Below are positions 1-60,104 of a stretch of DNA of 60,104 nt, one piece after another. Positions within the stretch are counted from its first letter, which is position 1. Every line of letters begins with the position of its first letter. The position numbers and the translations under genes are program-made. Location of the stretch: IMG/VR virus record IMGVR_UViG_3300042545_000094, positions 1 to 60,104 of that record; one strand, written 5' to 3'. Under the pieces are notes generated by a model. The model was given only the letters and a program-made list of their open reading frames with translations, was not told where the DNA came from and made no database searches. Source of the DNA: a virus.

Positions 1-18
1 GTCATTTTTAAAAATGAC
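1..18. repeat. 18-bp perfect palindrome at window edge
   Basis: Two uninterrupted 9-base arms (GTCATTTTT / AAAAATGAC) form a perfect palindrome at the first base of the window. If the ends are joined, the start codon of the gene cut at the right edge falls inside it (ATG at 5-3, minus strand), so it could be an operator or part of the ribosome entry region. It may also mark the assembly cut point. Function unknown. Confidence 0.6.
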
Positions 19-20
19 GG

Positions 21-56
21 AAACAAAAAACCCCCGAGGATTTTCCCCGAGGGTTT
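21..56 (-). terminator. Rho-independent terminator
   Basis: On the minus strand an AAACCC...GGGTTT stem (28-56), with an inner GG/CC stem around an ATTTT loop, is followed by a T-rich run (complement of 21-30). It lies 33 bases past the stop codon of the leftward gene ending at 90. If the molecule is circular, it separates that gene from the next leftward gene and could attenuate rather than fully stop transcription. Confidence 0.7.
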
Positions 57-89
57 GGAAAGCGTGGGCGGATTCTCTCCGCCCTGTGG

Positions 90-590
90 TTAGCCTAAGT
101 TATCCACGTTACCGCCAAGAGCTTCAAAAATACTCATGAGGTCGCCCTTAAATTCGCTTGCCTTACAATCTTCGCCCGCTTCCTCAGCTTTAAAGATTCG
201 GTTGATGATTGTCTTAAGGTCAGCTTGCGTCTTATCATCTGTGGATAAATTGGCGGTTACTCGGTTGCCTGTTGTTTGGTATCCGCTTGCCTCTTTTACC
301 CGTTGCCAATATACATCTATCGTGCCACGTGAATAACCTGCCTCGGTCATACCTTTCACAAATTCATCACGCTCGAGTTTTAAACCCTGTCTATCCTTGC
401 CCTTCAACTCATACCAAGGCTTAATCAATTCACCCGTTGCACTCATTACGTTAAATGTAGCGTTGAGATTGTCAGCGTATGTTTTAATCTTTTCACCCGT
501 TGAGCTTGCCACTTTAATAAGTGCAACACGTGAGGCTACTAGGTTGCTATATACGTTGCCGTTTGTGATAACTACGTTTTGATTTTCCAT
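90..590 (-). CDS. Hypothetical protein, candidate early regulator
   Basis: This 166-residue soluble protein has no family I can name. The longer frame starts at 611, but that ATG lies inside the 605-617 palindrome. The ATG at 590 has AAAAGGG 7 bases upstream and gives a natural N-terminus (MENQNVV). Residues around 85-105 (GMTEAGYSRGTIDVYWQRV) could form a helix-turn-helix, and the C-terminus is acidic. It would be the first gene of the leftward arm, with palindromes both between promoter and start (605-617) and upstream of the promoter (725-737). That arrangement suits an autoregulated DNA-binding protein, but this is inference from position only. Confidence 0.75.
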   Translation of the reverse strand: MENQNVVITNGNVYSNLVASRVALIKVASSTGEKIKTYADNLNATFNVMSATGELIKPWYELKGKDRQGLKLERDEFVKGMTEAGYSRGTIDVYWQRVKEASGYQTTGNRVTANLSTDDKTQADLKTIINRIFKAEEAGEDCKASEFKGDLMSIFEALGGNVDNLG

Positions 591-604
591 CTGAATACCC
601 TTTT

Positions 605-617
605 CTAACATTGTTAG
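605..617. promoter_or_regulatory. 13-bp palindrome, exact copy (site 1)
   Basis: CTAACATTGTTAG lies between the predicted leftward promoter (660-689) and the start codon at 590, where a bound protein could block transcription. The flank matters too: positions 606-625 match 60031-60050 at 19 of 20 bases. Confidence 0.8.
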
Positions 618-659
618 AACCCGTCTAACTCGGTATGAATATCATCTATTCATGGTTAT

Positions 660-689
660 AATGTATCACAAAATAGTGGTCTTAATCAA
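660..689 (-). promoter_or_regulatory. Candidate sigma70 promoter, leftward
   Basis: On the minus strand TTGATT (complement of 684-689) and TACATT (complement of 660-665) are separated by 18 bases, about 70 bases before the start at 590. It sits between two exact palindromes, as expected for a regulated early promoter. Match to consensus is moderate. Confidence 0.45.
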
Positions 690-724
690 ATCTTTTGGAA
701 ACAATAATTACCCCTACCCATAAT

Positions 725-737
725 CTAACAATGTTAG
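725..737. promoter_or_regulatory. 13-bp palindrome, exact copy (site 2)
   Basis: CTAACAATGTTAG sits intergenically, about 40 bases upstream of the predicted leftward -35 box. With site 1 it brackets the promoter, 120 bases apart, so looping is possible. Confidence 0.8.
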
Positions 738-982
738 AAAACCAAGCGACACCCCACCCCCCAAAATACAATTTAGGGACTCCTATCACCCTATACTCTA
801 TAATTTGCACAAGAGATATAACGATTTAAAACTTTATAGTCCGCGGCTTTAACTTTATAGTACCCCCTCCCCCTACTTGAATACCCACAGACTTCCCAGT
901 TTCCCAGTTAAGCGAACCCACCCCCTATCAAAATATTTAAGGTTCCATACACGGGGGGTATATTTTTTTGATAAACTATTTT

Positions 983-1062
983 TACTTATGTGAGAGTAAG
1001 TAGTCTCCTGTGGTAGGGTGGACTTTGAGTCGGACAGGGTTGCCGCCCTTCCGGCTCTTTTT
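983..1062 (+). ncRNA. Candidate small RNA or leader with terminator
   Basis: On the plus strand a hairpin TACTTA/TAAGTA (983-988, 997-1002) is followed by a conserved-looking GTCTCCTGTGG segment and then a strong terminator hairpin with a T run. Nothing coding is upstream on this strand, so the terminator implies a short untranslated transcript started within 612-980, or attenuation of the late transcript. No family is recognised and no clear promoter was found. Confidence 0.4.
1027..1062 (+). terminator. Rho-independent terminator
   Basis: GAGTCGGACAGGG pairs with GCCCTTCCGGCTC with one G-U pair and one bulged C, loop about 6 bases, followed by TTTTTA. It lies 110 bases before the first rightward gene and ends whatever starts in the control region. 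Confidence 0.8.
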
Positions 1063-1087
1063 ATATGTATACAAAACAGCAAAAAAC

Positions 1088-1110
1088 GTACACGTTATAA
1101 AAATGTGTAC
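1088..1110. promoter_or_regulatory. Inverted repeat upstream of late arm
   Basis: GTACAC (1088-1093) and GTGTAC (1105-1110) flank an 11-base TATAA-containing spacer, 63 bases before the first rightward start codon. It may be an operator or part of the late promoter. It is unrelated to the CTAACA(A/T)TGTTAG palindrome. Confidence 0.4.
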
Positions 1111-1172
1111 ACAAACCAAACATTTCATATATACTTCGTGCATTAACTGGAGCGCACCCGAATCGCACCTGC

Positions 1173-1787
1173 ATGAGTATTAACATCGAACCTACTAAAG
1201 ACCATCCGGTCCCTTACTCCACCGACAAGGCGGAGACATCATCCTTTTCTGAAGAATTAGCAGTCACTGCTAATACACAAGACTTACTCGAACAACTAGG
1301 TGGTACTATTCCGGAAATGAGTCCGGAAGACGCAGCAGCCACAGCAAAGCTGGCTGAAGCAGCAATCAAGAAACAAGACAAGGGCGCCCTAAGCAATCCA
1401 GGGGTGGCATTTTCTGCACGTGAATTTCTTCGCGTATACAGCGCACGGCTGGCAGTAGATGTGAGCGACGTTCGCTCGGCTCTGACAAATAAACTTCTTG
1501 AATTGGCTAACTGCGGAGACCCACGGTTTGAACTGAAAGCATTAGAGCTTTTGGGTAAGCACTCAGATATAGCCCTATTCACAGAGCGCAGTGAAGTAAC
1601 TGTGACTTACAAGAATGCAACTGATTTGGAATCTGCAATCAAGGAGCGTATTAAGCGCTTACTTAAAACGGACGTGGTGGACGTAGAACCCATCACGCCA
1701 AGAGCAGATGTGTTAGATGCGGAGCTTGGGGTTGCTAGCCGGAAACCTGATGATAAAACTGGGGAACTGGGAGACAAGAGTGAGTAG
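1173..1787 (+). CDS. Putative terminase small subunit
   Basis: This 204-residue protein is the first gene of the rightward arm and lies directly before the large terminase, which it overlaps by 8 bases. That is the usual place for the DNA-recognition subunit of the packaging motor. The central part (about 85-145) is helical, and its KALELLGKHSDIALFTER stretch is of a kind I associate with podoviral small terminases. N- and C-termini look disordered and acidic. No clear Shine-Dalgarno sequence is close to the ATG. The call rests mainly on position. Confidence 0.6.
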   Translation: MSINIEPTKDHPVPYSTDKAETSSFSEELAVTANTQDLLEQLGGTIPEMSPEDAAATAKLAEAAIKKQDKGALSNPGVAFSAREFLRVYSARLAVDVSDVRSALTNKLLELANCGDPRFELKALELLGKHSDIALFTERSEVTVTYKNATDLESAIKERIKRLLKTDVVDVEPITPRADVLDAELGVASRKPDDKTGELGDKSE

Positions 1788-3303
1788 TGTCCTAGAGACG
1801 GTATCCCTAAAAGACATTCCAAAAATACTTCACCTCTTACCTGAGGCGGAGCAAGCTAAGCTACTAGAAGAACTAGAGCGGCTAGAAGAACTTAAGAGTA
1901 AAGAAGCTGCGCAGGTAGACTTCATGAGCTTCGTGAAAAAGGTCTGGCCGACATTTATTAACGGGAGACACCATGTTGAGATGGCTCATGCGTTCGAGCG
2001 GGTGGCTAATGGCCAGTGCAAAAGGCTTATTATTAATATGCCTCCTCGTCACACTAAATCTGAGTTTGCCTCTTATCTCCTACCCGCTTGGTTCCTGGGT
2101 AAATTTCCGCAGAAGAAAGTTATTCAAACCTCTCATACCGCTGAGCTTGCCGTCGGCTTTGGTCGAAAAGTGCGTAACTTGGTTGATTCTGAAGTCTACA
2201 AATCCATTTTCCCTGGAGTTGGCCTACAAGCAGATTCAAAAGCGGCTGGGCGATGGGCCACTAACAAGGGCGGAGACTACTTTGCGATTGGTATTGGCGG
2301 TGCGGTTACAGGTAAAGGTGCTGATATTCTTATCATCGACGACCCACATTCTGAACAAGAAGCAGCCTTAGCGGAAACTAACGCTGAGGTGTACGATAAA
2401 ACGTACGAGTGGTATACATCCGGTCCTCGTCAGCGTCTACAACCAGGTGGGGCAATCATCATAGTTATGACTCGGTGGTCCAAGAAGGACTTAACGGGTC
2501 GAGTAGTCAAGGCAGACGCCGATAGAAACGGTGAAGGCTGGGAAGTTATTGAGTTTCCTGCATTATTTGAGGACGACAGACCACTTTGGCCTGAGTTTTG
2601 GGAGAAAAAAGAGCTTTTAGCCCTAAAAAATGAACTTCCAGTCGGCAAATGGATGGCTCAGTACATGCAGCAGCCAACGTCTGAGGTCTCAGCCATCATC
2701 AAACGTGAATGGTGGCAGCAATGGGACAAAGATAACCCACCTCACTGTGAGTTTGTCATCCAATCATGGGATACGGCGTTCACAAAGAACGAAAGAAGTG
2801 ACTATTCGGCATGTACAACGTGGGGGGTGTTTTATCAACCCGACGATACAGGGCTGGACCAAGCCAATATCATCCTACTTAATGCGTTCAAAAAGCGTAT
2901 GGAGTTCCCGGAGTTAAAACAACGGGCTTATGAGGAGTGGAAAGACTGGGACCCAGATGCGTTCATTGTGGAAGCTAAGGCTTCCGGGGGTCCACTTATC
3001 TACGAACTACGCGCCATGGGCATTCCGGTACAAGAATTCACCCCAAGTAAGGGTAATGACAAGATTGCACGACTAAATGCGGTGGCAGATATATTCGCCT
3101 CAGGGCGAGTTTGGGTACCCCCAACCAGGTGGGCGGATGAGGTAGTTGAAGAAGTAGCAAGTTTTCCTTCGGGCGAACATGATGACTTAGTGGACAGCAC
3201 CTCTCAAGCCCTGTTAAGATTCAGACGTGGCGGATTTATCCGCTTGGATTCCGATGAAGAAGATGAACCACTAGGTTCACGTCGGAAAGTCCCATATTAC
3301 TAA
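1780..3303 (+). CDS. terL: Terminase large subunit
   Basis: This is the ATP-driven DNA translocase and nuclease that fills the procapsid. The ATPase part shows the Walker A-like MPPRHTKSE (about 87-95), Walker B ILIIDDPH (about 182-189) and coupling motif VMTRW (about 229). The nuclease part shows acidic residues in IQSWDTAF (about 328-335), FIVEAKASGG (about 395) and EHDDLVD (about 467). I chose GTG at 1780, preceded by GGGAG at normal spacing. An in-frame ATG at 1717 would add 21 residues overlapping the previous gene. Portal follows after 10 bases. Confidence 0.95.
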   Translation: MSSVLETVSLKDIPKILHLLPEAEQAKLLEELERLEELKSKEAAQVDFMSFVKKVWPTFINGRHHVEMAHAFERVANGQCKRLIINMPPRHTKSEFASYLLPAWFLGKFPQKKVIQTSHTAELAVGFGRKVRNLVDSEVYKSIFPGVGLQADSKAAGRWATNKGGDYFAIGIGGAVTGKGADILIIDDPHSEQEAALAETNAEVYDKTYEWYTSGPRQRLQPGGAIIIVMTRWSKKDLTGRVVKADADRNGEGWEVIEFPALFEDDRPLWPEFWEKKELLALKNELPVGKWMAQYMQQPTSEVSAIIKREWWQQWDKDNPPHCEFVIQSWDTAFTKNERSDYSACTTWGVFYQPDDTGLDQANIILLNAFKKRMEFPELKQRAYEEWKDWDPDAFIVEAKASGGPLIYELRAMGIPVQEFTPSKGNDKIARLNAVADIFASGRVWVPPTRWADEVVEEVASFPSGEHDDLVDSTSQALLRFRRGGFIRLDSDEEDEPLGSRRKVPYY

Positions 3304-3313
3304 AGGCTAAGAC

Positions 3314-5785
3314 ATGGCAATAGATAAAGGTTTATATCAAGCACCTCTAGGTATCGAAGAAGAAGCAATGGCTCAGGGCTTTGCTCCTCTGGAGATTGAG
3401 ATTGAGGACCCAGAATCGGTAACTATTGGTATTGATGGTAAGCCGATTTTAGAAATTGAAATGGAAGACGACGAAGAAGACGACTTCTCAGAAAACATCG
3501 CTGAAGAATTAGATGAAGGTGTCTTGCAGAAGATGGCAAGTGACCTAATTGAAGATTTTGATTCAGACGTAGGCGCCCGTAAAGATTGGATGCAAACATA
3601 CGTTGATGGCTTAGAGCTATTAGGTATGAAGATTGAAGATAGAGCTGAACCTTGGGAAGGCGCTTGTGGTGTGTATCACCCACTCCTATCTGAAGCATTA
3701 GTTAAGTTCCAAGCTGAGACCATGATGGAGACTTTCCCAGCAGCAGGTCCAGTCAAGACAGAAATTATTGGTAAAGAAACATCAGAAAAGAAAGATGCGG
3801 CCGTTCGGGTGGCTGCGGACATGAACTTCCAATTAACGGAAGTGATGAAAGAATACCGTCCTGAGCACGAGCGTATGTTGTGGGGCTTAGGTCTATCAGG
3901 TAATGCGTTTAAGAAAGTTTATTACGACCCAGGGCTAGAGCGTCAAGCTTCTATCTTCGTACCAGCAGAGGACGTCGTTGTTCCTTATGGCGCGTCTAAC
4001 TTAGAATCAGCTGAGCGTGTAACTCACGTGATGCGCAAGACTAAGAATGAGTTAATCAAGTTACAAGTTGCTGGCTTCTACCGTGATGTAGAACTAGGCG
4101 ACCCATCTAACTCTCTAGATGAGATTGAGAAGAAGATTGCGGAACAGATGGGCTTCAGAGCCACAACTGATGACCGCTATAAGTTATTAGAAATGCACGT
4201 TGACTTGGATATTCCAGGTTATGAGCACAAGGATGAGAACGGCGAACCTACAGGTATCGCGTTGCCATACGTTGTAACTATTGAGAAAGGTACCGGTACG
4301 GTACTAGCTATTCGCAGAAACTGGGAACCAGATGATGATACATATGCAAAGCGCAATCACTTCGTTCATTACCCGTATATCCCTGGTTTTGGCTTCTACG
4401 CGTTTGGCCTTATCCATCTTGTTGGTGCTTTTGCTAAGTCTGGCACTTCTATCCTTCGTCAGCTTGTCGACGCTGGTACATTATCTAATCTGCCAGGCGG
4501 TTTCAAAACTCGCGGCATGCGTATCAAAGGTGACGACACACCGATAAGCCCAGGTGAGTTCCGTGACGTGGATGTCCCATCAGGCACTATGCGTGACAAC
4601 ATCCTACCGTTGCCGTACAAAGAGCCAAGCCAGACATTGTTGCAGTTGATGAACCAGATTATTGATGAAGGTCGTCGCTTTGCGGCAGCTTCTGATATGA
4701 AGGTAGCTGATATGTCAGCTAATGCTCCAGTAGGTACAACATTAGCTATCTTGGAAAGAACGTTGAAAGTGATGAGTGCGGTTCAAGCGCGTATTCACTA
4801 TTCAATGAAGCAAGAATTAAAACTATTGAAGCGAATCATCGCTGATTACACACCACCGGACTATGACTATGAACCAGTTGAAGGCTCACGACTCGCTAAG
4901 AAATCTGACTACGATATGGTGGACGTCATCCCTGTATCTGACCCAAATGCAGCAACGATGGCTCAGAAAGTTGTTCAGTACCAAGCTGCCCTACAGCTTG
5001 CCCAAGGTGCTCCACAGTTATATGACTTACCGAAATTGCATCGTCAGATGTTAGAAGTTCTAGGTATTAAGAATTATCAAAAACTTGTTCCTACAGAAGA
5101 TGATAAGAAGCCACAGGACCCAATCACTGAGAACCAACAGGCTCTTATGATGAAACCTATCAAGGCTTTCTACTACCAAGACCATCAAGCTCATATCGCC
5201 GTACACATGGCAGCTATGCAAGACCCTAAGATTATGCAGTTGGTGGGTCAGTCTCCTATGGCACAGCAAATTGGTGCTGCGATGCAAGCGCATATTGCGG
5301 AACATCTAGGTTACGAATACAAGAAACAGATGGAAATGCGTATGGGTATCGAGCTTCCTCGTACAAACGAAGAGGAAGACGAAGGTATCCCAGAACAGAT
5401 GGAAGTCGAGATTTCTCAAAGAGCCGCTCAAGCAGCTCAACAAATGTTGCAACAGAATCAGCAGGAAGAGCAAGCCAAACAAAATGCTCAGGCTCAGCAA
5501 GACCCGCTTATTCAAATGCAACAGCAAGAACTACAAATTAAGCAAGCAGAATTGCAGCTTAAGCAACAGAAGTTACAAGTTGATGCGGCAGCTAAGGCTG
5601 ACCAACTCGACATCGAACGCGAACGTATTGCATCACAGAAGCAAATTGCTGGTATGCAAGTTGGCGCAAAAGTTGCCAAGGATAAAGCACAGTTGGCCTC
5701 TAAGGACCAGCTAGAAGGCTTGAAGATTGGCGCAGAAATCGCTCGTAACAGAGCGCAAATGAACCAACCGAAAGGGAATGAATGA
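3314..5785 (+). CDS. Portal protein
   Basis: This 823-residue protein forms the dodecameric ring through which DNA enters and leaves the capsid. The segment about 90-250 (WMQTYVDGLELLG, EPWEGACGVYHPLL, LGLSGNAFKKVYYDP) is typical of large podoviral portals. After residue about 690 it becomes a long glutamine-rich coiled coil (repeated QQ, KQAELQLKQQ), like the portal 'barrel' or 'crown' extension. The first 75 residues are acidic. It follows terL and overlaps the next gene by 4 bases (ATGA). Confidence 0.93.
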   Translation: MAIDKGLYQAPLGIEEEAMAQGFAPLEIEIEDPESVTIGIDGKPILEIEMEDDEEDDFSENIAEELDEGVLQKMASDLIEDFDSDVGARKDWMQTYVDGLELLGMKIEDRAEPWEGACGVYHPLLSEALVKFQAETMMETFPAAGPVKTEIIGKETSEKKDAAVRVAADMNFQLTEVMKEYRPEHERMLWGLGLSGNAFKKVYYDPGLERQASIFVPAEDVVVPYGASNLESAERVTHVMRKTKNELIKLQVAGFYRDVELGDPSNSLDEIEKKIAEQMGFRATTDDRYKLLEMHVDLDIPGYEHKDENGEPTGIALPYVVTIEKGTGTVLAIRRNWEPDDDTYAKRNHFVHYPYIPGFGFYAFGLIHLVGAFAKSGTSILRQLVDAGTLSNLPGGFKTRGMRIKGDDTPISPGEFRDVDVPSGTMRDNILPLPYKEPSQTLLQLMNQIIDEGRRFAAASDMKVADMSANAPVGTTLAILERTLKVMSAVQARIHYSMKQELKLLKRIIADYTPPDYDYEPVEGSRLAKKSDYDMVDVIPVSDPNAATMAQKVVQYQAALQLAQGAPQLYDLPKLHRQMLEVLGIKNYQKLVPTEDDKKPQDPITENQQALMMKPIKAFYYQDHQAHIAVHMAAMQDPKIMQLVGQSPMAQQIGAAMQAHIAEHLGYEYKKQMEMRMGIELPRTNEEEDEGIPEQMEVEISQRAAQAAQQMLQQNQQEEQAKQNAQAQQDPLIQMQQQELQIKQAELQLKQQKLQVDAAAKADQLDIERERIASQKQIAGMQVGAKVAKDKAQLASKDQLEGLKIGAEIARNRAQMNQPKGNE

Positions 5786-5973
5786 CAGCACTTGAGGTTT
5801 TACTCAAACAATGTCGTGAGAAACAAGAACAGTTAGCGCAAGCCTTGGCTGGTGCGGCTGCAAAGGATTACGCGGAGTACCGCGCAATATGTGGGGAAAT
5901 TCGAGGTCTTTCTTACACAGAATCTTTAATCATTGACCTTGCAAAAAAACTGGAGAACTCTGATGACGATTGA
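5782..5973 (+). CDS. Small hypothetical protein after portal
   Basis: 63 residues, mostly helical (EVLLKQCREKQEQLAQALAG). Its start overlaps the portal stop (ATGA) and its end overlaps the next start, so it is translated by coupling. No function recognised. The position suggests a small head-assembly protein. Confidence 0.8.
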   Translation: MTALEVLLKQCREKQEQLAQALAGAAAKDYAEYRAICGEIRGLSYTESLIIDLAKKLENSDDD

Positions 5974-6361
5974 TTTGTCAAAGGCTGTTGATTTGGGCGC
6001 TGTCCTAAATAAAGAGCCGGAACAAAAAGCATCGCAATTACCGAAGCCGCAAGGTTATCGCATTCTTTGTGCAATCCCTGAGATTGAGAAGGAATTTGAA
6101 AGCGGCATTTTAAAAGCCGACGCAACTGTTAGTTTTGAGGAAGCTTTAACTACGGTGTTATTTGTAGTTGAACTTGGACCAGATTGTTATCAAGATAAAG
6201 TTCGATTCCCGAATGGCCCTTGGTGTCAAAAAGGTGACTTTGTGTTGGTTCGCCCGCACACAGGCTCAAGATTAGTAATCCACGGACGTGAGTTCCGCAT
6301 CATTAACGATGATTCTGTAGAGGCAGTTGTTTCTGACCCTCGCGGCATCAAACGCAAATAG
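5963..6361 (+). CDS. GroES-like co-chaperonin
   Basis: The 132-residue product matches the Cpn10/GroES beta-barrel pattern. GYRILCAIPE near the N-terminus is the first strand, a region about 50-75 could be the mobile loop, and KGDFVLVRPHTGSRLVIHGREFRII corresponds in spirit to the GDxVLF...GTKVxxxGxEYxxL core of GroES (only part is quoted as a motif). Phage co-chaperonins such as T4 gp31 replace GroES for folding capsid protein by host GroEL, which suits its place between portal and capsid genes. The ATG at 5963 has GGAG 8 bases upstream. A longer frame from 5933 lacks this. Confidence 0.8.
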   Translation: MTIDLSKAVDLGAVLNKEPEQKASQLPKPQGYRILCAIPEIEKEFESGILKADATVSFEEALTTVLFVVELGPDCYQDKVRFPNGPWCQKGDFVLVRPHTGSRLVIHGREFRIINDDSVEAVVSDPRGIKRK

Positions 6362-6370
6362 GAGTAACAA

Positions 6371-7357
6371 ATGCCAGATTTAGAACAGGAAGACTTCAAA
6401 TTTCCAGACGAAATTGAAGCGGAAGAAGCTGCTAAAGGCGGTAAAGTCGAAGAGAAAGAAGACGACGGCTTTGCTATTGAGATTGAAGATGACAGACCAG
6501 AAGCCGATAGGAACGCCGTTCCATTGGACAAGGAGACTGTTAAAGAATTAGAAGAGGACGACCTTAAGGACTATTCTAAGAAAGTAAAACAGCGCATCGA
6601 CCAAATGAAAAAGGTTTGGCACGATGAGCGTCGTGAGAAAGAGGCAGCCTTGCGTGAACAGCAAGAGGCTATCAAAGTTGCTCAACGACTACTTGAAGAG
6701 AACAGAAAGCTTAAAGAAGCGTACTCTACAGGCGAAAAAGAATACATCAGTACAGTACAAAATGCCGCTGAGTTAGAAATGGCTGCGGCTAAGAGAAACT
6801 ACCGTGATGCGGTGGATTCTGGTGATACTGACCGTATTGTTGAAGCCCAAGCCGAACTTAATGCTGCGGCTATTAAAGCAGATAAAGTTAAAAACTTTAG
6901 ACCAACTGCTTTACAAGACGAACAAAATGAGGTACAAATACCACAACAAGCTCAGCAACAGGAGCAAAAGGTTGACCCTCTGACCGCTAAGTGGCTCGAA
7001 AAGAACACTTGGTACGGACCAGACGAGGAAATGACAGCCTTAGCTCTTGCGTCACACGCCAAGCTAGAAAGACAATTCGGAAAGCAATTCGTTGGTTCGG
7101 AAGATTACTTTAAACGCATTGATGAAACGATGCGCAAGCGGTTTCCAGAGAATTTCTCTGAAGAAGTACAAACGCAGGCTGGGGGCGACAAGCCTAGTCA
7201 GCGCGCAGATGCAAAACCAGCACCAGTGGTTGCACCAGCAACGCGAAGCACGGCGTCTAAACGAATTGTGCTAAAAGCAAGCCAGGTGGCGTTAGCCAAA
7301 AAACTTGGTTTGACCCCTGAGCAATATGCTCGTGAAATGCAAAAACTGGAGGCTTAA
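6371..7357 (+). CDS. Putative scaffolding protein
   Basis: 328 residues, highly charged. The N-terminal 70 residues are acidic, 75-130 is a long coiled coil, about 195-210 is glutamine-rich, and the C-terminus is basic (TASKRIVLKASQVALAKKLG). This composition and the place just before the capsid gene fit a scaffold that shapes the procapsid and is then lost. There is no sequence motif that proves it. Shine-Dalgarno AGGAG precedes the start. Confidence 0.6.
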   Translation: MPDLEQEDFKFPDEIEAEEAAKGGKVEEKEDDGFAIEIEDDRPEADRNAVPLDKETVKELEEDDLKDYSKKVKQRIDQMKKVWHDERREKEAALREQQEAIKVAQRLLEENRKLKEAYSTGEKEYISTVQNAAELEMAAAKRNYRDAVDSGDTDRIVEAQAELNAAAIKADKVKNFRPTALQDEQNEVQIPQQAQQQEQKVDPLTAKWLEKNTWYGPDEEMTALALASHAKLERQFGKQFVGSEDYFKRIDETMRKRFPENFSEEVQTQAGGDKPSQRADAKPAPVVAPATRSTASKRIVLKASQVALAKKLGLTPEQYAREMQKLEA

Positions 7358-7358
7358 A

Positions 7359-7811
7359 ATGGTTGCACCTAACAAACTTGCTCGCGAATTAGAGACCCGT
7401 GAAAAGGCAGAACGTCCTAAACAGTGGCGTCCAGCTTCACTATTACCAGAGCCGATTAAAGAAGAAGGCTATGACTATAGATGGGTACGCACTTCTATTA
7501 ATGGTTCACCAGACGACCGCAACGTCCTAAAGGCGATGCAAGAAGGATGGGAAGCCGTATCAATGGAAGAGCAATCAGAATTACAACTGTTAGCTAGCCG
7601 AGAAGGTCGATATAAAGACAAAATCGAGGTTGGTGGGTTGTTATTGATGAAGACTCCGAAGGAGTTTGTGGAACAGCGTAATGCGTATGTTCAGAAAAAC
7701 ACAGATTCTCAGATGAGGGCCGTTGATAACGCCTTAATGCGCCAGAGCGACGCTCGTATGCCTATCTTTAACGAGAGAAAGTCTACGACTAGTTTTGGTA
7801 AAGGTGAATAA
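7359..7811 (+). CDS. Hypothetical head-region protein
   Basis: 150 residues from the ATG at 7359, which follows GGAGG (7348-7352). A longer frame from 7326 runs into the preceding gene and lacks a ribosome site. The middle (YDYRWVRTSINGSPDDRNV, EGWEAV) looks folded and the C-terminus basic. It lies between scaffold and decoration candidates. A role in head assembly is likely but unproven. Confidence 0.75.
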   Translation: MVAPNKLARELETREKAERPKQWRPASLLPEPIKEEGYDYRWVRTSINGSPDDRNVLKAMQEGWEAVSMEEQSELQLLASREGRYKDKIEVGGLLLMKTPKEFVEQRNAYVQKNTDSQMRAVDNALMRQSDARMPIFNERKSTTSFGKGE

Positions 7812-7836
7812 TTTTATTAATTTTAGGAGTTTTTAA

Positions 7837-8445
7837 ATGGCTTATCCAACCGTTGACGCTCCATACGGTCTAGAACCAATTAACTCTGTAGACGGCAAAC
7901 CATACGCCGGCGCTATTCGTCAGATTCCTATTACGGCATCTTACGGTACAGCAATCTACAACGGTGACATTGTTAAACTAGTAACCGGTGGAACAGTAGA
8001 AAAATCAGCAATTGGTGCGAACGTTACAGCACAACCAACTTTGGGCGTGTTTGTAGGTTGTTCATACACTAATTCATCAGGCCAACCTGTACAGGGCCAG
8101 TACTACCCAGCATCTTCAGCTAATGGCGTTGCTTACGTAGTTCTAGACCCACAAGCTGCATTTAAAGTTGCAGTTACTACTTCTGGCAATACAAGCGTTG
8201 TTACTTCTGTAACACGTGCGGTTGTTGGTACAAACATGGAAATCGCTACTGGCGCAGGTTCTACTGCCACTGGTAATTCTGGTTTGTCAGTAGTATCAGG
8301 TTCTGCTGCTAACACAGCTATCCTTCCAGTCCGCGTAGTCGACGTTGTTCCTGAAACAGCAGTTAACGCAACTAACTTCCGTGAAGTTATCGTTAAGCTA
8401 AATCAGCCTCAACTTGAAGTTACGCTTGGTAACAACGCATCTTAA
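7837..8445 (+). CDS. Putative capsid decoration protein
   Basis: 202 residues, rich in Val, Thr, Ser and Gly with almost no charged runs, as in beta-rich virion surface proteins. The N-terminus (APYGLEPINSVDGKPYAGAIRQIPI) is a pattern I have met in small structural proteins encoded just before capsid genes. It is 16 bases ahead of the capsid gene and has a strong AGGAG site. It could instead be a head fibre or minor capsid protein. Confidence 0.65.
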   Translation: MAYPTVDAPYGLEPINSVDGKPYAGAIRQIPITASYGTAIYNGDIVKLVTGGTVEKSAIGANVTAQPTLGVFVGCSYTNSSGQPVQGQYYPASSANGVAYVVLDPQAAFKVAVTTSGNTSVVTSVTRAVVGTNMEIATGAGSTATGNSGLSVVSGSAANTAILPVRVVDVVPETAVNATNFREVIVKLNQPQLEVTLGNNAS

Positions 8446-8461
8446 TAGGAGCTAATTAAAA

Positions 8462-9370
8462 ATGGCTATTTCTCGCGCCCAGCTCTTAAAAGAGCTTTTA
8501 CCTGGTCTTAACGCTTTGTTTGGTTTGGAATATGCCAAATACGGTGAAGAGCATAAAGAAATCTTCGAAACAGAAACTTCAGAGCGTTCTTTCGAAGAAG
8601 AAACTAAGTTGTCTGGCTTTACAGCTGCCCCAGTTAAAAACGAAGGTGCTGCAATTGCTTATGACAATGGTCAAGAAGCTTGGACAGCTCGCTACAACCA
8701 TGAGACTATCGCTCAAGGTTTCAGCTTGACTGAAGAAGCTATCGAAGACAACTTGTACGACAGCCTATCTGGCCGTTATACAAAGGCTCTAGCACGTTCT
8801 ATGGCTTACACTAAGCAAGTTAAAGCTGCAAACATTCTTAACAACGGTTTCACTGCTGGTTACACTGGTGGTGACGGTAAGACATTGTTCGCAGCTGACC
8901 ACCCACTAGTTTCTGGTGGTGTGAACAGCAACCGTCCTTCAACTAACGCAGACTTGAACGAAACATCATTGGAAAATGCTGTTATTCAAATCGCTGCTTG
9001 GACTGATGAACGTGGTTTGTTGATTGCTGCTAAGCCAGTGAAATTGGTTGTTCCCCCTGCATTGATGTTCGTTGCAACTCGTTTGCTCGAAACAGAATTG
9101 CGTGTTGGTACTGCTGATAACGACATCAACGCGATTAAGAACAACGGTTCTATCCCAGGCGGATACACAGTAAACCACTACTTGACCGATTCAAACGGTT
9201 GGTATTTGACTACTGATGTACCTAACGGTTTGAAGCACTTTGTTCGTACTCCGTTGCAAAACTCTATGGACGGCGACTTCGATACTGGTAACGTACGTTA
9301 CAAGGCTCGTGAGCGTTATTCATTCGGTTGGTCAGACCCATTGGGTATGTTCGGTTCACCAGGAGCTTAA
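8462..9370 (+). CDS. Major capsid protein (Mu gpT-like)
   Basis: 302 residues with the sequence pattern of the Mu gpT-type HK97-fold major head protein: the N-terminal arm (RAQLLKELLPGLNALFGLEY), the segment ETETSERSFEEETKLSGF, GFSLTEEAIEDNLYDSLSGRY (about 85-110) and a central FAADHPL. It is followed at once by a strong terminator, as expected for the most expressed gene. No cleaved delta-domain protease gene is visible nearby. Confidence 0.9.
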   Translation: MAISRAQLLKELLPGLNALFGLEYAKYGEEHKEIFETETSERSFEEETKLSGFTAAPVKNEGAAIAYDNGQEAWTARYNHETIAQGFSLTEEAIEDNLYDSLSGRYTKALARSMAYTKQVKAANILNNGFTAGYTGGDGKTLFAADHPLVSGGVNSNRPSTNADLNETSLENAVIQIAAWTDERGLLIAAKPVKLVVPPALMFVATRLLETELRVGTADNDINAIKNNGSIPGGYTVNHYLTDSNGWYLTTDVPNGLKHFVRTPLQNSMDGDFDTGNVRYKARERYSFGWSDPLGMFGSPGA

Positions 9371-9383
9371 TCTTGGTAAAAAA

Positions 9384-9406
9384 GGGGAGCTTCGGCTCCC
9401 TTTTTT
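9384..9406 (+). terminator. Rho-independent terminator after capsid gene
   Basis: GGGAGC-TTCG-GCTCCC stem with a stable UUCG tetraloop, extended by an A6/T6 pairing, begins 14 bases past the capsid stop. It is the clearest terminator of the window and cuts the late arm into two transcription units. Confidence 0.95.
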
Positions 9407-9419
9407 GTTTATAAAACAG

Positions 9420-9447
9420 TTGCACAAACACAAAAATAGAGTAATAT
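9420..9447 (+). promoter_or_regulatory. Sigma70-like promoter, late unit 2
   Basis: TTGCAC (9420-9425) and TAATAT (9442-9447) are 16 bases apart, just downstream of the capsid terminator. It would restart transcription for genes from 9539 onward, with a leader of about 85 bases. Confidence 0.6.
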
Positions 9448-9455
9448 TATCTAAA

Positions 9456-9510
9456 CCGGGAATTACCGGCTTATTAGACTGCCCCGGCAGACGATATACC
9501 GACTAATAGG
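9456..9510 (+). ncRNA. Structured 5' leader candidate
   Basis: Between promoter and start codon at 9539 the RNA can form a CCGG/CCGG hairpin (9456-9469), then an outer TATTAG/CTAATA stem (9472-9477 with 9503-9508) enclosing a CTGC/GCAG hairpin (9479-9490). The stems and the C/G-rich content stand out from the AT-rich flanks. No known riboswitch or ribozyme family is recognised. Confidence 0.45.
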
Positions 9511-9538
9511 CTTATCTTGTATATAAGGACAATTGATT

Positions 9539-9754
9539 ATGTCACGTACTACTTTCTCAGGCCCAGTTGCTTCAACTAACGGCTTTATCGCTCCAACTTA
9601 CACAGTAACTACAGCTAACGCTATTGCCGCCGCTGATAAAACTATCGGTCAAGTTATTTACGTTTCTAACGGTTTAGCGGGTGCTCCTACTTTGGCCGTT
9701 TGGGATGGTACAAACTGGATTTCTGCCGCTGGTACAGCTATTGCCGCTGCTTAA
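9539..9754 (+). CDS. Small virion-type protein
   Basis: 71 residues, Ala/Thr/Ser-rich, ending AGTAIAAA. The ATG at 9539 follows AAGGA at 9525-9529. The TTG at 9533 would be too close to that site. The segment about 35-62 (DKTIGQVIYVSNGLAGAPTL followed by AVWDGTNW) resembles the short repeats of phage fibre or capsid-decoration proteins. Exact role unknown. Confidence 0.75.
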   Translation: MSRTTFSGPVASTNGFIAPTYTVTTANAIAAADKTIGQVIYVSNGLAGAPTLAVWDGTNWISAAGTAIAAA

Positions 9755-9767
9755 TTAGGAGCCCACT

Positions 9768-10046
9768 ATGGGAATGCAAACCGATGTAATGGCTAAAAGC
9801 CTAGCCGCGTCAGGTAGCGTTATTGGCAACAGAGTCCGTGTCCGTGGAATGGTAATCGTTCCTGGCACGGGTGCTGGTAGTGTGGTTCTAAAAGATGGTG
9901 GCGCTTCAGGCACTGCTATCATGACAATCCCTACAATTGCCAACGGCGAGCCGTTTAACGTGGTTATACCTGCTGAAGGCGTTTTGTTTGAAACCGATGT
10001 CTATGCAACATTGACAGACGCTGGTGTGACGGTGTTTTATGCCTAA
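9768..10046 (+). CDS. Small beta-rich virion-type protein
   Basis: 92 residues after an AGGAG site, overlapping the next gene by 8 bases. Its alternating hydrophobic and small residues (NRVRVRGMVIVPG, GSVVLKDGG, PFNVVIPAEGVLF) predict a small beta-barrel. It could be a head decoration or tail-attachment protein. No family recognised. Confidence 0.75.
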   Translation: MGMQTDVMAKSLAASGSVIGNRVRVRGMVIVPGTGAGSVVLKDGGASGTAIMTIPTIANGEPFNVVIPAEGVLFETDVYATLTDAGVTVFYA

Positions 10047-10296
10047 GAAGAAAGGTGTATCTCTAGCGGTAGGTCGTGGTGAAAAGTTACCAGTATCGAA
10101 AGGTGCTGGCTTAACTGCCAAAGGCCGAGCCAAATATAACCGTGAGACAGGCTCTAATCTAAAGGCTCCACAGCCTGAAGGTGGTGCACGTAAGAAGTCA
10201 TTCTGCGCACGTATGAGCGGTATGCCAGGTCCTATGAAAGATGAAAAAGGTCGTCCAACGAGAAAGGCAGCGTCTCTGAAACGCTGGAAATGCTAA
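10039..10296 (+). CDS. Basic Cys-containing protein, DUF6321-like
   Basis: 85 residues, strongly basic, with the pattern KGAGLTAKGRAKYNRETGSNL and KKSFCARMSGMPGPMKDEKG, ending SLKRWKC. I recall this pattern from short phage proteins classed as DUF6321, which I could not verify. The function of that family is unknown. It may bind nucleic acid and be packaged in the virion. It overlaps the gene before and abuts the one after. Confidence 0.8.
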   Translation: MPKKKGVSLAVGRGEKLPVSKGAGLTAKGRAKYNRETGSNLKAPQPEGGARKKSFCARMSGMPGPMKDEKGRPTRKAASLKRWKC

Positions 10297-10533
10297 ATGA
10301 GCGATTTGATGGAACAAGCTAGAGAACTCGCTACACACGCGTCTGAGATTCGTCATTTACAAAGTGACATGGATAAGATGGTTGAAGATATGGAAGAAAT
10401 TAAAAAGGCCATTATTGAAATCAACAAGACTCTTTCCGAAGCTAAAGGTGGATGGAAGATGCTGTTGGCCGTTGGTGGCGCAGCTGGTGTAGTAGGTAGT
10501 GGCATTACTTGGCTAGTTAGCCACTGGAAATAA
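10297..10533 (+). CDS. XhlA-like small membrane protein
   Basis: 78 residues. An N-terminal coiled coil (about 10-48, HLQSDMDKMVEDMEEIKKAI) is followed by one membrane segment (about 54-75, MLLAVGGAAGVVGSGITWLV). This is the layout of XhlA-type holin accessory proteins. It is far from the lysis genes at 22.3-23.8 kb, so a structural or injection role is also possible. Confidence 0.65.
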   Translation: MSDLMEQARELATHASEIRHLQSDMDKMVEDMEEIKKAIIEINKTLSEAKGGWKMLLAVGGAAGVVGSGITWLVSHWK

Positions 10534-10534
10534 C

Positions 10535-10867
10535 ATGCCAAGTGTATCAAAGAAGCAGCATAACCTGATGAGCGCGGCAGCTCATAATCCTGCGTTTGCT
10601 AAAAAGGTTGGCGTGCCTGTTAAGGTAGCCAAAGAATTTAACCAAGCCGATAAAGGCAAAAAATTTAAAGAAGGTGGTCCTATGAAACATTCAGATATGG
10701 CACAAGACAAACCAATGATGAAAAAAGTAGCAGCTGAGGCTGTGAAAGGTCATGAAAAGAAGATGCACAAGATGGCTAAAGGCGGTGTAACTCGTGCTGA
10801 TGGCTGTGCTACTAAAGGCCATACAAAGGGCAAAATGATTGCCATGCGTAAAGGCGGGGCTTGCTAA
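10535..10867 (+). CDS. Basic Gly/Lys-rich protein with RADGCA tail
   Basis: 110 residues, about a quarter lysine. N-terminal KKQHNLMSAAAHNPAFAKKVGV looks folded. The C-terminus carries TRADGCATKGHTKGKM, a motif repeated in the next gene. Such Lys/Gly/His-rich proteins could condense DNA or coat the inner capsid. The real role is unknown. Confidence 0.75.
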   Translation: MPSVSKKQHNLMSAAAHNPAFAKKVGVPVKVAKEFNQADKGKKFKEGGPMKHSDMAQDKPMMKKVAAEAVKGHEKKMHKMAKGGVTRADGCATKGHTKGKMIAMRKGGAC

Positions 10868-11100
10868 TGAAAGCCCTAAAAGACTTAAGCGACAAAGCTA
10901 GCGATTATCTAGACAAAAAAGGTCTAGCAAATCCTGCCGAGGTTGTTAATGAAACTTTTGGTGGCGAGACTCGTGAAGAGTCTAAAAAACGTCGTGAAGC
11001 TCCTAAAGAATCTAAAGCAGAACCAAAGAAAATGCGTGCTGGTGGTACAGCTTCTAGCCGCGCTGATGGCTGCGCTATTCGTGGGAAAACGAGGGCTTAA
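10867..11100 (+). CDS. Small basic protein ending RADGCAIRGKTRA
   Basis: 77 residues. The ATG at 10867 overlaps the previous stop (TAATG). The N-terminus is helical and amphipathic, the middle highly charged, and the end (SSRADGCAIRGKTRA) matches the tail of the preceding protein. It may be a partial duplication that keeps only the C-terminal motif. Confidence 0.75.
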   Translation: MKALKDLSDKASDYLDKKGLANPAEVVNETFGGETREESKKRREAPKESKAEPKKMRAGGTASSRADGCAIRGKTRA

Positions 11101-11102
11101 AT

Positions 11103-11357
11103 ATGAGACCAAGTCGTGGGATGGGGGCGATAGCCCCTTCTAAGATGCCTGGCAAAAAGATTATCCATCGTAAGGACAATCCAAATGACGTCGAAATGTA
11201 TGCTGCTGGTGGCAAAATTGGGCTCTACGACAATATCCACGCAAAACGAAAGCGTATCGCAGAAGGTTCTGGTGAGCGGATGCGAAGCAAAGGTGCTAAA
11301 GGTGCCCCTACTGCTGAGGCTTTCAAGCAATCAGCTAAAACAGCAAGGAAAAAATAA
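11103..11357 (+). CDS. Small basic conserved-type phage protein
   Basis: 84 residues: MRPSRGMGAIAPSKMPGKK, then a KGG-like segment and a C-terminal DNIHAKRKRIAEGSGERM followed by GAKGAPTAEAFKQSAKTA. I recognise this pattern from marine and freshwater phages but not its function. The last codon overlaps the next start. It is very basic, so DNA or RNA binding is plausible. Confidence 0.8.
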   Translation: MRPSRGMGAIAPSKMPGKKIIHRKDNPNDVEMYAAGGKIGLYDNIHAKRKRIAEGSGERMRSKGAKGAPTAEAFKQSAKTARKK

Positions 11358-12289
11358 TGTCGACTAGTGGCTCTACCGCGTTTAACTTAGAGTTTCGTGA
11401 CATAGCCGAAGAGGCTTATGAGCGTTGCGGGATAGAGATTCGTTCAGGTTACGACCTAAGAACGGCGCGCCGTTCTATGAACTTGCTTTTAATCGAGTGG
11501 GCAAATCGTGGTGTCAACTTGTGGACTGTTGAACAAGGCCAAATCCCTATGGTTACTGGCCAGGGTTTGTACCCTCTTCCAGTTGATACAGTTGACTTGA
11601 TGGATATGGTTATCCGTCAAAACAACGCCAATACAAGCAATCAGATTGACATTAATATCAGTCGTATTGCTGAACCAACATATATGTCGATTCCTAATAA
11701 ATTGACTACAGGACGCCCTATTCAGGTGTATGTGAACCGTCAGTCTGGGATGGACAATGCTACATCTATTACTCTTAGCGGCAATATTACTGCTACCGAT
11801 ACTTCTATCGCTCTTAGCTCTACTACAGGTCTAGCCACTACAGGATTTATTAAGATTGATTCTGAAACTATTGGCTACTCTAATATTGTTGGTAATACTT
11901 TAACTAACTGCTATCGTGGGCAGAATGGCACTACAGCTGTATTACATTTAAGCGGTGCCGCAATTATTAAACAAAACCTCCCATGTATTAACGTATGGCC
12001 TACTCCTAACCCTCCTGGCGACCAGTACTTGTTTGTGTATTACAGACTACGCCGCATGCAGGACGCTGGTGAAGGCGGTGCATATGAGCAGGATATTCCG
12101 TTCCGTTTGATTCCTTGCACAGTTGCGGGGTTGGCGTATTACCTTTCTATGAAGAAGCCTGAAGTGACTCCTGACCGTATTGCTATGTTAAAAGCTGATT
12201 ATGAGCAGCAATGGGACTTGGCGTCTTCTGAAGACCGAGATAAAGCTCCAATACGTTTTGTACCTAGAAACATGTTCTATTACAGATAA
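11357..12289 (+). CDS. Putative head-tail connector / tail accessory protein
   Basis: 310 residues. The N-terminus (FRDIAEEAYERCGIEIRSGY, then ARRSMNLLLIEWANRGVNLW) is a helical pattern seen in phage connector and tail-tube-A-like proteins. The C-terminal part (LFVYYRLRRMQDAG...FRLIPCTVAGLAYYLSMK) continues that fold. A beta-rich segment at about 130-200 (TSIALSSTTGL, GYSNIVGNTLTNCYRGQNG) looks like an inserted Ig-like or hub domain. It lies upstream of the SU10-type adaptor gene. Confidence 0.7.
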   Translation: MSTSGSTAFNLEFRDIAEEAYERCGIEIRSGYDLRTARRSMNLLLIEWANRGVNLWTVEQGQIPMVTGQGLYPLPVDTVDLMDMVIRQNNANTSNQIDINISRIAEPTYMSIPNKLTTGRPIQVYVNRQSGMDNATSITLSGNITATDTSIALSSTTGLATTGFIKIDSETIGYSNIVGNTLTNCYRGQNGTTAVLHLSGAAIIKQNLPCINVWPTPNPPGDQYLFVYYRLRRMQDAGEGGAYEQDIPFRLIPCTVAGLAYYLSMKKPEVTPDRIAMLKADYEQQWDLASSEDRDKAPIRFVPRNMFYYR

Positions 12290-12711
12290 TGCCTAATCAA
12301 TTTGCGTCCGGTAAGTATGCAATTGCTCAATGCGACCGGTGTGATGGTCGATACAAGCTAAAAGAGTTGCGTACACAAACAGTAAAGACCAAACCTTTTA
12401 AAATTAAGGTTTGTAAGACTTGCTGGGACCCTGACCATCCACAGTTGCAGTTAGGTATGTATCCAGTAAATGACCCACAGGCAGTGCGTGAACCACGCCC
12501 TGATTTAAGTTATTTGCAATCTGGTACAACTGGATTGCAAGAATTACTAACGGATAGTACTAGCCAGTTGGGTATTGGCTATCCTAGTGATGGTAGCAGA
12601 CAAATTCAGTGGGGTTGGGCGCCTGTAGGTATGGGCAACGATGGTGGTTTAACACCAAATAACTTGGTTGCCAACGGAAATGTTGGTATAGTCACAGTAA
12701 CAACTAATTAG
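12289..12711 (+). CDS. Zinc-binding virion-region protein
   Basis: 140 residues with an N-terminal zinc ribbon: C15-x2-C18 and C42-x2-C45, followed by D-P-D-H. After that the chain is poor in charges and Gly/Asn-rich, ending in a beta-like tail. The combination of zinc knuckle and structural-type tail, between two connector genes, suggests a minor virion protein. Overlaps the previous stop (TAATG). Confidence 0.75.
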   Translation: MPNQFASGKYAIAQCDRCDGRYKLKELRTQTVKTKPFKIKVCKTCWDPDHPQLQLGMYPVNDPQAVREPRPDLSYLQSGTTGLQELLTDSTSQLGIGYPSDGSRQIQWGWAPVGMGNDGGLTPNNLVANGNVGIVTVTTN

Positions 12712-12719
12712 GAGTAATC

Positions 12720-12914
12720 ATGGGTTATAAATCAGGTGCAGATGGCATTACTAAACAAGGCAAAACTAAGGGTAAAAACCTTGGTAATTCAGGTCCATCA
12801 GTAGGTATTGAAAATGGCCCAAAGAGCACAGGCTCTAAAGGTGGCAAGACCAATACTGATATGAAAAAAATGGGTCGCGGTCTTGCAAAGATTGCTGCTC
12901 AAAAGAAAGGCTAA
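12720..12914 (+). CDS. Small basic Gly/Lys-rich protein
   Basis: 64 residues, extremely rich in Lys and Gly, with ADGITKQGKTKGKNLG near the N-terminus, a relative of the RADGCA motif in the genes at 10535 and 10867. Good AGGAG site. Probably a virion-associated nucleic acid binding peptide (inference). Confidence 0.7.
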   Translation: MGYKSGADGITKQGKTKGKNLGNSGPSVGIENGPKSTGSKGGKTNTDMKKMGRGLAKIAAQKKG

Positions 12915-12916
12915 TC

Positions 12917-13177
12917 ATGGGATACAGCATGAAAAAAGGCGGGAAAGAAGTAGGCCCAGCGTCTGTTTATGCCGAGCCACATACTATGGATGGTAAAAAG
13001 ATGAAAAACGCTAAAGATGCGGTGACTAAGCCTGGCAACGGCGTAGACAAGTTTAATATGTCTGTTGGTGGGATTAGCAAAGGTAACTATGAAGTTATCA
13101 ACAAAAACGGCGAAATGAAGATTCGTGGTACTGGTGCAGCTACTAAAGGCACTAAAGCTAGAGGCCCGATGGCGTAA
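12917..13177 (+). CDS. Small basic protein, Lys/Gly-rich
   Basis: 86 residues, 2 bases after the previous stop. Mostly Lys, Gly, Asn and Ala, with a possible beta hairpin (KGNYEVINKNGEMKIRG). No family recognised. It belongs by composition to the same group as the four other small basic proteins between 10 and 13 kb. Confidence 0.7.
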   Translation: MGYSMKKGGKEVGPASVYAEPHTMDGKKMKNAKDAVTKPGNGVDKFNMSVGGISKGNYEVINKNGEMKIRGTGAATKGTKARGPMA

Positions 13178-13178
13178 T

Positions 13179-13691
13179 ATGCCGTATAAAGACCCTAAAG
13201 ACCCTCGTAAAATTGCGTACAACAAAGCATGGTACAAAGCCAATGCGGAAAAAATACGCGCTTACGGAGAGGTCTATCGGGCGGCTAACAAAGAAAAGTT
13301 ATTAGAAAAGCGTAAACGCCAATATGCCGAGAGTAAAGAAATTGAAAACATTCGAGGTAGAGAATGGCATGCTGCTAACAAAGATAGTGTAGCAGTTAGA
13401 AAAAGAACGTATAGAGCGAATAACAAAGCAATTATTAATGCTAACGCGGCTAAAAGACGCGCAGCACAGCAAACACCTAGTTGGTTATCTAAGTTTGATA
13501 AGCTAAAAATACGATGTGTTTACTCTGTTGCAACCATGCTTACACGGGAAAATAACGAACCTTGGCATGTAGACCATATCGTTCCATTACAAGGTAAATT
13601 AGTGTGTGGACTCCATACCCCAAATAACCTACAATTTATTAAAGCTGAACACAATTTAGCAAAAAGCAATACATACGAGGGTAAACCCTAA
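13179..13691 (+). CDS. HNH homing endonuclease
   Basis: 170 residues from the ATG at 13179. A frame from 13125 reads back into the previous gene. The N-terminal half is basic and helical with repeated K-A/N-N-K units (likely DNA contact). The C-terminal HNH motif is complete: H130-V-D132-H133, N150, H158. Such free-standing nucleases insert between structural genes and spread by cutting relatives. It overlaps the next gene by 1 base and is not expected to serve the virion. Confidence 0.85.
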   Translation: MPYKDPKDPRKIAYNKAWYKANAEKIRAYGEVYRAANKEKLLEKRKRQYAESKEIENIRGREWHAANKDSVAVRKRTYRANNKAIINANAAKRRAAQQTPSWLSKFDKLKIRCVYSVATMLTRENNEPWHVDHIVPLQGKLVCGLHTPNNLQFIKAEHNLAKSNTYEGKP

Positions 13692-14380
13692 TGAATTACG
13701 CAACTCTGTTTGAAACGATAAAAGGCTACACGGAAAACGACTTTCCAAATCAACAGTGGACTGACACCACTGGTAATAGCACAGTTACGCTCACTCAAAA
13801 AGAGCAAATTGACACTTTTATTCGCCAGGCAGAACAGCGTATTTATAATTCTGTACAACTACCCGTAGCACGTAAAAACGTTACAGGTTTATTAACTACA
13901 GGTAATAAATACTTAAATGTACCGACGGATTGGCTGTCTACATTTTCTTTAGCCGTAATCCATCCTGTTACACAAGCCCAAACGTATCTTTTAAACAAAG
14001 ACGTTGAATATATACGTGAGTGCTACCCACCCCCAGATACCCCTGGTACCCCACAGTACTACGCTATTTTTGACAATACGACGTTTATTCTAGGTCCAAC
14101 ACCTGACGCAGGCTACAACATGGAGTTGCATTATTACGGCTACCCAACTTCTATTGTCGATGCTGTAGGTGGCACTACTTGGCTAGGTAATAACTTTGAC
14201 TCTGTTTTACTTTACGGTTCCCTCTTGGAAGCATATACTTTCATGAAAGGCGAAGCTGATGTAATTCAAAATTATCTAGGTCGATATAACGAAGCTCTGA
14301 TGCAACTGAAACAGTTGGGTGAAGGTAAAGACCGTCAAGATACTTATAGAACTATGCAAGCAAGGGTGCCAGTACAATGA
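13691..14380 (+). CDS. SU10-type head-to-tail adaptor
   Basis: 229 residues. The start (LFETIKGYTENDFPNQQW, then EQIDTFIRQAEQRIYNSVQL) and the end (LLYGSLLEAYTFMKGEADVI, YLGRYNEALMQLKQ) match the adaptor family seen in phage SU10-like podoviruses. Its ring sits under the portal and joins it to the nozzle. The 4-base overlap with the next gene suggests coupling. Confidence 0.85.
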   Translation: MNYATLFETIKGYTENDFPNQQWTDTTGNSTVTLTQKEQIDTFIRQAEQRIYNSVQLPVARKNVTGLLTTGNKYLNVPTDWLSTFSLAVIHPVTQAQTYLLNKDVEYIRECYPPPDTPGTPQYYAIFDNTTFILGPTPDAGYNMELHYYGYPTSIVDAVGGTTWLGNNFDSVLLYGSLLEAYTFMKGEADVIQNYLGRYNEALMQLKQLGEGKDRQDTYRTMQARVPVQ

Positions 14381-14667
14381 ACTTCGACTCAGTAGATGGA
14401 TTTCTAGGTGGCAATGTTTTAGTTCAGTCAACGTCTGGACGTGGGTTTACACCTGAAGAATTGGCTGAAATGGCGCTAGATAAGATTGTTTATGTGGGTT
14501 CTAAATCTCACCCAGTAATTCGTGAGCAGGCGGAAGCCTTCAAAAACAATCTTAGAGTTGTACTACTGCAGTATTTGAAACAAGCGGTGCACTCAGACCG
14601 CACGACCATTGCTAATCGTTTGAGAGAAGCTGGTCATCCTGAGTTAACTATTTTATTAAAAGATTAA
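14377..14667 (+). CDS. Small conserved-type protein after adaptor
   Basis: 96 residues, helical from about 28: FTPEELAEMALDKIVYVG, then HPVIREQAEAFKNNLRVVLLQYLKQAV. I recognise this as a small protein often found next to adaptor genes in podoviruses, function unknown. It overlaps both neighbours (ATGA before, 1 base after). Confidence 0.75.
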   Translation: MNFDSVDGFLGGNVLVQSTSGRGFTPEELAEMALDKIVYVGSKSHPVIREQAEAFKNNLRVVLLQYLKQAVHSDRTTIANRLREAGHPELTILLKD

Positions 14668-15092
14668 TGGAAACAAGGACGTGTAACGTCTGCAAAGAAG
14701 TTAAAGAAGCTGGGTTTTTTACCCGTAGAAAGACGCATCGCCCTGGAAAATTAGTATCTGTGTGCACACCTTGTAAAGTTAATTACAACAAAGCACGTAG
14801 AGAGCATAACCCAGAGCAAGTAGCTGAAATAGAACGGCGTAGTAAGTTTAAAAGACAATATGGTATTTCGCTTGAACAATATGGTGAAATGCTAGAAAAT
14901 CAAGGCGGCGGATGTGCTATATGTGGTACAACTAAGCCTAGTGAAAGAACTAAGTACTTTGCAGTAGACCACTGCCATAGTACGAGTAAAGTAAGAGGCC
15001 TTTTATGTTCCAAATGCAATCGAGGTCTTGGTTTATTTAACGACACGCCAGAGCGATTAAAAGCCGCGGCTAAATATTTAATAGGAGGCTAA
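14667..15092 (+). CDS. Endonuclease VII-family HNH protein
   Basis: 141 residues. An N-terminal zinc pair (C6-x2-C9, C33-x2-C36) precedes the recombination endonuclease VII core: C83-x2-C86, D101-H102-C-H104, C114-x2-C117 and N125. The family includes T4 gp49, which resolves branched DNA at packaging, but short forms like this are mostly mobile homing enzymes. The location between virion genes favours the latter. Confidence 0.88.
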   Translation: METRTCNVCKEVKEAGFFTRRKTHRPGKLVSVCTPCKVNYNKARREHNPEQVAEIERRSKFKRQYGISLEQYGEMLENQGGGCAICGTTKPSERTKYFAVDHCHSTSKVRGLLCSKCNRGLGLFNDTPERLKAAAKYLIGG

Positions 15093-15093
15093 A

Positions 15094-15570
15094 TTGGCCA
15101 TCACTCAAAGTATGTGCACATCTTTCAAAGCCCAGCTTTTGCTAGGTGCTCACGATTTCCGTCCTTCAGCCCAAGCTGGCGCAGATACATTTAAACTAGC
15201 TTTGTATACATCTTCAGCTTCATTAGATGCTAATACAACTACTTATACAGGTGCAGATGAGGCTACTGGTGTTACAACTGGTGGTTTAGCCCTAACTAAC
15301 ATTGGTGTTGGTGCAACAACTATTAACGCTACTGCTGGTACAGGTTTTACAGACTTTGCGGATTTAACATTCACAAACGTAACTACAACGGCTCGTGGCG
15401 CATTAATTTACAACACAACACCTTCTACTAATGACAATGCTAACGTTGCGCTAACTAATGCAGCTGTTTGTGTATTAGATTTTGGTGGCGACAAGACTTC
15501 AACTGCGGGCGACTTTACTATTATTTTCCCAACATTTGATGCATCAAGCGCGATTATCCGTATTGCTTAA
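15094..15570 (+). CDS. Beta-rich virion protein
   Basis: 158 residues starting with TTG, justified by a perfect AGGAGG 8 bases upstream. Thr, Ala, Asn and Gly make up most of it. No coiled coil or membrane segment. It lies immediately before the fibre genes and is likely a tail-fibre attachment or small structural protein. Confidence 0.75.
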   Translation: MAITQSMCTSFKAQLLLGAHDFRPSAQAGADTFKLALYTSSASLDANTTTYTGADEATGVTTGGLALTNIGVGATTINATAGTGFTDFADLTFTNVTTTARGALIYNTTPSTNDNANVALTNAAVCVLDFGGDKTSTAGDFTIIFPTFDASSAIIRIA

Positions 15571-15583
15571 ATAGAGGCTTAAA

Positions 15584-17824
15584 ATGGCGTTAGTCTTAAA
15601 AGACCGCGTAAAAGAAACTACTGCCACTACCGGTACAGGCACCCTATCATTATTAGGTGCTTCTACTGGCTATCAAGCATTTTCTGCTATTGGTGATGGT
15701 AATACGTGTTATTACGCCATTTCGTCTTCCGGGGGAAGTGAATGGGAAGTAGGTGTTGGAACCTACACAGCTTCTGGCACTACACTTAGTCGAGATACTA
15801 TTCTTGAGTCTTCAACAGGTGGCGGCGCTATTAGCTTGTCCGCTGGGGTTAAAGACGTCTATGTAGTCTACCCAGCTGAAAAAGGTGTTTGGTTAGATGC
15901 TTCTGGTAACGTGGTGCAGAACCAGTTTACTAGTATGAATGTCACAGGCACGGCTACTATTAACGTAGCTACTCTGACTTCAGGCACTATTTCTACAACA
16001 CCAAACATAGGCAATGATATTGCCAATAAAACTTACGTAGATAATTTGGTGTCTTCTGGTATTTCGTACCATGAACCTGTTAAATATGAAGTACCTAATA
16101 CTACTGGTAATTTAACTGCAACTTACTATAACGGCCCTTCAAATGATGGAGTGGGGGCGACACTTACCAATTCTGGTACTCAAGTAGCTTTTGCTCCTGA
16201 TGGCCCTACGGCTTCTCAGTTTGACCGAGTTCTTATTTATAACCAGACTAACGCGTATGAAAACGGTGTCTATGAGGTATCAACAGTAGGTTCAGGCTCT
16301 ACTAATTGGGTATTAACTCGCACTACTGACGCAGATTCATATGCTGTAAAAGACCCTAATGCTCTTGGTAATGGTGATGCTTTTTTTGTTACCTCTGGTA
16401 ATACAGGCGCTGGGGAGACCTATGTATGTAATACAGTAGGGGTCATTACATTTGGCACAACAGCAATTAACTTTGCACAGGTTAGTTCCGCACAGATTTA
16501 CTCCGCTGGTACTGGTTTAAATCTAAATAACACAACTTTTAGTATTGCAGCCACGGGTATAACTGCTAATACATATGGTTCAGCTAGTGAAGTTGCACAA
16601 ATTACATTTAATACCCAAGGCCAAGCCACTGCGGTTAATAACGTAGCTATTGCAATCACAGCATCCAACGTATCTGGCTTAGCGGCTTCTGCAACAACAG
16701 ATACAACTAACGCTTCAAACATCACTAGCGGTACTTTAGATAATGCCCGTACAAGTGCAACTGCGTCTAACGGTGCAAGCACAATTGTGGCTAGGGATGT
16801 TAACGGTAGCTTTGCAGCTAACTTAGGTGCTTTTGTATCCGTATCGGGCAATGGTTCAGCGGTAACAAGCTTAAACGCCTCAGCTATCTCTACTGGCACA
16901 GTACCTACAGCTCGTCTAGCTTCTGGTACAGCTAATAACACTACGTTCCTACGCGGTGACTCTACTTGGGCGGCCCTATCTGCACCAAACAACGGTACGT
17001 TGACAATGAACGTATCTGGTACAGGCTTGACGGGTTCAGCATCATTTACTGCTGACCAAGCAGGTAATAGTACATTTACTGTTGCTTCAAACGCAACCAG
17101 TGCAAACGGTGGCTCAACAATCGTAGCCCGTGACGCTTCAGGTAACTTTGCAGCGAACACTATTACTGCTACTTTAAACGGTAATGCTTCAACAGCTACA
17201 AGTGCAACTTCAGCTACAAGCGCTACTACGGCTACTACCGCTACTACAGCTAATGCGTTAAATACAGGCAATAACTACCAAGTTAATTCTATCGGAGTAG
17301 GCGCTGCGGCTTCAGGTACAGCAGGGCGCATAAATGCTACTACTGGTGTTTTTACTCCAGGTACTAGTGGTGTTTCCACAGGGGTTACTGTAGTTAATGG
17401 TGATTTGACCACTTATCGTTCTGGGGGAACTACAGGAGTAGTTTATTTAAGCAGCAGTGGGTCTCATTACCTATATTGGGACGGAACAAATTACAATTTA
17501 AACTCGGGTAATCTAGTCTGTACAGGAAACATAACCGCCTATTCTGATGAACACTTAAAGAAAAACTGGCGCCCTGTCCAAGAAGGATTTGTTGAGAAGC
17601 TTGCCCAAGTTAAGTCTGGTATTTATGACCGTACGGATATGGAAGTTACTCAGGCTGGTGTGTCTGCACAAGATATGCAAAAGCTATTAGCTGAAACCGT
17701 ACAAACAGGCGAAGACGGCACTTTATCCCTTGCATACGGTAACGCCGCGCTTGTAGCTGCAATTGAACTAGCAAAACAGGTTGTTGAGCTTAAGAAAGAA
17801 ATTGAACTCCTAAAGGCTAAATAA
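15584..17824 (+). CDS. Tail fibre with S74 chaperone domain
   Basis: 746 residues. The N-terminal 130 residues (ALVLKDRVKETTATTGTGTL...) look like the virion-attachment part. The middle is a long Thr/Ser/Ala/Asn beta-structure with repeated ANGASTIVARD-type units, including a low-complexity S-A-T run (about 538-555). The last 95 residues form a Peptidase S74 intramolecular chaperone with SDEHLKKN (about 654-661) holding the Ser-Lys dyad, ending in a coiled coil (VVELKKEIELLKAK). This domain trimerises the fibre and then cleaves itself off. Confidence 0.9.
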   Translation: MALVLKDRVKETTATTGTGTLSLLGASTGYQAFSAIGDGNTCYYAISSSGGSEWEVGVGTYTASGTTLSRDTILESSTGGGAISLSAGVKDVYVVYPAEKGVWLDASGNVVQNQFTSMNVTGTATINVATLTSGTISTTPNIGNDIANKTYVDNLVSSGISYHEPVKYEVPNTTGNLTATYYNGPSNDGVGATLTNSGTQVAFAPDGPTASQFDRVLIYNQTNAYENGVYEVSTVGSGSTNWVLTRTTDADSYAVKDPNALGNGDAFFVTSGNTGAGETYVCNTVGVITFGTTAINFAQVSSAQIYSAGTGLNLNNTTFSIAATGITANTYGSASEVAQITFNTQGQATAVNNVAIAITASNVSGLAASATTDTTNASNITSGTLDNARTSATASNGASTIVARDVNGSFAANLGAFVSVSGNGSAVTSLNASAISTGTVPTARLASGTANNTTFLRGDSTWAALSAPNNGTLTMNVSGTGLTGSASFTADQAGNSTFTVASNATSANGGSTIVARDASGNFAANTITATLNGNASTATSATSATSATTATTATTANALNTGNNYQVNSIGVGAAASGTAGRINATTGVFTPGTSGVSTGVTVVNGDLTTYRSGGTTGVVYLSSSGSHYLYWDGTNYNLNSGNLVCTGNITAYSDEHLKKNWRPVQEGFVEKLAQVKSGIYDRTDMEVTQAGVSAQDMQKLLAETVQTGEDGTLSLAYGNAALVAAIELAKQVVELKKEIELLKAK

Positions 17825-18792
17825 TGTTCGCCGATTTTCCCTTAGCCGGAGCCCCGTTTGCCTCGCTAGGGAGTACTGGGGTTAGCGTAGCCGTTGCGGT
17901 TACGGGCGTAGAAGCACAAGGTCAAGTATCCGCCCCTACTGCGTTTATAGGTACTGCCAATGTATTCCCAACAGGGGTCACTAGTACGGGTGAAGTTGGC
18001 ACTGTAGAAATTGACGCTAAGGCTAATCTATTCCCAACAGGAGTCACTGGTACTGGCGAAGTTGGCAATGTTCAAACCTCTGCTAAAGCTAATGTATTCG
18101 TAACAGGCATAGAAGCTCAAGGGTTCTTAGGCACCGTAGAAGTTGACGCTAAAGCTAATGTATTCGTAACAGGCGTAGAAGCACGAGGGTTCTTAGGAAC
18201 TACAGAAGTTGACGCTAAAGCTAATGTATTCGTAACAGGCGTAGAAGCACGAGGGTTCTTAGGAACTACAGAAGTTGACGCTAAAGCTAATGTATTCATA
18301 ACAGGCGTAGAAGGTTTTACAGAGTTAGGTACAGTAACTCAAAAAACTGTAAATAAAATATTTGTGACGGGTGTGGAAGCTACGGGCTTCCTAGGCACTG
18401 CAGAAGTTGACGCTAAAGCTAATGTATTCCCAACAGGGGTTGTATGCACCGGCCAAATTGGTGCTGCAGCCGTATCAGGTAAAGCCGTAGTAAACGTAAC
18501 TGGCGTTGCTGGCACAGTATTTTTAGGCGTAGAACAAGTCTCTGCCGATGCAAATGTGTTTGTAACTGGCGTTGCTGGCACCGTACTTTTAGGGGTATCT
18601 GGAGCAAGTGGCGACGCAAATGTACAAGTAACTGGAGTTTCTGCCCGCGGAGTGGTGGCAAACGCGTTAGTTTGGGGTAAGATAGACACAAATCAAACAC
18701 CTAACTATACTGATATAAATACCGCGCAGACCGTTAATTGGACTAGTATAAACACTGCACAAACATCAAATTGGACGCCGATAGCGGCCTAG
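17824..18792 (+). CDS. 22-residue repeat fibre-like protein
   Basis: 322 residues made almost entirely of about 12 copies of a 22-residue unit of the form V-F-V-T-G-V-E-A-x-G-F-L-G-T-x-E-V-D-A-K-A-N, consistent with a beta-solenoid or stacked hairpin shaft. The last 35 residues switch to repeats of NWT-x-INTAQT. Its start overlaps the previous stop, inside the fibre cluster, so a receptor-contacting or shaft role is likely. Two units are identical at DNA level. Confidence 0.8.
   Translation: MFADFPLAGAPFASLGSTGVSVAVAVTGVEAQGQVSAPTAFIGTANVFPTGVTSTGEVGTVEIDAKANLFPTGVTGTGEVGNVQTSAKANVFVTGIEAQGFLGTVEVDAKANVFVTGVEARGFLGTTEVDAKANVFVTGVEARGFLGTTEVDAKANVFITGVEGFTELGTVTQKTVNKIFVTGVEATGFLGTAEVDAKANVFPTGVVCTGQIGAAAVSGKAVVNVTGVAGTVFLGVEQVSADANVFVTGVAGTVLLGVSGASGDANVQVTGVSARGVVANALVWGKIDTNQTPNYTDINTAQTVNWTSINTAQTSNWTPIAA
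18160..18291 (+). repeat. Two identical 66-bp tandem repeats
   Basis: Units 18160-18225 and 18226-18291 are identical and sit inside a longer array of diverged 66-bp units. Identity points to a recent duplication or gene conversion, so repeat number may vary between isolates. Confidence 0.9.
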
Positions 18793-18801
18793 GAGTTATA
18801 A

Positions 18802-19593
18802 ATGGCAAGTACGTATTCAAACTTAAAAATCCAACTTATGGCTACTGGAGAAAACTCTGGTATATGGGGTAACGTCACTAACATCAATCTTGGCACAGCT
18901 ATTGAAGAAGCAATTGTCGGTTCAGCAGATGTAGCGTTTTCTAGTGCTAACGTAACTTTGACGCTTTCAGATTCAAACTCCAGCCAGGTCGCGCGTAACT
19001 TGCGATTAAACCTAACAGGTACTACTGCAGGCGCAAGAAATTTGATAGTTCCCGCCATAGAAAAAGTTTATATCGTCAATAACGGATGCGCCGACGCTAT
19101 TACAGTTAAGAACGCTACTGGTACAGGTATTGCGGTGCCAGCTGGCAAAACAATGTGGGTTTACAACACTGGCTCAAACGTAGTTGACGCAGTAACGCAC
19201 CTATCTTCTTTGACTTTAACTACAGTATTACCAATATCATCTGGTGGTACAGGTACAAATCTAACGACATTCTGTAACTTACAATCTAACGTATCAGGTG
19301 TATTACCTAACGCAAATACAACCGCAGCTTCTGCAAACGGTGCTTCAACCATCGTAGCCCGTGACGCTTCAGGTAACTTTAGTGCTGGCACTATTACCGC
19401 TAACTTAACTGGTTTAGCTTCAACTGCTACAAATGCCACTAACGCTACTAGAATCACTAACTCAGGTGGCTGGGGCATAACCCCTTCTGGAACGACTTTG
19501 TTTTTTAGTTACAACGGCACAAACGTTGCTAAGTTAACATCAGCTGGTGATTTAACTGTAATCGGCGACGTAACTGCTTACGGTTCTGTTTAA
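18802..19593 (+). CDS. Tail fibre protein lacking chaperone domain
   Basis: 263 residues. The N-terminus (TYSNLKIQLMATGENSGIWG, then NVTNINLGTAIEEAI) is a common fibre attachment segment. Residues about 170-205 repeat the ANGASTIVARDASGNF unit of the 15584 fibre, with 30 identical bases (19351-19380 and 17120-17149). It stops at DVTAYGSV, exactly where the larger fibre continues ITAYSDEHLKKN into the S74 domain. It looks like a fibre that has lost, or never had, its own chaperone. Confidence 0.85.
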   Translation: MASTYSNLKIQLMATGENSGIWGNVTNINLGTAIEEAIVGSADVAFSSANVTLTLSDSNSSQVARNLRLNLTGTTAGARNLIVPAIEKVYIVNNGCADAITVKNATGTGIAVPAGKTMWVYNTGSNVVDAVTHLSSLTLTTVLPISSGGTGTNLTTFCNLQSNVSGVLPNANTTAASANGASTIVARDASGNFSAGTITANLTGLASTATNATNATRITNSGGWGITPSGTTLFFSYNGTNVAKLTSAGDLTVIGDVTAYGSV

Positions 19594-19603
19594 GGAGTAT
19601 TAA

Positions 19604-20704
19604 ATGACAACCCCTACAGGTACCATATCGCTTAATGATGTGAACGTAGAACTTGGTTTATCAGGCACCACAACAATTCAAATGAACCAAGCAAACGTCC
19701 GCACACTCGCTGGTGTTGGTGGTTCAGGTACTATCATTTCTATGAATGACCTACGTGGCAAGTCAAACCGTGTAGCTATTAGTTCTACATTCTCATCAAG
19801 CACTGCAAATGCTTCATTAAACCTTTCTGCTCTTGGTGGATACGTTGCTGGCAAGACAGACTTTACAGTAACCATTAACGGTGGCGTGTATCTTTATGCA
19901 ACTTCAACTGCTAACGCTGGTTTAACTCTTACTGGCGGTACTACTGGTGATACTTTAACTATTGTTAATAATGGTTTTATTATGGGTCAGGGCGGTGAAG
20001 GAGGAAACGGCACTAATACTGCGGGTGGCGCTCTTCCAACTGTAGGTGGAACTGCTTTGTCCATACCTATTTCTGCAACAATAAACAACACTAATGCTTC
20101 CGCTTATATTGGCGGTGGTGGCGGTGGTGGTGGTTGGGCAGCATTTGCTACTTATAGTGCCCCACTTATTATGGAAGGTGGTGGTGGCGGTGCTGGTGGC
20201 GGTAAAGGTGGTAATGGTGCTCGAGTAGGTGGTTCCGACCTTATTATTGGACCATCTGGGGGTGCAATTGGAAGTTCCGGTTCTAATGGCGGAACTACTA
20301 ATACTGTTTATAGCAGTGGCGGGTCAGGGGGAAGAATATTCCCAGCAATAAATACATCAAAAACGTATACGTCAACAGGAAGTGCTGGCAATAGTTCATT
20401 CGGACTTGGTGGCTCAGGAGGAGGTACTGGGGCATTTTATATGATTGCAGTTGGCGTGACTGGAACATCTACTGGCGGTGGTGGAAATAACGCTGGTTCA
20501 GCATCTGTTACTGGAACTACAAACCAAAGTTCTGCTGGTGGAGGTGGTGGTGGTTGGGGTGCATCAGGCTCAAGTGGAGCTACCACTATGACTGGTGGTG
20601 GAGCTTCCGCTGGTGCGGCAGGCGGGAAAGCTGTAAACCTTAACGGGAACTCAGTAACTTGGGTATCAGGTAACACAACAAGAGTTTATGGGGCTGTATC
20701 GTGA
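19604..20704 (+). CDS. Glycine-rich receptor-binding adhesin
   Basis: 366 residues. The N-terminal 70 residues (ISLNDVNVELGLSGTTTIQM, MNDLRGKS) look like an attachment domain. From about 125 there are several glycine runs (GGGGGGGGW, GGGGGAGGGKGGNG) separated by variable loops. This resembles the polyglycine-II adhesins at the tips of some phage long tail fibres (gp38 type), where loops contact the receptor. Inference from composition, as no motif is diagnostic. Confidence 0.75.
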   Translation: MTTPTGTISLNDVNVELGLSGTTTIQMNQANVRTLAGVGGSGTIISMNDLRGKSNRVAISSTFSSSTANASLNLSALGGYVAGKTDFTVTINGGVYLYATSTANAGLTLTGGTTGDTLTIVNNGFIMGQGGEGGNGTNTAGGALPTVGGTALSIPISATINNTNASAYIGGGGGGGGWAAFATYSAPLIMEGGGGGAGGGKGGNGARVGGSDLIIGPSGGAIGSSGSNGGTTNTVYSSGGSGGRIFPAINTSKTYTSTGSAGNSSFGLGGSGGGTGAFYMIAVGVTGTSTGGGGNNAGSASVTGTTNQSSAGGGGGGWGASGSSGATTMTGGGASAGAAGGKAVNLNGNSVTWVSGNTTRVYGAVS

Positions 20705-20937
20705 TTAGATATGCAGTTTTAAACCCTATGAGTGGGGAATACACAAAAGTTAATTCAGAACAAGAAGCTCAAAAATTAGCTGTTCAAAACATCATTGATT
20801 TTTATAAAAGCCATACGCACAGTCAGCTATACCAGCAAATTGAAGTAGACGAACAAGGTAATGAAACTTGGAAGTATGAGAACAATGGAACTGAATTGCC
20901 TATTGAATATTTAGAGCAAATTAAATCTGCGCTATGA
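20701..20937 (+). CDS. Small hypothetical protein after adhesin
   Basis: 78 residues from a GTG that overlaps the adhesin stop by 4 bases. Acidic, helical middle (SEQEAQKLAVQNIIDFYKSH). It may be a fibre assembly helper because of its coupling to the adhesin gene. No family recognised. Confidence 0.7.
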   Translation: MIRYAVLNPMSGEYTKVNSEQEAQKLAVQNIIDFYKSHTHSQLYQQIEVDEQGNETWKYENNGTELPIEYLEQIKSAL

Positions 20938-21473
20938 AAAACTACACATTACCAAAAATAGAAATACCTGATACATGGATAAATGCACAAGCGTTTTGTG
21001 ATTGGTACATGGATAATGGAATGCCTTTCAGACCTCCTAATAATGAAGTTTTTTTATCTGATGACGCTACTGCAACTTGCTTATTTAGACATAATCAATT
21101 TCAAGTAGAGCTTTATTTAATTCACCCCACGCCATTAATTCAATTACATGAACACCCTAACGTAGAAGTAATAAAATTAAGATTGTTTAAAGATGATGCT
21201 ATTGCCACAGATACATTAATGATGGGTCAATCTCATGGAGATGGCATGAGGTCAGAGGCTAATGATAAAGGGTTTCAATTACTGGCTTTTCAGCATTGGA
21301 AAAAAGACAAGCCGACTACAATTGCATCCGCTTGGAAAGGCAAAACAGTTGGACCAAAACATGAGGCTCTTATTAAAAGATTTCACCCAAACGCATTGGT
21401 GTTAGATGGGTATGCAGACATAACGAAACCAAGTAACTATTTAGAGGTATTAAAAAATGGCACGAATCCCTGA
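20934..21473 (+). CDS. Cupin-like protein
   Basis: 179 residues. The central segment VELYLIHPTPLIQLHEHPNV contains the cupin metal motif H72-x-H74-x3-E78, followed by strands and a later HGDG. The second cupin motif is not clear. The gene is more AT-rich than the structural genes around it and pairs with a methyltransferase. It might modify a small molecule, a fibre or the cell surface. It overlaps neighbours at both ends. Confidence 0.6.
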   Translation: MKNYTLPKIEIPDTWINAQAFCDWYMDNGMPFRPPNNEVFLSDDATATCLFRHNQFQVELYLIHPTPLIQLHEHPNVEVIKLRLFKDDAIATDTLMMGQSHGDGMRSEANDKGFQLLAFQHWKKDKPTTIASAWKGKTVGPKHEALIKRFHPNALVLDGYADITKPSNYLEVLKNGTNP

Positions 21474-22110
21474 AACCGAAGTAATGAATGACCCAGCAAG
21501 CGTTGATGGATACACATTAGCTACGCAAACTGGGGGATTGGCTAATTTTCTAATGAATAAAATGCCAAAAATAAATGACGAATTGGATATTGCTGATATT
21601 GGTTGCGGTAATTGGGCTTATGTTTCGTCTTTAGTATCTTTTTATCCGAACGCTAATTTGTTTGGGTACGACGCTTCCGCTTTAATGCTTGATAAAGCTA
21701 GGGAGATTATCCCGCAAAATAAATGCACGCTTACTGAAGTTAGTCCTAGTGATGTTGAAATACCAAGCAATAATTTTGATATTGTCATTAGTTCTTTATT
21801 GTTGCATCAATACTTAGACCCAATGGTAATGTGGAATACTATAAAAAGAATAGGAAAAGTCGGTTCAACATTTTACATGTTTGACTTATTAAGAGTTGAA
21901 GATGAGGCTATTTGTAATGACATTGTAAAAAATTACGCACCTCCAATTTCAACTGTTGAATTTCAAAAAGACTATTTTAATACTTTAAGAGCATCATTTA
22001 CTGTTGAAGAAATCCAACAACAATTATCTGAAGCTGGGCTAACTGCAACCGTAACAACGCAAGAAATTTATCCTAATTGCTCAGTTGTTTACATAACAGG
22101 AACGCTATGA
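21457..22110 (+). CDS. Class I SAM-dependent methyltransferase
   Basis: 217 residues with motif I ADIGCGN (46-52), acidic motif II GYDAS (70-74), a post-II segment DIVISSLLLHQYL and later strands, as in small-molecule methyltransferases. The start lies 17 bases inside the cupin-like gene, with AGAGG upstream. Substrate unknown. The AT-rich pair between adhesin and lysis genes looks like an acquired 'moron' unit. Confidence 0.85.
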   Translation: MARIPETEVMNDPASVDGYTLATQTGGLANFLMNKMPKINDELDIADIGCGNWAYVSSLVSFYPNANLFGYDASALMLDKAREIIPQNKCTLTEVSPSDVEIPSNNFDIVISSLLLHQYLDPMVMWNTIKRIGKVGSTFYMFDLLRVEDEAICNDIVKNYAPPISTVEFQKDYFNTLRASFTVEEIQQQLSEAGLTATVTTQEIYPNCSVVYITGTL

Positions 22111-22325
22111 TTATCCAAAACGAAGCAACTAAACTAGAAGACGGCACCCTAGCGCCAGCGCATAAGATTGAAATCTACTGCCCAAGCTGCAGCCGTGACG
22201 TAGATGAGGCTGAACTAGCCGCACAGAAATGCAGTGATTGCGGCGCTGACTTATCTACACCTAAACAATCTGTGGGTATTGTAGTAACGTCTAAGCCGAT
22301 TGGCACAAAAATCTGGGGTCAATAA
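22107..22325 (+). CDS. Small zinc-ribbon protein
   Basis: 72 residues from the ATG at 22107, overlapping the methyltransferase stop (ATGA). A longer frame from 22077 lies inside that gene. C25-x2-C28 and C42-x2-C45 form a zinc ribbon. The flanks are short. Function unknown. Confidence 0.75.
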   Translation: MIIQNEATKLEDGTLAPAHKIEIYCPSCSRDVDEAELAAQKCSDCGADLSTPKQSVGIVVTSKPIGTKIWGQ

Positions 22326-22907
22326 TTGAAAGATTTACTGCCACAAATACTGGCTTATGTTAGTAGCCCCTTTAGGCTATTTGCTATTGTTGTTATGGCA
22401 GTATTAACTTTTGCTGGTTACTTTGTTTGGCAGAACCAAGAAGTAATGATTGGGGCTTATAAAAAGTCTAAAGAATTACCTGCAATGAACTCTAGCAAGT
22501 ATGAAGACGCATCAAAACTACTTTTCAAAGGGGTGGGTGCTGATGTTGTTGTTATATTCTCAGTAAATACGGTGTTGGGTAATCGTGTTGTAGAAAGAGC
22601 TTATTTACCTGACCAACGCTACAAAGAATTTGATGGGTATGATGTGGGCCTATTTAGCAAAAATTTAGCTAATAATAATGACATTATTAAGTTAATGGCC
22701 GATGAGATACCTTGTTCAGAATACCCTAAAGCTCAGTCAGAGATAGGTCTTTGGTACAAAGCCATAGGTATTAATTACACGTGCCGTATTGCAGTACCAC
22801 CTAGCAACAATCAATTTATTGGGCAAATCACGGTTGGTTGGAAAGAAAAACCCGCTGACCCTGAAGCCATGTTAATAATTGCATCATCAATGCTTATGAG
22901 GAAATAA
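22326..22907 (+). CDS. Membrane-anchored protein of lysis region
   Basis: 193 residues from a TTG directly after the previous stop. One N-terminal membrane segment (about 17-35, LFAIVVMAVLTFAGYFVW) is followed by a soluble domain of about 150 residues with two cysteines. It precedes holin and endolysin and overlaps the holin start by 1 base. It could act in lysis or in superinfection exclusion. It does not look like a typical spanin. Confidence 0.7.
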   Translation: MKDLLPQILAYVSSPFRLFAIVVMAVLTFAGYFVWQNQEVMIGAYKKSKELPAMNSSKYEDASKLLFKGVGADVVVIFSVNTVLGNRVVERAYLPDQRYKEFDGYDVGLFSKNLANNNDIIKLMADEIPCSEYPKAQSEIGLWYKAIGINYTCRIAVPPSNNQFIGQITVGWKEKPADPEAMLIIASSMLMRK

Positions 22908-23374
22908 TGGAAGCACTTATATCAATACTTAAATCAGCAGCCCCTGCTTTAGCTACGGCTGTTGCTGGTCCTTTAGGCGGTGCGGCGGTTACTATGATTG
23001 CTGACAAACTTGGCTTATCGGATAAAACAGTTGACGCGGTGACGCAAGCGCTGACTACAAATCCTGAGAGTATTCAAAAACTTAAAGAGCTAGACCTTGA
23101 GTTTGCTAAGGTTGACGCTGCTGACCGCGATTCAGCACGCAAAATGCAGATGACAAATAGGTCTAGAATGCCTGCGGTTTTGTCCGTTGTTACGATTATC
23201 GGGTTCTTTAGCTTGTTGCTTGGTGCAGCTACTGGTTATTTATCATTGACAGGCTCTGATGTGATGATGTTATTACTCGGTGTACTAGCAAGAGAGACCG
23301 CTTCTGTTTATAACTTCTGGTTAGGTTCAAGCAACAGCAGCCAACAAAAAGACATGGTTAAAGGACTCAAATGA
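22907..23374 (+). CDS. Holin, 3TM family
   Basis: 155 residues with a first hydrophobic segment near the N-terminus (LISILKSAAPALATAVAGPL) and two more at about 89-110 and 116-135. The segment VDAADRDSARKMQ before the membrane part and the ending FWLGSSNSSQQKD are typical of the 3TM holin family. It forms holes in the inner membrane that release the endolysin encoded next, whose start it overlaps by 4 bases. Confidence 0.88.
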   Translation: MEALISILKSAAPALATAVAGPLGGAAVTMIADKLGLSDKTVDAVTQALTTNPESIQKLKELDLEFAKVDAADRDSARKMQMTNRSRMPAVLSVVTIIGFFSLLLGAATGYLSLTGSDVMMLLLGVLARETASVYNFWLGSSNSSQQKDMVKGLK

Positions 23375-23808
23375 ACCTAACCCCACACTTCACCCTTGAA
23401 GAACTAACCACTAGCGAGACAGCTGTCCGTAATGGCTTAGACAACACCCCAGGCCCTGTTGCGTATCAAAACTTAGTGCGTTTAGCTAACTTCCTAGAAG
23501 AGGTTAAAAAGGTGCTTGGTGGTAAGCCGATTATGATTAATTCAGCTTATCGTGGTCCTGAAGTAAATAAGCACGTAGGTGGGTCTAAGGCAAGCCAGCA
23601 TATGGTTGGTTGCGCTGCTGATATTCGTGTTCCTGGAATGACCCCAGATGCTATTTGCCGTGCGATTATTGCTTCAAAACTTCAGTATGACCAGTTAATC
23701 CGTGAGTTTGATTCTTGGACACATATCAGCATACCTAACGAAGAGGGCTCGACACCGAGAGGCCAAACGCTTATCATTGACCGTGCAGGAACCCGTCCAT
23801 TTGTCTGA
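23371..23808 (+). CDS. Endolysin, peptidase M15 family
   Basis: 145 residues, a zinc L,D- or D,D-peptidase that cuts peptidoglycan cross-links. Zinc ligands are visible as H77 and D84 in SQHMVGCAADI and H118 in WTHISI. There is no signal peptide, so it depends on the holin. No cell wall binding domain is present, as usual for phages of Gram-negative hosts. Confidence 0.93.
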   Translation: MNLTPHFTLEELTTSETAVRNGLDNTPGPVAYQNLVRLANFLEEVKKVLGGKPIMINSAYRGPEVNKHVGGSKASQHMVGCAADIRVPGMTPDAICRAIIASKLQYDQLIREFDSWTHISIPNEEGSTPRGQTLIIDRAGTRPFV

Positions 23809-23816
23809 GGTAAATT

Positions 23817-25709
23817 ATGCCATTCCAGAAGCTACAATTTAAGCCTGGGGTCAATCGAGACCAAACTAACTACACTAACGAGGGTGGTTGGTACGAGTGC
23901 GACAAAGTTAGGTTTCGTTCTGGTATGCCAGAAAAAATTGGGGGTTGGTTAAAAGCCACATCTCAAACAATGATTGGCTCATGTCGCCAGCTATTTGGAT
24001 GGGTTACGTCTTACACTGATAACTTCTTAGCTTGTGGCACAAATAAAAAGGCCTATATTGAAGTTGGTGCTATTTTTTATGACATTACGCCGCTACGTGC
24101 CGCTACACCAACGCTAACTACTCCTGTTACAGATAACTGTATTACTACAACTAATGGGTCAAGTACCGTAACTATTGTGGCGGTTGGGGCTGCGCCGATT
24201 GAAAATAACTACGTTACTATTTCCGGCGCTACGGCGGTTGGTGGTATTTCCGCCGCATTATTAAACGCAAACCACAAGATTGTTACTGCGATTAATACAA
24301 ATGCTTTTACTATAGTTGTAGGGGCAAATGCTACGTCTGGTGCGACTGGCGGCGGTACTGCGATTGACTTAGAGTTTGAAATTAACGTTGGTAATGCGTC
24401 TTCTACACTAGGCTATGGCTGGGGCACAAGTACATGGAACGACAACTTTGGTTGGGGCTTATCTAGCCCAGTGCCTATTGACTTACCGCAGCAAGATTGG
24501 TGGTTTGACCAGTTTGATAACAACTTAGTTATGAATATTCGTAACGGCCCTATTTATTACTGGGAGCGTGGTACAGACCCTAACCCTGGTGTTTCTTTAA
24601 CTACAAGGGCTGTTTTACTGTCTACTATTTCTGGAGCCGCTGACGTACCTAATAAGGCTATGCAGACATTGGTATCTCAAAACGATAAACATTTGTTAGC
24701 TTTTGGTTGCCAACCCTACGCAGGTCTATCTACTGACTATGACCCACTGTTAATTCGTTGGGCTTCTCAAGACGACCCTGGTATGTGGACACCACAAGTA
24801 ACTAACACGGCGGGCTTTCTTCGTGTAGGCCGAGGTTCTAACATTGTGCGGGCTGTACCAACACGTCAAGAGATTCTAGTGTTTACTGAGTCTACGCTTA
24901 ATTCGTTGCAATTCACTGGCACTTCTGATGTGTTTTCATTGCAAGAAATTGGCGATAATATATCTATTATTGGCCCTCGTGCAGTTACTGTAGTTAACAA
25001 TATGACCTTCTGGATGGGTCACGATAAGTTCTATGTCTACTCAGGTCGAGTAGAAACACTCCCTTGTACCTTACGTAACTTTGTGTTTAATAACATTAAC
25101 TTTGACCAAGCCGACCAAATTGTGTGCGGGACTAATGAAGGTTGGAATGAAGTTTGGTGGATGTACCCAAGTGGCACAAGTCAATATAACAATGCTTACG
25201 TTATTTACAATCATTTAGAACGTATTTGGTACTACGGCAATATTTCTCGCACCGCTTGGATAGATAGCCCGTTGCGTGAGTTCCCACAAGCTGTGTTTAC
25301 TGATGATACGACTGAGTTAAGTTACTTATATAACCACGAATCTGGCACAAACGATGACGGCGCACCGATGACTGCTTATATTCAGTCTTCTGACTTTGAC
25401 CTAATGGAAGGCGACCAGTTTGTATTGACACGTCGTATGATTCCTGACGTTAACTTTGATGGCTCTACGGCTACTAACCCAGAGGCTAACTTCATTATTC
25501 GTCCACGCAACTTCCCAGGCAGTTCGTTCTACAACAACGCAAGTAATACGCAACGGGTTATTCAAACTACGGTTAATCAATTCACAGAGCAAGTATTTAT
25601 CCGTGCCCGTGCTCGTCAGTTAGCATTAAAAATTGAATCTACTGGCTTAGATACACAATGGCAACTAGGTAGTCCGCGTTTAGATATGCGTCCGGACGGT
25701 AAGAGATAA
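23817..25709 (+). CDS. Putative tail nozzle protein
   Basis: 630 residues, Trp-, Asn- and Gly-rich. The N-terminus (QLFGWVTSYTDNFLACGTNKK) and middle (AFGCQPYAGLSTDYDPLLIR, VFTESTLNSLQFTG) show repeated beta-blades as in podoviral nozzle or gp10-like stabilisation proteins. A beta insertion lies at about 100-185. Together with the adaptor it would close the portal channel. It overlaps the next gene by 1 base. Confidence 0.75.
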   Translation: MPFQKLQFKPGVNRDQTNYTNEGGWYECDKVRFRSGMPEKIGGWLKATSQTMIGSCRQLFGWVTSYTDNFLACGTNKKAYIEVGAIFYDITPLRAATPTLTTPVTDNCITTTNGSSTVTIVAVGAAPIENNYVTISGATAVGGISAALLNANHKIVTAINTNAFTIVVGANATSGATGGGTAIDLEFEINVGNASSTLGYGWGTSTWNDNFGWGLSSPVPIDLPQQDWWFDQFDNNLVMNIRNGPIYYWERGTDPNPGVSLTTRAVLLSTISGAADVPNKAMQTLVSQNDKHLLAFGCQPYAGLSTDYDPLLIRWASQDDPGMWTPQVTNTAGFLRVGRGSNIVRAVPTRQEILVFTESTLNSLQFTGTSDVFSLQEIGDNISIIGPRAVTVVNNMTFWMGHDKFYVYSGRVETLPCTLRNFVFNNINFDQADQIVCGTNEGWNEVWWMYPSGTSQYNNAYVIYNHLERIWYYGNISRTAWIDSPLREFPQAVFTDDTTELSYLYNHESGTNDDGAPMTAYIQSSDFDLMEGDQFVLTRRMIPDVNFDGSTATNPEANFIIRPRNFPGSSFYNNASNTQRVIQTTVNQFTEQVFIRARARQLALKIESTGLDTQWQLGSPRLDMRPDGKR

Positions 25710-26392
25710 TGCCGATTATTCAAAAAAGGTTTGTTGCCCCTGCGCTTCCTACGGCGCCAGCTGAATACGACCAGCGTAGAGATGACCAACTTAACTACTC
25801 TCTGCGCTTGTACTTTAACTTACTGGACAGATATTTAGCTTCATTCGCTGGGTCAAGCGGTGGGTCAATAATTAGTCTTCCTTTTATTGCGGCTTCAGAC
25901 AGCACCGACCAGCTTGCAACAGCATCAAATACAGCTACGGCTGTTAAATGGGATACGCTTGAAGGCGGTAACGGGTTTACTCTAAATGCTCCTGGGTCAG
26001 CTACAGCACTTTTTTCTGGTGTATACAAGATTACATACAGTCTTCAGTTTACAAACACTGACAACGTTGCCCATGATGCGGCGGTATGGTTAAAAATAGA
26101 TACGGGTTCTGGGTTTGTAGATGTACCTCGTTCAAGCACAATATTTACTGTGCCAGCCCGTAAAAGCGCTGGAGTCTTTTCGTATGTAACTGCGTACTCC
26201 GAAGTAGTGTTTACACTAAACGCAGGAGATATAATGGAGTTGTACTGGGCAACTAACCAAGCCTATGCCATTTCTCCTGCAACAAACGGTGTTTATATGG
26301 AGCATTTAGCAGCGCAAACCAGCCCGTATGCCAGACCTGCTACTCCGTCTGCAATTGGCTCAATAACATTTGTATCGGCAACAGCAACATGA
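25709..26392 (+). CDS. Jelly-roll-like virion protein
   Basis: 227 residues. A short helical start (DDQLNYSLRLYFNLLDRYL) precedes a beta domain (about 65-200) with strands such as GVYKITYSLQFTN, AVWLKIDTG and AGDIMELYWATN, resembling the C1q/TNF-like jelly roll found in phage fibres. The helical part may attach it to the nozzle. No enzymatic motif. Confidence 0.75.
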   Translation: MPIIQKRFVAPALPTAPAEYDQRRDDQLNYSLRLYFNLLDRYLASFAGSSGGSIISLPFIAASDSTDQLATASNTATAVKWDTLEGGNGFTLNAPGSATALFSGVYKITYSLQFTNTDNVAHDAAVWLKIDTGSGFVDVPRSSTIFTVPARKSAGVFSYVTAYSEVVFTLNAGDIMELYWATNQAYAISPATNGVYMEHLAAQTSPYARPATPSAIGSITFVSATAT

Positions 26393-26430
26393 TAACATTC
26401 AACATAATTAACCCAGCGGGGCAACAATGA
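26389..26430 (+). CDS. Possible 13-codon coupling ORF
   Basis: A 13-codon frame starts at an ATG overlapping the previous stop and ends at a TGA overlapping the next start. It may only serve translational coupling between the two flanking genes. No ribosome site was seen, so this is a weak call. Confidence 0.15.
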   Translation: MITFNIINPAGQQ

Positions 26431-27803
26431 GCCTACATGTAGCAGCAAAACACTTAGCGTCTAAAGGACGTGATGGCGACACCGAATTAGTCCATATGAC
26501 TAAGGGTGAGATTAAAGGTCTTCAAGGACTAGCTTTAGCGGCTGGTGGTTCTCTAAGTATTAACCCTGATACGGGTCTTGTTGAAGCTAATTTTTTAAAA
26601 CGCATGCTGCCTTTAATAGCGGGTGCGGCGCTAAGTCCGTTTCTTACTCCTATGGGGGCGGCTGCAGTTGTAGGTGGCTTTGAAACGGCTAGAACTGGGG
26701 ATATTGGTAAAGGATTGATGGCTGGTTTAGGTGCCTACGGTGGTGCTGGTTTAACAAGTGGATTAAGTACAGCAGGTGCACAAACTGGTGCTGCTGGAAC
26801 GACAACAGCTGGTGTACAAGCTACCCCAATAGCAACAACGGCAACTGAAAACGTAGGTGCGAATGCTTTAAGAGAATCTGCTGGCGCAGGATTATCAACC
26901 CCAATAAGTGCCCCACCAGTAAATATGGGTGCGGAAGCATTAAAAGCGAGTGTAACTCCTCCAGTTACTATGGGTAACGTAGGAGCAGGATTTAGTGCAG
27001 ACCCTAGCGCTATTTACAATGCAATGCCAAAAGGTACTATGTTGGGGTTAGGTGCAACTACTGTTAATGCTTTAACTCCAGAATATGAAATGCCTGGGCC
27101 TACGGAGGAAGAAGATTACGGTCCATACAAGTTAAAACGTTTATCAGCTAATTTCCAAGGTTCTACTCCTGTACAGCCAAATCCATACTATAGACCTACT
27201 GGTTTAGGTTACGCTGAAGGCGGTGATGTAATGCTTGCTGCTGGTGGTTCTTATGATGACGAGCCTATTGGTGATATGCCTGGTATGGCTTCTGGTGGTG
27301 TTGCTGCTTACTCTAACCAAGGACAAGTACGTCATTTACCAGAGTCAGTAGGTATTCCAAGAACAGGTATTTTCCGTGATACAGATTCTGATACTGCTCT
27401 AAAAGACGCATGGGAAGCGACTCAAGTTCGTAACAAAAAACTAGCTAAAGCTACGAACGTCAAACTAGCTGCTATGCCAAAGACTTCTGTTAAGGGTCTT
27501 GGAGATGTTGAACAGATGGCTGGCGGTGGTCTAGGGGGGTACTCAGATGGTGGAAGAATGCTTAAAGGTCCTGGCGATGGTATGTCTGATAGCATCCCTG
27601 CCACTATTGGTCGTAAGCAACCCGCGAGGTTGGCTGATGGTGAGTTCGTTGTCCCTGCTGATGTTGTGTCGCATCTTGGGAATGGTAGTACTGATGCTGG
27701 CGCTAAACGGTTATATGGAATGATGGATAAGATTCGCAAAGCCCGTACTGGCAAAAAGAAACAAGCACCCGCTGTTAAAGCGGATAAATATTTACCGGTT
27801 TAA
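26427..27803 (+). CDS. Internal virion / ejection-type protein
   Basis: 458 residues. The N-terminus (HVAAKHLASKGRDGDTELVH) and hydrophobic Gly/Ala segments at about 58-115 could insert into membranes. The C-terminal part is basic and Gly-rich and contains RLADGEFVVPADVVSHLGNG, a motif often found in phage tail-associated proteins. It precedes three other ejection candidates. Delivery of the genome across the envelope is the likely role. Confidence 0.7.
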   Translation: MSLHVAAKHLASKGRDGDTELVHMTKGEIKGLQGLALAAGGSLSINPDTGLVEANFLKRMLPLIAGAALSPFLTPMGAAAVVGGFETARTGDIGKGLMAGLGAYGGAGLTSGLSTAGAQTGAAGTTTAGVQATPIATTATENVGANALRESAGAGLSTPISAPPVNMGAEALKASVTPPVTMGNVGAGFSADPSAIYNAMPKGTMLGLGATTVNALTPEYEMPGPTEEEDYGPYKLKRLSANFQGSTPVQPNPYYRPTGLGYAEGGDVMLAAGGSYDDEPIGDMPGMASGGVAAYSNQGQVRHLPESVGIPRTGIFRDTDSDTALKDAWEATQVRNKKLAKATNVKLAAMPKTSVKGLGDVEQMAGGGLGGYSDGGRMLKGPGDGMSDSIPATIGRKQPARLADGEFVVPADVVSHLGNGSTDAGAKRLYGMMDKIRKARTGKKKQAPAVKADKYLPV

Positions 27804-27813
27804 GGAGTAGGTT

Positions 27814-28284
27814 ATGGGTATGGGTAGCGGTGAAGGTAGTTTTGGTGGTTTGTTTGGGCGGCTTTTTAGTGAAAATGAATTGTTAGAACAAAAATTAAAA
27901 GCCGAAGAAGCTGCAAGGATTAGAGCTGAAGGCGGAACGCCACTTGGAGAAGACCCAGTTAGAACGCAAACACCCTACGCGCCACCTACACAAACTTCTC
28001 AGTATGCTAATCCTATACCGCAGTATATGCCGGCTAGATTTGATGCCACTCCTTATGGGCAAGCATATCAACAACAGTTTGGGCAAATGATGCCACAACT
28101 AGGGCAATCTTTACCCCCAGTAGAAACTCTACCTCCCGCACAAATTCCACAAGCACAGACGCCAATAAGCGGCTTAGGCGCTTTGGCACAACTTTACGGT
28201 ACGTATAACGCAGCTCCTCAGACTGCAGAAGCACAAGGCGCTCATGCCGCATCTCTAGCTGCGGCGGCTAATACTTCAATTTAA
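27814..28284 (+). CDS. Pro/Gln-rich virion-region protein
   Basis: 156 residues, rich in Pro, Gln, Ala and Tyr (PYAPPTQTSQYANPIPQYMP), without motifs and probably disordered. A good AAGGAG site precedes it and its last base overlaps the hydroxylase start. By neighbourhood a small ejection or assembly protein. Confidence 0.7.
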   Translation: MGMGSGEGSFGGLFGRLFSENELLEQKLKAEEAARIRAEGGTPLGEDPVRTQTPYAPPTQTSQYANPIPQYMPARFDATPYGQAYQQQFGQMMPQLGQSLPPVETLPPAQIPQAQTPISGLGALAQLYGTYNAAPQTAEAQGAHAASLAAAANTSI

Positions 28285-29000
28285 TGGAGTTACAAATAAG
28301 CACCTTATGGATTGAGCGGCTGCTAAAAAAGCCGTTCCATAAGCATTCTTTAGTAGGCGATAAAAAGTTTCATGATGCCTACTATTTTCCTGTAGCTAAA
28401 GAACTAGAAGACAACTTTACAGAGATACAAGCTGAGTTAAAAGGTTTATTGCAAAGATACGACGACTTTGCACCTTTTCAGTCTATCTCACCAGACCAAA
28501 CATATATTTCTAACGACGACCGTTGGAGAATGTTCTTTTTTAAAGCCGCTGGGGTTAACTTTGGGCGTAATAAAGATTTTGCCCCAAAGACAATGGCAAT
28601 ACTAGACAAACACCCTGAGATTATTTCTGCTTATATTTCGGTATTAGGCCCGCATAAGATGCTTAACCCACACGAAGGTCCATGGTCTGGTATCTTGCGT
28701 ATGCACTTAGGTGTTGTGATTCCGGGTAATAAGCAGTGCACTTTAATTAACGGTGGAGAAGCGTATCACTGGGAAGAAGGTAAAACGGTTTTGTTTGATG
28801 ACACCTATGAACATGTAGCTATTAATGACACCTCTGAAATCCGTGCTATTCTGTTCTTAGATGTAATGCGTCCTTTACCGCAACCCTGGAAGTTTATTAA
28901 CTGGGCTATTCTTAAAATGTCTAGACTATTCCCTTATATTTGGATACCCTACTTTAGACATAAGAAGTGGGAAAAGCAGTTTTATAAGGATGCTAAATGA
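28284..29000 (+). CDS. Aspartyl/asparaginyl beta-hydroxylase
   Basis: 238 residues of the Fe(II)/2-oxoglutarate dioxygenase fold of the Asp/Asn beta-hydroxylase family. The family signature is complete: PHEGPW (H130), LRMHL, the WEEGK turn, FDDTYEH (H177) and R187 for 2-oxoglutarate, ending FLDVMRP. It hydroxylates protein side chains. Its place inside the ejection-protein cluster suggests a virion protein as substrate, which is inference. It overlaps the next gene by 4 bases. Confidence 0.93.
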   Translation: MELQISTLWIERLLKKPFHKHSLVGDKKFHDAYYFPVAKELEDNFTEIQAELKGLLQRYDDFAPFQSISPDQTYISNDDRWRMFFFKAAGVNFGRNKDFAPKTMAILDKHPEIISAYISVLGPHKMLNPHEGPWSGILRMHLGVVIPGNKQCTLINGGEAYHWEEGKTVLFDDTYEHVAINDTSEIRAILFLDVMRPLPQPWKFINWAILKMSRLFPYIWIPYFRHKKWEKQFYKDAK

Positions 29001-29431
29001 TTGAAATATCAATGGTACCCCCGCAGTATGTAGCTCAGTGCTGGCCTAAAATAGAGGGTTACATTGAGAAAGCCGCGGAGTATACTTATGGTAGATTTAC
29101 TGCGGGTAATATTTATGATTTAGTTTCCGAGGGCGATTACCAATTATGGATAGCGTTTGAGGGGCAAAACATTTACGGCGCAGTAGTAACGAATATAGTA
29201 ACTTACCCACAAAGAAAACTATTGTGTATGCAGTTTTGCGGTGGGGAAGACTTAGCATCTTGGAAAGACCCGATGCTTGCTTTACTGCGTAGATTTGCTA
29301 AAGATGTTGGCTGCGATGGAATTGAGTCGACAGCACGCCCAGGATGGGCTAAGATATTTCAAAATGATGGGTTTGCAGCCCATTGGGTAACATTTGAGTT
29401 ACCTTTAGATATGGAGAAAGAGCATGGGTAA
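28997..29431 (+). CDS. GNAT-like protein of virion cluster
   Basis: 144 residues with a GNAT acetyltransferase-like pattern: IAFEGQNIYGAVVTNIV strands, FCGGEDLASW, and GWAKIFQNDGF near the end. Similar short proteins are found beside T7-type internal virion genes. A clear acetyl-CoA loop (R/QxxGxG/A) is missing, so enzymatic activity is doubtful. It overlaps both neighbours. Confidence 0.65.
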   Translation: MIEISMVPPQYVAQCWPKIEGYIEKAAEYTYGRFTAGNIYDLVSEGDYQLWIAFEGQNIYGAVVTNIVTYPQRKLLCMQFCGGEDLASWKDPMLALLRRFAKDVGCDGIESTARPGWAKIFQNDGFAAHWVTFELPLDMEKEHG

Positions 29432-31760
29432 AGGCGGCGGCGGTGGCGGCGGTCCACAACAAACAACGGCTTATCAAACTAACATACCGGAATACGCAAA
29501 ACCGTATGTGATGAGTATGCTTGGGGCTACCCAAGAACAGTTGTTTAATACACAAAACGGTGAGATTACTGGGTTTAAGCCATACCAAGCATATTCTTCC
29601 GACCCTACACAATACTTTGCAGGGCCATCTAGTTTACAAACTAGTGCCTACAATGCCGCATCTCAATTACAGTCGCCAAGTCAATATCAAGTAGGTAGCC
29701 AACTTGCGGGTATGTCTGGTTTAGGACAACTAGGTACTGCTGGGCAAGCTGGTATGTTTGGGCAGCAAGGTGCTGGATTAGGTTTAATGGGCGCTATGCA
29801 AGCAGCCCCTGCATTTGGTGCTGGTTCACAATATGCTCGTAGTGTTACTGACCCTTCTCAGGTTGGGGCTTATATGTCTCCGTACCAGCAAGGTGTTACT
29901 GATGTTGCTAAAAATGCAGCTATTCGTGAAGCTCAGTTAGCACAGCAAGCTAGTAATTTAGGTGCAGCTCGTCAAGGTACTTATGGCGGTGCACGTCAAG
30001 CGTTGCAACAATCTGAACGTGAGCGTAATTTATTAGGTAACTTATCTAATATCCAAGCACAAGGTTCTCAATCCGCGTACGACCGAGCTATTCAGGCTCA
30101 ACAGTTTGGGGCTAATTTAGGCTTACAAGGTATTCAAACTGGGCTTCAAGGCGTTCAAGCTGGTATGCAAGGTATTGGTCAAGGCTTACAAGGCGTTGGT
30201 GCACAACAAGCCGGTTATGCTGGCGCAGGTCAAGCAGCTTCTACATTAGGTCAATTAGGTAGTGCGCAGAACCAGGCAGACCTAGCTAACATTGGTTTAC
30301 AGAATCAGCTTGGCGGTCAGCAACAACAGTATCAACAGAACATTATCAATCAAGCTATCCAAGACTACGCTACTGCTCAGCAGTACCCAATGATGCAGTT
30401 GGGCTTTATGTCTAATATGCTTCGTGGTTTGCCAATGCAAGCAACTACAACTCAAACTTATCAAGCTCAACCTAACTTAGCTACTCAAGCTATTTCTGGT
30501 TTGGGTACCGCAGCTGGCGCTTACAAGGCATTTGGCTTTAAAGAAGGTGGCGCAGTTAAAGGTTTGGCTAATGGTGGCTCAACTGGTATGGCGCAACAAA
30601 GTGAGTCTGCTCAAGGCATTAAAGCTCAGTTATTATCTATGCCAATGGAGCAAGTAGCTCAGGTAGCACAAACAAGCCCAAGCGAAACAGTACGTGCTAT
30701 GGCTAATGAAGTGCTAATGGAAAAGCGTATGCAAGCCCAGGCTGAGCAACAAGCTGAGCAATCTATTATGCAAGACCAACAACCTCGTGGTTTAGCAGCG
30801 GCTCCAGCTCCTTCAATGGATGCAATCGGTGCGGCTGGTGGGGGCATTGTGGCTTTTGCTACGGGCGACCAAGTTGAAGAAGAGGAAGATAAGTACGGAC
30901 AGTATGTAAGGGATGTGCAAAGAGCACGTCTAGCAGCTGGTGTAGAAGGCTCTCCTATTGACCCTAAACTTAAAGCTATGTACGAAGAGCGCCTTGCTGG
31001 TTTGCCAGGCCGTCGTGAAAGTGATACTGGTCTAAATATGATTGATTTCTTCAGTCGTATGAATAAGCCCGGTTCTACTTTGTCTGCTGGTATTGCAGCA
31101 GCAGGTGAGGCACTTCCTGGTATTGCAGCTCGTCGTAAAGAGTTAGCTGCTGAAGAATTAGCCGCAACTAAGGGTATGTCTGACCTTACTTTGGCTGAAC
31201 GCGCTGAGAAACTTGGTATTTCTAAAGAAGCCATGGGTGCTTACGAGAAAGAAATGGACCGAGAGAAAGCTCTTGATGTTGCACGTATCGGTGCCGCCCA
31301 ACGTCCTACTGATTTAGATAGAACTACTAGCGCCATTCTCGCTGATTTAATTGATAAAGGTGCTGCTGATAATGCAGCTACTAGAGCAACGGCTAGAAAA
31401 CAAGCAATTGAAGTAACAGGCCTTGCGTTTCCAAAAGCTGCAGGTGCACAAGAAGATAGACTTACTAAAGCTTATAAAGACATCGACGATAAGTATTTCC
31501 TTGAGAAGCTTCAAGCGGGTGATAATAAAGATAAACTTGCTGAGGTTCAAGCTAAGATTGACAAAGAAAGAGCTATTGCAGAACAACGTCTACGTATTGA
31601 ACCTACTCCAGCTCCTAGCACTAGCTCTGGTCGATTCCCTAAACCTGATATTTCAAAGGTACCTAACGTTCCTGAAGGTTCTAGCATTGGTGCACAAACA
31701 AATAAGGGCTGGGAAGTTAAGGACAAGGATGGTAAAGTTATAGGGCACATTCAAAAATAA
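29424..31760 (+). CDS. Large internal virion protein
   Basis: 778 residues. After a poly-Gly start (KGGGGGGG) there is a Gln/Ala/Gly-rich region of about 330 residues with heptad-like repeats (GLQGIQTGLQGVQAGMQGIG). Then come a basic/hydrophobic segment and a charged helical region from about 440 to the end. Such proteins form the inner core or periplasmic channel during ejection. No lysozyme or transglycosylase motif is seen. Confidence 0.7.
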   Translation: MGKGGGGGGGPQQTTAYQTNIPEYAKPYVMSMLGATQEQLFNTQNGEITGFKPYQAYSSDPTQYFAGPSSLQTSAYNAASQLQSPSQYQVGSQLAGMSGLGQLGTAGQAGMFGQQGAGLGLMGAMQAAPAFGAGSQYARSVTDPSQVGAYMSPYQQGVTDVAKNAAIREAQLAQQASNLGAARQGTYGGARQALQQSERERNLLGNLSNIQAQGSQSAYDRAIQAQQFGANLGLQGIQTGLQGVQAGMQGIGQGLQGVGAQQAGYAGAGQAASTLGQLGSAQNQADLANIGLQNQLGGQQQQYQQNIINQAIQDYATAQQYPMMQLGFMSNMLRGLPMQATTTQTYQAQPNLATQAISGLGTAAGAYKAFGFKEGGAVKGLANGGSTGMAQQSESAQGIKAQLLSMPMEQVAQVAQTSPSETVRAMANEVLMEKRMQAQAEQQAEQSIMQDQQPRGLAAAPAPSMDAIGAAGGGIVAFATGDQVEEEEDKYGQYVRDVQRARLAAGVEGSPIDPKLKAMYEERLAGLPGRRESDTGLNMIDFFSRMNKPGSTLSAGIAAAGEALPGIAARRKELAAEELAATKGMSDLTLAERAEKLGISKEAMGAYEKEMDREKALDVARIGAAQRPTDLDRTTSAILADLIDKGAADNAATRATARKQAIEVTGLAFPKAAGAQEDRLTKAYKDIDDKYFLEKLQAGDNKDKLAEVQAKIDKERAIAEQRLRIEPTPAPSTSSGRFPKPDISKVPNVPEGSSIGAQTNKGWEVKDKDGKVIGHIQK

Positions 31761-31769
31761 GGGCTCTAT

Positions 31770-34700
31770 ATGCGATTTGTACCTATAGACGAGGTTGAAA
31801 AGGAAGAACCTAGTGGGTTTAGGTTTGTTCCTTTAGGCCAAGAAACTCCTGCTAAAGAGCAAGAAGTTTCAGGTGTGCAAGACAAAAAACAAAAAGGTAA
31901 AAGTGTCCTTGAGGGCACTACTTTGTCTGAAGGTGAAGCCCCAGTAAAACAAGAAACAGTTAAGCTTCCTGGCTTTGAACACTTGTATCCGTCTGAGGAA
32001 AGTCCGTTTAATCTAAGTGAGCAATCGCGTACCGAAAAGCTAATCATGCAGGGGTTAGACCCTGAGTTTGCTCGTGCCACAGCCCGTAGAAATATTGCTG
32101 AAGGTAAAGCAACTACCGGTAAAGAATATGGGATTGCTAGAGAAACTCCAGAAGAAGTGCAGTTAGCAGAAGACCTTAAATACGTATCAGGCAAAACAGG
32201 TATTGAAGATACCGCCCAAGTACTTAAGCGAGCAGGGGTTAAAGCTACTACAGGTATGGCGCAAGCTGGCGGCGGTATGCAGCGTTTCGTTGGGGAGATG
32301 CTAGACCTAGACACCTCTGACGAGACTAAAACACTAGACCAAATCAATACATTCACCCAAAGTATGGGTGAGGCACCAAATAAACCTGTTCAAATTATTG
32401 AGGGTGCATTTAACTCTATCGGCCAACAAATGCCTGCATTGGTAGCAGGTGTTGCAACTGGTTCACAGCCTTTGGTTTTAGCTTCTATGTTCGCTAATTC
32501 CTTTGGTCAAAACTATGATGACAGCCGCCGTAGAGACCTAGATGCAGTGGATTCTACCGCTCGTGCTGCAGCTTATGCTGCGTTTGAAGTTATTGGTGAG
32601 AAGTTTGGTTTGGGCGACCAGTTAACAGCACTTAAAAAAGCAGCCACTGGGGTAGCTGAAAAAGACCTAGCTGAGTTTTTTGCAAAAGCGCTAGCAAAAG
32701 AAATTCCTGGTGAGCAGCTAACTTATGCTGGTCAGTTCGCCGTAGATAAAGGGTTTGGGTTAAACCCAGAAGCCGGTTTAAAAGAATTTATCCAAGGTGC
32801 TGTTGACACCATGTTAGTAACTGCAACCCAAGGCGGTATTATGTTGGGCGGCGGTATGACTATGAATAAACTTGTCGGTGGTAAGGGTGGTAGACAAGAA
32901 GAGCCTGAGCAAAAGACCGCTGCTGAGTTAACCAAAGAAAAAGGCTTTACCTTTGTACCCTTAGGTCAGACTAAAGAAGAAGTTGTAGCTGCTCCTATTG
33001 AAAAAGCTGAACTCAGAGAACCAACCATGAAGAACATGAGGGAAGATTTTGACTCTCTCATTGGCAATTTACAAGAGAAATACAACTCTAATGTCGACCG
33101 GTTAAAACAAAAGTTTGCAGAAATTACAGGTAAAACTACTGCGGAAGAAGTAGACCCAGTACAAGCACAGTTTAAAGATACTGTTGCACGTTACCAAGAT
33201 ATGGGTATGACTCGTGCGCAAGCCAGACAGTTGGCTAACCAAGATTTTGAGGAGGCCGGATATGGAGATAGACTTGACGCCGGAACAGTTCAGCCTAGCG
33301 TTTCAGTGCCTAGTGAACAACGCGGAGCCGACGCCGGAACTCCAGCACCTATCGGGCGAGGAGTGGGAAGAGATAGCGAAACTGCTGTTCTTCCTTCAGG
33401 CGGAGCAGAAGCTCAGCCAAGTGCACTAACACCAGCACAAGTTAGAGCCCAAGCTAATTCACAGGCTCTAGAGGTATTTAAAGCACCTAGAACAGAAAAC
33501 CCAGATGGTACGCTTACTTATAGCGCCCCAACTCCAGCAGTGCAAAAACAAATAGATGCCTACTCATTGGGCGCTTATGATGCTGCGCAGGGGTTTGATG
33601 GCGCTAGATATGCAGCGGATATGAAAGGTAAAGAAAAGAAAGCCTATGAAGAAGGCTTTACTTATGGACAACAAGTAGTTTCAAGTTTACCTACTGACAA
33701 ATTAGAAGTGTCACAAGATTTAGTAGACCTTCGTAAACAAATGGTTGCAGCTGATGAATTGGCTGCTAGGTCTAAGTATGGTCCTGATAAACGTAACGCT
33801 ACGATGGCATCTAGACGCTACCTTGCTGCTATGGAAAAAGCCACTGGTACAAAAGAAACCACAAGTCCTGAATGGCAAGCGTTAAATGACGCGGTTATAC
33901 AACAATCAGAAGCCATCCCTGCTGTGGAAGAATTAGAAGAGATAGCTGCACCTACTCCAGCATCCGTAGAAGAAACAGTTACACCTATTGCACCTGTTAA
34001 GCAGGGCAAACCTCGTGGTCGTAAGAAGTTAGACCTTACGGAAGAAGAAGCGGCGGCTAAGAAAGCTGCTAGAGCTGAGCAAACTAAAGAATGGAAAGCA
34101 ACTAATAAACAACTATTAGACGCCCAGAATGTGCTTAATCTTGAAGCGCCTGTTAGAGAAGAATTTACTAACGAAGATGCGTACCTTGATGCAAGTATGC
34201 GTTATAGAACAGACCGCCAAGCAGCCCTAGACCTATTAAATGGTATGGCAACTGGACCTCGTCGCAATACTGCATTGGGTAAAACTGCGCAAACAGGCTT
34301 GGCGAACCCAAATATTACGCCACAGGAATTAGCAGCGGTAAAAGAACGTGAAGCACTACGTAAAGGCACAGCTCGTGCAGAACTAATTGAAGCTACTAAT
34401 GGTGTTGAGAATGATAAATATGCAGACTTTAGTAATGGTGGACAAGCTTTATCTTGGATTGCCAAGAATGGTAACGAGTTTGAGTCTACGCTAGCTAAGC
34501 GCATACTGCCTTTTGTTCGCAACATGCGGGTTGTTATTGTTCGTTCAAGCGCTGATTTACCTACTAATTATTTACGCAGCCAGTTTGAAGGTGCTGCGGG
34601 TATGTACTCCAACGGGGTTATTTATCTAGACGCTAATGGTGGCATGAACAACACAGTGTTCTTGCATGAAGCCTTGCATGGTGCAACCATTGACCGTATT

Positions 34701-37700
34701 AACAAGTACCTAGATGATGTCGCCGAAGGACGTGAACCTGAAGCTAAGCTAGCTGAAGCCGTAGAAGAAATGAATGCGGTGATGAAGAGTGCTGGCCGTC
34801 TATACGACGCACTTAATAAGCTAGGTATGACCGATGAGCGTACGGATGCCTTGGCACGTGCTAATGCCTTTACTGATATTAAAGAGTTTGTAGCTTACGG
34901 CATGTCTCAGCCAGCTATGCAAGAGTTCTTGTTGCAAGCACCAGGTATGTATTTAGGCCCTAAAACTTCTTTCTTTGATGGTGTATTTAACCGTTTTGTA
35001 CAGTCTATCCGCAAGATGTTTAACATGGGGGAGAAACATAACTCCGCTATGCAGGACCTAATTATCGTTACAGATAAGCTGTTAGCCACAGAGATTGGTG
35101 AACCTAAGGTTACTAAGCAGCAAGCAGCTCTTGCCAAAAAGCAAACTCAGAAGTTTGATGCGGATGCGGAGAAGATACGTTTATCAAATACATCTACTGA
35201 TATGGTCAGTGCCATCGGCGAGTCCATAGATAACCACAGTTTTGAGCCTATCAAAGAACTACTAGATGCACGCTTCGAAGACCTTGGTAACGGGTTTATT
35301 AAGAAGACCCTTTACACCATGCAAACTGCTGACATCCTTCGTTGGAAGGGTAATGAGATTCCAGCACTTGTAGAAGTAGATGCTTTAACCCAAGAAATGT
35401 CCGCCATGCGTATGCGTATGATGGCTGCATCCGCTAAGAAGGCTGATGCCTTGGCCGCGTTTATCCGTAAGAATGGTTCAGTGGCATTAAGTAACACAAT
35501 GCACTTGGCTCGTTTAAAGAAGGTTAGCCCTACAGAACATGCCACGGCAGCCGATGCTATCAAAGCAGACCCAATTATTCAGCAGTACGAAAGACTAAAC
35601 GCAGACCCAGCTACAGACCCTGCGGATATTCCTGTTAATAAAGGAATGATTACCCGCCGTACTAATCAAATCCAAGCTGTATACGTTGCATGGGATGCGT
35701 TAGGTAAGCAAAAGGGTGGGCACGAGATGTACAAGATGGTACGTCAATACTACCAGGATGCCTATACGGCTACCCGTACGTTGCTAAATGAGCAGATTGA
35801 TGCTCTACCGATTGATGCTGCTGCTAAGGCTAAGTTACTTAAGTCAGTGCGTTTAATGCACGAGAAGAGTGTTGGTGCGGCTGCTGAAACTGTTTTAGAT
35901 GAAGATGGCACCCCTTTTGCTGAAGTGTCATTTAAAAACTTGCCAGAAGATTATTTCCCATTCAAGCGTTATGGCGAGTACTGGTTGCGCATAGAAGGCG
36001 GCCCAGCAGGACGAGAGTTCTACCTATTTGAGAATGGTAAAGACAGAAACTTATTCCAAGCTCGCCGTGCACGTGAGTTAGGTGTGGACCGTAATGACCC
36101 CAAGACTTTCTCTAAGGGTGACGATATTCACGCACTACGTCAGAACTTCCAAGATAGCAGTATCATGTTGCAAGAGATGTTTGCTGCTATTGATGGGGCA
36201 GATACCTCTAAAGCACCTGTTAATTTTTCAGAAGATATAAAAGACCAGTTGTATCAGATTTATCTACAGACTATGCCTGAGCGTAGCTTCCGTAAGCAGT
36301 TTATTCATGCTGACAAAGTAACTGGTTTTAGTGCCGACATCCTCCGTAACTTCAAGACTTCTGCTACGGCTTACTCTAATCAGTTAGCCAAGCTTAAATA
36401 CGGCACAGAAATTAACAACAGCATCCGACGTGCAAGAGATACTTTAGCGGGTATGCCAGCAGATATGCGTGGGCGTATGGAGTTATTCGTCAATGAGATG
36501 GATAAGCGCGCCCAAGATGAGATTAACCCACCAGAAGATAGCGGTTTAGCAGCTGGTGTAAATCAGTTTGCGTTCATCATGCTATTGACTGGTGCAGCCT
36601 CTGCCGCCACCCAGATGGCGTCTATTCCTATTATGGTAATGCCAACCTTATCTCAACAATACGGTTACGGCAAGGCTAGCGTGGAATTAGCTAAGTTAAT
36701 GCCTATCTGGAAGTCAGTTGGCTTTACACAAAAAGATGCTGAAACCGGAGAAGTAACATACACAGCACCTTCTTTAGCTTCTTCTGACTTGGCGAGAAAA
36801 AACCCTAATCTCAATCGTGCCTTCCAAGAAGCGATGGAGAAGTACAACTTATTTAGTCTTACCAATACTTCAGTAATTACTGATACTGCTAGAACTCCTG
36901 ATGATGCACCAGAGACACTTCTAAGAAAAACAGGTCAAACAATAAACAGAGGTATGACTGCCTTGTTTACTGGTTCAGAGCGTATGAGCCGTGAAATATC
37001 GTTTGCCATGACATTTAACTTAGAGTTTGCTAAGTCTGGTAACTTTGATGAGGCAGTTCAAAAGGCAGTGCAGACTACACATGAGTTATTGGGTCGTTAT
37101 GACAACATGAACCGCCCTCGTGTCTTGCGTAACTTTGCGGGTAGAACAATCGGTCAGTTTAAGATGTACTCTATCTTTATGACTTCATGGTTTATCCGTA
37201 ACGCAAACACTATGTTCCGTGAAGGCTTAGGAGAAGCGGAAGGGCGTGCGGCTACACAACGTATGGCTGGCGTTTTATTAATGGGTAGCTTGTTCCACGG
37301 CTTAGTGGGCATGCCTATGTATAGCGTGATAACTTCCGTAATTGACGCCCTTTCTGATGAGGAAGACGAAGAAGTTAAGAAGCGCCTTGCAAAGAACCCG
37401 TTGACAGCCATGAACTCTAACTTCCGTTTCCGTTACGAGTTCTTACCAAAATACTTTGGTGAAATCACTATGCCTGGGCTAGATGGTAGACAGCATAGTT
37501 TGGCAGAAGTGCTAGAAAAAGGCCCTATATCCGCATTGACTGACATTAACTTCAGCTCCCGTACCTCTTTTGACGGCATGTGGTGGCGCGAAGCTAAACC
37601 AGGTAAGACATTTGTAGAAACTGCGCAAAACATTATTCTCTCCAACTTAGGTCCTGGTGTATCTACTGGATTTAATATGGCTGGTGCAATTGATGACTTC

Positions 37701-38216
37701 TCTAATGGCAAGATTCAACGTGGTTTAGAGAAACTTGTACCTGCGTTCTTTAGAGGTTCTTTAGTTTCTTACCGTCTTGGTACTGAAGGTGCTGAGACTA
37801 AAGGTGGTGACAAGCTACTTAAGCAAGAAGAAATAAATACTATGAACTTAATAGCAGCGGCTACTGGGTTCCAACCAACACGTTTATCACGTATTCAAGA
37901 AAAGAACTTTGCAATACAAAAAGAACTAGTTGAAGCGGGTACCAAACGTACTAAGTTACTACGTCGCTTGAATGAGATTGCCTTGGATGACAAGGTAGAC
38001 GGTAAAGACATTTCTAATGCTATCAAAGATATTGTTGAGTACAACAAGCGCTACCCGATGGAGAAGTTTTTAATTCAGCCGGACACAATTCGCAGGTCTT
38101 TAGAGACTATGGCTGAAAAACGCGGTATGACTATACGCGGTCAGTACATGGATAAGAAGCTTGCACCATACGTCTACCCTTCAACTAAGGCAGTGACCCC
38201 ACTCAAGGAAGAGTAA
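31770..38216 (+). CDS. 2148-residue virion protein with metalloprotease motif
   Basis: The largest gene and the end of the rightward arm. The first 380 residues resemble ejection proteins. Residues about 490-540 are a low-complexity linker overlapped by another gene. A zincin-type motif H966-E-A-L-H970, preceded by a strand (GVIYLDANGG) and followed by a candidate third ligand E1039 in KEFVAYG, marks a metallopeptidase domain. A hydrophobic segment lies at about 1598-1625. The C-terminal 600 residues look like large polyvalent phage proteins. It is probably ejected into the cell, perhaps cleaving host proteins. Confidence 0.8.
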   Translation: MRFVPIDEVEKEEPSGFRFVPLGQETPAKEQEVSGVQDKKQKGKSVLEGTTLSEGEAPVKQETVKLPGFEHLYPSEESPFNLSEQSRTEKLIMQGLDPEFARATARRNIAEGKATTGKEYGIARETPEEVQLAEDLKYVSGKTGIEDTAQVLKRAGVKATTGMAQAGGGMQRFVGEMLDLDTSDETKTLDQINTFTQSMGEAPNKPVQIIEGAFNSIGQQMPALVAGVATGSQPLVLASMFANSFGQNYDDSRRRDLDAVDSTARAAAYAAFEVIGEKFGLGDQLTALKKAATGVAEKDLAEFFAKALAKEIPGEQLTYAGQFAVDKGFGLNPEAGLKEFIQGAVDTMLVTATQGGIMLGGGMTMNKLVGGKGGRQEEPEQKTAAELTKEKGFTFVPLGQTKEEVVAAPIEKAELREPTMKNMREDFDSLIGNLQEKYNSNVDRLKQKFAEITGKTTAEEVDPVQAQFKDTVARYQDMGMTRAQARQLANQDFEEAGYGDRLDAGTVQPSVSVPSEQRGADAGTPAPIGRGVGRDSETAVLPSGGAEAQPSALTPAQVRAQANSQALEVFKAPRTENPDGTLTYSAPTPAVQKQIDAYSLGAYDAAQGFDGARYAADMKGKEKKAYEEGFTYGQQVVSSLPTDKLEVSQDLVDLRKQMVAADELAARSKYGPDKRNATMASRRYLAAMEKATGTKETTSPEWQALNDAVIQQSEAIPAVEELEEIAAPTPASVEETVTPIAPVKQGKPRGRKKLDLTEEEAAAKKAARAEQTKEWKATNKQLLDAQNVLNLEAPVREEFTNEDAYLDASMRYRTDRQAALDLLNGMATGPRRNTALGKTAQTGLANPNITPQELAAVKEREALRKGTARAELIEATNGVENDKYADFSNGGQALSWIAKNGNEFESTLAKRILPFVRNMRVVIVRSSADLPTNYLRSQFEGAAGMYSNGVIYLDANGGMNNTVFLHEALHGATIDRINKYLDDVAEGREPEAKLAEAVEEMNAVMKSAGRLYDALNKLGMTDERTDALARANAFTDIKEFVAYGMSQPAMQEFLLQAPGMYLGPKTSFFDGVFNRFVQSIRKMFNMGEKHNSAMQDLIIVTDKLLATEIGEPKVTKQQAALAKKQTQKFDADAEKIRLSNTSTDMVSAIGESIDNHSFEPIKELLDARFEDLGNGFIKKTLYTMQTADILRWKGNEIPALVEVDALTQEMSAMRMRMMAASAKKADALAAFIRKNGSVALSNTMHLARLKKVSPTEHATAADAIKADPIIQQYERLNADPATDPADIPVNKGMITRRTNQIQAVYVAWDALGKQKGGHEMYKMVRQYYQDAYTATRTLLNEQIDALPIDAAAKAKLLKSVRLMHEKSVGAAAETVLDEDGTPFAEVSFKNLPEDYFPFKRYGEYWLRIEGGPAGREFYLFENGKDRNLFQARRARELGVDRNDPKTFSKGDDIHALRQNFQDSSIMLQEMFAAIDGADTSKAPVNFSEDIKDQLYQIYLQTMPERSFRKQFIHADKVTGFSADILRNFKTSATAYSNQLAKLKYGTEINNSIRRARDTLAGMPADMRGRMELFVNEMDKRAQDEINPPEDSGLAAGVNQFAFIMLLTGAASAATQMASIPIMVMPTLSQQYGYGKASVELAKLMPIWKSVGFTQKDAETGEVTYTAPSLASSDLARKNPNLNRAFQEAMEKYNLFSLTNTSVITDTARTPDDAPETLLRKTGQTINRGMTALFTGSERMSREISFAMTFNLEFAKSGNFDEAVQKAVQTTHELLGRYDNMNRPRVLRNFAGRTIGQFKMYSIFMTSWFIRNANTMFREGLGEAEGRAATQRMAGVLLMGSLFHGLVGMPMYSVITSVIDALSDEEDEEVKKRLAKNPLTAMNSNFRFRYEFLPKYFGEITMPGLDGRQHSLAEVLEKGPISALTDINFSSRTSFDGMWWREAKPGKTFVETAQNIILSNLGPGVSTGFNMAGAIDDFSNGKIQRGLEKLVPAFFRGSLVSYRLGTEGAETKGGDKLLKQEEINTMNLIAAATGFQPTRLSRIQEKNFAIQKELVEAGTKRTKLLRRLNEIALDDKVDGKDISNAIKDIVEYNKRYPMEKFLIQPDTIRRSLETMAEKRGMTIRGQYMDKKLAPYVYPSTKAVTPLKEE
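33262..33429 (+). CDS. Nested 55-residue gene inside giant gene
   Basis: An ATG at 33262 is preceded by GAGGAGG (33249-33255) at 6 bases, the best ribosome site of the region. It reads 55 codons in another frame than the giant gene, giving an acidic, helical, well-composed protein (LTPEQFSLAFQCLVNN, then LSGEEWEEIAKLLFFLQAEQ). The giant protein in this stretch reads as a Pro/Gly/Ser/Ala linker, as expected if the inner frame is the constrained one. Function unknown. In-frame extension to an ATG at 33214 lacks a ribosome site. Confidence 0.75.
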   Translation: MEIDLTPEQFSLAFQCLVNNAEPTPELQHLSGEEWEEIAKLLFFLQAEQKLSQVH

Positions 38217-38239
38217 AAAACCCCCACACGAGGTGGGGG
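38215..38239 (-). terminator. Terminator at convergent gene ends
   Basis: CCCCCAC-ACGAG-GTGGGGG forms a perfect 7-bp stem (38221-38239). On the minus strand it is followed by six T, so it ends leftward transcription. For the rightward giant gene there is no T run after the stem, though it could still protect that mRNA's end. Confidence 0.85.
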
Positions 38240-38306
38240 CCGAAGAGTTGGAAGGAGCTATCTTCCTAAGGAAAAGCAGATGAGGAGTCTGCGGGATTAG
38301 TATATC

Positions 38307-38501
38307 CTACATTCTCCAAATTCGTAACCCTCGAACACCATCTTCAATCACAGTTTTGATTAAAACTTCCATTTTTAATCGTTTTGTGACACGTAAAACT
38401 TCTTTCTTAGCAGAACTATCATCAAGGCAGGGGATGAATATTGAGTACCCTACCTTGAAATTTCTCCAGTTAATGTTGTAACTAACCTTGTCTATCAGCA
38501 T
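38307..38501 (-). CDS. Small hypothetical protein, end of leftward arm
   Basis: 64 residues from the ATG at 38501, overlapping the primase stop by about 20 bases. The pattern VGYSIFIPCLDD...KKEVLRVTKRL...GVRGLRIWRM is a small alpha/beta fold I have met in short phage proteins of unknown function. It is the last leftward gene before the terminator. Between it and the terminator only two small hairpins are seen (GGAAG/CTTCC and GCAGA/TCTGC). Confidence 0.7.
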   Translation of the reverse strand: MLIDKVSYNINWRNFKVGYSIFIPCLDDSSAKKEVLRVTKRLKMEVLIKTVIEDGVRGLRIWRM

Positions 38502-41358
38502 CGTTGCCAACAAACGCATCTACGTTAATGAAGTCTGGTACTGCGCAGTTAAACTCAAGTGCATGTACTCCCGGAGAAACAATCTTCATACCTTTTGACA
38601 TACGCTTATTGTCTGCACCAATATAAATACCCTTGGCTTTTAGGTCTTTCAGTGTATCTTTGTACGATGCTTGAGACTCCACGCAGTCCTTCTTAAACGC
38701 CTTAGCCACAATAAACAACTTCTTAGTGTCTGGCTCGTAACGGATAACCAAGTCACCCTTAGGCTCCTGCTTCGGTAGTACCTGCATGTTGGTACGCTTA
38801 TCAACCTCGTCGTCCACAATTAACATGTTCTGAATATGGCGGTTAATAAAGTCACCGATGATTGATGCTGAGTTATTAGCTGGTGGGGTTACATCTTCAC
38901 GAATACCTTTCAACATTTGCTCAGTAGCCCATAGGTAGACAGCACGCATATCGAAGTCATGAAGTCCTAAATTACGTGCAATCAATCCGCCTGTAATGTT
39001 ACAAGCAATAACCGCTGACCAAAAGCGCTCACGATTTGTTAAGTGCATTTCCTTATCAATCTTCTCTTGGATAGCACGCATGCTACTTACTACTTCTTCC
39101 AAGTTGTTCAATAAGTAACCACAGTAAATATCACCCGCATGGCCGTAGTTCTCTTGTAACTGGTGGTCAAACATCTGCTTAGCTACAGCTGGCGGGATAA
39201 TATTGCTTGGATGAATCTGATACTCTAGTAGACGCATCATCTCACCGTCCGGGCTGTTCTTGTGCACGCCTAACTTCTCATAGAAACTAGCGTTTGAACT
39301 GGCTAAGGATATGGTTTGCCAAGTAGTTGTGTTAACTCGTAATTCGTTTTTGTCAGCTCTAGACCTATTAGCACCACGACCTTGTGACATGCTATACGCC
39401 AAGGTAGAGAAGTCGGCCGGCGTAATATTAGTAATCTCATCCACAGTAAACGGCAAGTTATTCATAATGCCTAGGTGTAGCATCTTAGCAGCTAGGGTGT
39501 CTTTCCACACACCTGCTAACTTAACTGGATGTCCGTACACGCTGTTGCACATATACAACGCTGTTGATTTACCTGTGCCTGATTCTTTGTGAATCAAGTT
39601 AACGATTGCGCCGCTATGCCCAGTGAACTTAAGTAGTGGGGCGCCAAAAGCAGTAAGAGCAGCGAACGCATGAGGTTCTAAACCTGGCTGGCTATACAAG
39701 TTAAATACTTCTTTCCATTTTTCCAAGGTACCCATAGGGTGCATAACTTCAGCAAACGCCTTTGTTGCGTTTGATGGGGGGCTATGGAAGATACCATCCG
39801 TGCTAATCTCTCTGTCGCCAATAATAAATTTGCTGTCTTTATCAGCCCAACCAAATTGTGTCCTCATAAGCTCTGCTTTCTTTTTGTATTGCAATTCTTT
39901 TACAAACGTTAATAAATACGTTGCTAAGGCATCCATCTGTTTAGGGTGTGCAGCCACACCTTGGGTAGCAAGTGCCTCACGTACTCTGTCTTTTACTGCG
40001 ATGCTAGACAACGGCATCGTAAATTCTTTCACCCCATCCTGCGGTAAGTGCAACCGTAAGAAGGCTAACTCGCCTACCATCGGGTCTGGGTCGTGCATAC
40101 GCTTGACGATATACAAGTCATGCTCATATACACATATGGGGTCAGCTTCCTCTTCTCCAAGGGGCATGACGTAAATGCCACCGTTCTTCCCCCTGAAGTA
40201 TGGGTGTGGCAAGCTTGGTATCTTGTAGGCTACCGGTTCAACCGCCTCTTTCTCATTATCTCCATCTGGTAGTTGTACTTCTTCCGTATCAACAAAGTCC
40301 TCATCTTCTTCAGCCCTAACCACTTCTTTGCCAAGCACGATAGGCGATTTGATTCGTCCTTTCCAAGGGCAACCGTCACAGCCACCCGGATTATTCTTCT
40401 CGAACGTAGCGCATGTTTGAGGGAACTGTGTGTGCGCGGCTTTGCGTTCAGTATCTTCATAGTCATACCCTTCGTGTTGCTCAGAAATCTTATGGATAGC
40501 TGATTCTCTATCCACGCAAAGATTCGCAATAGATAGGGAGTTAAACCACATAGGCTCTGATACAGAATCTTGATTGTTGTACTGGTACAACAGTTGAGCA
40601 CAACCCTCACCTTTAGCACTGCGAATCATAATCTTGCTAAAGCGTGACACAGTATTAGCCATCATTGCTTTTTGTAACTCAGATAGCTCACGCTTAGGTT
40701 GCGCTACAACTTCTTTAACGCCTAGAATATCTTTAAGTGTTTGCGCTTCGTAATCGGGTGCATCTGATAATAGCTCTACTGGCTTAGGCGGAGTGTCTTT
40801 ATAGTTATTTGTTCCGGGTACTCTAAGCACACGGGCTGCTTCAAAAACACTGCTATCTACGTAAAGGTCATGGGTTAAGCACAGCTCGTTAAGTCGAGCG
40901 GCAAAAGGTTCCCATTCAGAACGCTCCATGGGTGCTGTTAAAGGCCAGTATACATGGATGCCTCGTCCCGAACTAACGATTATTGGTTTGGGTAAACCGA
41001 TTGTTTTGCAGAACTTTTGTAACTCTTGAAGTGCAGTAGCTTGGTCAATATAACCGTCTGGTCTTCCTGTCTTTGGATTTACAACAGCCTTAGTAGGGCC
41101 GCAATCCAAGTCAATCCATAGGGACTTTAAATTTAGTACGTTCTCTTTTTTGCGGAACTCTTTTTCTTTCCATTCCGCATACTTAGCTACACCAAAGTAA
41201 ACATCCCAACCTTTTCCATCATATTGTGTTACTAGCTCGTCGAACTCTTCTCGTGTTGCAACTATTTGTTGGTCTGCATAACGACCGTTTTTCAAACCCA
41301 ATATCACATACCAGCCATCGGCTGATTGCACTCTTGATAATAGGTCAACGTTTGTCAT
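38482..41358 (-). CDS. Primase-helicase fusion
   Basis: 958 residues. The N-terminal part carries archaeo-eukaryotic primase motifs: D83-L-D85 in WIDLDCG, SGRGIHVYW (130-138) and a D in LYVDSSVFEAARVLRVPGT (about 177). A cysteine cluster (C-x-n-GCDGCPW, about 340) follows. The C-terminal half is a superfamily 3-like helicase with Walker A SGTGKST (about 590) and a D-E pair in PFTVDEIT. It starts and unwinds DNA synthesis for the phage polymerase. A terminator-like hairpin lies just 20 bases before its start. Confidence 0.88.
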   Translation of the reverse strand: MTNVDLLSRVQSADGWYVILGLKNGRYADQQIVATREEFDELVTQYDGKGWDVYFGVAKYAEWKEKEFRKKENVLNLKSLWIDLDCGPTKAVVNPKTGRPDGYIDQATALQELQKFCKTIGLPKPIIVSSGRGIHVYWPLTAPMERSEWEPFAARLNELCLTHDLYVDSSVFEAARVLRVPGTNNYKDTPPKPVELLSDAPDYEAQTLKDILGVKEVVAQPKRELSELQKAMMANTVSRFSKIMIRSAKGEGCAQLLYQYNNQDSVSEPMWFNSLSIANLCVDRESAIHKISEQHEGYDYEDTERKAAHTQFPQTCATFEKNNPGGCDGCPWKGRIKSPIVLGKEVVRAEEDEDFVDTEEVQLPDGDNEKEAVEPVAYKIPSLPHPYFRGKNGGIYVMPLGEEEADPICVYEHDLYIVKRMHDPDPMVGELAFLRLHLPQDGVKEFTMPLSSIAVKDRVREALATQGVAAHPKQMDALATYLLTFVKELQYKKKAELMRTQFGWADKDSKFIIGDREISTDGIFHSPPSNATKAFAEVMHPMGTLEKWKEVFNLYSQPGLEPHAFAALTAFGAPLLKFTGHSGAIVNLIHKESGTGKSTALYMCNSVYGHPVKLAGVWKDTLAAKMLHLGIMNNLPFTVDEITNITPADFSTLAYSMSQGRGANRSRADKNELRVNTTTWQTISLASSNASFYEKLGVHKNSPDGEMMRLLEYQIHPSNIIPPAVAKQMFDHQLQENYGHAGDIYCGYLLNNLEEVVSSMRAIQEKIDKEMHLTNRERFWSAVIACNITGGLIARNLGLHDFDMRAVYLWATEQMLKGIREDVTPPANNSASIIGDFINRHIQNMLIVDDEVDKRTNMQVLPKQEPKGDLVIRYEPDTKKLFIVAKAFKKDCVESQASYKDTLKDLKAKGIYIGADNKRMSKGMKIVSPGVHALEFNCAVPDFINVDAFVGNDADRQG

Positions 41359-41378
41359 TATTGTCTCTGTTTGGGGGC

Positions 41379-41400
41379 AAAAAAGGGGGACTGCTCCCCC
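41379..41400 (-). terminator. Terminator/attenuator before primase gene
   Basis: GGGGGA-GCAG-TCCCCC stem followed by six T on the minus strand, sitting between the Cro-like gene (stop 41422) and the primase start (41358). It would cut primase expression unless antiterminated, or may act on ribosome access. Confidence 0.8.
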
Positions 41401-41421
41401 CTGCCGTTAGGCATAGCCCGG

Positions 41422-41652
41422 TTATTTCAAGTCTTTGATAAGTTGTTTTATTGCTTCTACTGAGTCGCCCTTAGGTTCATAGGCACCTATAAACCAGTTG
41501 TACACCGTCTGACGACTAACCCCTAATGATGTTGCTACTCTTGACACAGGGATTTTTCGTTTGATGCACTTCTTTCCGAGCTTCACTCCGAGAAGGCCTT
41601 GCTCCGCCTTCTCGTTCAGCAATATAACATTTAAGCTATACCCAATGCTCAT
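41422..41652 (-). CDS. Cro/CI-type HTH protein
   Basis: 76 residues with one helix-turn-helix at about 35-56 (PVSRVATSLGVSRQTVYNWF), as in small Cro-like regulators. The flanks are too short for a CI-type repressor with a dimer domain. It sits before an attenuator and the primase gene and may regulate them, or may bind the 13-bp palindromes. Preceded by the ssDNA-binding candidate with a 2-base gap. Confidence 0.8.
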   Translation of the reverse strand: MSIGYSLNVILLNEKAEQGLLGVKLGKKCIKRKIPVSRVATSLGVSRQTVYNWFIGAYEPKGDSVEAIKQLIKDLK

Positions 41653-41654
41653 GA

Positions 41655-42551
41655 TTAGCTGTCACTCCAAGCACTGACCACATCAGCTAAGTTCTGCTTA
41701 GGTGCATTAGCAGTTGGTTCAGCTTTCTTAGATGCGCGCTTAACAGGCTCTTCCACGGCTTCAACTTCTTCCGCTTCAACTTCAACCTTAGCCGCTGGTG
41801 CAGGTGCGCTAGCAGGTAGCTTCTTAACGCCATCCTGTTGTGCCACAGTTAACTGCACTACAGACTTACATTCAGGCGTTGCTTGTGCTGCGTCAACAAC
41901 GTCAATCTCTTCATCAGTCAAATGACGCACTGGTGTGAAGTTAACCACGTCAGCAGTTTCATTCTCATCAAAAGCAATTTGTGTAACGATACGGTCAATG
42001 CTTTCACCGTTTGCTGGCAAGAACTTAAGATAGCTCTCGAACGGATGCACGTTGCCTGTACCCTTACCAAACAATGATTTAGATGGGATGTTGAATTGAT
42101 AAATCTCACCACTCATATCACCCTCGAGTAACAAAGCTACACGACGGTTGAAACGGCATGCACGACCTTTACCATTTGCGCCTGAGCCATCAATGTTCTG
42201 TGGGCATGTTGCGCATGATGCGGATTGTGGGTTAGATGCTTTAGCATCAGGTGTATCACCTAAGTTAGCCCAGCAATCAGGCAATGTTGGTTCGCCATTT
42301 GGGTCATACGGTTTAGCGTAGAACTGACGAGATACTTTTGGTAACGCATTAATAATGATTACGTTAATAGAACCTGTTACTTTACCGCCGGCTTGTTCAC
42401 CACCAACGATGCGTGAGAACTTGCCTTTGTTCATAGTAATACGACGACTGTTGTTTGTGTTCGTAGCTAATGCCTTAGCTAACTCCGACATGCCCTCAGC
42501 ACGACTACTTGTTACTGCTCCACCTTGTTTAAAAATTGAAATGTTGCTCAT
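41655..42551 (-). CDS. Possible ssDNA-binding replication protein
   Basis: 298 residues. A folded domain (about 35-215) holds C93, C113, C116 and C132, which may bind zinc, and strands such as INVIIINALPKVSRQFY. From about 245 it is an acidic/Ala/Pro linker (VEVEAEEVEAVEEP) ending in a short LADVVSAWSDS tail. Folded domain, disordered linker and conserved tip resemble single-strand binding proteins. The place between primase and helicase genes fits. No proof from motifs. Confidence 0.55.
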   Translation of the reverse strand: MSNISIFKQGGAVTSSRAEGMSELAKALATNTNNSRRITMNKGKFSRIVGGEQAGGKVTGSINVIIINALPKVSRQFYAKPYDPNGEPTLPDCWANLGDTPDAKASNPQSASCATCPQNIDGSGANGKGRACRFNRRVALLLEGDMSGEIYQFNIPSKSLFGKGTGNVHPFESYLKFLPANGESIDRIVTQIAFDENETADVVNFTPVRHLTDEEIDVVDAAQATPECKSVVQLTVAQQDGVKKLPASAPAPAAKVEVEAEEVEAVEEPVKRASKKAEPTANAPKQNLADVVSAWSDS

Positions 42552-42958
42552 GCTTTGCTCCTTCTAACGACCACGGTGTATTTGCTATCTGCCTGTAATC
42601 CTGCTGGCAGTAGTTCTGGATTCTCCTCAAGAAACTGCTTAAGGTTGGTTTGATGCAACCTCTTCTCAAGTAGCGGGAATGCGTCATGTTCTTCGATGAA
42701 CCTGTACATAGAATCCCAATCAGTCGTCCAGTACCGTGTATCAACTTTACGAATGATTGTCCCTGCTTGTGTCTTAATACTATCGGCACCTGTTTCGTAA
42801 CAGACTTCTAACATCTCTGCCGCTAATAAATCTTGTTGTTCTTTAAGAGCGTTGTCCTGTGCCTCAAACTGTTCCTTGAGTTCAGCACGTTTGTCTCTTA
42901 TCTTGATATATGTTTCAGCCAATACATCAGCTGGCACATCATGCAAATCTTTATCCAT
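42548..42958 (-). CDS. Conserved-type early protein, coiled coil
   Basis: 136 residues. A coiled coil at about 20-55 is followed by a compact domain with TRYWTTDWDSMYRFIEEHDA and EKRLHQTNLKQFLEENP, a pattern I recognise from replication regions of podoviruses, function unknown. It has a strong GAGGAG site and its own promoter (42981-43008). Confidence 0.75.
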   Translation of the reverse strand: MDKDLHDVPADVLAETYIKIRDKRAELKEQFEAQDNALKEQQDLLAAEMLEVCYETGADSIKTQAGTIIRKVDTRYWTTDWDSMYRFIEEHDAFPLLEKRLHQTNLKQFLEENPELLPAGLQADSKYTVVVRRSKA

Positions 42959-42980
42959 CTTAGCTCCTCTTCGAACTTCA

Positions 42981-43008
42981 ATAATACTACTTACTTTGAC
43001 TTTGTCAA
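42981..43008 (-). promoter_or_regulatory. Sigma70 promoter, leftward
   Basis: On the minus strand TTGACA (complement of 43003-43008) and TATTAT (complement of 42981-42986) are 16 bases apart. The surrounding CTTGACAAAGTC is identical to that of the promoter at 53881-53908. It lies between the helicase stop and the 42958 start. Confidence 0.8.
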
Positions 43009-44549
43009 GCTATATCTTCAATTTCTTTTCGATATAAGTCAATTATTTTTTCGTGGTTTGTTATGTTGTTCTGTAGCATTTTGTATAACTTATTTTCTAC
43101 ATCACTACCACTTATATGTACCACAGTCATAGGGTTCTTTTGCCCTGGTCTATTAATACGTGCATTGGCTTGCAGGTAGGTTTCAACACTAGTCACGGGA
43201 GAATACCAAATGATTACGTTAGCAGCTGTTAGTGTTAACCCGTGTGATGCAGCTTGAGGTTGTATGACTAGCACTTGCACGTTATCTGTGTCTTGGAAGT
43301 CTTGAATAATGTCGTGTCTTCTGTTGACGGGTACTGCTCCATTAATCACGCCACACGTGATGCCCTTATCTGTTAGGTATTTACGTAGTAACTCGATGGT
43401 GTGCGTGAATGGCACAAACACTAGTACTTTGTGTGACGCTTCTTCTATTACTTCTTGAATGGCTTTCAAGCGATTGCTAACGTCAAATTCAATGACCTCT
43501 CCACTATCCGTGTAGACAGCACCGCCTGAAATCTGTAGCAGCTTGTTAATGTTAGTGGCTGCGTTTACTGCCGATACACTTTCTCCAGCAGCGGAAATCA
43601 TCATCTGCTTCTTTAGTAGTCGGTAGTATTTAGTCTGTTGTGGTGACAACGGTGCATCACGTTCTACATAAGTTAAATCAGGTAAGTCTAAACACTGATT
43701 CTTCTCAAAACGGATAGCAGGTTGTAACACTTTATGCACGGTATCTTGTGCATCCTTTTTAGGTATCCAACGATAGGTACCTACCTTGTACATCACTTGG
43801 TCACGGAACTGCCCGTAGAACTTTGGTGTGTTGTCAGGGTTAATAATTTTAGCCAAGCCATAGGCATCTACTGGTGACTGTGCGGCTGGTGTGCCTGTGA
43901 GCATCCATACACCCTTGGTCTTTGATACAACTTCTTTCAGGGTCTTCCAACGGGTTGTCTGTGCGTTCTTATAAGCACTGGCTTCGTCAACTACGATTAG
44001 GTCAAAGCCACCGTTCATGATGTCGTTCTTAACAATCTCTACGCCATCAAAGTTAATGATGACGAACTCAGCACCTTGGGCAATAATCTTTTTGCGTTGC
44101 TTAGAATCACCATAGGCTACGTCGCAAGTGCGGTGAATAGCGAACTTAAACAAGTCCTGTTGCCATGCTGACTTCATGATGGATAGTGGGCAAATAACTA
44201 GTACGCGTCTAACCACACCTAAGTTCATTAGGTAGTCGGCTGCCCATATCACACTAGCGGTTTTACCCGTGCCTTGTTCGTTAAAGCAAAACGCTTTACG
44301 ATTTAATGTTAAGAACTCAGCAGTCTGCTTTTGGTGAGCAAACGGCTTGAACTTCCCAGGCCACTCGTATGCTGTGAGTATGCTATTTCTTGCTTGCGTT
44401 GCGCTTGACAGAGTGGTCTGAGTTTCTGCTGTAGGAGCGGTTGTCGCTGGCTGACTTAACCCTAAGGTTGCTCTTACTGCTTGAGCCCCCCTTGCTAAGT
44501 GGCTTAATGTGGTCGACGTCTTTACCATCCCCTTTGTGTACTTTTCCAT
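43005..44549 (-). CDS. SNF2/SF2-type helicase
   Basis: 514 residues with superfamily 2 motifs: Q-like FKPFAHQ (about 67-73), Walker A NEQGTGKT (90-97), DEAS (D188-E189), TGTPAAQ (about 217) and the C-terminal QANARINRPGQ (about 463-473), typical of SNF2-like translocases. It may remodel protein-DNA complexes or replication forks. The ATG at 44549 has GGAG 10 bases upstream. Its first 56 codons overlap the HNH gene in another frame and look low in complexity. Confidence 0.88.
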   Translation of the reverse strand: MEKYTKGMVKTSTTLSHLARGAQAVRATLGLSQPATTAPTAETQTTLSSATQARNSILTAYEWPGKFKPFAHQKQTAEFLTLNRKAFCFNEQGTGKTASVIWAADYLMNLGVVRRVLVICPLSIMKSAWQQDLFKFAIHRTCDVAYGDSKQRKKIIAQGAEFVIINFDGVEIVKNDIMNGGFDLIVVDEASAYKNAQTTRWKTLKEVVSKTKGVWMLTGTPAAQSPVDAYGLAKIINPDNTPKFYGQFRDQVMYKVGTYRWIPKKDAQDTVHKVLQPAIRFEKNQCLDLPDLTYVERDAPLSPQQTKYYRLLKKQMMISAAGESVSAVNAATNINKLLQISGGAVYTDSGEVIEFDVSNRLKAIQEVIEEASHKVLVFVPFTHTIELLRKYLTDKGITCGVINGAVPVNRRHDIIQDFQDTDNVQVLVIQPQAASHGLTLTAANVIIWYSPVTSVETYLQANARINRPGQKNPMTVVHISGSDVENKLYKMLQNNITNHEKIIDLYRKEIEDIA

Positions 44550-44667
44550 CTTTCATTAGCTCCGCACGGGCTGCATTACGCTTCGCCCTTTTTTTAATTT
44601 GGTCAGGTTTGCCCTGATATTCTTCATATTCTTTTTTGTATGGTCTAGCTTTGTTTACGTATGGCAT
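44383..44667 (-). CDS. HNH endonuclease
   Basis: 94 residues, basic, with the short HNH signature D52-H53-IKPLSKGG, N67 and N76. Strong GGAG site. Small HNH proteins of this type often serve packaging or act as homing nucleases. Its 3' 167 bases are shared with the helicase gene, so it has probably been overprinted or inserted into the helicase's 5' end. Confidence 0.82.
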   Translation of the reverse strand: MPYVNKARPYKKEYEEYQGKPDQIKKRAKRNAARAELMKDGKVHKGDGKDVDHIKPLSKGGSSSKSNLRVKSASDNRSYSRNSDHSVKRNASKK

Positions 44668-45031
44668 GGTTTTGCTCCGAGCGTAGTTTAGTCCCTACAT
44701 TATGACTCCCAAGGGCGTCTTTTATCAAGTGCATTCCCCATTCCGCCGCACACTCTACATGCAGTGACATAGTTACAAAATAATGCCTAAATTCTTCCTT
44801 AGGGTTAGCAACTGCGGCTAATTTAGCTATAGGGGATAAGTTGTGCTCAAACTCTTCTTTGGATATGTGCATACCGTTCCAAAATACTGCATCTTGGTGA
44901 CGTTCTATTTTGCGATTACGGCAACTAGGGTACATACATTCACATATAGTATCGTCCCCCCTATACCCATCAAACTCACCTTTTGCTTCGTCCAGCTTTT
45001 TACCCGCTGGTATGCCCTTACTGAAGCTCAT
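44645..45031 (-). CDS. Cys-containing hypothetical protein
   Basis: 128 residues with C30, C32, C37 and several His (HQDAVFWNGMHISKEEFEH), possibly zinc-binding. The rest is helical. It overlaps the Cas4-like gene start region upstream and the HNH gene downstream, so it belongs to the same transcript. No function recognised. Confidence 0.75.
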   Translation of the reverse strand: MSFSKGIPAGKKLDEAKGEFDGYRGDDTICECMYPSCRNRKIERHQDAVFWNGMHISKEEFEHNLSPIAKLAAVANPKEEFRHYFVTMSLHVECAAEWGMHLIKDALGSHNVGTKLRSEQNHAIRKQS

Positions 45032-45705
45032 CTTGTTTTCCTCTCACGATAATTGTGACACGTTTTAACTGGGCAATACCCACATAAAGGGCCAGACACT
45101 GCGTTCCATACACCTGTTTTAGTAGCCATATCAATACGCTCAATATCAAACTTGAAGTGCTCGATGTAAGCCGTACGGAAATCTGAACTGTGGTCTTTCT
45201 TAATAAAGTCTTTGCTGATAACAAATAGCAAGCCAGATTTAATCGTTTTGACCTGTGGGAAGTGTGTGAACAAAGCTGCCGCCACTAAATCCAACTGCTT
45301 AGTATCCGCATACTTAGCATTTTTACTAGTCTTATAGTCCACTGAATAAGCAGTATCACCGTTAATAATTACCAAGTCAGCGATGCCACGCCACCAAACA
45401 TCCTTAGCAAAGAAGTCACAAGCCACGTACTTACCATCACGGACTGCTATGCCAAGCTTTAACTCACAATGCTTCTTCCCTGGAATTTTCTTCAATGAGT
45501 CCAATAACTCCTGCATGAATGCAAACTGTGGGGGTATCGGAGTATCAGATTGGATGTAATCTTCAGCAGCTTTATGTAGCTCTTGCCCGTAGATAGTGGC
45601 TTCACTACCTTCGTCTTTAACATCCTTGGCAATCTTAAGATGGTAGTACTTCTTAGGACACTGTTGGAATGTTTTGATGCTACTGTATGACCAGCTAAAA
45701 CTCAT
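45028..45705 (-). CDS. Cas4-like PD-(D/E)XK exonuclease
   Basis: 225 residues. The nuclease core shows D110 in GIADLVI and D123-Y-K125 in SVDYKTSK, with Q-x-D-L-V after it. C16 (FQQCPKKYY) together with C208, C211 and C216 (CGYCPVKTC) can hold a 4Fe-4S cluster as in Cas4 and AddB. Phage relatives process DNA ends in recombination or degrade host DNA. No CRISPR array is present here. Confidence 0.9.
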   Translation of the reverse strand: MSFSWSYSSIKTFQQCPKKYYHLKIAKDVKDEGSEATIYGQELHKAAEDYIQSDTPIPPQFAFMQELLDSLKKIPGKKHCELKLGIAVRDGKYVACDFFAKDVWWRGIADLVIINGDTAYSVDYKTSKNAKYADTKQLDLVAAALFTHFPQVKTIKSGLLFVISKDFIKKDHSSDFRTAYIEHFKFDIERIDMATKTGVWNAVSGPLCGYCPVKTCHNYRERKTR

Positions 45706-45863
45706 GCTCTTTTCCTTCTTGGTTTAATTGCAGCAATACCTGATTCTTCTTTTTGTTTACGTGCTTCCATCATCTCATCGGCAAATTTGTAACACTCTTC
45801 TGGGCTTTTACCTGTCAACGATGCGAACATAGCAAAGCAATCTCTCAAATCTTCGTCATTCAT
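45702..45863 (-). CDS. Small hypothetical protein
   Basis: 53 residues, helical and charged (LRDCFAMFASLTGKSPEEC, then a basic tail PRRKRA). It overlaps the FkbM gene stop and the nuclease start by 4 bases each, which supports translation. Too short for most gene finders. Confidence 0.7.
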   Translation of the reverse strand: MNDEDLRDCFAMFASLTGKSPEECYKFADEMMEARKQKEESGIAAIKPRRKRA

Positions 45864-46570
45864 TTTTTCACCGCCAAGTTGTTTTGCCCAATCTCAGTTA
45901 TCTCGTAGCCCAAACCTTCTAGGTGTTCAAAGAGTGCTTTACGCTTCTCAGGGAACTTCCAAGTCCATGCTTCAAAGATAATCGGTGGGTAGTTGTTTTC
46001 ACGCAGGGTATGCTCTGCACCATGTAACACAGAAAGCTCGTGACCTTCTACATCAATCTTGATTAAACGAACCTTCTCATACTGCATCATGTCAAGAGGG
46101 ATAATTCTCATTCGCTCGCTAAAACCTTCGGACTTAACTTCGTAGTCCTTGGCACGTGTATCAAAGTCAATGCTAAAGGCCCCGATATTAGTCTCTTCTG
46201 CATAGTTTGGTAGCACGTAAGTAGTTACACGCTGCTCGTTACTTACACCCACTTGGTGCGCATGTACATTACTTAATCTGTTTAAGAAAATGTTGGCGCA
46301 TAATTGGTAATACACAATACGCTGAGGCTCAAAGGCTTCGAACTGTAAGTGTGGGTGTTGCTTGGCTAAAGGTACGACATAGCTTCCCAAATTAGCACCA
46401 ATGTCCAAAACAATGCCATCAGTATGCCCAGCCAATAGCTTAGCGGACTCAGCCTGTAGCTCCACCTCATAGCCACCAGTTCGTACATGATTACTAACAA
46501 TATCACTGTGCTTAAAAAGAGCATAGTTCAAGTCTCCGTCTGTAGCTAAATGGATTTCAGGTAGGCTCAT
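45860..46570 (-). CDS. FkbM-type methyltransferase
   Basis: 236 residues. SAM motif I LDIGANLGSY (about 55-64), acidic EAFEP (about 78) and IKIDVEGHELSVLHGAE (partly quoted, about 160-175) are hallmarks of the FkbM family, which O-methylates sugars. It overlaps the glycosyltransferase gene by 4 bases, so the two probably act in one pathway: modifying a glycan on the cell surface, a virion protein or DNA. Confidence 0.9.
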   Translation of the reverse strand: MSLPEIHLATDGDLNYALFKHSDIVSNHVRTGGYEVELQAESAKLLAGHTDGIVLDIGANLGSYVVPLAKQHPHLQFEAFEPQRIVYYQLCANIFLNRLSNVHAHQVGVSNEQRVTTYVLPNYAEETNIGAFSIDFDTRAKDYEVKSEGFSERMRIIPLDMMQYEKVRLIKIDVEGHELSVLHGAEHTLRENNYPPIIFEAWTWKFPEKRKALFEHLEGLGYEITEIGQNNLAVKK

Positions 46571-47349
46571 TTCAGATTGCCCCCTGCTTTAATGATGTCG
46601 CCACCGTAAACGTAGGTACCTACGTGCTCTAATTTAATAAATGGGTTAGCGTGAATCTTGCCACCGTTCTTCTTCCACAACTCACAGAAGTGGTAGTCCT
46701 CAGATAGCAAGCATCCTGACTCATCAATACTTGTAGCAAAATATTCTTTAACTTCAGGCTTTAGGTAGTTGCCGTCAGCATCTTTAACTGTGCTCGGTCT
46801 GTATGTTGGCACTTTATCAGCCAAATCTTCAAACACTTTACGTTTAATTAGCATGAAGCCTGTACCCCCATGACGCACTTCAACACATCCTGACTCGTCT
46901 GTGTGTAGCTCTTGACCCAATGAGTTATCAAAGTTCAATACAAAAGCACCCGAGTAGTCTTTCAACCCTGTGGTCTTGCCTAGCGATACGGCTTTCTCAA
47001 CTGCAACCCAGTCAACTTCTTTCTTTGGGTAGATACCGCAAGCAATATCTTTATCCGCAGCCATTAACTGAGCAACTGCGTTACCATCAAAGCCAATGTC
47101 AGCGTCGATAAACATCAGGTAATCAAACTTTTGTTCTAAGAAGATACGAGTAAGCTCGTTACGAGCGCGGGTAATCAACGATTCGTTACCCATCTGCACG
47201 AAATAGACTTGCACCCCAACCGATTGCATCTTGTTAATTGTTTGTAATACACCAACCATAAAGTGCCCTGTACACATACCACCATACATCGGCGTGGCAA
47301 TCATCAGGCTTGGCTTGTCTTTATTAATCTGTACTGTTTCTAAACTCAT
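46567..47349 (-). CDS. GT-A glycosyltransferase
   Basis: 260 residues. N-terminal nucleotide-binding strand (SLMIATPMYGG), metal-binding D82-A-D84 in FIDADIGF and a later DYHFCELWKKNGGKI segment match family-2-like GT-A transferases. It is placed in the replication arm rather than with fibre genes. Acceptor unknown. Confidence 0.88.
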   Translation of the reverse strand: MSLETVQINKDKPSLMIATPMYGGMCTGHFMVGVLQTINKMQSVGVQVYFVQMGNESLITRARNELTRIFLEQKFDYLMFIDADIGFDGNAVAQLMAADKDIACGIYPKKEVDWVAVEKAVSLGKTTGLKDYSGAFVLNFDNSLGQELHTDESGCVEVRHGGTGFMLIKRKVFEDLADKVPTYRPSTVKDADGNYLKPEVKEYFATSIDESGCLLSEDYHFCELWKKNGGKIHANPFIKLEHVGTYVYGGDIIKAGGNLK

Positions 47350-47513
47350 TTGTAATCCCTCTCTAAGTATCTTTGCACAAGTCGTGCGAATGTTTCAAAT
47401 CGTGCTATTTCATTACGTGCGTAGTTCGTGGGGAACCCCGCTTCGTACGCCCATAACACAATCTGTTCTCTGTTAATCGTTTCTTTCTCGGTCTTTTCGT
47501 TCTCGTTGCTCAC
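47346..47513 (-). CDS. Small hypothetical protein, GTG start
   Basis: 55 residues from GTG at 47513. Body NREQIVLWAYEAGFPTNYAR then ARFETFARLVQRYLERDYK is a compact helical fold with good composition. The stop overlaps the glycosyltransferase start by 3 bases. A GAGAAGAA site precedes it. The frame has no ATG, so it is easily missed. Confidence 0.65.
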   Translation of the reverse strand: MSNENEKTEKETINREQIVLWAYEAGFPTNYARNEIARFETFARLVQRYLERDYK

Positions 47514-47544
47514 GTTCTTCTCTCTGTTGTTCTTGCGGTGTCAT
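47473..47544 (-). CDS. Possible 23-residue ORF
   Basis: Starts with ATG overlapping the previous stop (ATGA) and encodes a very charged Gln/Arg/Glu-rich peptide (MTPQEQQREEREQRERK). It overlaps the following GTG gene in another frame. It may only couple translation of the two neighbours. Confidence 0.25.
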   Translation of the reverse strand: MTPQEQQREEREQRERKDRERND

Positions 47545-47729
47545 AGTAAATCGGTAATATGTTTCAGTTTCTTTGCTAACTCTCTGCGGAACTTTTTGTA
47601 GGCACGTCTTTCAATGTTTTGCACTGCTGTTCGGCTAATACCTAGAGCATCCGCAACTTCTTGTTGGTTCATACCGTCGTAGTCAATTCCCTGTACTTGG
47701 TTCGTTTTCCTGCTCTTTAGGTTTGTCAT
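47541..47729 (-). CDS. Sigma-region-4-like HTH protein
   Basis: 62 residues from the ATG at 47729. A longer frame from 47816 would overlap the preceding small gene completely. The segment 20-45 (MNQQEVADALGISRTAVQNI, then ERRAYKKFRREL) is the helix-turn-helix of sigma70 region 4. With no other sigma domains it could recruit or redirect host RNA polymerase, for example to late promoters. Confidence 0.75.
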   Translation of the reverse strand: MTNLKSRKTNQVQGIDYDGMNQQEVADALGISRTAVQNIERRAYKKFRRELAKKLKHITDLL

Positions 47730-47835
47730 CCTGTTTCTTTTTAAAAATACTGTCCCAATTTGATTCAAACTTTTCACGGTCTTGTATAGGTCTTGGAACA
47801 TCACCCTTACCGCCATTACCTTGTGGTCTAAACAT
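47683..47835 (-). CDS. Small conserved-type early protein
   Basis: 50 residues: a glycine-containing start (MFRPQGNGGKGDVPRP) then a charged helix with FESNWDSIFKKKQ. This layout recurs in small early proteins of podoviruses. It overlaps the HTH gene by 47 bases. Its start region TAAACATTGTTAT is a 10-of-13 match to the palindrome. Confidence 0.7.
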   Translation of the reverse strand: MFRPQGNGGKGDVPRPIQDREKFESNWDSIFKKKQDDKPKEQENEPSTGN

Positions 47836-47837
47836 TG

Positions 47838-48062
47838 TTATCTTCTTCCTTTTAAAACTTTAGTTCTTGGCTCGTTCAATATAGGCAACGGCACTTCCAG
47901 CCGTTTAACATAGTTATCAGGATGGCAACACCACTTATTACCCATGGACTTAATAATCTCTTGAGACTTATCCATGTTGTACTGGGGCATCAAATCATAC
48001 ACAACCCTGTATCGACCCGCAATCATTAATTGTTTAATTAAACTTCTATCATTTTCTGTCAT
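47838..48062 (-). CDS. Hypothetical early protein
   Basis: 74 residues, mixed alpha/beta, with a CC-H (WCCHPDNYVKRL) in the middle and a basic tail. The ATG overlaps the previous gene's end by 14 bases. No family recognised. Confidence 0.7.
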   Translation of the reverse strand: MTENDRSLIKQLMIAGRYRVVYDLMPQYNMDKSQEIIKSMGNKWCCHPDNYVKRLEVPLPILNEPRTKVLKGRR

Positions 48063-48303
48063 TTTTTTCTCTTATCTTCGCTTCTATCTTGTCAAACAGT
48101 TCACGGGTATAACCACCGATACCGCCTTCGTTACCATAACCACCAATGATTTCTTTAATCTCATCATCTGTTAGGTATTGCCACTGCCGTCGCTCTTCTA
48201 GCTTTCGTAATAAGATTTTTGCATGGTCAAACACACGTATGGCACGTCTACCCGTTTCTTTATTGACTTCCTCAAGCAAGTCAGCAAGTTCGTTATCAGT
48301 CAT
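48049..48303 (-). CDS. Hypothetical early protein
   Basis: 84 residues, helical and charged, with a Gly-rich turn (GGYGNEGGIGGYTREL). It overlaps its neighbours by 4 and 14 bases. One of a run of small early genes that often encode host-takeover factors. Specific role unknown. Confidence 0.72.
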   Translation of the reverse strand: MTDNELADLLEEVNKETGRRAIRVFDHAKILLRKLEERRQWQYLTDDEIKEIIGGYGNEGGIGGYTRELFDKIEAKIREKNDRK

Positions 48304-48599
48304 TTAATCCCATGCCTTTCTAAATAGTTAAGAAGTTCTTGGTATCTATCTGACACGCCTTTAGGGTCATGTGCTGGCCAAGACCTGTAACTGTATGCAA
48401 TAGCATTAAATTCTTCTTCGTTGAATGGCTTTGTTTGTGGTGTATAAATGTGTAGGCTTTTTCCATCATAAACACCGACTGGCTTACTCTGCTTATCCAA
48501 TTCTTCTACAAGTCTGCGAATCATGGCAGGTGCTTCACTTGGCACATATTGATGTAATTCGTCTAACTCATCCGCTAGTTTTAATGCTTCAGTTTTCAT
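48300..48599 (-). CDS. Hypothetical early protein
   Basis: 99 residues beginning with a helix (EALKLADELDELHQYV, then MIRRLVEELDKQ) common in short phage proteins, followed by a small domain (VGVYDGKSLHIY). Overlaps both neighbours by 4 bases. Function unknown. Confidence 0.75.
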   Translation of the reverse strand: MKTEALKLADELDELHQYVPSEAPAMIRRLVEELDKQSKPVGVYDGKSLHIYTPQTKPFNEEEFNAIAYSYRSWPAHDPKGVSDRYQELLNYLERHGIK

Positions 48600-48892
48600 T
48601 TCAACACCTCTACTGACTTAACTTGACGTGTTTCACCATCAAATATGTATTTAATGTTTGGCTTCTCATCGGGGTGAGCCAGTATGTTACCTCTTGGCGA
48701 TAATCGGATATGCTGAAACATCACAACATCTATCTTTATGGGTGTTGGTTTGATGCGGTATTCAGTATCAGGGTTCCACAAGGGGTCATTGTCGGGAATA
48801 TCTATCCAACGCCCTGTGTCGTAAGTTTTTGATTGAATCTCGGCACCATCCGCCCATGCCTTGATTAGCTCTGCGTGTTTATGTGGTTTCAT
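48596..48892 (-). CDS. Hypothetical early protein, W-rich repeat fold
   Basis: 98 residues. The pattern KAWADGAEIQ...GRWIDIPDNDPLWNPDTEYRIKP (shortened here) belongs to a widespread small phage protein whose role I do not know. The C-terminal half has strands ending with VKSVEVLK. Overlaps the preceding small gene by 4 bases. Confidence 0.78.
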   Translation of the reverse strand: MKPHKHAELIKAWADGAEIQSKTYDTGRWIDIPDNDPLWNPDTEYRIKPTPIKIDVVMFQHIRLSPRGNILAHPDEKPNIKYIFDGETRQVKSVEVLK

Positions 48893-49050
48893 TCCTCACT
48901 CCAATCACTGTAGTAATACTCATACACAGGTAACAATCCAAACAACCACGTGCCAATCTTTCGCTTTTCAAGAGTCCTACTGCGTATGACTGGGTTAAAT
49001 TTGTCGGGTGTATACCTAACTTGCATGTACTCAGTATCATCAATCTGCAT
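48889..49050 (-). CDS. Small hypothetical protein
   Basis: 53 residues (MQIDDTEYMQVRYTPDKF at the start), with basic RSRTLEKRK in the middle and a hydrophobic WLFGLLPVYEYYY that may touch the membrane. The ATG overlaps the previous stop (TGATG) and the stop overlaps the next start, so it is probably translated. Confidence 0.65.
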   Translation of the reverse strand: MQIDDTEYMQVRYTPDKFNPVIRSRTLEKRKIGTWLFGLLPVYEYYYSDWSEE

Positions 49051-49223
49051 CACTTCACCATGCAAGTGTAGGCAAGGTTATCCACACGAAACTGTTTCAT
49101 CAGCTCGCAGTCCTTCATAATTTGGTAGGTATATGTGGCGTTAGTCACAATGCTACCCAAGGCAAAGCCAATCAGTAACACAGTCAAAAAGTTTCTTAAT
49201 TTTTCAACCCAAACATCTTGCAT
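49050..49223 (-). CDS. Small membrane protein
   Basis: 57 residues with a strong GGAGAAGAAG site. One membrane segment (about 12-28, FLTVLLIGFALGSIVT) with a C-terminal part holding two cysteines. Possible inner-membrane host-interaction protein. Confidence 0.72.
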   Translation of the reverse strand: MQDVWVEKLRNFLTVLLIGFALGSIVTNATYTYQIMKDCELMKQFRVDNLAYTCMVK

Positions 49224-49233
49224 CTTCTTCTCC

Positions 49234-49413
49234 TTAAAATGGTGCTTCTTCAGGCACGTATGCCTCTCTTGTTACTGTAATCTTCTCAATCGTTTCGTAC
49301 TCTTCGGCAAAATGTTCAGCCTCTTCTTTGGTCTGAAACCGCCTAACTCTATTGCCGTTCTCATCTAGTATCTGATACCAAACGGTCTTATATTGACTTC
49401 GCAATGTCCTCAT
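49234..49413 (-). CDS. Small hypothetical protein
   Basis: 59 residues from the ATG at 49413 (GAGG 8 bases upstream). An ATG at 49425 is also possible. The sequence has strands TVWYQILDENGNRVRRF then a helix EEAEHFAEEYETIE, a small alpha/beta fold. It overlaps the previous gene by 26 bases. Confidence 0.68.
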   Translation of the reverse strand: MRTLRSQYKTVWYQILDENGNRVRRFQTKEEAEHFAEEYETIEKITVTREAYVPEEAPF

Positions 49414-49777
49414 AGTTATCCTCATCCCCTGCTTTTAATGTGTTGTGAAATGCTCTAATTGTTCTGCTCTCAGGGTTTTTCTCAAAAGACTTCTGTGCTT
49501 TTTGGTCTTTGATAAGTTGCTCAAACATATACCGCAACCCAACGTCACCAAATTTAGCCTCATAAAACCCATGCGTGTTTCGTACTTCAGGAATTTGCAT
49601 GTTACTTGGGTCTAATGCAAGCATTAGGTATAACAACCTAACCGCAATCCAATCACCCTTGCTGGCTACGATACCATTCACATACCATCTACCATCTTCA
49701 TACCCGTACAGCATGTTAGTGTCCCGCGATGTTTTATTTAGGTATGTAAAGGCTTCTAAACCTGTAGGTTTTCTCAT
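49388..49777 (-). CDS. Hypothetical early protein
   Basis: 129 residues with no motif I recognise. Middle part RWYVNGIVASKGDWIAVRLL looks folded. The stop of the HNH gene overlaps its start by 4 bases. Confidence 0.75.
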   Translation of the reverse strand: MRKPTGLEAFTYLNKTSRDTNMLYGYEDGRWYVNGIVASKGDWIAVRLLYLMLALDPSNMQIPEVRNTHGFYEAKFGDVGLRYMFEQLIKDQKAQKSFEKNPESRTIRAFHNTLKAGDEDNYEDIAKSI

Positions 49778-50559
49778 TTGTAATCCTTTAAGTTACTTTT
49801 AGTTGGCCAAGGTAAACTTCCATTTCTTATCTTGCTATACTGGCTATTACTACCACATACGTAAAGGTTCTCAGGACGGTTATCGTCGGGTACGTTGTTG
49901 ATGTGCAACACATATTCCCATCTATCTAGCAACCTACCGATAGCTTGCATAACAACCATTCTGTGTTCAGCTACATACTTGCCGACTCTATCAGGGCGTT
50001 CAAAAGCTACGAACTTATGCCCCGTTGCTTCGGTAACAAACTTACCGCCCTTCCATGTCGGTGCTAATTCACCTCTGTAATACTCTCTACGGCACTCTAT
50101 AGAGCAACACCCATAGCTTTGGCTAGGCGTTACATAAAAAGGTTTACCGCAGTTAAGGCAATCTTTTTCTTCACCGTTTCGGTTAGCTTCCCCTCTGCAC
50201 TTTACTGAACAATACATGTTTGCTTTGTCTGCTGTATGCATAGAGCGTCCTGGCTTAAAAATATCGCCACAGTTGGGACAAGGCTTCTCTGATAAATCTG
50301 CGCCGTTTGCACAGAAACACGCACGGCTACAGAAACGTCTGTTAGCCCCATGGTCTTTAGTAGCTCTAAATACTTTGCCACATTCTTCGCACGTAAAATC
50401 AAATCTCTCAGATGTAGTCTGTGCTATGTCCGCACACGCTCTACCGCAATACATAGCCTTAGCCTGACTAGGTGGACGTGAAAATTGCGTATTACAAATA
50501 GGGCAGTTTTTAACTACGTGAACAGTGCGTCTTTTTCTAGTTTGCTTAACAGTCGCCAT
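49774..50559 (-). CDS. Multi-zinc-finger HNH endonuclease
   Basis: 261 residues. Four tandem C-x2-C...C-x3-C zinc knuckles (about 19-40, 56-82, 93-118, 132-154) are followed by an HNH domain: EHRMVVMQAIGR and VLHINNVPDDNRPENL. The usual H-H pair reads H-I, so activity is less certain. Zinc fingers likely give DNA site recognition. It overlaps the polymerase gene end by 14 bases and is probably a homing element next to a highly conserved target gene. Confidence 0.85.
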   Translation of the reverse strand: MATVKQTRKRRTVHVVKNCPICNTQFSRPPSQAKAMYCGRACADIAQTTSERFDFTCEECGKVFRATKDHGANRRFCSRACFCANGADLSEKPCPNCGDIFKPGRSMHTADKANMYCSVKCRGEANRNGEEKDCLNCGKPFYVTPSQSYGCCSIECRREYYRGELAPTWKGGKFVTEATGHKFVAFERPDRVGKYVAEHRMVVMQAIGRLLDRWEYVLHINNVPDDNRPENLYVCGSNSQYSKIRNGSLPWPTKSNLKDYK

Positions 50560-52363
50560 AGCTCACTCCTACTCCTGATTCACAATTAAGTGGTAACTCC
50601 AATGCCCAGTCAGGTCGCAACCTCATGCACATCTCAACGAACTCTTGCGCAGCGTCTTTCTCTGCTTCGGGTGCTACGATAGCTATAGCGTCATGCACGG
50701 TCATTACAACCTTGTACTTCTTTGCTATGGTCAGCATCTGATAGCCGATGATGATTCGGGCTAAGGCTTGGCATACGTTCTCAACAACCTTACCGCCGTA
50801 TATTCTGTTAGGTATAGTTGCCTTACCCTTTCTGGTGTCGTAAACATATTCGGTTTTGCCGTTCTCGTTCTCAACCTTGCGTAGGTTCGGGTACTTGATA
50901 TACAAGCCATTTGGTAGGCGTATACCCTTCTTACCCTCAACCTTCAGCACACCACCACGACCTAAGTCCATCGCTTGGTCATTAAGGATAGCTTCCAAAG
51001 CATCACCTGCCTTACGCCATAGCAAGGGAATCCACTCGTAGCGTTCACGGTACACCGATATGATGCGTTGTGTTTCAGCCTCGGATAAATCTACGCCAAA
51101 GGTTTTAAGTTGGGCTTGGAACTTCTTTGCTCCCATGCCGTAACCTGCACCGAGAATAGTGGTCTTGCCAACGAACCTCTCGTCCTTAGATATGCTAGCT
51201 TCCTGTTTGTTATAGATAGCTGAAGCCATGATTTTGTATACATCTTCGCCTTTCTCAAACGCATCGACCAAGTCATTCTGCTCAGCCAACCACGCCAATG
51301 TTCGTGCTTCAATCTGTGATGAGTCGCTATCAATAACGACGTAGCCATCTTGTGCTTTGATTGCGTATTTAAGTTGTGAACTACGTGGTAGGTTCTGCAA
51401 GTTCACCTTGTCATCTCCACCCCAGCGTCCAGTATGAGCCGCATAGTAGCGTAGTGGTATGGGTAATAAGCCCCGTTCACTAATCTCAATAAAGCGTTGG
51501 GTGCGGGTTTCTTCAATCGTAGACTTAACACCTAGTCTGCATGATGCAAGTGCCTGAATGTCTGTGCTCTCATGCTCAAGTAAAGCCTTGAAGCCTTCGT
51601 CAGTTTTAGCAAACGCCCATGTTTCTTTGCCTGTTGTGTTACTAATCTTGCGTGGGGGTTCAGCACCTAGAACCTTTAGTAGCTGTGCAAACTTGTCGTT
51701 GCTCATCAGCACTTCTCTGTCGTACTGGTCTAGGAACACTTGTTTCTTTTTCTTTACGTCGTCCAAATGGTCACGCAATACCTCGTCGTCCAAACGCAAC
51801 GTAGGTTCGGTAAACATACGAACGGTCAGGTCAATCAGCCTAAACTCAGTAGGTGGGAAATAAGCACTCAGTCTTTTAAATAACTCAAGCGTTAGCACCA
51901 CGTCATTGACGCAATACGCACCATACTTATCCATATCACTAGGTGATATATCTAGGCGACGTTTACCAAGCATCTTTAATACTTCTTCGCCTTTGACACC
52001 AAGCTCATAGTGTTCAGCCAACTTAGCCAAACTACCACCAACTTCTGTTCCATGTATTGCCCTAGCCATAGATAAAGTATCGGCAATAGCCTTAGGGCGA
52101 ATATCGAACTGCCAGTTCAAGATAGCCATGTCGAACATAGCGTTGTGGGCTACCACTAGGTTCTTATCCAATTCAAAGCTATCCAAGAACTTCTTAATGG
52201 TTGCTTTAGTACCCGTACACCATTGTGGCTCTTCGCCATCAACTTGCACCGCAACACCAATCGTCTCGAACTCAGGCGAACGGATATATTCCTCGGTTGT
52301 CACCTTGGTCAGCGAAAAGGTCTGAGAGTAATAAGTCTCAAAGTCGATGCAAATTACTTTCAC
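50546..52363 (-). CDS. DNA polymerase, family A
   Basis: 605 residues. The 3'-5' exonuclease part starts at D7-F-E9 (CIDFETYY), with HNAMFDMAI (about 74) and a Y-C-V-N-D (about 150). The polymerase part has motif A VIDSDSSQIEAR (about 345), motif B KTTILGAGYGMGAKKFQ (about 397) and motif C VMTVHDAIAI (about 555). It lacks a 5'-3' exonuclease, as usual for phage enzymes. It works with the primase-helicase at 38.5-41.4 kb. Confidence 0.95.
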   Translation of the reverse strand: MKVICIDFETYYSQTFSLTKVTTEEYIRSPEFETIGVAVQVDGEEPQWCTGTKATIKKFLDSFELDKNLVVAHNAMFDMAILNWQFDIRPKAIADTLSMARAIHGTEVGGSLAKLAEHYELGVKGEEVLKMLGKRRLDISPSDMDKYGAYCVNDVVLTLELFKRLSAYFPPTEFRLIDLTVRMFTEPTLRLDDEVLRDHLDDVKKKKQVFLDQYDREVLMSNDKFAQLLKVLGAEPPRKISNTTGKETWAFAKTDEGFKALLEHESTDIQALASCRLGVKSTIEETRTQRFIEISERGLLPIPLRYYAAHTGRWGGDDKVNLQNLPRSSQLKYAIKAQDGYVVIDSDSSQIEARTLAWLAEQNDLVDAFEKGEDVYKIMASAIYNKQEASISKDERFVGKTTILGAGYGMGAKKFQAQLKTFGVDLSEAETQRIISVYRERYEWIPLLWRKAGDALEAILNDQAMDLGRGGVLKVEGKKGIRLPNGLYIKYPNLRKVENENGKTEYVYDTRKGKATIPNRIYGGKVVENVCQALARIIIGYQMLTIAKKYKVVMTVHDAIAIVAPEAEKDAAQEFVEMCMRLRPDWALELPLNCESGVGVSYGDC

Positions 52364-52795
52364 TTAGATTTTTCCCGTAGCTTTGTATTGCTTTAGTTGT
52401 TCTTTCATAAGGCGAACCATCTCTTCGTCAAGTGTTTCACTACCTACGTGAAGGCTATTAGCAGTAAACGCACTTGCTGTGTTTGGCTGTAAAGTCACTA
52501 TCGGAGTGTTGTATGGGTGCTGATACGGCATTTGCCTTGGTGTTTCTACCACGTCATGCACTTCACCCGCAGTCAGTATGTGCTTCATAACTCGTTGGCT
52601 AAACAACTCACGATGTGCTTCTTTGAGTGCATCTTGGAAAGCCTTAAGCTCTTCTTCGGTCAGGCAGTGTCGCCAGTTACTCACTAGATTTTCCCATTTG
52701 TTACGGAGACCGCCTTCTCTAACATAGTCATCGGGTGCAAACTCCTCAGGGTTGCTCTGCATACGAGCGATAAGCATTTCTATTCCTCGGTTCAT
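52364..52795 (-). CDS. Tandem paralogue C of MNxG-PEEF family
   Basis: 143 residues. Starts MNRGIEMLIARMQSNPEEF, nearly the same as the two genes upstream, and has the shared FSQRVMKHIL segment later. The C-terminal part is different and ends LMKEQLKQYKATGKI. It abuts the polymerase gene. Function unknown. Confidence 0.75.
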   Translation of the reverse strand: MNRGIEMLIARMQSNPEEFAPDDYVREGGLRNKWENLVSNWRHCLTEEELKAFQDALKEAHRELFSQRVMKHILTAGEVHDVVETPRQMPYQHPYNTPIVTLQPNTASAFTANSLHVGSETLDEEMVRLMKEQLKQYKATGKI

Positions 52796-53148
52796 TTTGT
52801 GTCCTTAAATACTGTTCTGCCTTTTGTTAAATACTTGAATGTATCTAGTGTGTGTTGTGTGTAAGCTTCTTTCATCGCCAAGCTCATACCTTGCTCAACT
52901 ATCTGTTGAATATCTATCAACTCTTTTCGTTTCTTTTCTTCTTTGTCAGCAAGCAACTGTTTAATTACTCGCTCAGTAAACTCTTGGCTACGTATCTCAC
53001 ATAACTTATCCCAAAAGGCTTCCTTATCTTCTCCAGTCATGTATTTCTTGTAGTGACTAAACAAGTGTTCCCACCTATCGCTGTCACGCAAGAACTCTTC
53101 GGGATGGCTTTCCATGCGAGCCAATAGAATCTCTATGCCCTTGTTCAT
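52792..53148 (-). CDS. Tandem paralogue B of MNxG-PEEF family
   Basis: 118 residues. Start MNKGIEILLARMESHPEEF and FTERVIKQLLADKEEKK match its neighbours. Overlaps both by 4 bases. Helical and charged throughout. Presumably arose by duplication of one of the adjacent genes. Confidence 0.75.
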   Translation of the reverse strand: MNKGIEILLARMESHPEEFLRDSDRWEHLFSHYKKYMTGEDKEAFWDKLCEIRSQEFTERVIKQLLADKEEKKRKELIDIQQIVEQGMSLAMKEAYTQHTLDTFKYLTKGRTVFKDTK

Positions 53149-53582
53149 GTATTAATCCCCATCTCATCTTTGTGTCTTATGTAATCGCCTAGCGTCATGC
53201 CAAGCTCTTTAGCTACTTTGATGTCCAACGCCGTGACTTTTGTAACACCGCCTTTTGCGCTTGCGCTTGGTCGTTGTGCTAAAACAGATGATAGTTCCAA
53301 GTCAGATTCTCTTAGCAGAGTATTCATAATCTGTTTAGTAAACTGGTCGCCCCTTACTTCCTGCATGGCACGCCATAGCTCGGCTACCTCAGCGTCGCTT
53401 AAGAAATCTAGGTAGTTGATGGGGTTCTCAGAACCCATAGCGTTAGCACGTGCTTCTACTTGCACTAGGACGTGTCGCCACTTCTCAGGGTATCTGCCTG
53501 TTATGTCAGGCATAAATTCTTCAGGGTTGCTCTTTACTCTTTCAAGTAATATCTGCACGCCTTTGTTCATTTCCTGTGTCAT
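53145..53582 (-). CDS. Tandem paralogue A of MNxG-PEEF family
   Basis: 145 residues from the ATG at 53582, with AAGGAG 7 bases upstream, giving MTQE before the shared MNKGVQILLERVKSNPEEF. A later segment FTKQIMNTLLRES matches the other two. The C-terminal part (VTKVTALDIKVAKELGMTLG) could be a DNA-binding helix pair. Overlaps VRR-NUC by 41 bases. Confidence 0.75.
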   Translation of the reverse strand: MTQEMNKGVQILLERVKSNPEEFMPDITGRYPEKWRHVLVQVEARANAMGSENPINYLDFLSDAEVAELWRAMQEVRGDQFTKQIMNTLLRESDLELSSVLAQRPSASAKGGVTKVTALDIKVAKELGMTLGDYIRHKDEMGINT

Positions 53583-53874
53583 TGATTAGCTCCTTTAGGG
53601 TATCTTCTAACATTGTTAGATTCTCTTCGTTTATTACAATAGCCCTACCGCCCGCATCACGGATTGATTGCATTTCTTTCTCTTGTAACGCAGTAGGGGT
53701 ATTCTTACCAGCCTTGCATTCAATTCCTAAGAATCGTCCTCTAACGCAAGTGATGATGTCAGGCACGCCACTTCGCCCGAACCCATGGGTTGCGGGGAAA
53801 AAATAATAAACGTCATAAGCCTTCAAAAGCTTAACGCATTTATCTTTAACTTTCTTTTCGGGTGTAGATGCCAT
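53542..53874 (-). CDS. VRR-NUC nuclease
   Basis: 110 residues from the ATG at 53874. A TTG at 53889 lies inside the promoter -10 box. PD-(D/E)XK core: GVPD39, E52-C-K54 in GIECKAGK, Q64 in TALQ. Stand-alone VRR-NUC proteins cut branched DNA. The palindrome at 53607-53619 is inside its coding sequence (LTML). Confidence 0.9.
   Translation of the reverse strand: MASTPEKKVKDKCVKLLKAYDVYYFFPATHGFGRSGVPDIITCVRGRFLGIECKAGKNTPTALQEKEMQSIRDAGGRAIVINEENLTMLEDTLKELINDTGNEQRRADIT
53607..53619. promoter_or_regulatory. 13-bp palindrome, exact copy (site 3)
   Basis: CTAACATTGTTAG inside the VRR-NUC gene. The gene reads it as L-T-M-L. It is the leftmost member of the array in the right-hand cluster, 1525 bases from the next. 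Confidence 0.8.
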
Positions 53875-53880
53875 GTCCCT

Positions 53881-53908
53881 ATAATACAAGGGTCTTGGAC
53901 TTTGTCAA
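53881..53908 (-). promoter_or_regulatory. Sigma70 promoter for VRR-NUC unit
   Basis: TTGACA (complement of 53903-53908), 16-base spacer, TATTAT (complement of 53881-53886). The ATG of VRR-NUC begins 6 bases after the -10 box, so the transcript may be leaderless or start within it. The left half matches the promoter at 42981-43008. Confidence 0.8.
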
Positions 53909-53979
53909 GGGCTTTTTTGAAATTATTTTTAGGGGTTGGGTGGTGATGTAGATTGACCGCCACCCGTCGGTCTAGGAAA

Positions 53980-54020
53980 GGACTAGCTAGCTGAATAAAT
54001 TAGGGGGGACTAGCTAGTTG
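53980..54020. repeat. GGACTAGCTAG direct repeat
   Basis: GGACTAGCTAGCTG (53980-53993) and GGACTAGCTAGTTG (54007-54020), 27 bases apart, in the 180-base gap between VRR-NUC promoter and secreted-peptide gene. A GACCG/CGGTC hairpin lies just left of them. They may be binding sites for an unknown protein. Confidence 0.55.
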
Positions 54021-54086
54021 GCATTAAGCTTTTACATCTACAAGGCGACTAGGCTCATACCATATGTATTTACCCCCCTCAAAACT

Positions 54087-54236
54087 TTAGAAACAAGTTG
54101 TATTACAGTTACCGCCGTAGCAACAAGTTGTGCAAGTAGTGAACTTGCCATTGATGTTATAAGTCTGTGTAGTGCATTGTGCGTAAACCAATGTAGCTAC
54201 CATAGAAAACCAAACACCTACGATAATCTTTTTCAT
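54087..54236 (-). CDS. Small secreted cysteine-rich protein
   Basis: 49 residues with a very good GGAG site 7 bases before the ATG. The signal peptide (about 1-19, MKKIIVGVWFSMVATLVYA) has a positive start, hydrophobic core and small residues at the cleavage site. The 30-residue mature part has 7 cysteines (TCTTCCYGGNCNTTC), so it is probably disulfide-bonded in the periplasm. Similar tiny exported proteins occur in other phages, function unknown. Followed by a gene-free stretch. Confidence 0.82.
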   Translation of the reverse strand: MKKIIVGVWFSMVATLVYAQCTTQTYNINGKFTTCTTCCYGGNCNTTCF

Positions 54237-54237
54237 T

Positions 54238-54726
54238 TTATTTCTCCAAAGTTGATACAAGTTTATTAAGATACCACTGGGCTTTCTTTAAATCCTTAAC
54301 AGCATCGCCCTTGTTGTTCGCACGACTAAGATACTTCAACGCCGTTAGGCGTAAGTGTCCTGTGAACTCTTCCTTCGTTGACTTAGCTTCCATGTAGTCA
54401 ATCGTTTCAATACCGCCAAACGTGTAATGCTCAGGGTGATTCACATCATCTTTAGCGTTGGTGGCAATCATTCTGTTTAGTGGCTTAGTAGTAGTAAACA
54501 TAGCGACTGTCGGCATACGCATTGGTGGGCGACCCCGTAACTTAGCATGCCCTTGGCTTGCCTTGAATGCCAAGTCAGATTCAGCTTTAGCTTTCTCCTT
54601 GGCTTTAGCTACAAGTGCGTATACATACTTGATGTTTAGCCCTAGCTTCTTAGCTATTTCTTCCCGCTTCCACGCAGGATTCTTTGCTAGTAGCTCTGCT
54701 ACCTTTTGCACATTAGTTTTCTTCAT
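54238..54726 (-). CDS. DUF3310 protein with N-terminal HTH
   Basis: 162 residues. I chose ATG 54726 (GAGG upstream) over 54753. Residues about 5-40 (VQKVAELLAKNPAWKREEIA, KKLGLNIKYVYALV) form a helix-turn-helix. The C-terminus VNHPEHYTFGGIETIDYME...LKYLSRANNKGD is the DUF3310 domain, known from T7 gp1.7, a nucleotide kinase. A fusion of both is found in several phages. Function may be nucleotide metabolism with regulation. Confidence 0.88.
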   Translation of the reverse strand: MKKTNVQKVAELLAKNPAWKREEIAKKLGLNIKYVYALVAKAKEKAKAESDLAFKASQGHAKLRGRPPMRMPTVAMFTTTKPLNRMIATNAKDDVNHPEHYTFGGIETIDYMEAKSTKEEFTGHLRLTALKYLSRANNKGDAVKDLKKAQWYLNKLVSTLEK

Positions 54727-54901
54727 TTTGCTTTTCCTCTTCTTGTTTAACAAACTGCTCTAAGGCTAATCTAATAGCCTTGCTCTTTGACGGATACTTG
54801 TTAAAAAACTTTACTATGTCTTTATCAACTCGCAAGCTAACATATACCATAGCGGGCTTTTTACCAAGACCCCGACCCTTTCGTTTCACTTCATCATTCA
54901 T
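54713..54901 (-). CDS. Ribbon-helix-helix (CopG/Arc-like) protein
   Basis: 62 residues from the ATG at 54901. The frame can be extended to 54943 but overlaps the previous gene. MVYVSLRVDKDIVKFFNKY, then SKSKAIRLALEQFVKQ is the strand-helix-helix pattern of RHH repressors, with a basic N-terminus. RHH dimers bind palindromes, so it is a candidate for the 13-bp site. Overlaps both neighbours. Confidence 0.8.
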   Translation of the reverse strand: MNDEVKRKGRGLGKKPAMVYVSLRVDKDIVKFFNKYPSKSKAIRLALEQFVKQEEEKQNEEN

Positions 54902-55742
54902 GCTTTTCCTCACTTTGTGGTAATACAACAAAAGTATTCTCATCTACTCTGAAGCCAATGTTAGTAATCAACGTCTGATTCTCTACTAGCTTTAGCATAC
55001 CCACCCCTCTACGGATAAAGTCAGGTAGTTCTTCGCTACTCATAATACTCGGTTGACTTTGTCCAAGTGACACAGAATAATTCATTCCGTCAATAAATAC
55101 AAGATATGCTTTACCGCTAACTACCATGTCCCTAACTTTGTTAGTATGGCTAAGATTAGTCATAGCTTCGGGGAACAACTCAACACTTGTAGCAACAGGT
55201 GTATCTTTAGTCGCTGCCTTAAAAGCTTCTATATTTTCTAGTAGGAATAAGCGACCACGCTCTTCAACATTACGCCATACACCATTGAATGCGTAATACT
55301 TTTCCCTTGAGATGTTCTCAATGGTCTCTCGCATTTGTCGCTTGGCTTCAGTCAGTTTCTCGTCTAGGTTCTTAAGCCCAAAGAACTTTTCCACATGACG
55401 AACGGCTTTGTTCAAGTGAATAGTTTTCATACCCGACCCACGCTCACGCATATCTTGCACTCGGTGGTTGTTAATCCAAAAGCGTTTCCCCGAACGCATA
55501 TAGTCAATACCGATTTGACCTAGCACTTCATACTTATCGGTAATCTTCATACGCTCAATAGTCCAAGTGATGCCGTTCTCAGTATGTCGCTTACAGTTAT
55601 AGTCAGCCTCGAACTTCCACTCAGGGTGCTTTAACGCCAGCTCTTCTACCAATGGTGCTAGGAAAGTATCCACAACGGATTCAACTTTCCCACCCTTACC
55701 ATCGTCCTTCATCTCTAGTATTACGTTATCAAACTTAATCAT
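54894..55742 (-). CDS. Hypothetical early protein, 282 residues
   Basis: I chose ATG 55742 with AAGGA 6 bases upstream. No family recognised. An alpha/beta N-terminal half (PEWKFEADYNCKRHT) is followed by a coiled coil (about 125-150) and a C-terminal strand-rich part. It contains palindrome site 55132-55144. It lies in the block with MoxR and VWA genes, possibly one complex. Confidence 0.78.
   Translation of the reverse strand: MIKFDNVILEMKDDGKGGKVESVVDTFLAPLVEELALKHPEWKFEADYNCKRHTENGITWTIERMKITDKYEVLGQIGIDYMRSGKRFWINNHRVQDMRERGSGMKTIHLNKAVRHVEKFFGLKNLDEKLTEAKRQMRETIENISREKYYAFNGVWRNVEERGRLFLLENIEAFKAATKDTPVATSVELFPEAMTNLSHTNKVRDMVVSGKAYLVFIDGMNYSVSLGQSQPSIMSSEELPDFIRRGVGMLKLVENQTLITNIGFRVDENTFVVLPQSEEKHE
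55132..55144. promoter_or_regulatory. 13-bp palindrome, one mismatch (site 4)
   Basis: CTAACTTTGTTAG, inside the 54894-55742 gene, read as T-N-K-V-R. The two half-sites are perfect except for the inner base. Confidence 0.6.
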
Positions 55743-55751
55743 ATACATTCC

Positions 55752-56609
55752 TTACCAGTTAAATTTATTAAGAATCTCATCTACCTTACTCTTTACATCT
55801 TGGCGAACGTCAGCGTGTTCTTTAATATCTTCAATGTCCACACCTAACATTGTTAGTTCTAGCGACCTACGTGCTTCCTCTAACTTAGGGTCTTTCGTAA
55901 TGTTCAAGTGCGTAAGTAGTCCACACAACTCGGTTGCATTAGTGATAAGCGAATCGTGATACCGCTTCTTGCTCTCAGTATCTTCCTCGTTCTCAGTTAG
56001 CTTTTCCGATAAGTGTGTCAGGGTCTTGTGTAGCTTGTCCCAGTTCTCACGCATAGCATCATTCAGCCTGTCGTTGAACGCACTCTCATACTTACTTGCT
56101 AGCTCTTGCATATCCATTTGTGGAATATCCAAACGGAAATCATTGCTCTCAGGTAGCGGACTAAACACTAGCTTGAACCCGAACTTATCTTTGAGGCTAT
56201 CTATACTAGGATAGTCATTAGCGTTGAACAACGAACCCAAGTGTAGCTTTGCATCAAGCACCAAGTCATCATAGCTATCAAAGAAATCTTGAATCATGGC
56301 GTTCATGTTGCGTTCAATCGTATTCATGTTCTGCTTATACTCCATGAACAATGACGTTGGTAGTAGTCTGCTACCCTTATCACTCCAAGGTAACGTGGTC
56401 TGATTGTGATACAGCCTAGCCCTAGCACCATAGTCAGCAATCTTCTTACGCTTGTTACTACCCGCCATCAAGTTCTTACGAACCTGTGCCGACCCACTAC
56501 TCGCACTATTACTCGCAAGCACGCTATCAGTCGCACCTTTGTCTAACTTGTTCGCAGTCCAAATACTGATGTTTAGTTCTGCCAATACTGCACTAGATGA
56601 AATACTCAT
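55752..56609 (-). CDS. Hypothetical protein, tentatively DUF3150-like
   Basis: 285 residues, mostly helical, with a Ser-rich start (SISSSAVLAELNISIW) and a basic segment (NLMAGSNKRKKIADYGARAR). Proteins of similar length and helical content (DUF3150) accompany MoxR/VWA pairs in other phages. I recall this but cannot verify the match. Start overlaps the small gene's stop by 1 base. Contains exact palindrome site 55844-55856. Confidence 0.72.
   Translation of the reverse strand: MSISSSAVLAELNISIWTANKLDKGATDSVLASNSASSGSAQVRKNLMAGSNKRKKIADYGARARLYHNQTTLPWSDKGSRLLPTSLFMEYKQNMNTIERNMNAMIQDFFDSYDDLVLDAKLHLGSLFNANDYPSIDSLKDKFGFKLVFSPLPESNDFRLDIPQMDMQELASKYESAFNDRLNDAMRENWDKLHKTLTHLSEKLTENEEDTESKKRYHDSLITNATELCGLLTHLNITKDPKLEEARRSLELTMLGVDIEDIKEHADVRQDVKSKVDEILNKFNW
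55844..55856. promoter_or_regulatory. 13-bp palindrome, exact copy (site 5)
   Basis: CTAACATTGTTAG inside the 55752-56609 gene, read as L-T-M-L-G. Wobble choice preserves a full palindrome. Confidence 0.8.
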
Positions 56610-56773
56610 TATTCATTCTCCTTCAAAAAATTCCATACGCTTTGCTCAAAGTCTGAAAAGTCTTTGGCATCTACTTGGCAATAGTCCTTAGGATTTTCTA
56701 AGTCCATAACCATCAAACACTCACCAAACTTACCTAGTGAATACTCATTGTCATCATCTCTAACTGTTAGCAT
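56609..56773 (-). CDS. Small acidic protein
   Basis: 54 residues, strongly acidic (NPKDYCQVDAKDFSDFEQSV). AAGGAG upstream, overlaps the next start by 1 base. Right after its ATG lies CTAACAGTTAG (56760-56770), a short-spacer version of the palindrome. Function unknown. Confidence 0.7.
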   Translation of the reverse strand: MLTVRDDDNEYSLGKFGECLMVMDLENPKDYCQVDAKDFSDFEQSVWNFLKENE

Positions 56774-56777
56774 CTCA

Positions 56778-57029
56778 TTACTCCTTCGTTGGTTTACCTG
56801 CTAATTTCCACATTGCATATAGCTTGTCAGGTATTAACTCCAAGCTATGCGTCTTAATATCTTCTTGCGGATATACATAATGGGTTGTGTAAGAACCTTT
56901 ACCATCACCTACATCTTTCTGATACTCACTTTCGTAACACTCAGCCTCACCTAACAATGTTACTAACTGAATCGCTTTGTCATGGTCTAACACCCATTGC
57001 TTGTATCCAATAGTTATCTTTGCTTTCAT
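56778..57029 (-). CDS. Hypothetical early protein
   Basis: 83 residues from the ATG at 57029 (GAGGG upstream). A frame from 57125 overlaps the VWA gene. Strand-helix-strand start (AKITIGYKQWVLDHDKAIQL) and a C-terminal helix. The central YQKDVGDGKGSYTTHYVYP is loop-like. No family known. Site 6 is inside. Confidence 0.75.
   Translation of the reverse strand: MKAKITIGYKQWVLDHDKAIQLVTLLGEAECYESEYQKDVGDGKGSYTTHYVYPQEDIKTHSLELIPDKLYAMWKLAGKPTKE
56951..56963. promoter_or_regulatory. 13-bp palindrome, one mismatch (site 6)
   Basis: CTAACAATGTTAC, inside the 56778-57029 gene, read as V-T-L-L-G. Confidence 0.6.
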
Positions 57030-57036
57030 ATATCCC

Positions 57037-58281
57037 TCAGTTCTTAATATGTATCGTCTTACCCATAGGTGCAAACGTGTTCGGATTCCGAACGACTGTC
57101 CATAGCATCGGTGCTTCCCACTCATTACCCCAATCTCCTATACACCCATCGGTCAGCATGATGACTGCCTCAGGTTTAATGTTGTGTTCCTTAAGATAGT
57201 GATGCACACACGTAGGGTCTGTGCCACCACCGCCCATTGGTTTAGTAGAACTAACAATGTTAGATACATCATTAGCGTCATACACTTCATGTCCTGCTAC
57301 TGCACTATCCCAATAGATAAGGTCTACTTTCTCAGGGTGAACCTCGTCAGCAATTCCTTTCACTTCTGAAAGAAACTCATTCAACTCATGCCCACCGATT
57401 GAACCCGACGTGTCAATGCCAATCACCAGATGCCCAACTCTTTCTCCTATTAGGCTAGGCATATACACACCAGTGCCTAGGTATCGTCTGTTCACCCTAC
57501 GCCAACTGCTTGCATCTTTTGCACTACACGTAGACTTCACAAACTCACGTAGTAGCTCACGCCAATCCACCTCAGGCTCAAGTAACTCTGTTAGCTCTCG
57601 GTTCAAACCACCCGCACCATTACCATTTACTTTGTTATTAGCAATCACACCTTGGCGTAGTGCTTGGTCAATCTCACGTTCCAATTCCTTCTTGGTCTCG
57701 GCATCAAGTTCCTTCGCACCTTCCCAGTCATGGTCATCAAAGCCACCGCCACCTTCACCATCACCTTCAAGCGGTTGCCCTTCGCCGAACATACCTTCGC
57801 CATTCTTCTTGTCCTCTTTGAGTAGGTCAAAGACTTGCTTAGCGTTCATGCCACGATACTTCTCATCAACTAGTCCTATTGCCTTACCTTGATGATGTGG
57901 CATTGCAATAACATTGTTAGATTTATCCATGTCTAGCAACATAAGGTTAATCACATAGTCGCAAGCCATGTTCGCCAACTGTTTATCCTCGTCCCACAAC
58001 TTCTTCCAAGTGAACAAGTGTCGGAAAGCCTTGTGCAATGTTTCATGTAGCACAACAAACGCAAGCTCTCTGTCATCAAGCATCTTGATAAACTCACGAC
58101 CATAAGTTTCGTCCCGACCATTCGTGCAAGCGGTTGGAATATCATCTGACACGCGGGTCTTACCCACAGTCATCAAGCCCGACCACAAGGCAAACTTAGG
58201 ATTCCTCATAATAGAAATCTTAACTTTACTAAGTCGCCGCTCTTCTTTGTCTTTGACTACTACGCTAGGTGTATCTAACAT
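57037..58281 (-). CDS. DUF2201/VWA metallopeptidase-like protein
   Basis: 414 residues from the ATG at 58281, with GAGGA 8 bases upstream. The frame reaches back to 58350 but overlaps the MoxR gene. N-terminal metallopeptidase-like motif H79-E80-TLH83 lies in a helix (LAFVVLHETLHKAFRH). A Gly/Glu-rich linker (about 160-185) leads to a von Willebrand A-like domain with MIDAS D290-T-S-G-S and TDG (about 375). Partner of the MoxR ATPase encoded just upstream, as in MoxR-VWA chaperone pairs and CobS/CobT-like chelatases. Start codon lies within a palindrome. Confidence 0.88.
   Translation of the reverse strand: MLDTPSVVVKDKEERRLSKVKISIMRNPKFALWSGLMTVGKTRVSDDIPTACTNGRDETYGREFIKMLDDRELAFVVLHETLHKAFRHLFTWKKLWDEDKQLANMACDYVINLMLLDMDKSNNVIAMPHHQGKAIGLVDEKYRGMNAKQVFDLLKEDKKNGEGMFGEGQPLEGDGEGGGGFDDHDWEGAKELDAETKKELEREIDQALRQGVIANNKVNGNGAGGLNRELTELLEPEVDWRELLREFVKSTCSAKDASSWRRVNRRYLGTGVYMPSLIGERVGHLVIGIDTSGSIGGHELNEFLSEVKGIADEVHPEKVDLIYWDSAVAGHEVYDANDVSNIVSSTKPMGGGGTDPTCVHHYLKEHNIKPEAVIMLTDGCIGDWGNEWEAPMLWTVVRNPNTFAPMGKTIHIKN
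57251..57263. promoter_or_regulatory. 13-bp palindrome, exact copy (site 7)
   Basis: CTAACAATGTTAG inside the VWA gene, read as S-N-I-V-S, which is another reading frame than sites 3 and 5. Confidence 0.8.
57908..57920. promoter_or_regulatory. 13-bp palindrome, one mismatch (site 8)
   Basis: ATAACATTGTTAG inside the VWA gene, read as S-N-N-V-I. Confidence 0.6.
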
Positions 58282-58287
58282 TGTTAG
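58275..58287. promoter_or_regulatory. 13-bp palindrome over VWA start (site 9)
   Basis: CTAACATTGTTAG contains the ATG of the VWA gene (58281-58279) directly after its ribosome site. A protein bound here could block elongation of the MoxR-VWA transcript. Exactly 400 bases from site 10. Confidence 0.8.
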
Positions 58288-58301
58288 TTTCCTCGGTTGG
58301 A

Positions 58302-59369
58302 TTAAAGTAAATCTTCGTTCTTCTGAACCCAGTCGGCGAACTTCGCACAACTGAAAGCTATGTTCTGTTTAGTCGGGGACTTAGCCACGTTGATAGCAAA
58401 GCACGCTTGCCACTCAGGTTCAAACTTCTCCAAGTAAGTCATAAATGGGGTCATTGTTTCCTTGGTAATCTTAGCGATTGCACCGAACACAATAATTGCA
58501 CACGCACCTGCACTCTCAGGGACTTTGGCGTTCTTCGGGTCTTTCATCACAGATTCCCACGTAGGCAACTGGTCTGAATAGTCAATGTATGCTTGCATAT
58601 CACGTGATGCTGATTCGCCCACCGCACCCGTCATTGCACATATCAAGCTATCCGTATCAATCTGAGAGCGAACGCTAACAATGTTAGATACACGCTCAAG
58701 TGAACGAGGCGATACGAACGCAGTCTGCATCTTCTTTGGGTTGTAGATATACGGGTTGTCTGACTGTGCGGGGTCGGTATAACTCGCTAGTGCATGGGGG
58801 AACTGGCGAACCCACGCAATAACTTCGGGTGCGATATTGTTATTGATAGCCCACTCAATCCATTGGTCTGAATCAGGCTTGCTTACTCGTAGCGGGATAA
58901 TACGATTGCGACTATGTGCCTTCAACGTATCGCCCACTCCGTCTGTGCTTAGGTTGCCTGTTAGAAACACAATAGATTCGGGGTGAACTGACACATCACC
59001 CAAACGTGGGTTGGCTACTTCCAATAGTGGGTGCAACATATTCTTAACTGGCTCTGCACCTTTGGTGAACTCATCTAACATTGTTATGACTGGCTTGCCC
59101 GTATGCACTTTGAATCTACTGTTAGGGTAGTAGGCAGTAGTCTTGTTCTCATGGTTGATAACTGGCATGGCAATATCGCCCAAGTCCATGTTCGGCACGT
59201 CAATGTATGCCACTTCATGTTGGGGTAGCTTTGCGGATAGCGACTTAAGTAGAGATGATTTACCAATCCCTGGCTCACCTTCTAATAAGTAGCGGTTCAT
59301 AGGTGTGGCAAGAATAATCTCGCTCGCTTGTTTTAACGTAACTGTTTTACCAAAATTGATTTCACTCAT
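58302..59369 (-). CDS. MoxR-family AAA+ ATPase
   Basis: 355 residues. Walker A GEPGIGKS (31-38), Walker B ITMLDEF (D100-E101), sensor 1 in VFLTGNLS (about 135) and an arginine-finger-like AHSRNRIIPLRV (about 150) are all visible. MoxR ATPases act with VWA proteins as chaperones or chelatases that open or load target complexes. AAGGA lies 7 bases before the start. Two palindromes lie inside the gene and one in its leader. Confidence 0.92.
   Translation of the reverse strand: MSEINFGKTVTLKQASEIILATPMNRYLLEGEPGIGKSSLLKSLSAKLPQHEVAYIDVPNMDLGDIAMPVINHENKTTAYYPNSRFKVHTGKPVITMLDEFTKGAEPVKNMLHPLLEVANPRLGDVSVHPESIVFLTGNLSTDGVGDTLKAHSRNRIIPLRVSKPDSDQWIEWAINNNIAPEVIAWVRQFPHALASYTDPAQSDNPYIYNPKKMQTAFVSPRSLERVSNIVSVRSQIDTDSLICAMTGAVGESASRDMQAYIDYSDQLPTWESVMKDPKNAKVPESAGACAIIVFGAIAKITKETMTPFMTYLEKFEPEWQACFAINVAKSPTKQNIAFSCAKFADWVQKNEDLL
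58675..58687. promoter_or_regulatory. 13-bp palindrome, exact copy (site 10)
   Basis: CTAACAATGTTAG inside the MoxR gene, read as S-N-I-V-S. 400 bases from sites 9 and 11. Confidence 0.8.
59075..59087. promoter_or_regulatory. 13-bp palindrome, one mismatch (site 11)
   Basis: CTAACATTGTTAT overlaps the Walker B codons of the MoxR gene (I-T-M-L-D). Confidence 0.6.
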
Positions 59370-59382
59370 TTGCTTTTCCTTT

Positions 59383-59436
59383 TTAAAAACTTTTTGTTAA
59401 TTTGCATGGCAATCCTGCCACTTCTCGTTTACTCAT
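59383..59436 (-). CDS. Possible 17-residue leader peptide
   Basis: ATG at 59436 follows AGGGG at 10 bases and encodes MSKREVAGLPCKLTKSF before a TAA, 13 bases ahead of the MoxR start. It may be a leader peptide for translational control. No further evidence. Confidence 0.35.
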   Translation of the reverse strand: MSKREVAGLPCKLTKSF

Positions 59437-59448
59437 ATTGTGCTACCC

Positions 59449-59461
59449 CTAACAATGTTAG
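59449..59461. promoter_or_regulatory. 13-bp palindrome in MoxR leader (site 12)
   Basis: CTAACAATGTTAG, intergenic, about 65 bases past the predicted -10 box of the MoxR promoter. With site 1 it shows the same promoter-then-site layout. Next to it, on the right, TGAAATCCT occurs three times (59470-59505). Confidence 0.85.
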
Positions 59462-59526
59462 AACGGATTCTGAAATCCTTTAAGCGTTCCGAAATCCTGA
59501 AATCCTTAATTCTCAACATATACTAT

Positions 59527-59555
59527 ATTGTAACACAAATAATACTCATAGTCAA
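59527..59555 (-). promoter_or_regulatory. Sigma70 promoter for MoxR-VWA unit
   Basis: TTGACT (complement of 59550-59555), 17-base spacer, TACAAT (complement of 59527-59532), overlapping the stop region of the upstream gene. The leader to the MoxR start is about 150 bases and holds an exact palindrome, repeats and a leader peptide candidate. Confidence 0.75.
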
Positions 59556-60104
59556 ATTCCTTCGTGGAACTTTTCCCAACCCGATTGGAAGAAACGTAGA
59601 TACTGGTCACGCTTCAACTCACCATCAGGTAGCTCAACTTCCTTGAAGCACTCTTCTCTGTGGATTCCCCAAAAGAGATTTCTAACAAAGTTAGGTAGCT
59701 CGGTTACTTGCCACTTGTGCATTTCAACACCATCTTCAGCCCAAAGAACATTGCCTTTTGAGCGTGCCAAAATAAGAAGAGCATGATAGTAACTGACGTG
59801 CTTCGTCTCCTCATTTGTGTCGTTGATGCAAGTAACGAACTGACGCAAAGTTTGCATGAAGGCTTGGTAGTGCGGACGTGATAAGTCCCCTTGGTGATTT
59901 AAAACACCATGACCATCTACACCAAATGCTTCTTTGTATTCATTACCACTGAACCTCACATTGCCTTGGTCGTTCACACGTAGCTTGATGACGTTCTCCA
60001 TGTAGGTCATGAATCCCTCGTAGCGTTTCATAACTTTGTTAGAACCCGTCCGATTGATATGGTGAATGATTGCTTTCGGTGCGTTCGCAGGTGTCCAATA
60101 CCCT
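59552..60104 (-). CDS. Hypothetical early protein, cut by window end
   Basis: The frame is open from 59552 to the right edge. An ATG at 60031 exists (159 residues), but the codons upstream read like protein (YWTPANAPKAIIHHINRTG) and no ribosome site precedes 60031. Joining base 60104 to base 1 would add T and then M at positions 5-3, giving about 185 residues. No family recognised. The mid-part (ETKHVSYYHALLILARSKGN) is helical. Contains palindrome variants at 59682 and 60030. Confidence 0.75.
   Translation of the reverse strand, partial: GYWTPANAPKAIIHHINRTGSNKVMKRYEGFMTYMENVIKLRVNDQGNVRFSGNEYKEAFGVDGHGVLNHQGDLSRPHYQAFMQTLRQFVTCINDTNEETKHVSYYHALLILARSKGNVLWAEDGVEMHKWQVTELPNFVRNLFWGIHREECFKEVELPDGELKRDQYLRFFQSGWEKFHEGI
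59682..59694. promoter_or_regulatory. 13-bp palindrome, one mismatch (site 13)
   Basis: CTAACAAAGTTAG inside the right-edge gene, read as N-F-V-R. Confidence 0.55.
60030..60042. promoter_or_regulatory. 13-bp palindrome, two mismatches (site 14)
   Basis: ATAACTTTGTTAG. The larger segment 60031-60050 is a 19-of-20 match to 606-625, so it is more than a chance match. Confidence 0.5.

Follow-up and report, generated by a model that had tools for sequence, protein, structure and literature searches.

Evidence for a small gene overprinted in the +1 frame of a giant polyvalent-type phage gene

Does the linker of a giant phage gene also encode a second protein in another frame, and if so, which of the two proteins does selection see? 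The question is raised by a 60,104-base IMG/VR virus record of a tailed phage (IMGVR_UViG_3300042545_000094), analyzed over its full length and hereafter called the window. A first-pass annotation, made from the letters of the sequence, placed a short frame with its own ribosome site inside a giant gene of this record and proposed that both frames are coding. We compared the locus with related viral loci, identified by L numbers below.

Results

The nested open reading frame (ORF) coincides with a linker of the giant protein. The nest occupies 33262–33429 on the plus strand, in the +1 frame of the giant gene, and encodes 55 amino acids from an ATG to a TAA stop (33427–33429). A Shine-Dalgarno (SD) sequence, GAGGAGG, lies at 33249–33255, 6 bases ahead of the ATG at 33262, and start, stop, frame, length and ribosome site are all as the first-pass annotation had them. 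Its description of the giant protein here as a Pro/Gly/Ser linker also holds: the giant codons across the nest (33261–33428, plus strand, residues ~498–553) form a Gly/Pro/Ser/Thr/Ala-rich linker (G 18%, A 14%, T 14%, P 10%) that reads AGYGDRLDAGTVQPSVSVPSEQRGADAGTPAPIGRGVGRDSETAVLPSGG...

The giant gene (31770–38216, plus strand) encodes 2,148 amino acids. It has no Pfam hit of its own, and its only matches are to the PHROG DarB-like and related families, over C-terminal residues ~1356–2126. We call it polyvalent-type because aligned relatives carry LPD39 (14/20 giants, the window giant not among them), LPD38 (3/20) or ART-PolyVal (1/20) domains. A HEALH zincin-like metallopeptidase signature at residue 966 (34665–34679, plus strand) is identified as a sequence motif only, and the giant C-terminus also matched five plasmid records. 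The upstream neighbor (29424–31760, plus strand, 778 amino acids) is ejection-type by its relatives, two of seven aligned members matching a DNA ejection protein family and the window member not being one of these two. Elsewhere the window carries terminase, portal, major head protein and SU10-type adaptor genes, with a replication block on the opposite strand. A protein with DUF2201 metallopeptidase-like and VWA-like domains is also encoded in this phage genome, at 57037–58350 on the minus strand.

Within one genome the nested ORF is unexceptional. Among 2,000 synonymous-codon shuffles of the window giant, 140 (7%) contained a comparable out-of-frame ORF, defined as at least one ORF of at least 55 codons with an ATG or GTG start and an SD match of at least 5 bases. 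Open stretches of at least 45 amino acids in the +1 frame are common in related giants. The single-genome case for the small ORF is thus weak and only suggestive, and it is conservation across relatives that lies far beyond chance.

Related small proteins are found nested in giant genes throughout the loci searched. An initial viral scan with the window small protein gave no match, and a scan with the giant protein returned one relative only, matching at the C-terminus. Searched against 82 loci, the window small protein matched 18 at E ≤ 0.001 with identities of ~35–50% (its own piece, L001, aside), every match lying in that same frame within a large ORF. An iterated profile applied to L001–L133 recovered 82 loci, comprising 46 distinct proteins and 48 distinct DNA sequences, and two further scans brought the total to 116 IMG/VR loci with 69 distinct DNA and 64 distinct protein sequences (the window is counted and its copy L001 left out). 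In all 116 the small protein lies on the same strand and in the same frame, nested in a giant ORF (L129 is cut by the contig end), and its length is about 55–62 amino acids. An open frame is thus maintained within another open frame across 69 distinct and diverged DNA sequences, an openness partly guaranteed by the search itself, which read frames from stop to stop.

Presence of the nest is patchy and seems to follow the giant gene. Many of the 116 loci were fetched with the small protein itself, and their positivity is not independent; the unbiased sample is the 80 loci fetched by the upstream gene and not picked for the small ORF. Of these, 30 have the nest, 29 lack it despite a downstream ORF of at least 900 amino acids, and 21 are too short to judge. 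With 29 of 59 judgeable loci carrying a long giant ORF and no detectable copy, the nest is not always required, either by this type of virus or by the giant. In a tree built from the upstream protein (71 rows, of which 46 have the nest), presence of the nest requires 13 changes, compared with a mean of 20.8 in 500 shuffles, none of which was as low. L031 and L036 have near-identical upstream genes, yet only one of the two giants that follow has the nest, which suggests that whole giant alleles have been swapped; the nest thus seems to travel with the giant allele. No convincing remnant of a decayed nest was found in nest-less loci.

The giants themselves vary widely around the nest. Profiles of the N-terminal third of the window giant match only 1 to 2 of 48 nest-bearing giants, while the small protein is recognizable in all 48, these giants having been chosen for having it. 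Giant C-terminal profiles match 32/48 nest-bearing and 2/28 nest-less giants, and an N-terminal module motif was counted in 22/48 giants with the nest and 8/28 without. We dropped the idea that the nest is tied to an LPD39-type C-terminus, as seven complete nest-bearing giants (L023, L116, L120, L124, L125, L127 and L132) have no C-terminal hits. Profile-profile runs on this link were uniformly null, were possibly badly set up, and are not relied on.

Outside these loci the family was not recovered. Five family members searched against GenBank phages gave only a chance-level match in Goslar (E = 0.3), and the upstream gene and giant DNA used as queries gave none. A nested relative is absent from seven GenBank phages with a related giant (those examined among 71 records matching the giant C-terminus), and scans of GTDB genomes for the small protein yielded nothing confirmed.

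A start signal accompanies the nested frame in nearly all relatives. Taking the best start per sequence, an SD match of at least 4 bases precedes the small ORF in 46 of 48 distinct family sequences and one of at least 5 bases in 35, compared with 13.9% and 2.2%, respectively, of 9,136 other out-of-frame starts in the same giants; choosing the best among a few candidate starts somewhat favors the nest. The ribosome site noted in the first-pass annotation is thus retained in nearly all of these relatives. The two exceptions, L028 (9825–9998) and L080 (12311–12487), conserve the nested frame and lack a standard start codon with an SD at the expected place. They may use an unusual start codon, and the pair still displays the small-frame pattern of change (11/3/14 at small positions 1/2/3). 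Upstream of the start, the small frame is open for tens of codons in many relatives; in several, including L005, L016, L062 and L105, an in-frame stop lies immediately 5′ of the start, which favors separate initiation over read-in from an upstream frameshift.

Substitutions within the nest follow the small frame. Small positions 1, 2 and 3 correspond to giant positions 2, 3 and 1. When 13 pairs are aligned under guidance of the small frame, its positions 1/2/3 show 119/56/185 changes, placing only 56 of 360 at giant third positions. In flanks of the same pairs (those with giant identity >50%), changes at giant positions 1/2/3 number 168/122/348 upstream and 63/48/116 downstream. In 13/13 pairs, the small frame has a higher identity than the giant frame across the shared bases. 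The pattern persists when 12 pairs are aligned in the giant frame instead: giant positions 1/2/3 differ at 157/95/71 sites in the nest vs. 2476/1710/5984 elsewhere (P = 6e-39, chi-square test; windows of ≤45% identity left out, and two pairs sharing the near-identical members L039 and L047). In 11 of these 12 pairs, no other window has as small a share of its changes at giant third positions as the nest; for L118/L128, just two further windows were usable. The exception is L055/L057, where the window that competes with the nest is another candidate nested ORF.

Close pairs separate selection on the two proteins. Across 16 independent close pairs with 183 changes, 45 are nonsynonymous in both frames (69.5 expected), 17 in the small frame only (51.1 expected), 117 in the giant only (46.5 expected) and 4 in neither (0.7 expected), with expectations from a rough model in which kappa is fixed at 2. 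No change creates a stop in either frame, where ~15 would be expected. The n/s ratio of the small frame is 0.21 overall and 0.26 among changes that are nonsynonymous in the giant, a roughly four- to fivefold depletion; that of the giant frame is 3.37 over the nest and 1.95 when only changes nonsynonymous in the small protein are counted, showing no depletion. Purifying selection thus acts on the amino acids of the inner frame apart from the outer one, bearing out the earlier proposal of an inner frame under selection on bases read twice. On these n/s and position counts, the small protein is evidently constrained and the giant linker evidently free beyond the need to stay open: by this comparative evidence, selection is stronger on the small family than on the linker, and the small family carries most of the selection at the shared bases.

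Two further candidate nested ORFs were noted in related giants. One, in L055 (15570–15797) and L057 (15668–15895), encodes 76 amino acids from a GTG start with GGAGAG upstream and lies where the giant is rich in Gly and Ser; giant positions 1/2/3 carry 5/3/0 changes, and identity is 98% in the alternative frame vs. 90% in the giant frame. The other, in giants without the main nest (L032, 13389–13544; L034, 13221–13376; L035, 13311–13466), has a TTG start preceded by AGGAG or AAGGAG and an alternative-frame identity of 72–92% vs. 55–83% for the giant frame.

The small proteins are acidic and predicted to be helical. Median pI is 4.63 over the family and 4.26 for the window member. A Trp is conserved in the family, as is an S-x-L-H/Q tail at the C-terminus, the last residue among 64 proteins being His in 45, Gln in 18 and Asn in 1. 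An AlphaFold2 model predicts two helices (residues 7–19 and 32–52) with a mean pLDDT of 81.2, and a second structure model was no better (79.6). None of the 64 proteins has a transmembrane-like stretch, the highest 19-residue hydropathy being 1.05. Searches of PHROGs, Pfam, NCBIfam and PADLOC with 15 family members found nothing significant, and Foldseek found nothing in PDB and BFVD at E = 0.001. The best VIA-align match (Z = 5.0, a homeodomain) falls within the range of common helical arrangements and gives no specific fold match. A PDB profile search gave a faint, nonsignificant match to Tsi2 (E = 0.56), which is absent from the fold matches.

Discussion

We conclude that the small ORF is almost certainly a real overprinted gene, encoded in the +1 frame within the giant gene and equipped with a start codon and SD sequence of its own; over the nest, the giant frame behaves as a spacer needing only to stay open. 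The joint claim that it is such a gene and is reached by internal initiation is also highly probable: ribosomes would initiate internally on the mRNA of the structural gene, and the small protein would be made together with the giant. To argue instead that codon bias in a Gly/Pro/Ser linker produced the small ORF by chance, with selection on the giant only, one could point to the abundance of open +1 stretches in these giants and to the shuffled window giants that hold a similar ORF. Yet giant third positions, which change most elsewhere, change least within the nest, nonsynonymous change in the giant frame is not depleted in the nest, and the inner protein is recognizable where the halves of the giant are not. 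The position counts and close-pair analyses already contradict a chance origin, which we regard as scarcely credible. Programmed ribosomal frameshifting, yielding a shortened giant that ends in the small domain, would be permitted by the +1 geometry and by the frame being open 5′ of the start in many relatives, but the SD with ATG or GTG is conserved and in some relatives the stop right before the start blocks this route, making frameshifting very improbable.

The role of the product is a more tentative matter. We favor, with some hesitation, an accessory of the giant, itself an injected polyvalent-type virion protein by inference from relatives; during virion assembly the small protein would serve the giant or its neighbors, whether as a chaperone, as an adaptor for packaging or as a minor partner in the virion. 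This reading is preferred because the small protein was found only inside the giant gene, which has an ejection-type neighbor, and because it persists while the giant changes. It may instead be an unrelated late or host-directed protein that uses the spot for coding economy, a possibility we take seriously: no feature links it physically to the giant, its presence is patchy, and giants without the nest may hold a different nested ORF, but it occurs nowhere outside the giant gene in the loci searched and is absent from the GTDB genomes scanned. An immunity-like inhibitor acting on one of the giant's enzymatic domains, for example the zincin-like peptidase, would suit a small acidic partner and the excess of zincin-region profile matches in nest-bearing giants (35/48 vs. 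7/28 nest-less). We consider it unlikely because five complete giants without any HExxH (L077, L107, L110, L111 and L112) keep the nest, as do giants with different C-terminal parts.

A more speculative possibility, which we think doubtful, is that the overprinting ran in reverse. The small gene would be the older one and the one under selection, and the giant would have arisen when an ejection module at the N-terminus was fused to a cargo part by reading through the silent frame of the small gene; the linker would be its shadow, and such shadow linkers (with the L055/L057 and L032/L034/L035 ORFs as candidates) would recur at domain joints. Codon usage lends no support to an older small gene, being better in the small than in the giant frame in 31/67 cases (mean log weights −0.155 and −0.066, respectively). 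Whichever frame came first, the nest is a natural setting in which to test how one frame can constrain or free another, and the small protein is a candidate partner for polyvalent virion proteins.

Small phages such as phiX174 carry overprinted genes in which the same bases encode two functional frames. The present case differs in lying in a 60-kb tailed phage and in having an outer frame that is less constrained at the overlap. Judged by its relatives, the host gene is of the same kind as the phage polyvalent proteins with LPD38, LPD39, zincin and ART domains, whose commonest domains are zincins (PMC5512222); a nested gene is unmentioned in the parts of that source available to us. Our literature search, in which subscription journals were incompletely covered, found no nested gene in polyvalent phage giants. 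Full +1 nesting is already known from phage lambda, where the small gene Rz1 is wholly embedded in the +1 frame of Rz (PMC6139136), and it is this small-protein family and its setting that we did not find in the literature searched. Rz1 belongs to the lysis cassette and is a lipoprotein of the outer membrane. The product described here, by contrast, has no transmembrane-like stretch and shows no lipoprotein signal with a lipobox cysteine (38 of 64 small proteins have no cysteine at all), and the host frame is no i-spanin in a lysis cassette but a 2,000-amino-acid polyvalent-type gene with an ejection-type neighbor. As stated for embedded spanins (PMC6139136), the gene callers in common use have a bias against genes that overlap fully with another, so whole families can be missed, and the small gene, very probably a real one, is of the sort that standard annotation misses.

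Follow-up and report, generated by a model that had tools for sequence, protein, structure and literature searches.

What is a 13-bp palindrome doing in the early region of an uncultured virus, where it recurs between genes and also inside them? We addressed this question in the window, that is, the whole stretch of 60,104 nucleotides analyzed here, and in its relatives. A motif scan recovered every copy of CTAACA(A/T)TGTTAG that an initial annotation had listed. Exact copies lie at 605 to 617, 725 to 737, 53607 to 53619, 55844 to 55856, 57251 to 57263, 58275 to 58287, 58675 to 58687, and 59449 to 59461; copies with one mismatch lie at 55132 to 55144, 56951 to 56963, 57908 to 57920, 59075 to 59087, and 59682 to 59694; and one copy with two mismatches lies at 60030 to 60042. 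The array is real: 13 matches with at most one mismatch compare with 0.12 expected, and the maximum in 100 shuffles was 1. The further claim that the palindrome occurs nowhere else stands for copies with up to one mismatch, none of which lies outside the early region in the whole record, but it fails at two mismatches, where four more copies turn up (at 11880, 13375, 15644, and 24838). Because of these four, site 60030 is weak on sequence alone. It had also been proposed that, if the ends join, all 14 sites fall within 7.2 kb. Comparison with the near-identical contig L005 contradicts this: the window is linear, its two ends do not directly abut, and it lacks part of the region. L005 runs about 2.75 kb beyond the right end of the window and carries at least six further sites there, which makes the array longer than 7.2 kb. 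The sites are a median of 540 bp apart and extend over about 10 kb.

How are these sites arranged relative to genes and promoters? All of the genes, promoters, and terminators named in this paragraph with coordinates of their own and a given strand lie on the minus strand. The first gene of the early operon, at 90 to 611 (minus strand), encodes a protein family that we call fam10, our candidate for the array binder on the basis of phyletic association; a predicted intrinsic terminator (25 to 56, minus strand), recognized from sequence and RNA fold, directly follows it. Its predicted sigma70-type promoter, TTGATT-N18-TACATT (660 to 689, minus strand), lies between two sites, with site 725 upstream, in the divergent spacer between TerS and fam10, and site 605 about 45 bp downstream of the -10 element and just 5' of the fam10 ribosome-binding site. 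At the other end, site 60030 covers the start codon of gene 59552-60031, which contains site 59682, and a second predicted sigma70-type promoter, TTGACT-N17-TACAAT (59528 to 59556, minus strand), stands upstream of site 59449 and of the AAA (MoxR-like) ATPase gene (58302 to 59369, minus strand), so that this site separates promoter and gene. The ATPase gene contains two sites, 59075 at codon 95, in the Walker B codons (V-I-T-M-L-D), and 58675 at codon 228 (S-N-I-V). Site 58275 marks the junction of the ATPase gene and the VWA/metallopeptidase-like (DUF2201) gene (57037 to 58350, minus strand), whose two internal sites are 57251 and 57908; the true start of the VWA gene is probably near 58287, and the junction site thus lies past the ATPase stop (58302) and ahead of where the next gene probably begins, rather than in midgene. 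Sites 56951, 55844, and 55132 are within genes 56778-57029, 55752-56609, and 54894-55748, respectively. The short, ribbon-helix-helix-like protein fam11, a rival candidate binder, is encoded at 54713 to 54943 (minus strand), and site 53607 is the final one ahead of the DNA polymerase gene.

Are the in-gene copies a by-product of the proteins? They are read in two frames, as the initial annotation had observed, giving (L/V/I)-T-(M/L)-L and (S/T/P)-N-x-V. The early genes hold 5 exact copies and 10 copies with at most one mismatch; when synonymous codons were permuted within each early gene for 1,000 rounds, with the proteins kept, the means were 0.09 and 0.70 and the maxima were 2 and 4. Similar counts by chance are rejected on these figures, and in the same analysis, genes outside the early region held no copies. 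Given this excess and the two-frame reading, we conclude that the sites are selected as DNA.

Comparison with relatives points the same way. The interval between promoter and ATPase gene that holds site 59449 is filled in 30 of 33 relatives, the position of site 57251 in the VWA gene is common to 22 of 33, and that of site 55844 in gene 55752-56609 is common to 15 of 26. Among 34 ATPase genes, 19 have a site at codon 95 and 24 at codon 228, in constant phase, and the VWA gene and the gene at 55752 have fixed site positions comparable to these. The bases of the site are kept, while codons elsewhere differ between phages with and without the array. The site at codon 95 coincides with Walker B, which phages with the common type of array encode as V-I-T-M-L-D (ATA ACA ATG TTA GAY), whereas array-less phages have V-I-V-M-L-D in other codons, e.g., ATC GTN ATG CTT. 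At codon 228, S-N-I-V is mostly TCT AAC ATT GTT in array phages and is written with other codons in array-less phages. Three points raised for this array at the outset were each tested and hold: conservation is at the DNA level, the sites keep to the early region, and their positions are conserved among relatives. Chance or codon bias, refuted by the shuffle expectation, the codon shuffle, and the comparative tests, has in our judgment practically no likelihood of explaining the sites.

The palindrome recurs in the corresponding early block of most of the relatives retrieved through the ATPase gene, in a common gene order: terminase genes running one way, a divergent promoter region, and then fam10, small genes, ATPase, VWA, and DNA polymerase. 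In the eight loci checked, the sites stop before DNA polymerase, bar one site in G013. Other relatives have sister palindromes instead, namely, GTAACA-N-TGTTAC in G005, CTGACA-NN-TGTCAG in G010, and CTAACA-NNN-TGTTAG in G011. The half-site TAACA is kept throughout (TGACA in G010), and the spacer is 0, 1, 2, or 3 bases. The dominant spacer has changed about eight times on the fam10 tree, and the change is array wide: 10 of 10 sites in L072, 9 of 9 in G010, and 10 of 10 in L209, with all cores changed in the early regions examined of these three phages and of L123. Arrays of mixed spacers occur in L092, L111, and L189. Such concerted change is as expected if one trans-acting protein reads all of the sites. 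Cultured relatives identified by terminase (DSL-LC04, 023Pt_psg01, and HTVC027P) have no such array in their first 50 kb, and the 13-mer was not found in the literature searched.

Which protein, then, reads the sites? Loci were gathered through the terminase small subunit, which adjoins the divergence, so that the motif played no part in their choice; this gave 39 nonredundant loci, each extending at least 2.4 kb beyond that gene. All 32 loci with fam10 carry the array, with 4 to 21 cores; of the 7 without fam10, 6 have no cores and 1 has 3. A search by the fam10 protein alone added 42 nonredundant loci, all 42 with 2 to 18 cores. Eight fam10 records of 54 to 66 kb have 15 to 27 copies of TAACANTGTTA each, and the 63-kb fam10-less relative G017 has 0 copies of TAACANTGTTA. 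In the six coreless loci, an unrelated family of about 157 residues occupies the same first-gene slot, and G017 likewise carries this other protein there. Where fam10 is present, sites flank it, upstream in 30 of 32 loci and downstream in 29 of 32. The absence of fam10 corresponds to only two events on the ATPase tree, and for this reason the negative side of the association is lightly replicated. Since the array follows the presence of fam10, the phyletic association strongly supports the gene at 90, one of three candidates put forward initially, as encoding the binder. A second candidate, the helix-turn-helix protein at 41422, is disfavored and does not explain the array, because G017 keeps this protein without any array. 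TTGTAAG clusters were considered as a replacement array in fam10-less phages and rejected: several array phages have similar clusters next to fam10, which suggests a separate element, possibly an origin.

The fam10 protein of the window has 173 amino acids when read from 611, with a conserved start, MENQ, at about 590. It has no family match in Pfam or PHROG and no hit among PDB sequences at an E value of ≤1, and it was not found in named phages, plasmids, or bacterial genomes. An AlphaFold2 model is all helical (pLDDT 89) and has no Foldseek match among solved structures, including known DNA-binding folds. Based on this model, our guess is that helices 64 to 83 and 88 to 101, joined by a short turn and with a near-invariant tryptophan in the second, might form a helix-turn-helix. 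The conserved helix of fam10 differs between the clade of the window and the main clade, with the motif the same in both; this point and the missing match to a DNA-binding fold count against fam10 as the binder. The palindrome CTAACAWTGTTAG is the predicted target of fam10 from the window or G001.

The main rival binder is fam11, the third of the candidates put forward initially. Short palindromes are classic targets of dimeric ribbon-helix-helix proteins such as the Arc/CopG repressors, a group to which fam11 may belong and fam10 does not. Could the operators be bound by an Arc/CopG-like fam11, with fam10 as a linked partner, co-regulator, or antagonist? The distribution of fam11 does resemble that of the array: it was found in 16 of 16 palindrome-bearing records examined and not in the array-less G017 (63 kb) and G019 (30.7 kb), and its sequence resembles Arc/CopG, with a weak Pfam RHH_1 match (E value of 0.023, below the cutoff). 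The likeness breaks down in G014 and G015, which have an intact fam11 and no array, and because both are partial contigs, fam11 stays a rival. Their fam11 strand residues, H-x-N-x-R, also occur in the array phages G012 and L012. Read by eye, phages with identical motifs differ in the strand residues that should contact DNA, and G001 and G005 share the same strand residues though their motifs differ in the outer base. Moreover, fam11 is not marked by flanking sites, and a search of 20 kb of G011, a partial record with a spacer-3 array, did not find it. We regard binding by fam11 as unlikely.

What would fam10 do at these sites? Promoter-like sequences on the coding strand, which are matches to the sigma70 consensus and not mapped starts, are enriched 7.3-fold at 51 to 75 bp upstream of sites and 3.0-fold at 26 to 50 bp; the opposite strand shows no peak of this kind around the sites. 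The 160 upstream promoter-site segments form 55 sequence clusters, the largest with 65 members. The promoters have a near-consensus -35 element, and many have an extended -10 element. Typically, the order within a unit is promoter, leader, palindrome, ribosome-binding site, and gene, with sites 40 to 75 bp downstream of sigma70-type promoters, in addition to those inside genes. We favor, with reasonable though far from full confidence, a model in which the palindromes are double-stranded DNA operators for dimeric fam10, which would serve as a repressor of early promoters, a roadblock to elongation, and a regulator of its own gene. In this model, the simplest account of the data, host RNA polymerase would start at the sigma70-type early promoters, and fam10 would be the first product, made early in infection. 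Bound at sites 40 to 75 bp past promoters, in the leader before the ribosome-binding site, fam10 would block the exit of RNA polymerase, and at in-gene sites, it would obstruct elongation. The early block would thereby be turned down in its entirety, as far as the DNA polymerase gene, and the two sites flanking the fam10 promoter would let fam10 limit its own synthesis. The data show where the sites lie, that they are selected as DNA, that they go strictly with fam10, that whole arrays are respecified in concert, and how far the sites are from predicted promoters; we infer the binding of fam10, the repression upon binding, and the timing. From its association with fam10, the palindrome is most likely the landing site of fam10 for early-gene shutdown.

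Does the placement of sites allow other readings? A second enrichment, a 5.3-fold peak with the -10 element 50 to 74 bp downstream of the site, raises the question of an activator or dual regulator that switches later early promoters on from sites upstream of them. Distances of 50 to 74 bp are usual for class I activators, and sites about 70 to 80 bp before the start would suit one. Yet the promoters are already near consensus (-35 element and extended -10 element), the stronger peak places the site downstream, in the transcribed leader, and many sites are in genes; we find activation very doubtful. That most sites are transcribed, and that CC..GG flanks could extend the stem, would also suit RNA hairpins in the early transcript, either nut-like or processing sites. 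Wobble counts reject hairpins: single changes at stem positions produced no G-U wobbles, as opposed to 128 broken pairs. In addition, the center bases occur in both orientations, and a stem with a three-base loop is weak by itself (-1.1 kcal/mol). The lack of G-U pairs, the symmetric flanks of the sites, and the one site upstream of the fam10 promoter argue that the sites act as DNA, and we judge the hairpin explanation highly improbable. A DNA-organizing or centromere-like array of the parS/KorB type, on which a protein loads and then spreads along the early region or condenses it, in the service of partition, replication, or protection, would account for in-gene sites far from promoters, which need explanation, and 13-bp palindromes dispersed at this spacing over about 10 kb do recall KorB-type operators. 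Against it, neither ParA (PF13614) nor ParB (PF02195) was found in seven records, site positions are strongly phased to promoters, and the array ends before DNA polymerase, and we consider it quite unlikely.

Of the two parallels offered at the outset, L5-type stoperators and parS-like arrays, the stoperator fits better, because sites lie just past promoters and in genes and because no ParA or ParB family was found. In L5 and the cluster A phages, many dispersed 13-bp sites, at promoters and away from them, are bound by one phage-encoded protein, and one site lies in the promoter region of the repressor itself; related phages have diverged both in the consensus of the sites and in the specificity of the repressor (PMC9283540, PMC6550527). 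Many dispersed sites of one 13-bp consensus are found here too, and L5-type stoperators are the closest known system in working principle. The differences are several. In L5, a monomer binds asymmetric sites that are oriented in the direction of transcription, and phages of that group have an integrase or parABS (PMC9283540, PMC6550527), whereas the sites here are dyads with symmetric flanks, a center base in both orientations, and a variable spacer, in an array confined to the early block. By Pfam, PHROG, PDB, and Foldseek, fam10 has no match to the gp71/Rep type (helix-turn-helix plus Stoperator domain). A search of seven records, which are possibly incomplete, for the families PF00589 (integrase), PF13614 (ParA), and PF02195 (ParB) detected none of them. 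The integrating Streptomyces phage phiC31 has dispersed, conserved inverted repeats near its early promoters, bound by a helix-turn-helix phage repressor. KorB of the IncP plasmid RK2, a CTPase clamp of the ParB family whose site is 16 bp long, resembles the present case in its dispersed operators and its control of promoters over a range of distances (PMC11790492), but no ParB-N domain occurs in the seven phage records.

In our view, these phages, in which neither an integrase nor ParA/ParB was detected, are best read as having a stoperator-like system that uses palindromes and a new protein. A broader proposition, which could equally well prove right or wrong, is that fam10 is a new DNA-binding family, its fold unrepresented in the PDB, that controls the whole early block of apparently nonintegrating phages via 10 to 27 palindromic operators; that the spacing has been rewritten array wide repeatedly (to spacers of 0, 1, 2, or 3 and perhaps to entirely different palindromes at those slots); and that selection on a DNA site is strong enough to alter a Walker B residue of the ATPase. 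Operators that are dispersed and block elongation are well known chiefly from cluster A mycobacteriophages (PMC6550527). If our reading is true, stoperator-like control evolved independently in abundant uncultured phages without a detectable integrase, using palindromic sites and an unrelated protein, and fam10, a family without annotation, gains a testable function. These phages would also offer natural cases in which a whole operator array has been respecified together, with L092, L111, and L189 as intermediates, so that one could test directly how a regulator evolves together with its many sites.

Fam10 is the candidate array-binding protein family whose gene comes first among the early genes (window 90-611). 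Two tandem fam10 paralogues are present in several of the array-bearing phages (G004, G007, L082-L087 and L090), and in G011 the fam10 gene is adjoined by CTTACAATACA-type tandem repeats (10607-10996; locus L055). In array-less phages, the first early-gene slot is occupied instead by an unrelated family of ~157-residue proteins (G016 8898-9374, locus L064; also L131, L135, L114, L116 and L122), for which Pfam gave nothing above the cut-off and named phages gave no match. In the window, the neighboring genes 52364, 52792 and 53145 (52364-53582) look like tandem duplicates, given that all three belong to one family; a Pfam and PHROG scan returned no match for the members scanned.

Directly downstream of the first early gene, TTGTWAG repeats are clustered in both orientations, in phages with fam10 and in phages without it. 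Such clusters lie at 23499-23900 in G005, directly downstream of fam10 in G001 and at about 9050-9400 in G016, as well as in loci resembling these three; the corresponding region is absent from the window. These clusters are possibly replication-origin iterons.

Another motif, GTGAAAACCA, recurs at ~36- or 72-base intervals within one region of G014 (13319-13690). In this phage and in the related G015, conserved array slots carry palindromes wholly unlike the array palindrome: ACCGTGGGAATTCCCACGGT / GCGTGGGAATTCCCACGC in G014, upstream of the ATPase gene and at the ATPase/VWA junction (L060 85-104 and 1197-1214), and CCTGATACGTATCAGG upstream of the ATPase gene only in G015 (L062 58-73). Both contigs end short of the fam10 slot. 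Perhaps these palindromes represent the same operator slots with a different specificity.
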